DNA of 23,688 nt from IMG/VR virus record IMGVR_UViG_3300025138_000361, positions 1 to 23,688 of that record; one strand, 5' to 3'. Made by a program: the position numbers and the translations under genes. The notes beneath the pieces are model-generated. The model had not been told where the DNA came from. It was given only the letters and a program-made list of their open reading frames with translations, and ran no database searches. Within the stretch, counting starts at the first letter, position 1. Each line of letters begins with the position of its first letter. This stretch comes from a virus. Below are positions 1 through 23,688 of this stretch, in pieces.

Positions 1-66
1 GATGTGGTACAATGGCTTCCTAAAACACACTTTGAAACTCCTTATATGGAGTTTACAGCGTGGTAA
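1..66 (+). CDS. 3' end of an unidentified gene (partial)
   Basis: The first frame is open from the window edge to a TAA at 64-66 and encodes the last 21 residues of a protein (DVVQWLPKTH, ending FTAW). The frame was chosen because it closes just before the ribosome-binding site of the next gene, matching the tight packing elsewhere. A second frame with an ATG at base 2 is also open, but it runs into the start of the next gene. The fragment is too short to name a family. Confidence 0.45.
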   Translation, partial: DVVQWLPKTHFETPYMEFTAW

Positions 67-96
67 TAAACTTAATTTGTATGAAAATACAAGGAG
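35..96 (+). promoter_or_regulatory. Two hairpins and an anti-SD element before the 85-residue gene
   Basis: A perfect 7-bp inverted repeat (AAACTCC at 35-41, GGAGTTT at 48-54, 6-base loop) is followed by a 6-bp stem with a GAAA tetraloop (TTGTAT at 77-82, ATACAA at 87-92). The second stem abuts the Shine-Dalgarno GGAG at 93-96. CTCCTT at 38-43 is also perfectly complementary to AAGGAG at 91-96, so the first arm could pair locally or mask the ribosome-binding site. The pairings are visible in the sequence; a regulatory role is inference. Confidence 0.3.
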
Positions 97-102
97 AAAA
101 AG

Positions 103-360
103 ATGACTAAAACAATATTTAATTACGTAGTAATTGTAATGTGGATAATAGTAACTACAGTAGTAGGTTTTGATTTAATAGATAAAGTAAATCAAAACAA
201 TACAGCTATAGATAACTTAGAGATGAGACAACAAGCTTTATATGAGATAGAGTATCAACGTATGGAAAACCAATACATAGATGAAGCACCTATTCCTGCC
301 CAAGCCGACCTTAAAAAAGAAGTTATGGAACAGCAAATGGAAACTGAAACTATTGAATAG
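103..360 (+). CDS. Small single-pass membrane protein with coiled-coil tail
   Basis: This 85-residue protein has one hydrophobic segment at about residues 4-24 (YVVIVMWIIVTTVVGF). A charged, Gln/Glu-rich stretch of probable coiled coil follows at about 28-60, then an acidic tail. The start has a clear GGAG ribosome-binding site seven bases upstream. The topology, a short N-terminal anchor and a long soluble tail, would suit an inner-membrane spanin-like or other membrane accessory protein. It sits among early genes rather than beside a lysis gene, so spanin is only one possibility. I do not recognise the family. One base separates it from the next gene, suggesting co-translation. Confidence 0.75.
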   Translation: MTKTIFNYVVIVMWIIVTTVVGFDLIDKVNQNNTAIDNLEMRQQALYEIEYQRMENQYIDEAPIPAQADLKKEVMEQQMETETIE

Positions 361-361
361 C

Positions 362-550
362 ATGGAAGACTATGTTGATTTAAACACCGAGCAATACAGA
401 AAGTTTAGTGCTTATGTTATGCAATTTAATTCTACAAATGATAATAAAATAGATTATGAAACTTTGTTTACAAAAAAACAATCGTTTAAAATAAGATTAT
501 TAAATAAAAATAAATCATTTATGGATACGATTTTGCTTGACATGGGGTAA
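362..550 (+). CDS. Hypothetical 62-residue protein
   Basis: The open frame can be extended back to an ATG at 281. The ATG at 362 is preferred because it lies one base after the stop of the preceding gene, while the upstream extension would lie wholly inside that gene. The product is small, hydrophilic and mixed-charge, with a Lys-rich middle (KIRLLNKNKSF), no membrane segment and no recognisable motif. No good Shine-Dalgarno is seen at 362, so translation may be coupled to the previous gene. Its last codons overlap the -35 element of the promoter for the SSB gene. Confidence 0.6.
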   Translation: MEDYVDLNTEQYRKFSAYVMQFNSTNDNKIDYETLFTKKQSFKIRLLNKNKSFMDTILLDMG

Positions 551-565
551 CATTTCTGTTACAAT
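537..565 (+). promoter_or_regulatory. Sigma70-type promoter of the SSB unit, with spacer dyad
   Basis: A perfect -35 (TTGACA, 537-542) is followed at 17 bases by TACAAT (560-565), five of six matches to the -10 consensus. Transcription would start near 572, giving a leader of about 30 bases with a strong AAAGGAGG at 588-595 before the ATG at 602. The spacer carries a perfect dyad, GTAACA-TTTC-TGTTAC (547-562), which runs into the -10. A repressor or activator bound there would directly control access to the promoter. The elements are seen in sequence; regulator binding is inferred. Confidence 0.7.
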
Positions 566-601
566 GCTCATATTAAAACGCCAATCCAAAGGAGGAATAT
601 T

Positions 602-1054
602 ATGGCAGTATTAGAAGGAAAAGCCTACTGGGCTTCAGTAACTACACCAAACACTACGTTTGAGCCTGTGTATACAGTTGATTTAGTAGTAGATGATGAG
701 GTTGCAAATAGTTTTGAGGCTCGTGGCTTCAAGATAAAAGACTTGTCTGTTAAAGATGATAATGGTGGGCAATCACCTGTTGGTAGAGCCTTAACAATAA
801 AAAGAAAAGTAAATGGACCAAGTGGTATGGTGAGAAATGCACCTAAACTTTTTGATAAAGAGAAGAATACTATGGATGACGTAGTAGGTAATGGCTCTCA
901 TGTTAAAGTGCAATACAATGAGTGGGAAACCGACAATAAATATGGTAGCTTTAAAGGTTTGGACTTCCAAGCTATGCAAGTTATTGATTTAGTAGCACTA
1001 AAAACTCAAGATGGTGCTGAATTAAACCCGTTTGGAGACGGGGAGGAATTTTAA
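602..1054 (+). CDS. T7 gp2.5-like single-stranded DNA-binding protein
   Basis: This 150-residue protein coats single-stranded DNA at the replication fork and in recombination. It resembles T7 gp2.5 in several places. EPVYTVDLVV near residue 22 corresponds to the gp2.5 strand containing VYKVDL. VVGNGSHVKVQY near 98-109 corresponds to the gp2.5 segment containing GGGSKLKVKY. A LDFQAMQVIDLVAL strand follows. The C-terminus is acidic and ends in Phe (DGEEF), like the gp2.5 tail ending in DF that contacts polymerase and primase-helicase. It is shorter than gp2.5 (232 residues), with a much reduced acidic tail. It has its own strong promoter and ribosome-binding site, as expected for a protein needed in large amounts. 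Confidence 0.85.
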   Translation: MAVLEGKAYWASVTTPNTTFEPVYTVDLVVDDEVANSFEARGFKIKDLSVKDDNGGQSPVGRALTIKRKVNGPSGMVRNAPKLFDKEKNTMDDVVGNGSHVKVQYNEWETDNKYGSFKGLDFQAMQVIDLVALKTQDGAELNPFGDGEEF

Positions 1055-1055
1055 T

Positions 1056-1310
1056 ATGATTATTACGATTACAAATGACGAAGGTATTATATCTTATGAT
1101 GTAAATACTATTAAAGATGATGGCATGAGAGCCAATGCTAGTGTTATGATTAGCAAAGTCTCACAGATTGAAGTCATTACAGAAGCTTTAAACTTTGCTG
1201 GTGCTACACATAGGGGTAATCTTGAAACCCTCTTGAAGGATGCTCCTGAAGCAGTGGTAGAGTCTGAAGAAGAAACAGTTGATGAAGATACTTCTAGCGA
1301 AGAAGACTAA
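1056..1310 (+). CDS. Small protein with strongly acidic C-terminus
   Basis: The start is placed at 1056 (MIITITNDEG) rather than the in-frame ATG at 1032. GGGGAGG at 1040-1046 lies nine bases before 1056, while 1032 is inside the SSB gene without a suitable site. The 84-residue product has a compact N-terminal part of probable beta strands and helix (about 1-65) and a run of Glu/Asp/Ser at about 69-84. It follows SSB by one base and ends before a strong terminator, so the two form one unit. The acidic tail resembles protein-contact tails of SSBs and DNA-mimic proteins, but I do not recognise the family and assign no function. Confidence 0.75.
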   Translation: MIITITNDEGIISYDVNTIKDDGMRANASVMISKVSQIEVITEALNFAGATHRGNLETLLKDAPEAVVESEEETVDEDTSSEED

Positions 1311-1330
1311 TTAACTTTTCATATCTCCAT

Positions 1331-1358
1331 AAAGCCACTCTATTCAGGGTGGCTTTTC
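1331..1358 (+). terminator. Rho-independent terminator after the SSB unit
   Basis: AAAGCCACTC (1331-1340) pairs with GGGTGGCTTT (1347-1356) to give a 10-bp stem with one G.U pair and a six-base loop (TATTCA). A TTTT run at 1354-1357 partly belongs to the stem. It lies between the 84-residue gene and the primase-helicase gene. Downstream replication genes would therefore depend on read-through, antitermination or another promoter. Confidence 0.85.
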
Positions 1359-1378
1359 TATTTACAAGAGGGTAACTT

Positions 1379-3049
1379 ATGCAACAAAGCACGTTTATAA
1401 AATATCATGTTCCTTGTCACGAATGTGGTAGCAAAGATGCAGTATCAGTCAACGCTGATGGTTCTGCAAAATGTTTTAGCTGTGACAAATTCTATTCTAA
1501 CTATGAGGGCAACGTAACATCAATGGAAAAATATATAAAACAACCTACACCTATAGCTAACAAGCAACTCAATGCTCATGGTGGTATCTATGCAAAGCTT
1601 ACTGATAGAAATATATGTAAAGAAACAGCAGAAAAGTATGGTGTCAAGGTAGTTTATGATGCGTCAGGGCAATTAGCTCAACATCTATATCCTTTTTACA
1701 TTAACAATGAGCAGTGTGCTACTAAAATTAGATACGTTAGAGACAAGAAGTTTTCTTTTGACGGCTCAATACAAAACTCTGGACTGTTTGGTCAACACCT
1801 TTTCAAAGAGGGTGGCAAATACTTAACACTTGTAGAGGGAGAGTGTGATGCTATGGCTGCTTATGAATTACTAGGTAGTAAATGGGCAGTAGTTTCTATC
1901 AAACGTGGTGCAGCTGCTGCTGTTAAAGATGTTAAAGAAAGCCTTGAATATGTAGAAAGTTTTGACAATGTTGTCATTTGTTTTGACAAAGATAAAGCAG
2001 GTATCGAAGCAGCCCAACAGGTTGCGAGTATTATAAAACCGGGTAAAGCTAAGATAGTAACACTTCCTAATGGGTACAAAGACCCCAACGATATGCTTAG
2101 TCAAGGTAAACATGCAGACTTTACAAGGTCTTGGTGGGATGCACAAGTCTACACTCCAACAGGTATCATTAGGGTATCCGAGAAACAAAAAGAGTTTCTT
2201 AATAGAGAACGTAAACAAAGCGTACAATATCCTTGGGAAGGTTTAAATAAAAAGCTACTCGGTCTTAGAGCAGGTGAGTTAGTAACTCTTACAGGTGGCA
2301 CAGGTCTTGGTAAATCTAGTATTACTAGAGAGCTAGAGCATTGGCTTATCAAAGAAACAAACGACAACGTAGGTATCATTGCTTTAGAAGAAGACTGGAA
2401 ACGTACAGTAGATGGTATACTTTCTATAGAAGCAAATGATAAATTGTTTATTGATACTGTTCGTGATACTTACCCAGAAAAGAATTTAACTACTATGTTT
2501 GACAGGCTTTTTGCAGAAGACAGGGTCTTTATACATGCTCACTTTGGAGCTAACAATATAGATGCTATCTTTGCAAAGCTTAGATATCTTATTGTTGGTT
2601 GTGATTGTAAGTGGGTAGTCGTTGACCATCTACATATGTTAGTAAGTTCTATGCTTGATGGTGATGAACGTAAAGCTATTGACAGTATTATGCACAGACT
2701 TCGCAGTATGGTAGAAGAAACAGGAGCAGGTATAATATTAGTGTCTCACCTTAGAAGAATAGAAGGTAACAAGGGACATGAGAACGGAGTGAGTGTAAGT
2801 TTATCACATCTTCGTGGCTCAAATAGTATTGCTCAACTATCAGATTGTGTTATAGCTTTAGAAAGAAACCAACAATCAGAAGATGATTTAGAAGCACGAA
2901 CAACAAAACTACGTATACTTAAGTCAAGATATACAGGAGATGTAGGGATGGCGTGTTCATTAGTATACAATAAAGAAACAGGCAGGTTATCAGAGTACGA
3001 GGATTTAGAAATATTAAACTCTAAAGACGAAGATATCATACCTTTTTAG
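1379..3049 (+). CDS. T7 gp4-like bifunctional DNA primase-helicase
   Basis: This 556-residue enzyme unwinds DNA at the fork and lays down RNA primers. The N-terminus has a zinc-binding module (C13, C16, C32, C35). A TOPRIM primase core follows, with EGE at 153-155 and DKD at 203-205. The RecA-type helicase domain contains Walker A GGTGLGKS at 306-313, a Walker B ending at D416, a sensor His457 in LVSHLRR, and LRGS with the probable arginine finger R479. LRGS..AQLSD..IALERNQ closely matches the T7 gp4 segment. It is close to the 566 residues of T7 gp4, so nothing appears missing. A GAGG ribosome-binding site precedes the ATG. The gene starts 20 bases after the terminator hairpin, with no obvious promoter between. 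Confidence 0.95.
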   Translation: MQQSTFIKYHVPCHECGSKDAVSVNADGSAKCFSCDKFYSNYEGNVTSMEKYIKQPTPIANKQLNAHGGIYAKLTDRNICKETAEKYGVKVVYDASGQLAQHLYPFYINNEQCATKIRYVRDKKFSFDGSIQNSGLFGQHLFKEGGKYLTLVEGECDAMAAYELLGSKWAVVSIKRGAAAAVKDVKESLEYVESFDNVVICFDKDKAGIEAAQQVASIIKPGKAKIVTLPNGYKDPNDMLSQGKHADFTRSWWDAQVYTPTGIIRVSEKQKEFLNRERKQSVQYPWEGLNKKLLGLRAGELVTLTGGTGLGKSSITRELEHWLIKETNDNVGIIALEEDWKRTVDGILSIEANDKLFIDTVRDTYPEKNLTTMFDRLFAEDRVFIHAHFGANNIDAIFAKLRYLIVGCDCKWVVVDHLHMLVSSMLDGDERKAIDSIMHRLRSMVEETGAGIILVSHLRRIEGNKGHENGVSVSLSHLRGSNSIAQLSDCVIALERNQQSEDDLEARTTKLRILKSRYTGDVGMACSLVYNKETGRLSEYEDLEILNSKDEDIIPF

Positions 3050-3057
3050 GAGACAAC

Positions 3058-4791
3058 ATGGAATTAGTATTTGACATAGAAACAGACGGTTTAAAACCTA
3101 CAGTTATATGGTGTCTCGTAGCTCAAGACGAACATGGAAAGTTCTATCATTTCTACGAAGATACACTTGATGAAGGAATTAAATTCTTACAGCAAGCAGA
3201 TAGACTTATAGGTCATAACATACTTGGCTACGACATACCTGTAATTAAAAAGTTAATGGGTGTAGACCTTTATGACCCTGATAAAGTAATAGATACTCTT
3301 GTTTTATCTAGACTACTTAACCCTACAAGAGAGGGTGGACATAGTATAGCTAAGTGGGGTCCAAAATTAGGGCTACCTAAGTTAGACTCACCCGAATGGT
3401 CTTCCTTTACAAAAAAGATGTTAACTTATTGTGAAAGAGATGTAGATATAAATTATAAATTATTTAATTATTTAAAGAAACAAAGTATTGGGTTTTCAAA
3501 AGAGTGTATAAACTTAGAACATAAAGTTACACATATTCTAGAAGAACAAAAACAAAATGGTTTCTTATTTAATGATGAAGAAGCTATCTTTTTAGCATCA
3601 GAACTTAGCTTTAAGTTACACCAAACAGAAACAAAAGTTCACGAAACATTCAAACCTATTTGGATAGAGACTAAAAAAGTTAATCCTAAGTTAAAGAAAG
3701 ATGGTAAACTTTCTAAACAAGGGTTGACAGGACAAGAATATTTAGATATAATAGAGGGACGTTTGCCAAACAAACCTTTCATGAGAAAAACTTTACAAGA
3801 GTTTAATCTAGGTTCAAGGAAACAAATAGGAGAAAGACTACTAGAGTTAGGTTGGAAACCTATTAAGTTTACACCAACAGGGCAAGCGATTGTAGACGAG
3901 AACACACTTAAGAAAATTACTCACATAAAAGAAGCAAGGTTAATAGCAGACTTTCTTTTATATCAAAAAAGATTAGCACAAGTTCACTCATGGATAGATG
4001 CAGTAGCAGATGATGGTAGAGTTCATGGTTCTGTTATATGTACCGGTGCTATCACAGGTCGTATGGCTCACAGAGGTCCTAATATGGCACAAGTACCTGC
4101 TGTTTATAGTCCTTATGGTAAAGAGTGTAGGTCTTGTTGGATTGTACCAAAAGGGTACAAGCTTGTAGGTATAGATGCAAGTGGTTTAGAACTTAGATTG
4201 TTAGCACACTATATGGCTGACGAGGATTATATAAATGAAATTATCAACGGAGACATTCACACAGCTAACCAACAGTTTGCTGGACTTAAATCAAGAGATG
4301 AGGCAAAAACTTTCATCTATGCACTCATTTACGGGGCAGGAGATGAAAAAATTGGAAGCATCATTAAAGGAAATAGAGCAGATGGTAAGCGATTGCGAGA
4401 ACGGTTTCTTACTGGTCTACCAACACTTAGAACTCTTAAGAAACGAGTTGATAGAGCTTCAGAAAAGGGCTACCTTAAAGGGTTAGATGGTCGTAAGATT
4501 TTACTAAGGCATAAACATGCTGCACTTAATACTTTACTACAAGGTGGAGGTGCTATAGCTATGAAGAAAGCTTTAGTTTTACTAGAAGATAAATTAAAAC
4601 TTAATGGATTAGATGCAATGTTTGTAGCAAATATACATGACGAATGGCAGTTGCAAGTACTTGAAAGCCAAGCAGATTTTGTAGGTAGACTAGGAGTAGA
4701 AGCAATAGAAAAAGCAGGACAACATTACGAAATGAGATGTCCTTTAACAGGCGAATATAAAATAGGAGACAGTTGGTATGAAACCCATTAA
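3058..4791 (+). CDS. T7 gp5-like family A DNA polymerase
   Basis: This 577-residue replicative polymerase carries a proofreading 3'-5' exonuclease. The exonuclease residues D6, E8 (FDIETDG), D59 (HNILGYD) and D128 (YCERDVD) are all present, corresponding to T7 D5, E7, D65 and D174. Polymerase motif A has D373 (GIDASGLELR). Motif B is RDEAKTFIYALIYG with R413, K417 and Y421. Motif C is HDE at 527-529. Y421 corresponds to T7 Y526 and E. coli position 762. The protein is about 127 residues shorter than T7 gp5 (704), with roughly 56 of those lost between the last exonuclease motif and motif A, where T7 has its thioredoxin-binding insertion. It follows the primase-helicase by eight bases and its end overlaps the next gene by 14. 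Confidence 0.96.
   Translation: MELVFDIETDGLKPTVIWCLVAQDEHGKFYHFYEDTLDEGIKFLQQADRLIGHNILGYDIPVIKKLMGVDLYDPDKVIDTLVLSRLLNPTREGGHSIAKWGPKLGLPKLDSPEWSSFTKKMLTYCERDVDINYKLFNYLKKQSIGFSKECINLEHKVTHILEEQKQNGFLFNDEEAIFLASELSFKLHQTETKVHETFKPIWIETKKVNPKLKKDGKLSKQGLTGQEYLDIIEGRLPNKPFMRKTLQEFNLGSRKQIGERLLELGWKPIKFTPTGQAIVDENTLKKITHIKEARLIADFLLYQKRLAQVHSWIDAVADDGRVHGSVICTGAITGRMAHRGPNMAQVPAVYSPYGKECRSCWIVPKGYKLVGIDASGLELRLLAHYMADEDYINEIINGDIHTANQQFAGLKSRDEAKTFIYALIYGAGDEKIGSIIKGNRADGKRLRERFLTGLPTLRTLKKRVDRASEKGYLKGLDGRKILLRHKHAALNTLLQGGGAIAMKKALVLLEDKLKLNGLDAMFVANIHDEWQLQVLESQADFVGRLGVEAIEKAGQHYEMRCPLTGEYKIGDSWYETH
3724..3752 (+). promoter_or_regulatory. Perfect sigma70 consensus promoter inside the polymerase gene
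   Basis: TTGACA (3724-3729), a 17-base spacer and TATAAT (3747-3752) match the host-type consensus at all 12 positions, reading toward the nuclease genes. Transcription would start near 3759. The same bases encode LTGQEYLDII of the polymerase, so the match could be chance, though a 12/12 match at optimal spacing is rare. It could supply the distal polymerase message and downstream nucleases past the terminator at 1331. Confidence 0.5.
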
Positions 4792-5104
4792 AGATTCAAC
4801 AAGTAGGAAAGGAGATTTTGCAGAGTATTATGCCGTAACATGGTTATGGGATAAAGGATATGAAGTATTTCAAAACGCAGGTTGTTCAGGACCAGTTGAT
4901 TTGATTGCTATTAAAAATAATAAAACAACTTTAATAGATGTAAAGACTTTATATTCAAGACCTGATAGAGAATCAAATTGGAAAACAGGTAAAAATTTAC
5001 TTCCTTCAAACCCGAGAACAAAAAAACAAATAAAAATGGGAGTTCAATTATTAACTTTTAACCCCCGTACAAGAGAACTAAGATTCGTGGAGCACACTAA
5101 ATGA
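4778..5104 (+). CDS. PD-(D/E)XK nuclease, Holliday-resolvase-like fold
   Basis: This 108-residue protein shows the compact restriction-nuclease core: RKGDFAEYYAVTWLWDKGYEVF with E16, then GPVDLIAI with D41, then LIDVKT with D54 and K56. The order E, D, DxK is that of small archaeal-type Hjc resolvases and restriction-like nucleases that cut branched or double-stranded DNA. The start lies inside the polymerase gene, with GGAGA seven bases upstream. Its stop shares ATGA with the next gene. A separate T7-type endonuclease I lies 1.8 kb downstream, so the two may act on different substrates. The nuclease fold is fairly sure, the substrate is not. Confidence 0.7.
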   Translation: MKPIKDSTSRKGDFAEYYAVTWLWDKGYEVFQNAGCSGPVDLIAIKNNKTTLIDVKTLYSRPDRESNWKTGKNLLPSNPRTKKQIKMGVQLLTFNPRTRELRFVEHTK

Positions 5105-5529
5105 AACCGATTAAAAAAGATAGAAAGAAATTTGATATAGATTTAGCTTATGGTACAGTTAGAGAAGAAAAAATAGCAGACATGCTAACTAATAAAAAGA
5201 TAGAAGTTAAATCTGAAAAAGATTTATGGCAGAAGTCAGGTAACATTTGTATTGAGTATGAGTCTTGGGGTAAACCTTCAGGCATACGAGCTACTGAGTC
5301 TGATTACTGGTTTCATAATCTATGTGTAGGTAACAATGAATTTTGTACCCTTGTATTTAAAACAGATGTTCTTAGAACAATCGTAGACAAACTAGACACA
5401 TTTAAAACTGTAAGTGGTGGTGACCATAAAGCAAGTAGAATGTTTTTAGTTAACTTACAAAAACTATTTTCATCAGATGTAATCAAAGCTTTTAAGGAGG
5501 CAGATAATGACAGCAAAAAAACTAAGTAG
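5101..5529 (+). CDS. Probable second PD-(D/E)XK-type endonuclease
   Basis: The 142-residue product begins with the same MKPIK as its upstream neighbour, but the rest is not obviously similar. Visible features are E22/E23 in a helix, KKIEVKSE with E35 and K37 as a probable (D/E)XK pair, GNICIEYES with E53, then SGIRATESDYW. This arrangement (ExK, then TGN/SGN-IE, then SGI.aTe.dyw) resembles small phage nuclease-like proteins, by recall of the pattern rather than a search. The start is the ATGA overlap with the preceding gene, and GGAG lies upstream at 5088-5091. The C-terminus overlaps the next gene by 23 bases. Catalytic residue assignment is tentative. Confidence 0.6.
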   Translation: MKPIKKDRKKFDIDLAYGTVREEKIADMLTNKKIEVKSEKDLWQKSGNICIEYESWGKPSGIRATESDYWFHNLCVGNNEFCTLVFKTDVLRTIVDKLDTFKTVSGGDHKASRMFLVNLQKLFSSDVIKAFKEADNDSKKTK

Positions 5530-6376
5530 TTTAGTCCCTGACATTTATGCAATTTTAGACTCATTAACAGATGGAAATGAGTTAAATATTTCTGATGAGT
5601 CTTATGAAGAGTTTGGTAAAGAAATGGCTGATGCTCTTAAACATTGGGCTACCCCTCAAGATAGAAGTTCTAAAGCAGTTCTTAGGATGTCTAACATAGG
5701 TAAGCCTGAAAGAAGACTGTGGTTTGATGCACATACTAAGTCGGACACAACAGAAAAATTAGCACCTAACACACAGATTAAATTCTTGTATGGACATTTA
5801 CTTGAGGTGTTGGTTTTGTTTTTTGTTAAATTATCTGGACACAATATAACCTCTATGCAAAAAGAAATTACAGTCAAAGGTATCAAGGGACACATGGATT
5901 GTAAGATTGATGGACAGGTTGTTGATGTTAAGACAGCTTCGGGTTATGCCTTTAAGAAATTTAGAGACGGAACTCTAGGTGAAGATGACCCCTTTGGATA
6001 CCTTGCTCAGTTAGCTGGGTATGAGGCAGCAGAGGGAACGAGTGAAGGTGGCTTCTTGGTTATGAACAAAGAAACAGGAGAGCTTTGCACTTACATACCT
6101 GATGACATGGAGAAACCTAACATAGTTTCTAGAATAAAGAACGTAAAAAAATCAGTAGTGGCAGACACTCCACCTGATTTTTGTTATGAAGATGTAGCCG
6201 AAGGACTATCAGGTAACATGAAACTAGCTAAAGGATGTGGTTGGTGTCCTCACAAAATAGAATGCCATAAAGGGGCTAACGATGGGCAGGGGTTAAAAGC
6301 GTATAGCTATGCTAAAGGTCCTGTATATTTTACAAAAGTTGTTAAAGAACCAAAGGTTGAGGAAATACTAATATGA
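5507..6376 (+). CDS. Cas4/RecB-like PD-(D/E)XK exonuclease
   Basis: This 289-residue protein has the RecB-family nuclease motifs in order: GHLLE with H97 and E100, GHMDCKIDG with D131, VVDVKT with D140 and K142, and a following LAQLAGY helix with Gln. Near the C-terminus is C-X2-C-X5-C (C244, C247, C253; GCGWCPHKIEC), as in the iron-sulphur nucleases Cas4 and AddB. The usual fourth, N-terminal cysteine is not evident: the matching place reads MSNIGKPERRLW. In T7-like phages such an enzyme would do the work of gp6 exonuclease, degrading host DNA and processing recombination ends. AAGGAGG at 5492-5498 supports the start, and its stop shares ATGA with the next gene. Confidence 0.82.
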   Translation: MTAKKLSSLVPDIYAILDSLTDGNELNISDESYEEFGKEMADALKHWATPQDRSSKAVLRMSNIGKPERRLWFDAHTKSDTTEKLAPNTQIKFLYGHLLEVLVLFFVKLSGHNITSMQKEITVKGIKGHMDCKIDGQVVDVKTASGYAFKKFRDGTLGEDDPFGYLAQLAGYEAAEGTSEGGFLVMNKETGELCTYIPDDMEKPNIVSRIKNVKKSVVADTPPDFCYEDVAEGLSGNMKLAKGCGWCPHKIECHKGANDGQGLKAYSYAKGPVYFTKVVKEPKVEEILI

Positions 6377-6633
6377 GTGGAAAGAAATCAAAACAAATAA
6401 GAAAATTATCAGAACAGTTTGTGGTCACGTGGTTAAAAACTATGCTTGTTGATGAAGAACAAAAGAAAGTAACTGTGAATAATTATAAAAAATATTTACC
6501 TGAAGACACACACTTTTATGCTAACAATAAATTGATGGTATCAGCGTACACACCAAGATGGTTTGGTAGTTTAATTAAAAAAGTTTTAAAAACTAAAAAA
6601 TTAAAAGACATTACTTACTCGGATGTTAGCTAA
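6373..6633 (+). CDS. Small basic hypothetical protein
   Basis: The 86-residue product is very Lys-rich (KKSKQIRK at the start, KKVLKTKKLKD near the end), with no cysteine and no membrane segment. Its start overlaps the exonuclease stop as ATGA, and its stop overlaps the next start as TAATG, so it is tightly coupled between two nuclease genes. The charge suggests nucleic-acid binding or a nuclease partner. I do not recognise a family. Confidence 0.75.
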   Translation: MSGKKSKQIRKLSEQFVVTWLKTMLVDEEQKKVTVNNYKKYLPEDTHFYANNKLMVSAYTPRWFGSLIKKVLKTKKLKDITYSDVS

Positions 6634-7073
6634 TGGTAGGCTTTAGAAAACCTAGAAAGGTTAGACCTAAAGAAAAAAATATTCCTAAAGGGTATGACTC
6701 TAAGTGGGAACATACTTTACATACAACTATTTTACAGCAATGGGAACACCACACAAACAAAGTTCCTTACATAGTAGAACATAAGTATGAGCCTGACTTT
6801 GTAAAAAAGATTGGGGCTATAGAATATTTATTAGAAGCTAAAGGAAGATTTTGGGACTACCAAGAATACAATAAATATATATGGGTTCGTAAGGCATTAA
6901 AACCTAATCAAGAGTTAGTGTTTTTATTTTTAAGTCCTTATGCTCCTATGCCACAGGCTAAGAAAAGAAAGAACGGAACTAAACGAAGTCATGCTGAGTG
7001 GGCAGAGACAAATAATTTTACATGGTACAGTGAAGATACTTTACCTGACAACTGGAGAGATGATGAATTATAA
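6633..7073 (+). CDS. T7 gp3-like endonuclease I (junction-resolving nuclease)
   Basis: This 146-residue nuclease resembles T7 endonuclease I, which resolves four-way DNA junctions and helps degrade host DNA. The catalytic set is visible: E26 in YDSKWEHTL, D55 in YEPDF, and E68 and K70 in LLEAKGRF, matching T7 E20, D55, E65 and K67. The length is close to T7's 149, and the C-terminal half (ELVFLFLS, then RSHAEWAETNNF) also follows the T7 pattern. The N-terminus is basic (RKPRKVRPKEKN), suited to DNA contact. It starts one base into the preceding stop. In T7 this gene lies before the primase; here it comes after the polymerase. Confidence 0.9.
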   Translation: MVGFRKPRKVRPKEKNIPKGYDSKWEHTLHTTILQQWEHHTNKVPYIVEHKYEPDFVKKIGAIEYLLEAKGRFWDYQEYNKYIWVRKALKPNQELVFLFLSPYAPMPQAKKRKNGTKRSHAEWAETNNFTWYSEDTLPDNWRDDEL

Positions 7074-7347
7074 ATTTAATGAAGACAATACATTAAAACA
7101 AATAGAAAGATATATTAATAATACTTATGAGCAACACTATGCTTATGGAGAGTACCAAGCAACTGATGTTATCTTTGATAACGGACATGGTGATGGTTTC
7201 TGTATGGGTAATATTATAAAGTATGCTATGAGGTATGGTAAAAAACCTGACCCTGAAACTATGGAAGATAAAAACCAAACAGACTTGCTAAAGATTATAC
7301 ATTATGCTATAATGGCTATACATTTACAGGACATAGCAGATGATTGA
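7063..7347 (+). CDS. DUF3310-type protein (relative of T7 gp1.7 C-terminal region)
   Basis: The 94-residue product contains FCMGNIIKYAMRYGKK (47-61) and DLLKIIHYA (74-82), the hallmark segments of the DUF3310 family. That family includes part of the T7 nucleotide kinase gp1.7. The open frame extends back to 6940, but that part lies inside the endonuclease gene. GGAG at 7054-7057 sits at good distance from the ATG at 7063 (7060 is also possible). Placement directly before the ribonucleotide reductase genes fits a nucleotide-metabolism role. It is shorter than gp1.7 and shows no separate kinase P-loop, so kinase activity should not be assumed. Its last codons carry a probable nrdA promoter. Confidence 0.7.
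   Translation: MNYKFNEDNTLKQIERYINNTYEQHYAYGEYQATDVIFDNGHGDGFCMGNIIKYAMRYGKKPDPETMEDKNQTDLLKIIHYAIMAIHLQDIADD
7285..7313 (+). promoter_or_regulatory. Probable nrdAB promoter (extended -10)
   Basis: TTGCTA (7285-7290, four of six) and a perfect TATAAT (7308-7313) are separated by 17 bases, and TGC immediately before the -10 gives an extended -10 motif. Transcription would start near 7320, leaving a 20-base leader with AGGA (7328-7331) ahead of the nrdA ATG at 7340. The site lies within the end of the DUF3310 gene. Confidence 0.55.
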
Positions 7348-9235
7348 AGACAAGATAGGAACTAAGCCTTACTTAGGAATTGAAATAGACTACGATAAAG
7401 AAAAAACATTTGATAAATTTAGTCTCGACACATTAAAAGATAGATATTTTTGGGAGAAAGAAACACATGCACAAGAAGCATTCGCAAGAGCCTCCGTTTT
7501 CGGAGCAACCTTCAAAGGGGAAACAGATTTTGAGTTGGCTCAAAGACTTTATAACTACAGTTCCTCTCGTTGGTTCATGTTTAGCACTCCTATACTTAGT
7601 AACGGGGGAACAAGTCGTGGGCTTCCTATCAGTTGTTTCCTTAATTATGTTCCTGACAGCAGGAGTGGTTTATCTGCTCACTATGACGAGAACATATGGT
7701 TGGCTAGTTCAGGTGGAGGCATTGGTGGATATTGGGGCGATATTAGGAGCAATGGTATTTCAACTGCTCATGGCAGTCGTTCTACTGGCTCAATTCCTTT
7801 CATGCATGTCGTAGACTCACAGATGCTAGCCTTTAATCAAGGCACTACAAGACGTGGAAGCTATGCAGCTTACATGGATATAAGCCACCCTGAGATTGAA
7901 GAGTTTATTAACATGAGAAAAGAGTCAGGTGGTGATATAAACAGAAAAAATCTTAATCTTCACAATGGTATAAACATAACCAACACATTCTTACAGGCTG
8001 TTGAGAAAGATGAAGACTGGAGATTGATAGACCCTAAGACTAACGAAGCCGTGAAGATAGTAAACGCTAGAGATATATGGTGGCAGATTATACATGCAAG
8101 AGCAGAGACAGGTGAGCCTTACATGATTAACATAGACACATGTAATGACGCACTACCACAAAAACAAAAAGATTTAGGTTTAAGAATTAGACAGAGTAAC
8201 TTATGCTCGGAGATTACTTTACCTACTAACGAGGAAAGAACAGCAGTATGTTGTTTATCCTCAGTAAATTTAGAACACTTTGATGACTGGTCAAAGAACG
8301 ATAATTTTATACAAGATTTAATAACCATGCTTGACAATGTACTACAACATTATATTGATAACGCAATAGACACAACGCAATTAGGAGAATACAATGCAAA
8401 TTTTAAAAGGTTTCAAAAATATGTTAAGGAGGGCAAAGAAGGGTATACAAAATCTGCCTACTCAGCGTATAGAGAACGGAGTCTTGGACTTGGTGCTATG
8501 GGTTTCCATGCTTATCTCCAGTCTAGGAACATACCTTTCGAAGGTATATATGCAACTGGTTTTAACCACAAAGCATTTACTTACATCAAAACCAAAGCAA
8601 AAGCAGCTACTAAAGAATTGGCTGCTGAAAGGGGCGAAGCTCCTGACATTCATGGTACTGGTAATAGGAATGCTAATCTTCTTGCTGTTGCTCCTAACGC
8701 TAGTAGTGGTATCATTTGTAGTGGGACTTCTCCTAGTATTGAGCCTTACAGGGCTAACTGCTATACTCACAAAACTTTATCCGGAAGCTATCAAGTTAAG
8801 AATAAATACTTAGAAAAACTTTTAAAGTCTAAAGGATTAAAAGGAAAAGAACTAGAACAGATTTGGAAAGACATATCAGCTAACGAAGGTTCAGTACAAC
8901 AGTTAGATATATTAACTGATGATGAAAAAGAAATCTTTAAAACAGCTAATGAGATAAATCAAATATGGATTGTAGAACACGCTTACAAAAGACAAGAGTT
9001 TATTTGTCAAGCACAGTCAGTAAATTTATTCTTTACTCTACCGAAGTCAACAGAACCTCAAGAGATACACGATGCTTATATGCAGTATGTGAGTGATGTT
9101 CATTGGTATGGTATGAATAAATTAAAATCGTTGTATTACTTTAGAACTAATGCAGCACGTAATGTAGAGAATGTAAACACCAAAGTTCCACGTATAAGAT
9201 TAGACGATGTGGAATGTATCGCCTGTGAAGGGTAA
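7340..9235 (+). CDS. nrdA: Class I ribonucleoside-diphosphate reductase, large (alpha) subunit
   Basis: This 631-residue catalytic subunit reduces ribonucleotides to deoxyribonucleotides. Active-site residues are visible: C99 (PISCF) and C304 (AVCCLSS) match the E. coli redox pair C225/C462. N287, C289 and E291 (NLCSE) match N437, C439 and E441. Y599-Y600 (LKSLYYF) match the radical-relay Y730/Y731. The C-terminal C626-X2-C629 is the reductant-accepting tail. The protein starts about 126 residues short of the E. coli N-terminus, so the ATP-cone activity site is absent; such an enzyme may not be shut off by dATP. It overlaps the DUF3310 gene by eight bases and is followed nine bases later by nrdB. 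Confidence 0.96.
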   Translation: MIEDKIGTKPYLGIEIDYDKEKTFDKFSLDTLKDRYFWEKETHAQEAFARASVFGATFKGETDFELAQRLYNYSSSRWFMFSTPILSNGGTSRGLPISCFLNYVPDSRSGLSAHYDENIWLASSGGGIGGYWGDIRSNGISTAHGSRSTGSIPFMHVVDSQMLAFNQGTTRRGSYAAYMDISHPEIEEFINMRKESGGDINRKNLNLHNGINITNTFLQAVEKDEDWRLIDPKTNEAVKIVNARDIWWQIIHARAETGEPYMINIDTCNDALPQKQKDLGLRIRQSNLCSEITLPTNEERTAVCCLSSVNLEHFDDWSKNDNFIQDLITMLDNVLQHYIDNAIDTTQLGEYNANFKRFQKYVKEGKEGYTKSAYSAYRERSLGLGAMGFHAYLQSRNIPFEGIYATGFNHKAFTYIKTKAKAATKELAAERGEAPDIHGTGNRNANLLAVAPNASSGIICSGTSPSIEPYRANCYTHKTLSGSYQVKNKYLEKLLKSKGLKGKELEQIWKDISANEGSVQQLDILTDDEKEIFKTANEINQIWIVEHAYKRQEFICQAQSVNLFFTLPKSTEPQEIHDAYMQYVSDVHWYGMNKLKSLYYFRTNAARNVENVNTKVPRIRLDDVECIACEG

Positions 9236-9244
9236 GGAAAAGTT

Positions 9245-10216
9245 ATGAGTCTATTAAAAACTAGAGATTACTACAAACCGTTTGAGTACCCGTGGATGTA
9301 CGAGTACTATAAACTACAAAACCAAATGCACTGGATGCCTGAATCTGTACCGTTACATACAGACGTAAAAGATTGGCAGGACATTACACCAGAAGAAAAG
9401 CATTTACTTACACAGATATTTAGATTGTTTACTCAATCAGATGTTGACGTAGCTTCGGGCTACATAGATAAGTATATGCCTATCTTTAAAAAACCTGAAG
9501 CAAGAATGATGATGAGTTCTTTTGCTAACATGGAATCAATACATCAAGATGCCTACAGCTTACTACTTGATACAGTTGGTATGCCTGAAATAGAATACAA
9601 AGCTTTCTCAGAGTATGAAGAGATGTCTGATAAACATGATTATGTTGGGTCGTTTAAACCTCTTAAGTCTGATAAAAGAACTATAGCTAAAACACTAGCA
9701 GTTTACTCAGCTTTTACAGAAGGACTACAACTCTTTAGTAGCTTTGCTATCCTCCTTAACTTTCCTAGGTTTGGTAAGATGAAAGGTATGGGACAGATTG
9801 TTACTTACTCTATAAGAGATGAGTCAATGCACGTTGAAGCTATGACTAAATTGTTTAGAGAATTTATACAAGAGAACATAGAGATATGGACTGACGATTT
9901 TAAAGCAGAGCTATATCAAATATGTAGAGAAATGGTAGAGCTTGAAGATAAGTTCTTAGACTTAGTGTTTGAGATGGGAGACCTACAAGGTCTTACAAAG
10001 AAAGATATGTATGCTTACAACAGATACATTGCTGATAGAAGGTTACTTCAACTAGGACTTAAAACAAACTATGACCAAAAAGAAAATCCTTTAGGTTGGA
10101 TTGATGAGGTTATGGGTGTTGAACATCAGAACTTCTTTGAAGGTCGAGCTACTAGTTATATGAAAGCAGGTTTACGTGGTAAACAAAATGATGTAACTTT
10201 TGCAGGGATAGATTAA
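9245..10216 (+). CDS. nrdB: Class I ribonucleoside-diphosphate reductase, small (beta) subunit
   Basis: This 323-residue ferritin-like subunit makes the radical used by NrdA. Every metal ligand is present: D66, E97, H100, E159, E193 and H196 (MESIHQDAY, FTEGLQLF, RDESMH), matching E. coli D84, E115, H118, E204, E238 and H241. The radical tyrosine is kept at Y104, so it is not one of the tyrosine-less subclasses. The helical pattern and length are normal for phage NrdB. AAGGA stands just before the ATG. Its stop overlaps the next start as TAATG. Together with nrdA it would boost the dNTP supply of the infected cell. Confidence 0.96.
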   Translation: MSLLKTRDYYKPFEYPWMYEYYKLQNQMHWMPESVPLHTDVKDWQDITPEEKHLLTQIFRLFTQSDVDVASGYIDKYMPIFKKPEARMMMSSFANMESIHQDAYSLLLDTVGMPEIEYKAFSEYEEMSDKHDYVGSFKPLKSDKRTIAKTLAVYSAFTEGLQLFSSFAILLNFPRFGKMKGMGQIVTYSIRDESMHVEAMTKLFREFIQENIEIWTDDFKAELYQICREMVELEDKFLDLVFEMGDLQGLTKKDMYAYNRYIADRRLLQLGLKTNYDQKENPLGWIDEVMGVEHQNFFEGRATSYMKAGLRGKQNDVTFAGID

Positions 10217-10452
10217 TGGCTAAAACAAAAAGAACAGAAGCTAAACTTTTAAGCTATGCTTTATTTTATGATAAAACTGGTAAGTTAGTTACTGAAAGAA
10301 CTACAACAGACATAACTAGTTTAGAAAAATTCTTAAGTAAAGAAGAGTATAATACTTTAAATACTGTTATACGAGAAGCAACTGGTAAATTAGATAGTGT
10401 TCATTCTTATATAGAAAACTATTTAAGTGCCCGTGTTATGACTGAAAGATAG
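10216..10452 (+). CDS. Hypothetical 78-residue protein following nrdB
   Basis: The product is soluble and mixed-charge (MAKTKRTEAKLLSYALFYDK at the start), with predicted mixed strand and helix, no cysteine and no membrane segment. It therefore does not look like the glutaredoxin or thioredoxin often found beside phage nrd genes. It is coupled to nrdB by the TAATG overlap and has AGGGA upstream. It is the last clear gene of the plus-strand arm. I do not recognise a family. Confidence 0.75.
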   Translation: MAKTKRTEAKLLSYALFYDKTGKLVTERTTTDITSLEKFLSKEEYNTLNTVIREATGKLDSVHSYIENYLSARVMTER

Positions 10453-10706
10453 TATAAATTTCTATGTTTTTTCTTTACTTTTAATATGTATAGGTTTTAA
10501 AAATGTTAAGGACACGTTACTTTTTATTAGAGTGTCGTGTCTTATTACTTTATCCTCATAGTTATTTAAGTTTATGGAAGCACGAAAAATTAGTTCGTCT
10601 GATAAACTACCTACAGAAAAACACACAACAAGTGCACACCAAAAAGCTATACACCAATTACAATTACGTATTGTTTTATGGCTTTTAAATGTAGGGACTA
10701 CTTTCA
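10453..10706. other. Convergence zone between the two gene arms
   Basis: These 254 bases separate the last clear plus-strand gene from the end of the minus-strand operon. They hold a possible two-way terminator hairpin (10642-10686) and several small competing open frames on both strands, none convincing. A weaker dyad is GACACG (10511-10516) with CGTGTC (10536-10541). A T-rich run (10467-10473) follows a 4-bp stem just after the plus-strand stop. Confidence 0.6.
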
Positions 10707-10707
10707 T
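10462..10707 (-). CDS. Possible 81-residue small membrane protein
   Basis: The ATG overlaps the stop of the holin-like gene as TAATG, the overlap style used elsewhere in this genome. AAAGGT lies a few bases upstream, a weak ribosome-binding site. The product would have one hydrophobic segment near residues 18-34 (CIAFWCALVVCFSVGSL). A partner of the holin such as a spanin would be expected at this place, but no lipobox or coiled coil is visible. The frame runs across the probable terminator hairpin, and its Cys/Trp-rich composition looks like antisense noise. It is kept only as a low-confidence candidate. Confidence 0.25.
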   Translation of the reverse strand: MKVVPTFKSHKTIRNCNWCIAFWCALVVCFSVGSLSDELIFRASINLNNYEDKVIRHDTLIKSNVSLTFLKPIHIKSKEKT

Positions 10708-10720
10708 TATTTACCTTTAA
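10574..10720 (+). CDS. Possible 48-residue tail-anchored protein
   Basis: This short frame encodes a charged N-terminal half (MEARKISSSDKLPTEKH) and a hydrophobic end (RIVLWLLNVGTTFIIYL). First-position purine bias and composition look more like a true protein than the competing frames. However, no ribosome-binding site is seen, it crosses the hairpin at 10642-10686, and it overlaps the end of the opposite gene by 14 bases. Low confidence. Confidence 0.25.
   Translation: MEARKISSSDKLPTEKHTTSAHQKAIHQLQLRIVLWLLNVGTTFIIYL
10642..10686. terminator. Possible bidirectional terminator between convergent arms
   Basis: AAAAGCTATA (10642-10651) pairs with TATGGCTTTT (10677-10686) to make a 10-bp stem with one G.U pair. 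The 25-base loop contains a small inner stem (10661-10664 with 10670-10673). The arms end in TTTT on the plus strand and in TTTTT on the minus strand, so it could stop transcription from both sides. The stem is poor in G and C, so efficiency is uncertain. Confidence 0.45.
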
Positions 10721-11150
10721 CCAAGCTTCCACCAAAATACATACCTATAACAGCTGATACTAAATTAGTATCTAACTGTGTTATTACAAGCCCTTGAAAA
10801 GTTATCCACTCAAATATTTCTCTACCTTCTTTAAAAAACATAAATCCCGGATTCCAGTTAGTATAACCAACAGTAACAGCTACATCAGGGTAGTACACAG
10901 CTACAAGTTTAGGTAGCAATACAATAGCAAACACAGATGTTAGTGCTATAATTCTTCTAGTCCAAGCAAAGCCTGTATCTTTCAAACCGTGGTTAAGTGA
11001 TTGTTTCCTTGACTTCATATCAAACTCACCACGAGTTATAAGAAGTTTTTGTGCTTCTGCTTTAGCCTTACGACTCTCAGCCCATACACTCATAACCCCA
11101 CCAAGTACAGTAGAGGCTAACATAGTTATTATTTCAAAAGGAAATCCCAT
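10707..11150 (-). CDS. Three-TM holin-like membrane protein
   Basis: The 147-residue product has three hydrophobic segments: about residues 5-23 (FEIITMLASTVLGGVMSVW), 67-87 (IIALTSVFAIVLLPKLVAVYY) and 119-143 (near VSAVIGMYFGGSLV). A charged cytoplasmic-type loop (AESRKAKAEAQK) lies between the first two. The pattern resembles the three-TM holins of phages and gene-transfer agents, which make the membrane hole that ends infection. It follows, by one base, a gene ending in a lysozyme domain, which supports a lysis role. There is no Shine-Dalgarno: the bases before the ATG are TTAAAAATTAAT. Translation probably depends on ribosomes finishing the upstream gene. The holin assignment is inference from topology and place. 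Confidence 0.6.
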   Translation of the reverse strand: MGFPFEIITMLASTVLGGVMSVWAESRKAKAEAQKLLITRGEFDMKSRKQSLNHGLKDTGFAWTRRIIALTSVFAIVLLPKLVAVYYPDVAVTVGYTNWNPGFMFFKEGREIFEWITFQGLVITQLDTNLVSAVIGMYFGGSLVKGK

Positions 11151-11151
11151 A

Positions 11152-14100
11152 TTAATTTTTAATAAGGTTTGAAGCTTCTTCTAAACGATTTACAATACCA
11201 CTAACTTTCCCACCTTTGTCAGCAATTTTTTTATGTTTACGATATTCTTTATGGTTTAATAATTCTGTAGCAGCAGCTTCGTATTTTTTTTCGTTAAATA
11301 ATTTAACCCAAGTATGATTTTTTTTCATATCACCTCTATATCCTAAAGACATTAAAGCTTTTTGTTTATCTTCAGAAAGATTATCAAAATTAGGAATTTT
11401 TTCTTTAACTCTCTGCAGTTGAACTTTATATGTTTCTTTAAAAGATTGACCCATAAATTCACCTGTTTGACCAGCACCGCTTGTTAAGATATTTTTAGTA
11501 TCTTTATATTTACCCTCAACAAAACCTTCCTCACTAACCACATACTTTTGTAAAGTATTTAAACTGCCTTCACGTTTAACTACTTCTGCAACAGCATCAG
11601 AACCATAATATTTTTTAGGTGTTGAAGAACCTCCGCCTTCTGTAAATCCTAACCTTGCCATCTGGTCTGAGTAAGGTTTACCTGTAACAGGATTTATTCT
11701 GTCAGCAGGGTCTTCTTCTACATTAGGAACTAACCCACCAGTTTTATAATTTTCTCTTAAGTCTTCTTTAATTTCTTTTACTTTTTTTCGTTGTGTTTTA
11801 TAGTGTTCAGGATTATAATATATAGGTAACTGTGACATTTGTGAATCTATAGTATTAACATCTAAAAGTACTTTTAAAAAAACATCTATGTTTCCATTTG
11901 TTTTATCTATAAGAGAAGCTTTCATGTCATCAGTTAAACCTAAAGGTTGAAATGTTTCAGAAAAAAAAGGAATTTTATCTTTTCTTGATAATCTTGATTC
12001 TTGAAGAACAGCTAATGGTTCTAGTTCAAAAGCTTTAAGAGACTTTGTTAGTTTATGAAACTTAGCAGTTTCTTGATAGTATCTATTATTTATATCTAAA
12101 TATTTATTAGTAAATTTATCTGCTTCTAAAGTACCATCTATACCATCAAACAACTCCTTTCTAAGAGTTGATTTTTTAGTAACAAATTGATTAGCTTTCA
12201 TTTTATACATATTACTTATGTATTCTGGGTTTAAAGGTTGCATACCCCAGCCTGTAACAAACTTCATAAAAGCTTGAGCTTCATAGATGTCTTGGTCAAA
12301 AGATGTTTTATCTGTATCTGCTGTTAATGTTTTATGTAAATCTCTTGCTCTAGTAATAGAACCCGGTGTAATGCTTTCTGTCATATTAGAAAGTAAAATT
12401 GAAAGGTTGTTTGTGTTAAAAATATTACCAGCAAAAGTTCCTGTGTCTTGAAATCTATTTTTATTATAAGCATTTTTTATTGCTTTACCTTCTATAGTTC
12501 TACCACCCCTATAAAAGAAGTCACCTAATTGTTCTTGTATAATTGATTCACCTAAAAAAGGAGAAACAGTTTCACTAAGAACAGTTGTCATTATTTCTTG
12601 TGCTAGTCCTTCTTCATCTATATTATCTGCATCTAAATATTTATTAATTAAAACTTGAAAAGGTTTTTTAGGGAAATCATAAGCGTCCCAGCTACTTAAA
12701 TTAGCTACTACAGGAGAACCATCAGGAGCAACACTTACAACTACATTAGAGTTTTGCATATAGTCTGGTAAAAAATCTTTAGCTGCGTCAACTAATTCTG
12801 TAGTAAAACCAGAAGCAACTTGACTTACTTTTTCAGCTCCTTTAGCTCCTACTCCAGCCATAACTGTAAAAGCAACTAATCTTTTTTGTCCTCTTTTTAT
12901 AACTTCTTGTCCAGCAAGTACGTCTCCGTCTTTTTTCATTTGACGACCTAGCTTAACTTCTTTAATCCCATTCATAACAGAGTTTCCTGTTATTCTAACT
13001 GACTCAGCCATGAATGAAAAGAACCTTCCAAAGAAAGGAGTTCTTCTTAAGTCTTGTAATAGTTCAGGTACTAAATCATAATTAGGTAAAGTATCTCTAA
13101 CCATTTTAGCTGCTCTTTCTTTTAATTCTTGTTCAGTCATCTTATACTTAGAGCCATCAACAAGCTTGTCATTCATTTGTTTTAAGTAATCTGTTTCTCT
13201 TAAATACATATTTATTTTAAAGAAATCATCTTCAGCTACGTAAGCATTCTGAGCTTTTTCACCTAATTTTTTAAGACCTGTTTTATCAAAAACCCAATCT
13301 AACTTACCAGATACAAAACCCTTTTTCATTTTACCTAAATCATTAGCTAAACCTTTTAAATCTCTAGCTACTACACCTTTGTTTAAAAGACCTAATGAAC
13401 TTAACTCTTCGTGAAATTCTTGTAGTTCTCTATCATTAGAAGTTTTAGCTCTTAAAAGTTTTACAATTTTTTTAGTTTCTTTTATACTAAAAACATTTAC
13501 TCCGTTAGCTAAAGACATTTGAACACCACCCGCTACATTTTTAACGTGAGTAGTATGAGACCAAACTGTTTTAGAAGCTTGTGATAAACCTTTTAACATA
13601 AGGGCATTACGATAAGTTCCACTAAGAACATTATCTCCAGCTAACCAACTTTCTGACGTTTTTTTATAGTCAGAAAAATATTTCCAAAGTTCTTTTGTAG
13701 TATGTCTACCTGATAAATTACCAAATCCTTCAGGTATTAATTCTTTAAAAGCTCCTTCTGGTTCTTCTCTAAAATAAATACCAGCACCGCTTTCAAAAGC
13801 GTCATCATAAAATTTAACATTTTCTACATAATTAGAAAGTTTAGCTGTTGAATGAATAAAAGATTGTATAGGGTCTTCTATTTCTCCCATTAATCTTCTT
13901 AGCTCATTAGGAATTTGTTTACGACCTTTTAAAATTTCTTTTCTAACGCGTTCAAATTTATCTATAGAAGAACCTAGTGAACTTCCTTGTCTTACATCTA
14001 ATATATCATCTATCTCTGCTTTAACTTGTGTTAATATTTCATCAGCATCTAACTTTGGATTAGATTTTTTAAGTGCTGCTGTTAAATAAATTTCAGCATC

Positions 14101-15798
14101 TTTTAATACACTTGTTGTAGGAATATAATTAGGGTCTTCAAATAATTTGTATGAACGTCTAACATAAAAACCTAACTGGTCTCTATACATTTCTTGTTGC
14201 TTTGCTGTAAGTGTTCCACTATCTATCATAGCTTCAGTTAAATCATCTTGAAGTTTTCTAGCATTTCTTAAAGGTTCTCTTAATACTTCAGGTAGTTTAT
14301 TTAACTCTTTTTCAAAAGTTTGTTTTTGTCCTTTACCAACTGACAGACCACGCTTACCTCCAACAATAGTAGGAGTTCTAAAATCTGTGTAGAGTACAGT
14401 ATTTATTTGCTCTAATAACTTTTCTTTGTTTTTAAATTTACCTTTAGATAAATTTTGTACTACATTTTCAATAGCTACTTGTGCGTTAAAACCTAAGTTT
14501 GCTATAGTATCATCCCAAGATTCTTTTTTATTTTCAGATTTTAAATACTTTTCATGTAGTTCTCTAGTTCTATTTCCTCTAGTAGTTAAAAGTTTTCTTC
14601 TCCAAGACTCCATAGTTCTAGCTAAAGAACTTTCACTAAACATTAAACTAGTTTTAAATCCAAATTTACTTATAATGGGTCCGGGTTTAAGAGCATTTAC
14701 ATCTCCTTCACTCACAACTTTTCCATCTGCAATATCTTTTTTTCTATGTTTTAATGCTAATCTTTTTTGAGCTTTGTTAAGTTCAGTACTGTCTTCTATA
14801 CCTTTAAAAAATTTATCTATAGATTCTTGTCCGCCTTGTTTAACTTCTTTTAACATTTCTATAAAACCTTCCCCACCTTCTTTAATTTTTTTCAAAGATA
14901 ATTGACCAACTTTAGTTAAGCCTGTTACATTACTAATAACACCAGCTCCTTTAAGTGTTCCAATAAAAGCTCCTGTTAAGACTAGTCCTTCACCTAATAA
15001 CTTTAATCTTTTTTCTAACTCATTATCATTTGTGTCTGTACTAAGAAATTCTTTTAAACTTTGAAAGTTTTTTGAGTCTGCGGGAATTGCATCTGCTATA
15101 TATTGCACTAATATATCTTCATTAGGATTAAAAGCTACCTGTGTAGCAACTTCACCAGATACTAAACCTTGTTTAAAGCCTTGAGAAGGTGCAAATTTTT
15201 TAAGATTTGAAGGTAAGTATTGTTTAAGTTTTGAAGGTGCTTCTCCAATATTTTTAATAGCTTTAGTTTTACCAGCTCCTAACATTAATGCTACAAATCC
15301 ACCCATTTCTCTAGTTAGTTCTTTACCAAAACCGTCTGGACTTTTAGCTATAGGCATTGGAGGTCTATCACCTCTGTCTTCCATACGAATATTATCTTCA
15401 CCTAATGCAAAGTTATAAAAAGTTTTTAATTTTTGATTAACTGCATCATCTAAAGCATACTCAGCTTTGTCAGAAAGTGGTTGGTAAAAAGGATTTAAAG
15501 CTTTGTTAGCTTTACTAACTAGTTTATCTTTATTTTTAAAATCAGGTATGTTGTCTGCTATTTTTTTTACAGGCTCTAGGTCTCTCATCATTCTATAAAG
15601 GTCTGCTGTTTCATTTACAACACGTGTAGCTATTCCCGGCATAGTTCTTTTAAATTCATCAGCTGGATTTTTATCGTACGCCTCAAAATTTAAATTATAT
15701 TTTGACCTAAGTTTTTCTTTTTCTTCTTCAGATAAAGTAACACCATTTTTTAAAAGTAATTTACCTTCATCATCAAAAGAATATTTTTTTTCTAACAT
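11152..15798 (-). CDS. Giant internal virion/ejection protein with C-terminal T4-type lysozyme domain
   Basis: This 1548-residue protein is by size and place the likely counterpart of T7 gp16, an internal virion protein ejected into the cell envelope with the DNA. Most of it is hydrophilic, Lys-rich and helical, with no family I recognise. A few hydrophobic patches occur, for example near GEGLVLTGAFIGTLKGAGV. The last ~145 residues are a T4-lysozyme-like domain. EEGFVEGKYKDTKNILTSGAG carries E1424, D1433 and T1439 at exactly the spacing of T4 E11, D20 and T26. Thus it probably cuts peptidoglycan. T7 gp16 instead has an N-terminal transglycosylase. The gene starts one base after the 483-residue gene, with no clear ribosome-binding site. 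No other lysin lies in this window, so a dual role in entry and lysis is conceivable. Confidence 0.8.
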   Translation of the reverse strand: MLEKKYSFDDEGKLLLKNGVTLSEEEKEKLRSKYNLNFEAYDKNPADEFKRTMPGIATRVVNETADLYRMMRDLEPVKKIADNIPDFKNKDKLVSKANKALNPFYQPLSDKAEYALDDAVNQKLKTFYNFALGEDNIRMEDRGDRPPMPIAKSPDGFGKELTREMGGFVALMLGAGKTKAIKNIGEAPSKLKQYLPSNLKKFAPSQGFKQGLVSGEVATQVAFNPNEDILVQYIADAIPADSKNFQSLKEFLSTDTNDNELEKRLKLLGEGLVLTGAFIGTLKGAGVISNVTGLTKVGQLSLKKIKEGGEGFIEMLKEVKQGGQESIDKFFKGIEDSTELNKAQKRLALKHRKKDIADGKVVSEGDVNALKPGPIISKFGFKTSLMFSESSLARTMESWRRKLLTTRGNRTRELHEKYLKSENKKESWDDTIANLGFNAQVAIENVVQNLSKGKFKNKEKLLEQINTVLYTDFRTPTIVGGKRGLSVGKGQKQTFEKELNKLPEVLREPLRNARKLQDDLTEAMIDSGTLTAKQQEMYRDQLGFYVRRSYKLFEDPNYIPTTSVLKDAEIYLTAALKKSNPKLDADEILTQVKAEIDDILDVRQGSSLGSSIDKFERVRKEILKGRKQIPNELRRLMGEIEDPIQSFIHSTAKLSNYVENVKFYDDAFESGAGIYFREEPEGAFKELIPEGFGNLSGRHTTKELWKYFSDYKKTSESWLAGDNVLSGTYRNALMLKGLSQASKTVWSHTTHVKNVAGGVQMSLANGVNVFSIKETKKIVKLLRAKTSNDRELQEFHEELSSLGLLNKGVVARDLKGLANDLGKMKKGFVSGKLDWVFDKTGLKKLGEKAQNAYVAEDDFFKINMYLRETDYLKQMNDKLVDGSKYKMTEQELKERAAKMVRDTLPNYDLVPELLQDLRRTPFFGRFFSFMAESVRITGNSVMNGIKEVKLGRQMKKDGDVLAGQEVIKRGQKRLVAFTVMAGVGAKGAEKVSQVASGFTTELVDAAKDFLPDYMQNSNVVVSVAPDGSPVVANLSSWDAYDFPKKPFQVLINKYLDADNIDEEGLAQEIMTTVLSETVSPFLGESIIQEQLGDFFYRGGRTIEGKAIKNAYNKNRFQDTGTFAGNIFNTNNLSILLSNMTESITPGSITRARDLHKTLTADTDKTSFDQDIYEAQAFMKFVTGWGMQPLNPEYISNMYKMKANQFVTKKSTLRKELFDGIDGTLEADKFTNKYLDINNRYYQETAKFHKLTKSLKAFELEPLAVLQESRLSRKDKIPFFSETFQPLGLTDDMKASLIDKTNGNIDVFLKVLLDVNTIDSQMSQLPIYYNPEHYKTQRKKVKEIKEDLRENYKTGGLVPNVEEDPADRINPVTGKPYSDQMARLGFTEGGGSSTPKKYYGSDAVAEVVKREGSLNTLQKYVVSEEGFVEGKYKDTKNILTSGAGQTGEFMGQSFKETYKVQLQRVKEKIPNFDNLSEDKQKALMSLGYRGDMKKNHTWVKLFNEKKYEAAATELLNHKEYRKHKKIADKGGKVSGIVNRLEEASNLIKN

Positions 15799-15799
15799 A

Positions 15800-17251
15800 T
15801 TATTCTGTTGGATTATTATAAGCGTCTAAATACCCTTGGTATCCTGCAGTTAACGCTGCAGTTTTAGCCATTAGATACTCACTTTGAGTTTTATATCTGT
15901 ACGTTTTATTTTCGTCATAGGTATCGGTCTCTCTTGCATATTCTTCAATAGTTGGATTGATAAGTGCAGCTTGATAAGGGTCTGCAAAACTATCAGCAAC
16001 AATATTAAACATTTCAGCGTTTATTTTTCCTATACCTGCTACTGCAATAGCCCTTTCGAACCGTCTTACATCAGCTGACATTGGATGTTTTTCTTTGGTT
16101 GTGTAATTACCTGCGGCTATATCTTGGTCTATTAACTTTTCTAAATCAGCTAACTCAAAAATATCAGACCTTAATTTTCTTGACTCAACATTATCTACTT
16201 TATTTGCTGCATCTAAATTATTTGCTTTTCTTAAATAATAATTTACATAAGTGGCATCGTCTGCAGTAGGAGTAGTTTTTTTATTATTCTTTAACTTCCA
16301 CTCTGTATCAAACGCTCTATTAATTCTATAATTATTTTCTATTATAGCATCAAAGTTTGTTTGAGTTCCTATAATATGTAAGTCTAGTTCATTTCGAGTA
16401 TAAACTTTAGCTTCACCGTTATCATTTGTTTCTGAAAGAGTACGTATAGCTTTTTGTCTAGCTATATTATCATTGCCCATTTCTGATATAATGTACTTTG
16501 CACCTTCAGTATGTGTATAAGTAAAGGTATCTTCGTCAAAAGATTTTGAAGGTATTTGTTCTTCTTTAGTAAAAGCAACAGGGTCTAATAAAAAATCATA
16601 GACACTACGCGTTGCAGTTTGTTTTTTAGCTTCTTCAGTAGCCGGTGTTAATATATCTTTTTTACCAAATTTATTTGTAAACTTATCCCAACCATTGTGT
16701 ATTAAACTTAAATTTTTAGAAGAGGCAGCTTCTTCTGCTCTGCCATCATAGTAATCTTCAAAAGGTTTAAAGAATACTTCTTTAGTCATTCTTTTATCTT
16801 CAAAGTTACCACTCTTAATTAAACTTTCATGGTTTTCTATTAAAGCTTTTTCGTATTCTTTTATTTCTTGTTCTTTTGTAGCTCTAGAACTTTTATTATT
16901 AGGATTTAATTGAAAATAATTAGGATGTTGTTTATTAAACGCTGTAGTAGCTGTATTATAAAAATAAGAAGGATTTTCTATATACTTTTCATTATTTGTC
17001 ATTAAAGTATCATACTTTTTATGTTTAGCATTCATGTTAGCCATTTCAAAAACTTTTTCTTTTTCAATTTGTTCTAAGTTTTTTAGAACTTTCTTTTCCA
17101 TGTTTTTTTGTTTTGTACCTACAATAAGCTGACCTAACATTAAGTTTCTTATTTTATTACTGTCTTTAGATTTACTTGAAAAATAACTTTGAGCTATATC
17201 TTGCCAGCTAGACTTGTTTTCTTTACCTAATAAATTTTTAAAATCTATCAT
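15800..17251 (-). CDS. Putative internal virion protein (gp15-like position)
   Basis: The 483-residue product is hydrophilic and rich in Asn, Lys and Glu, with coiled-coil-like stretches near residues 48-75 (KNMEKKVLKNLEQIEKEKVFEMANM) and no membrane segment or known motif. It stands between a small structural-type gene and the lysozyme-bearing giant, the place of gp15 in T7. A role in the ejection apparatus is therefore inferred from order and composition alone. AGAGGT precedes its start, within the end of the upstream gene, which stops one base before. Confidence 0.55.
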   Translation of the reverse strand: MIDFKNLLGKENKSSWQDIAQSYFSSKSKDSNKIRNLMLGQLIVGTKQKNMEKKVLKNLEQIEKEKVFEMANMNAKHKKYDTLMTNNEKYIENPSYFYNTATTAFNKQHPNYFQLNPNNKSSRATKEQEIKEYEKALIENHESLIKSGNFEDKRMTKEVFFKPFEDYYDGRAEEAASSKNLSLIHNGWDKFTNKFGKKDILTPATEEAKKQTATRSVYDFLLDPVAFTKEEQIPSKSFDEDTFTYTHTEGAKYIISEMGNDNIARQKAIRTLSETNDNGEAKVYTRNELDLHIIGTQTNFDAIIENNYRINRAFDTEWKLKNNKKTTPTADDATYVNYYLRKANNLDAANKVDNVESRKLRSDIFELADLEKLIDQDIAAGNYTTKEKHPMSADVRRFERAIAVAGIGKINAEMFNIVADSFADPYQAALINPTIEEYARETDTYDENKTYRYKTQSEYLMAKTAALTAGYQGYLDAYNNPTE

Positions 17252-17252
17252 C

Positions 17253-17846
17253 TTATACCTCTTCTTTAGCTAATAAGCTTTGATTTGTTTCTTGTTCTAC
17301 TTTTTGTAAAATAGAAGGTTCTATTGTAGTTTCTTCTATTACTTTTCTAACTTCTGTTGGGACTGATTGAGGACTTACTCTACTAGCTGCTAGTTTTCTT
17401 GCAGACTCTAATGAACCTACTCCTTTTTCTATTTTAGCTAAAGCTTTATCACCTAATATTTCTTCTTCATTATTATCGTCAGCATCCATTCTATAATCTA
17501 TGTCTGCTTTTTCTGCAAGAGCCATAATCATAAACATTACTGGCTCAAGTAATAAAACCATTAAGTCAGGATTCCATTTACCTTCTGTAAAACCATTATA
17601 CAGTGTTATAGATGCAATGTCAATAACACCTACACCTTTACTTAAAGATAATAAAATATTAGCTGTTGTTTCAGGGACTGTTAAAATTTCAAACACAGCA
17701 TACATTGCTTCACGTGCGTTAGTAAACTCAGTTGGTTTTTCCCAGTTATATTTTTTGTCTGGAGAATTAGTTAAACTTTGTCCGGGAATAGCTTTCCCTC
17801 TTTCTAATCCTTGTTGAATAAAATTCATTGCTTGTTCTGTTGCCAT
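17253..17846 (-). CDS. Hypothetical virion-associated protein with a hydrophobic helix
   Basis: The 197-residue product has a hydrophobic segment at about 95-111 (LMVLLLEPVMFMIMALA) followed by a very acidic stretch (DADDNNEEEI) and a charged C-terminus. Its length matches T7 gp14 (196 residues), a membrane-inserting ejection protein, but no sequence likeness is visible, so this is only positional. AGGAT lies upstream of the ATG. The gene carries a perfect consensus promoter in its own strand (17595-17623). Confidence 0.55.
   Translation of the reverse strand: MATEQAMNFIQQGLERGKAIPGQSLTNSPDKKYNWEKPTEFTNAREAMYAVFEILTVPETTANILLSLSKGVGVIDIASITLYNGFTEGKWNPDLMVLLLEPVMFMIMALAEKADIDYRMDADDNNEEEILGDKALAKIEKGVGSLESARKLAASRVSPQSVPTEVRKVIEETTIEPSILQKVEQETNQSLLAKEEV
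17595..17623 (-). promoter_or_regulatory. Perfect sigma70 consensus promoter inside the late operon
   Basis: On the minus strand TTGACA (17623-17618), 17 bases, then TATAAT (17600-17595) match the consensus fully. The start would fall near 17588, transcribing toward the 483- and 1548-residue genes and the holin-like gene. The bases also code for IDIASITLYN, so chance cannot be excluded. Confidence 0.5.
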
Positions 17847-17855
17847 TGTATTATC

Positions 17856-18929
17856 CTATGTTCTTATTGTTGGATTAGGAAGAGGTTGGTACATATGTTG
17901 TATATGATTAGGAGAACCTGTTCCATATAAAGTTTGATTTGCCATATCTGTATAACTTTTTATGTTTGTTAAACCAAGACCGTTTAATTGTGAAGTCATA
18001 TCTCGCATATGAGCTACTTGAGCTTGTTCTGATAAAGGTTGTCCCATTACCTGTCCACCGCCACCAGTCTGCTCTTCTTGAGGATTAAAGTAATTAGAAA
18101 TTGCTCCTGAACCTACAGTTTTAATAGTGTCTGGAACAAAGTCTCCTTTAATATACTCACGTGCGTCAGTTACTTTTTCTTTTGTAAACTTTTTAGTACT
18201 ATCAAAAGTGTTACTAGCAAACCTGTTTATTTTTTCTCCAACAGTTGCATCTGTAGGTAACCTTGCATATTCTGAGGGATTGTTAACAGCGTCCATAAAA
18301 GTAGAACCTTCTTTAGGTGTTAGACGATTAGTTTCAAATATGTTGCCTTTTTCTACAAATGCATCTGTACTAAAATCTATAGGTTGTTCATTTAAAGTTT
18401 TAAAAACATCTGCATTTGTTTGACTTAAAATTTGTTCACTATTAGCTGAAGCATCAATAATTAAATCTGTAGGAGAAGTAGCAAGACTAGGTGCTGTCTG
18501 ACCGCTTTTTACTAAATTTTCTGATTTACCAATAAAGTCATTAGTTAAGTCCATTCTTGACATAGCTTTTTCATTTAATGTACTATCTAAATTACTAGTT
18601 AATGCTTCAACTCCTTTAGCTGTTTTTGATTCTAATGTTATAGCTGCATCTTTAGCAAGAGCACTGGTTGTACCTAATGATTCTGCTTCAACTGCTGTCC
18701 CTGCTGCTTCTGCTGCTTGTGCAGTCAGTTCAGATGCTTTAGTAGCAACATTCGTTGACGCAGCCGACCCTTTTCCAAACAAACTTTGAGTCCACCCTGA
18801 TAATTGTTTAGCAGCAGCACCCATTACAAAGTATAAACCAACCATACCTACAATTTTACCTAGTTTAGCACCAAAAACTTTCTTTAATTTTTTGTTTACT
18901 TTTCTACCTATTTTTCTTAAAAATCCCAT
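17856..18929 (-). CDS. Putative structural/ejection protein with basic N-terminus and membrane segment
   Basis: The 357-residue product opens with a strongly basic amphipathic stretch (GFLRKIGRKVNKKLKKVFG). A hydrophobic segment follows at about 28-44 (VGMVGLYFVMGAAAKQL). The body is Ala/Ser/Thr-rich and low in complexity. A Gly/Gln-rich patch near residues 295-305 (TGGGGQVMGQPLSEQ) comes before the end. A basic lead followed by a membrane-active helix suits a protein that enters the host membrane during DNA ejection. This is inference, as no family is recognised. AGGA lies upstream of the ATG. It lies ten bases after the repeat-rod gene and nine before the next. Confidence 0.55.
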   Translation of the reverse strand: MGFLRKIGRKVNKKLKKVFGAKLGKIVGMVGLYFVMGAAAKQLSGWTQSLFGKGSAASTNVATKASELTAQAAEAAGTAVEAESLGTTSALAKDAAITLESKTAKGVEALTSNLDSTLNEKAMSRMDLTNDFIGKSENLVKSGQTAPSLATSPTDLIIDASANSEQILSQTNADVFKTLNEQPIDFSTDAFVEKGNIFETNRLTPKEGSTFMDAVNNPSEYARLPTDATVGEKINRFASNTFDSTKKFTKEKVTDAREYIKGDFVPDTIKTVGSGAISNYFNPQEEQTGGGGQVMGQPLSEQAQVAHMRDMTSQLNGLGLTNIKSYTDMANQTLYGTGSPNHIQHMYQPLPNPTIRT

Positions 18930-18939
18930 AATATTTTTC

Positions 18940-21900
18940 CTATGTTGTGTAACTTGAATTTGAAACTAAGCTAGTTAATAAAGCTAACATGTATGCGTCA
19001 TACTGCTCACCAGCTTTACCTTCGTTAGCTATAGCTGTTGATATTATTTGTGCTTTTCTGTTTTCGTCATTCTCACCACTTCTAAAATCAAAATCTGCTT
19101 GGTCTCTTAGTTCTTGCCATAAGTAAGATTGTGACTGCATGGTCATACCATAAGAATTCTGTGCGTTCTGTGCATTAATTTGATTTTGAGCAGCAGTATT
19201 AATTGTATTAGTTTGTCTTCTCCATTGTACATTAGATGCTTCAACAGCAGCTGAGTTTTGTGCGTTCCAATTATTTCTTGCAAAGTCTTGTTGACTATTA
19301 AACTGGTCAACTTGTGTTAGTAACTGTGCATTAAACTTTTCAGTTTCTGCTTCTCTACCAGCTCGTCTAGCTTCTGCTGCGTTTTTTTGTGTAGCGTTAA
19401 ATTGTCCCATTGCATTAGTTTGAGAAGCATTATATTGGCTCATTTGTGCACTAAGATTAGTCATAAATGTATCTGCTTGTTGTTGATTAGCTGCACCAAA
19501 TTGTTTTGCAGCGTTAGAAGAAGCTTGGTCAGACAATAATCTTTGTTGTTCTTGTTGAGCTTTCATCATGTTAGCTTGTTGATTATTATTAAGATTAGCC
19601 ATATCCATAGTTAAAAAGCTTTGAGCATTTGTAACTGCTAATCTTTCTTGAGTAGATAAGTTTGCTAAATCTAAAGATGCCATAGCTGTAGCATCTTGCA
19701 TAATTGCTTGTTGTTCAGCGTTCATATTAGTAAGAGCTACAGTTTGCATAAACTTACTATTAGCTAATTCTGTTTGTTGTGCAGCACTAAAGTTTGCCAT
19801 GTCCATACCAGCATTGACCTGTGCTTTATTCATTGCAGCTTGTTGGTCATTACTTAATTCTGCTAACCCTAGTTGCTGTGCTAACTGTGCATTAGTCTGA
19901 GCAGCAGCCATACGTTTATTTAAATCTGCTAACTCAAATTGATTTTCAGCTGACATACTTTCACTATCAGCTTGATTCTTAGAAGTTAAATTAGCTAAAG
20001 AAACTTTTTCACTTGTACTAAGCTTTGCCATGTCAGCATTTTGTAGTAGTTGTTGATTTTGAGAAAGAACTTGAACAGTTGTATTTAGTTCTTGCATTCT
20101 AAATCTATTGTCTTCTGTAAAGTTAGCTGCATCTGCTGCACTTTTTTCAGAAAGCATAGCAAGTTCCATTTGCTGTTCATTGCCCAAGTTAGCTAAGTCC
20201 ATTTGTTGTGCTAGCTCTGCATTACCTTTTCTAAAATTTACTAAGTTTTGTAAGTTAGTTAATCTCATTTGTTGTTCAGAACTCATGTTAGCTCTAGATG
20301 TAGTATTACGTTCTGATAACTCAGCTAATTCTACTTTAAGTTTAGAATCTAAATTAACTTCTTCCATACGTGCATTAAGTTCTGCTTGTCTTGTAGACCT
20401 TTGAACTACAGCGTTTAACTCAGATAATCTAAATTGATTATCAGTTGTAAAGTTTGCAGAGTCTGCTGCGGCTTTTTCTTGTAACATAGCAAGTTCAACC
20501 TGCTGTTCATTAGACATGTTAGCCAAGTCCATTTGCTGTGCAAAGTTAGCATCAGTTTTTCTAAAATCTATTAAAGTTTGTAATTCTGTAAGACGTTCCG
20601 TATTTTCTGCTGTCATTGTATCTTTAGCAGCTGCATTCATTTCAGAAACTCTTTGCATCTCAACCTGAAGCTCACCCGAAAGCATAGCTTTTTCCATATC
20701 TTGATTCAAATCTGCTTGACGCATTACTTTATTTACTTGAGCATTATATTTAGTTAATCTAACTTGTTGGTCAGCATCTAACTGTTTACCGGCTCTTGTA
20801 CTTTCTGCTTGTAAGTTAGCTAAGTCCATTTGGGCATTAACACTTAAAGTAGAAACTATTACCTGTTGTCTCTGAGATGATTCTTGTTGAGCACGTTGTT
20901 GACCCATCTGAGCATTAAGAACATTTACATCTTGTCTTTGCTGAGAAGTAGTCATCGCAGCTTGTTGATTAAAAGTACCTTGTTGTACTTTAATTTGTTG
21001 AGCCATTTCAGCAGTCTGAGTAGCAGCTGTTTGTCTATTAGACAAGTTCTGCATTCTAAGTTGCATACTAGATTGAGCTTGTTGCAAGTTAGCTGTTTGT
21101 TGATTACTTAAATTTTGTTGTGCTCTTTGTTGTAAAGCACTTGCGTTAGATTGTGCCATTGGTAAAGCACTTTGAATAATAGCATTAAACATAGCGTCTC
21201 TACCGACTGTAGATACAGACATTCCTCTAGCAGCTAACTGTTGATTAATTGCATCAACAGCTGGTTTAGCCCATAGTGGAGTTTCTCCATCTTCCATTCC
21301 TGCTAATAGTCCTGACATTTGAGTAGATACTAAAGCTTCTATAGGTAAAGCAGCAATAGCAGCTGTTACTTCTACAGGTTGTTCATCTATCTGAGCTTCT
21401 ACAGTTGCAGGGTCTTCAGCGATTGCAGCAGTTGTTTCTTCTGGAACATCAGCTATAACTCTCATCATGTCAGCAGCAGCTGTAACACGTTCTTTACCCT
21501 GTACTGCTTCCATTTGAGCAGCTGCTAAAGTAGGAATACCACCAATTTGTGCAGCGTCCCCTTGAGGTGCAGTTCCTGTAATAGCTCCACGTCCTTTTAA
21601 ATCTATTGGAGGTGCAGTTCCTAGTTCTTGAGCTATTTTAGTTTTAGCTTCTGCTACTTGAGCTGTTCTAACAGCAGCTTTTTCAAAATTAGGAGTACCA
21701 TCAATTGTTGTGTCGTTAGCTTCAGGAGTATAATCAGCACCATAATATACAGCTTTAGCAGCTTCTTTTTCTGCAGTTGCTTCTATTATATTTTCTTCTC
21801 TTGTAGCTGCCCTTCCTACTTGTGCAGTTCTTGCAGAAGCTTTTTGATACTCTGGAAGCTCTTCAAGCTTTACACCTCTTTCTTGAGCAAGAGATTTTAA

Positions 21901-22626
21901 AACATTAAGTTCAGCAGTAGTTATTTCTTTACCAGTTCTTGTTACTTCGTCAGCTCTAGTAACAAATTCTTGTTGAACTTTTGTTCCTTTTTGACCTTCA
22001 AAAGTTGATGCGTCACTAACAGTTCCAGTTACGTTTGGAGCTAACTCGTTACTAACATCAGTAACTTGAGCTGCATTTGTTTTTTGTGTTAGTGTTTTTT
22101 CATCTACTTTAGCTTCTCTTGTAACACTTCCTTGAGCAGCATTAGCATCAGCAATACCAGCTGTATCAGCTGTATAAGTAGCACCTGTTACTTTATCTTT
22201 TATTACACCTTTATCTAGTGTGTCTACAGTATCTACAGTTTCACCTTGTACACCTTCTGCAGTGTACTCTTTGCTTGCTATAGTGTTATCTTTCATTGGA
22301 TTAATTTTCTGAGTAGGTATACGTATAGGATTACCAGCACTATCAGTTTTTATTGTGCCGTCAGAATTCATCTCAAACCCTACTTTTTCAGCAGCAGGTA
22401 GTTTATCTGATTGAGGAACGCCTTCACCTTGTGCTGCTCTTTCAATCATTTCAGCACTTCTAGCTATTCTTTTATTTCTTTCTTGAGTAGCTGTAGTGTC
22501 TCCCAACATTTGAGCACCAGTAATAGGAGTAGTTCCACCTCCGCCACCTCCGCCGCCTTGAGCATAGCCTATTCTTTTATTAGAACCTTTATTATATTTT
22601 TTACGTGTTGTTTTTTTATTTTTCAT
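18940..22626 (-). CDS. Giant repeat-rod virion protein (1228 residues)
   Basis: Four zones are visible. Residues 1-35 are basic and end in eight glycines (codons at about 22532-22557 on the plus strand). Residues 35-480 are Ala/Thr/Glu-rich. Residues 480-600 are extremely Gln-rich (SNQQTANLQQAQ). Residues 600-1028 are a rod with strict 11-residue periodicity. A Gln/Asn-rich C-terminal part follows to 1228. The rod should be a long coiled coil. The composition and the late-operon place say virion component, such as a fibre, tail rod or core scaffold. I do not recognise a characterised family. No Shine-Dalgarno precedes the ATG, although a possible promoter sits six bases away. It is the second largest gene here. 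Confidence 0.75.
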   Translation of the reverse strand: MKNKKTTRKKYNKGSNKRIGYAQGGGGGGGGTTPITGAQMLGDTTATQERNKRIARSAEMIERAAQGEGVPQSDKLPAAEKVGFEMNSDGTIKTDSAGNPIRIPTQKINPMKDNTIASKEYTAEGVQGETVDTVDTLDKGVIKDKVTGATYTADTAGIADANAAQGSVTREAKVDEKTLTQKTNAAQVTDVSNELAPNVTGTVSDASTFEGQKGTKVQQEFVTRADEVTRTGKEITTAELNVLKSLAQERGVKLEELPEYQKASARTAQVGRAATREENIIEATAEKEAAKAVYYGADYTPEANDTTIDGTPNFEKAAVRTAQVAEAKTKIAQELGTAPPIDLKGRGAITGTAPQGDAAQIGGIPTLAAAQMEAVQGKERVTAAADMMRVIADVPEETTAAIAEDPATVEAQIDEQPVEVTAAIAALPIEALVSTQMSGLLAGMEDGETPLWAKPAVDAINQQLAARGMSVSTVGRDAMFNAIIQSALPMAQSNASALQQRAQQNLSNQQTANLQQAQSSMQLRMQNLSNRQTAATQTAEMAQQIKVQQGTFNQQAAMTTSQQRQDVNVLNAQMGQQRAQQESSQRQQVIVSTLSVNAQMDLANLQAESTRAGKQLDADQQVRLTKYNAQVNKVMRQADLNQDMEKAMLSGELQVEMQRVSEMNAAAKDTMTAENTERLTELQTLIDFRKTDANFAQQMDLANMSNEQQVELAMLQEKAAADSANFTTDNQFRLSELNAVVQRSTRQAELNARMEEVNLDSKLKVELAELSERNTTSRANMSSEQQMRLTNLQNLVNFRKGNAELAQQMDLANLGNEQQMELAMLSEKSAADAANFTEDNRFRMQELNTTVQVLSQNQQLLQNADMAKLSTSEKVSLANLTSKNQADSESMSAENQFELADLNKRMAAAQTNAQLAQQLGLAELSNDQQAAMNKAQVNAGMDMANFSAAQQTELANSKFMQTVALTNMNAEQQAIMQDATAMASLDLANLSTQERLAVTNAQSFLTMDMANLNNNQQANMMKAQQEQQRLLSDQASSNAAKQFGAANQQQADTFMTNLSAQMSQYNASQTNAMGQFNATQKNAAEARRAGREAETEKFNAQLLTQVDQFNSQQDFARNNWNAQNSAAVEASNVQWRRQTNTINTAAQNQINAQNAQNSYGMTMQSQSYLWQELRDQADFDFRSGENDENRKAQIISTAIANEGKAGEQYDAYMLALLTSLVSNSSYTT
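19543..19872 (-). repeat. Five tandem 22-residue repeats in the rod protein
   Basis: Residues 919-1028 of the 1228-residue protein are five units of 22 residues, starting at 919, 941, 963, 985 and 1007. They open LGLAELS, MDMANFS, VALTNMN, LDLANLS and MDMANLN, usually with QQ or Q(E/D)R following. Each unit is two 11-residue turns. DNA identity between units is modest, so the repeats are old and kept at protein level. Confidence 0.85.
19873..20829 (-). repeat. 44- and 55-residue repeats in the rod protein
   Basis: Residues 600-918 repeat with unit starts at 600, 644, 699, 754, 809 and 864: one spacing of 44, then 55 each time. Units at 699 and 809 are the closest pair (MDLANMSNEQQ against MDLANLGNEQQ, then EKAAADSANF against EKSAADAANF). 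This shows a 110-residue (330-base) duplication on top of the 55-residue unit. All spacings are multiples of 11. Confidence 0.85.
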
Positions 22627-22638
22627 AGTTATATACTT

Positions 22639-22667
22639 AGTTTACTTGACTTGGAAGAGTTTGTCAA
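22639..22667 (-). promoter_or_regulatory. Possible promoter just before the rod-protein gene
   Basis: On the minus strand a perfect TTGACA (22667-22662) is followed at 17 bases by TAAACT (22644-22639), four of six -10 matches. The start would lie near 22632, only about six bases before the ATG at 22626, giving an almost leaderless message. An interrupted dyad, CTTGAC-N12-GTCAAG (22645-22668), surrounds the -35 and spacer. Confidence 0.3.
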
Positions 22668-22884
22668 GTTTTTCTCCAATTTTATCTATCCTATCCATGA
22701 GGATTCCCATATCATCTTTTAATTCTGTTTTAGTTACATACTCTCTTGCAATTTCCTCACGGGTTTTGTTTAAAAGTATGTCAAGGCGTTTAGCCTCTTG
22801 TGTGTTTTGTTTGATGTTGAGAAGCACAGGAGCTAACACCAGTGTTATGAAGATGTTCCAAAACAAATATGGTGTTACTTCCAT
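22642..22884 (-). CDS. Small membrane-anchored coiled-coil protein
   Basis: The 80-residue product has one hydrophobic segment at about 6-23 (YLFWNIFITLVLAPVLLNI). A long charged helix with heptad-like Leu/Ile spacing fills the rest (TKTELKDDMGILMDRIDKIGEKLDKLF). The N-terminal anchor plus coiled coil suits an inner-membrane spanin or holin-associated protein. It lies among virion genes, far from the holin-like gene. Similar small proteins occur in marine phages as far as I recall, without known function. The ribosome-binding site is weak (AGAG). It begins eight bases after the 91-residue gene. Confidence 0.7.
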   Translation of the reverse strand: MEVTPYLFWNIFITLVLAPVLLNIKQNTQEAKRLDILLNKTREEIAREYVTKTELKDDMGILMDRIDKIGEKLDKLFQVK

Positions 22885-22892
22885 AGCTCTAA

Positions 22893-23168
22893 TTAATTTG
22901 CTGCGATGTAATCTGTTCCAGTAGTAACTGCTGCAACGTGTGTAGTTTTTAAATTACTTGCTGCTCCTGCTATGTCTGGAGTATCATCATCACTATCAAC
23001 AGGTGCATATTCTAAAATAATTTCAAGGTGGTCTACGTTTCTTTGAACCATCTCGTTTATTTCAGTTTGTGTCATTCTTTCAACGTCCCAACTTCCAGCT
23101 TTTACACCGTCAATTAAGTTTACGCTATCAGTTCCTGCTGATAAACATTCTGTTACTGTTTGTGCCAT
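22893..23168 (-). CDS. Hypothetical 91-residue protein after the tail fibre
   Basis: The product is soluble and acidic (MAQTVTECLSAGTDSVNLID, later PVDSDDDTPDI). A helix with MTQTEINEMVQRNVDHLEIIL fills the middle and a Thr/Ala-rich tail ends it. A strong AAGGAG lies before the ATG. The place directly after an S74-type fibre gene suggests a fibre- or virion-linked protein. I do not recognise a family. Confidence 0.7.
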   Translation of the reverse strand: MAQTVTECLSAGTDSVNLIDGVKAGSWDVERMTQTEINEMVQRNVDHLEIILEYAPVDSDDDTPDIAGAASNLKTTHVAAVTTGTDYIAAN

Positions 23169-23188
23169 TCTATTCTCCTTTTTTGTTG

Positions 23189-23688
23189 TTACCCTTCTAG
23201 GGTTGTTATTCTAGTTGTTAATGCTTCTATTAAAGCGTTTTGTTCTTGTATAGCTTTTACAAGCATTGGTATTAATGAAGAAGGACCAATACGTTGTCTG
23301 CCGTCAGCATCGTCTTCTTTCCACATATCAAAACCATCTTTTAATTCTGAATGAGCATCAATAGCTGTTTTAATTTCTTGTGCTATAAAACCATGATTAG
23401 TGTAATCGTTCATAACACGCTTATCAGAACCTTCTACATACGCTCTTTGTGTATTAGGAATATCTTTTTCTTTTTTCCATTTAAAAGTAACAGGGCGTAA
23501 ATCTTTTATAAAAGATAATCCTGCGGTAGAGTCAGTAATTTCTTCTTTATATCTTTCATCAGAAGGAGCTGTAATTGAAGTAGCACCAAAAGCAATAGCT
23601 GAGTCAGTAGTACCCTCACCAAAACAAAATGATGTATTAGCATTACCTACAGCACCTCTACCCATAACTATTTGATTATGCCCACCAG
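23189..23688 (-). CDS. Tail fibre/spike C-terminus with S74 self-cleaving chaperone domain (partial)
   Basis: The frame stays open to the window edge, so this is the 3' end of a larger gene; the ATG at 23665 is internal. The last 124 residues are a Peptidase S74 intramolecular chaperone. APSDERYKEEI supplies the catalytic Ser (codon 23563-23561) and Lys five residues later (codon 23548-23546). SFIKDLRPVTFKWK, HGFIAQE and a C-terminal coiled coil (IQEQNALIEALTTRITTLEG) follow. In this family the domain helps the fibre trimer fold and then cuts itself off just before the Ser. The part upstream (GRGAVGNANTSFCFGEG) is Gly/Asn-rich fibre-type sequence. It is the receptor-binding or adhesion end of the virion. 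Confidence 0.88.
   Translation of the reverse strand, partial: GGHNQIVMGRGAVGNANTSFCFGEGTTDSAIAFGATSITAPSDERYKEEITDSTAGLSFIKDLRPVTFKWKKEKDIPNTQRAYVEGSDKRVMNDYTNHGFIAQEIKTAIDAHSELKDGFDMWKEDDADGRQRIGPSSLIPMLVKAIQEQNALIEALTTRITTLEG

Follow-up and report, generated by a model that had tools for sequence, protein, structure and literature searches.

What does a 1,228-residue virus protein with a long 11-residue repeat do, and how far does the repeat extend? The window analyzed here, the whole 23,688-base IMG/VR virus record, carries replication genes rightward (a primase/helicase, a DNA polymerase, a Cas4-type exonuclease, and a ribonucleotide reductase), with virion genes among those that run leftward. 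The gene in question, called the rod-protein gene below, is an open reading frame at positions 18940 to 22626 on the minus strand; its relatives come from 26 phage records and from hundreds of IMG/VR contigs. Its product had no significant match in Pfam, PHROGs, or NCBIfam; the PDB was searched by sequence, both with single proteins and with alignments, and again nothing relevant came up. A literature search found no published virion proteomics or functional label for the gene; a paper on the group (PMC9038755) includes several genes of unknown function in its list of core genes.

The nearest named relatives belong to Pelagibacter phages HTVC103P, HTVC104P, and HTVC115P, Roseobacter CRP phages, Puniceispirillum phage HMO-2011, Vibrio phage CHOED, Pseudoalteromonas Slicky01, Aeromonas MQM1, and Rhizobium phages, which seem, judged by name and description, to be podoviruses. 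The rod protein belongs to a virus type that is abundant in the sea. One homologue (L041:5035-7626) is annotated as "huntingtin," an annotation that looks spurious and was probably chosen for its glutamine content; annotations of the type "dimodular nonribosomal peptide synthetase" on phage genes (among L032:1068-2627 and L033:1-1452) look spurious as well. The genome scan for relatives returned only contigs in metagenome bins, and pairs of phage-like contigs that share name and length (L242/L245 and L243/L244) were binned in metagenome-assembled genomes of two different phyla. Because identical contigs were binned in two phyla, such labels give no host, and we infer none.

The array keeps a single 11-residue register throughout. 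A cyclic 11-state hidden Markov model (HMM) gave one unbroken run from residue 490 to residue 1157 (60.7 units) with zero phase jumps. When 21 consecutive 33-residue chunks (490 to 1182) were scored singly under an emission model whose training left out the window's clade, all chose the same phase, a few at low scores; the longest unbroken run in 200 shuffles was 62 residues. Self-identity peaks fell only on multiples of 11, led by lags 110 (z = 18) and 55 (z = 12) and followed in order by 66, 77, 22, 44, 88, 33, 99, and 11. Relatives nearly always gave single runs under the HMM, of 60.7 to 60.9, 52, 42, 41, 30.5, 23, and 16 to 20 units. The strict register put forward in the first-pass annotation of this DNA is thus borne out by self-identity, the HMM, the leave-out chunks, and the phase of the anchor distance described below. 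The unit starts it named (residues 600, 644, 699, 754, 809, 864, 919, 941, 963, 985, and 1007) lie where it placed them and all in register, although those at 644 (MEKAML) and 754 (MEEVNL) are only weak matches to the motif. Its 429-residue extent (600 to 1028) describes a real array but covers only about two-thirds of it. It was right that the repeat is not of the usual heptad kind: power at 3.5 was 0.1 over the array, by which a heptad coiled coil was rejected.

Several zones can be told apart in the protein, all on the minus strand. Residues 1 to 451 (positions 21274 to 22626) form a variable region with a low-complexity start, and it is chiefly in the equivalent of this region that the total length of relatives varies. 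A conserved N anchor follows (residues 452 to 489, positions 21160 to 21273; WAKPAVDAIN..RGMSVSTVGRD..QSALP), defined by alignment A1 and an anchor model. The whole array, delimited by the HMM and the leave-out chunk test, spans positions 19156 to 21159. It begins with an N arm (residues 490 to 599, positions 20830 to 21159) recognized by zone composition. The middle, in the coordinates of the first-pass annotation (positions 19543 to 20829), is marked by zone composition and by the positions of the motif h-x-L-A-N-L-[STND]-x-E-Q-Q, and the C arm (residues 1040 to 1157, positions 19156 to 19509) carries the motif h-x-x-F-N-A, with phenylalanine at position 4 in its zone composition. A tail conserved in alignment A1 (residues 1158 to 1228, positions 18940 to 19155), including LWQELRDQADF, ends the protein. 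In the HMO-2011 clade, the rod protein (L068:4200-5618) has an extra C-terminal helical region (CWVAREVYG, AlphaFold2 [AF2] pLDDT of about 68 to 83), which the window protein is without and which had no significant Pfam match.

The register is also kept across the family. The distance between two anchors, the proline of SALPMAQ (residue 489) and the tryptophan of QWRR (residue 1135), equaled 8 modulo 11 in 164 of 166 unique complete proteins, the window's included, and with the anchor models frozen it did so in all 95 new relatives of a second set, giving 259 of 261 over both. The window protein belongs to the family as defined here, having both the conserved N and C anchors and an 11-residue array that links them, and its distance is 646 (646 modulo 11 is 8). 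The two exceptions have distances of 193 and 317. They are L168, whose N anchor lies inside the array and whose array starts at residue 3 of the open reading frame, pointing to a truncated start, and L055, in which a single residue is inserted no more than ten residues from the C anchor. Distances otherwise took the values 118, 151, 162, 173, 184, 217, 228, 239, 250, 316, 338, 426, 448, 536, 558, 646, 668, 778, and 866. Compared by unit number, as the first-pass annotation had suggested, relatives keep the spacing in phase and change length by whole multiples of 11. That the array stands in one fixed register under a family-wide phase rule is nearly certain.

Lengths are further quantized in two ladders, 316+110k and 228+110k, with a common step of exactly 110, and all 61 proteins of at least 426 in the first set fall on 426+110k; shorter relatives can differ by one single 11. 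C-arm trees imply at least 27 length-class changes in the first set and 17 in the second. These counts come from only about 180 columns, and exchange between C arm and array by recombination could have raised them. The shortest array (L392, 118 residues between anchors) consists almost exclusively of C-arm type units, a composition which suggests the C arm as the ancestral core.

The dominant internal repeat, which the first-pass annotation did not notice, is 110 residues long. Residues 644 to 753 (positions 20368 to 20697) and 754 to 863 (positions 20038 to 20367) are 52% identical, and the third codon positions of their shared residues agree at 0.68 compared to 0.64 expected. This is near random, so the duplication is old and has been kept at the protein level. 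A recent DNA tandem repeat was rejected, since Tandem Repeats Finder (TRF) gave only a 42-base match there and third positions are near random. Within one clade, units 22 to 31 of a 646-class protein (L001) map onto units 12 to 21 of a 536-class protein (L172); read from their alignment, the difference is a clean in-register duplication of the block of units 12 to 21. The 426-class relatives are without 220 residues in the region of block copy 2, seen in A1 as gaps of 110, 55, and 55. On the second ladder, identity at lag 110 reaches 0.40 to 0.50 in the three 668-class proteins and the 778-class protein, and the 110-residue block divides evenly into five units of 22 residues. The 55- and 22-residue units of the first-pass annotation are therefore present, but as sub-periods of one 110-residue block. 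Its proposal of growth by in-register duplication stands, with phase kept throughout the family apart from the two exceptions above and steps of exactly 110 within long-rod clades. These comparisons show that the array changes length by whole hendecads, mostly through duplication or loss of 110-residue blocks.

The shape that had been expected of this array fared less well. Hydrophobic power over the array was 32 to 35 at 11/4 and 11/5 where measured. At 11/3, where a peak had been predicted, it was 2.4 over residues 490 to 1157 and 8.7 over residues 600 to 1029, weak in the stretch first described and relatively strong only in the C arm (mean power 5.0), where 11/3 is among the strongest peaks. 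The canonical hendecad coiled coil, with its single stripe of core positions a, d, e, and h, accordingly fails for the middle, and the C arm comes nearest to it. Power at 11/4 and 11/5 implies two opposite hydrophobic seams: by composition, hydrophobic positions 1 and 3/6 lie on opposite sides of a helix with 3 turns per 11 residues, and the faces are polar and rich in asparagine and glutamine. In a crude ring model, eight or more helices fit the array better than two to five, at modest correlations (0.4 to 0.64) and with a lumen side that flips with the hydrophobicity scale. As controls, the model returned a dimer for the GCN4 zipper and, for the phiX174 heptads, large rings with positions 1 and 4 facing the lumen. 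The phiX174 repeats were taken from PMC7354561, and positions 1 and 4 hold most of the H-tube residues listed there as inward.

AF2 of residues 440 to 1228 (a monomer prediction from 24 sequences, pTM 0.31) placed the middle in helices of about 16 and about 30 residues, with pLDDT mostly 70 to 86, and drew both arms as long helices at low confidence, the N arm for most of its length. For the HMO-2011 homologue (63 sequences), it gave a continuous C-arm helix of 141 residues with pLDDT of 70 to 81 over most of it. Foldseek searches against the PDB found only de novo helical repeats and short helical domains, with E above 0.1, and a BFVD search gave a few apparent relatives plus long-helix noise. 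Going by these models, the helix content of the array is likely high. The prediction is helix-rich, in contrast to the non-helical fold that the first-pass annotation had set against its own proposal, although the middle appears as broken helices, and the single 64-nm rod it envisaged is not what AF2 draws.

The main rival to a conduit role is a hairpin-type core component. The middle would then be an α-solenoid or helical-hairpin scaffold of 55-residue, two-helix units located in the capsid around the portal (a core stack), and only the C arm would be a long helix. The AF2 model and a capping motif argue for hairpins in the middle: the shorter and longer helices alternate and repeat every 55 or 110 residues, and the capping-type pattern A-N-L-[STND]-x-[ED] occurs in the middle and less in the arms. 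Register position 7 of the middle is 69% S/T/D/N/G, a helix-capping preference. The A1 gaps of 110 and 55 would suit such units, as would the proline that follows serine at one capping-type site in some relatives. Against the scaffold, there is no PDB fold match, and the model is a monomer built from few sequences with low pTM. Five 22-residue units per block, an odd number, would reverse an antiparallel path, yet the second ladder steps by single 110s, and shorter relatives differ by a single 11. Both of these features argue for a continuous rod, as does the count of zero prolines in the 668-residue array of the window protein. We consider the scaffold unlikely, though it is the best of the alternatives.

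Gene order offers a further line of evidence. Following the rod gene, all on the minus strand, are genes for a 357-residue protein with a basic amphipathic N terminus (positions 17856 to 18929), homologues of which adjoin many long-rod relatives; a 197-residue protein with hydrophobic stretches near residues 64 and 93 (positions 17253 to 17846), with a homologue in 39 loci across the family; a 483-residue protein of unknown function (positions 15800 to 17251); and a 1,548-residue protein (positions 11152 to 15798) that has a C-terminal phage lysozyme domain (residues 1423 to 1538) and matches a virion structural protein family in part. The 197-residue protein had no PDB match and no convincing PHROG match; a pore function, from its two hydrophobic stretches, would be a guess. 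The order [rod]-[small or 357 residues, missing in some]-[164 to 248 residues, conserved]-[medium]-[giant] is syntenic in HMO-2011-type and other, diverse podoviruses, with the rod gene at its head. Podovirus ejection operons run small, medium, giant (PMC8954989), and the cassette resembles them; in the window it pairs a small, putatively pore-like protein with a giant one bearing a peptidoglycan hydrolase, the combination we used to recognize an ejection cluster. By this analogy, the rod gene probably belongs to an ejection cassette.

Other features of these loci are recorded here. A short tandem repeat of period 24 lies inside the 1,548-residue gene (positions 15185 to 15240). In Pelagibacter phage HTVC115P, a gene annotated as a toxin-activating lysine-acyltransferase (L228:4528-4977) directly follows the rod gene. 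The ribonucleotide reductase of the window (positions 7340 to 10216) is of the two-subunit kind, matching large and small subunit families, unlike the adenosylcobalamin-dependent enzyme annotated near the same cassette in HMO-2011. Near the contig end, a C-terminal S74 chaperone-of-endosialidase domain (positions 23189 to 23665) matches tail spike and fiber families.

Tail-fiber genes just upstream of the rod gene raise the alternative of an external fiber or whisker. In this case, two to five chains would form a long parallel coiled coil on the virion surface, with repeats extending its reach to receptors. Variable length is common in fibers, and hendecads occur in right-handed coiled coils. 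Nevertheless, two opposite hydrophobic seams suit a small bundle poorly, diverse phages keep the rod gene in synteny with the putative ejection cassette, and no adhesin or chaperone domain was detected in the rod protein, making this role improbable.

The weakest candidate takes up the idea of the first-pass annotation that the array sets the length of a virion part: a length ruler in assembly, as a tape measure or scaffold length control. Quantized lengths would suit it, but the named relatives appear to be podoviruses and hence lack a long tail that a ruler could measure. No other part is known to be measured, and the gene context points rather to an ejected protein, so we give it very little credence.

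Comparison with known ejection proteins gave no sequence or fold match to any of them, T7, P22, and DEV included. A register model trained on the rod proteins nevertheless picked residues 143 to 177 of phiX174 H (19.8 bits; 0 of 1,000 shuffles reached this score), which is the hendecad part of the H tube, and put Q151 at rod position 11, the phase expected beforehand from the sequence printed in PMC7354561. The leave-out model scored phiX174 H at 17.4 compared to a maximum of 14.0 in 171 control open reading frames, that maximum being T7 gp14. Among 74 annotated proteins of five phages, phiX174 H ranked first, T7 gp14 second, P22 gp20 fifth, and N4 gp52 sixth (top-six enrichment, post hoc hypergeometric p = 0.0024). 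The register in other ejection proteins may reflect shared chemistry and not descent.

The likenesses differ from system to system. The phiX174 H tube, which has an N/Q/R-rich lining and three hendecads followed by eleven heptads (PMC7354561), shares with the rod protein an 11-residue α-helical register, hydrophobic residues at matching positions, and glutamine in the same phase. In contrast, it has only three hendecads compared to about 11 to 81 in the rod family, and it comes from an unrelated virus group with no detectable homology. The T7 gp14-gp15-gp16 ejectosome is likewise that of a podovirus, with small, medium, and giant proteins, the last with a peptidoglycan hydrolase, in operon order and a weak register segment at residues 15 to 53 of gp14. 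However, gp15 and gp16 are without the register, there is no sequence match, and the present cassette starts with an additional large repeat protein. In Schitoviridae, the DEV gp72-gp73 channel is a long tube of helical ejection proteins (PMC10925440). A weak register segment occurs in N4 gp52, which resembles gp73 in position and size, whereas N4 gp51, gp72-like by position, has none, and homology is not detectable. HMO-2011 gp25 (ADW08438) and its CRP, HTVC, and CHOED counterparts are homologues in the same cassette, annotated as hypothetical, but their anchor distances are 151 to 316 compared to 646, and their N and C termini differ.

We propose, with a probability of roughly 0.5, that the virus is an HMO-2011-type podovirus and the rod protein one of its ejection proteins (internal virion or pilot proteins), with helices that help to build a DNA conduit, largely by analogy with these systems. 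The conduit role itself is held more tentatively than the place of the gene in the cassette. Several copies would exit the capsid by way of the short tail and pack laterally, with their seams in contact, forming an α-helical tube lined by glutamine, asparagine, and serine. Its working would resemble that of the phiX174 H tube or of the channels of T7 (gp14-gp15-gp16) and DEV (gp72-gp73). The core would be the short C arm, which all relatives examined have, even at only 118 residues between anchors, and the middle blocks would be clade-specific extensions that change the length of the tube or are partly folded back. On this view, the phase rule would follow from a need for every subunit to present identical seams from one end of the helix to the other. 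Against a conduit, the long forms would measure about 97 to 130 nm if fully helical, which far exceeds the periplasm. In a bolder version, which we consider unlikely, the ejected conduit is a modular ruler, and duplication or loss of 10-hendecad blocks would set its length in digital steps.

As a natural experiment, the phase rule is unusually clean: among 261 proteins spanning 118 to 866 residues between anchors, all but two kept register, and it indicates strong selection on 11-residue helical phase along the whole array. Array length offers a testable handle on how podovirus ejection proteins cross the cell envelope. If the modular-ruler version is true, related marine phages would carry conduits of different, quantized lengths suited to different host envelopes.
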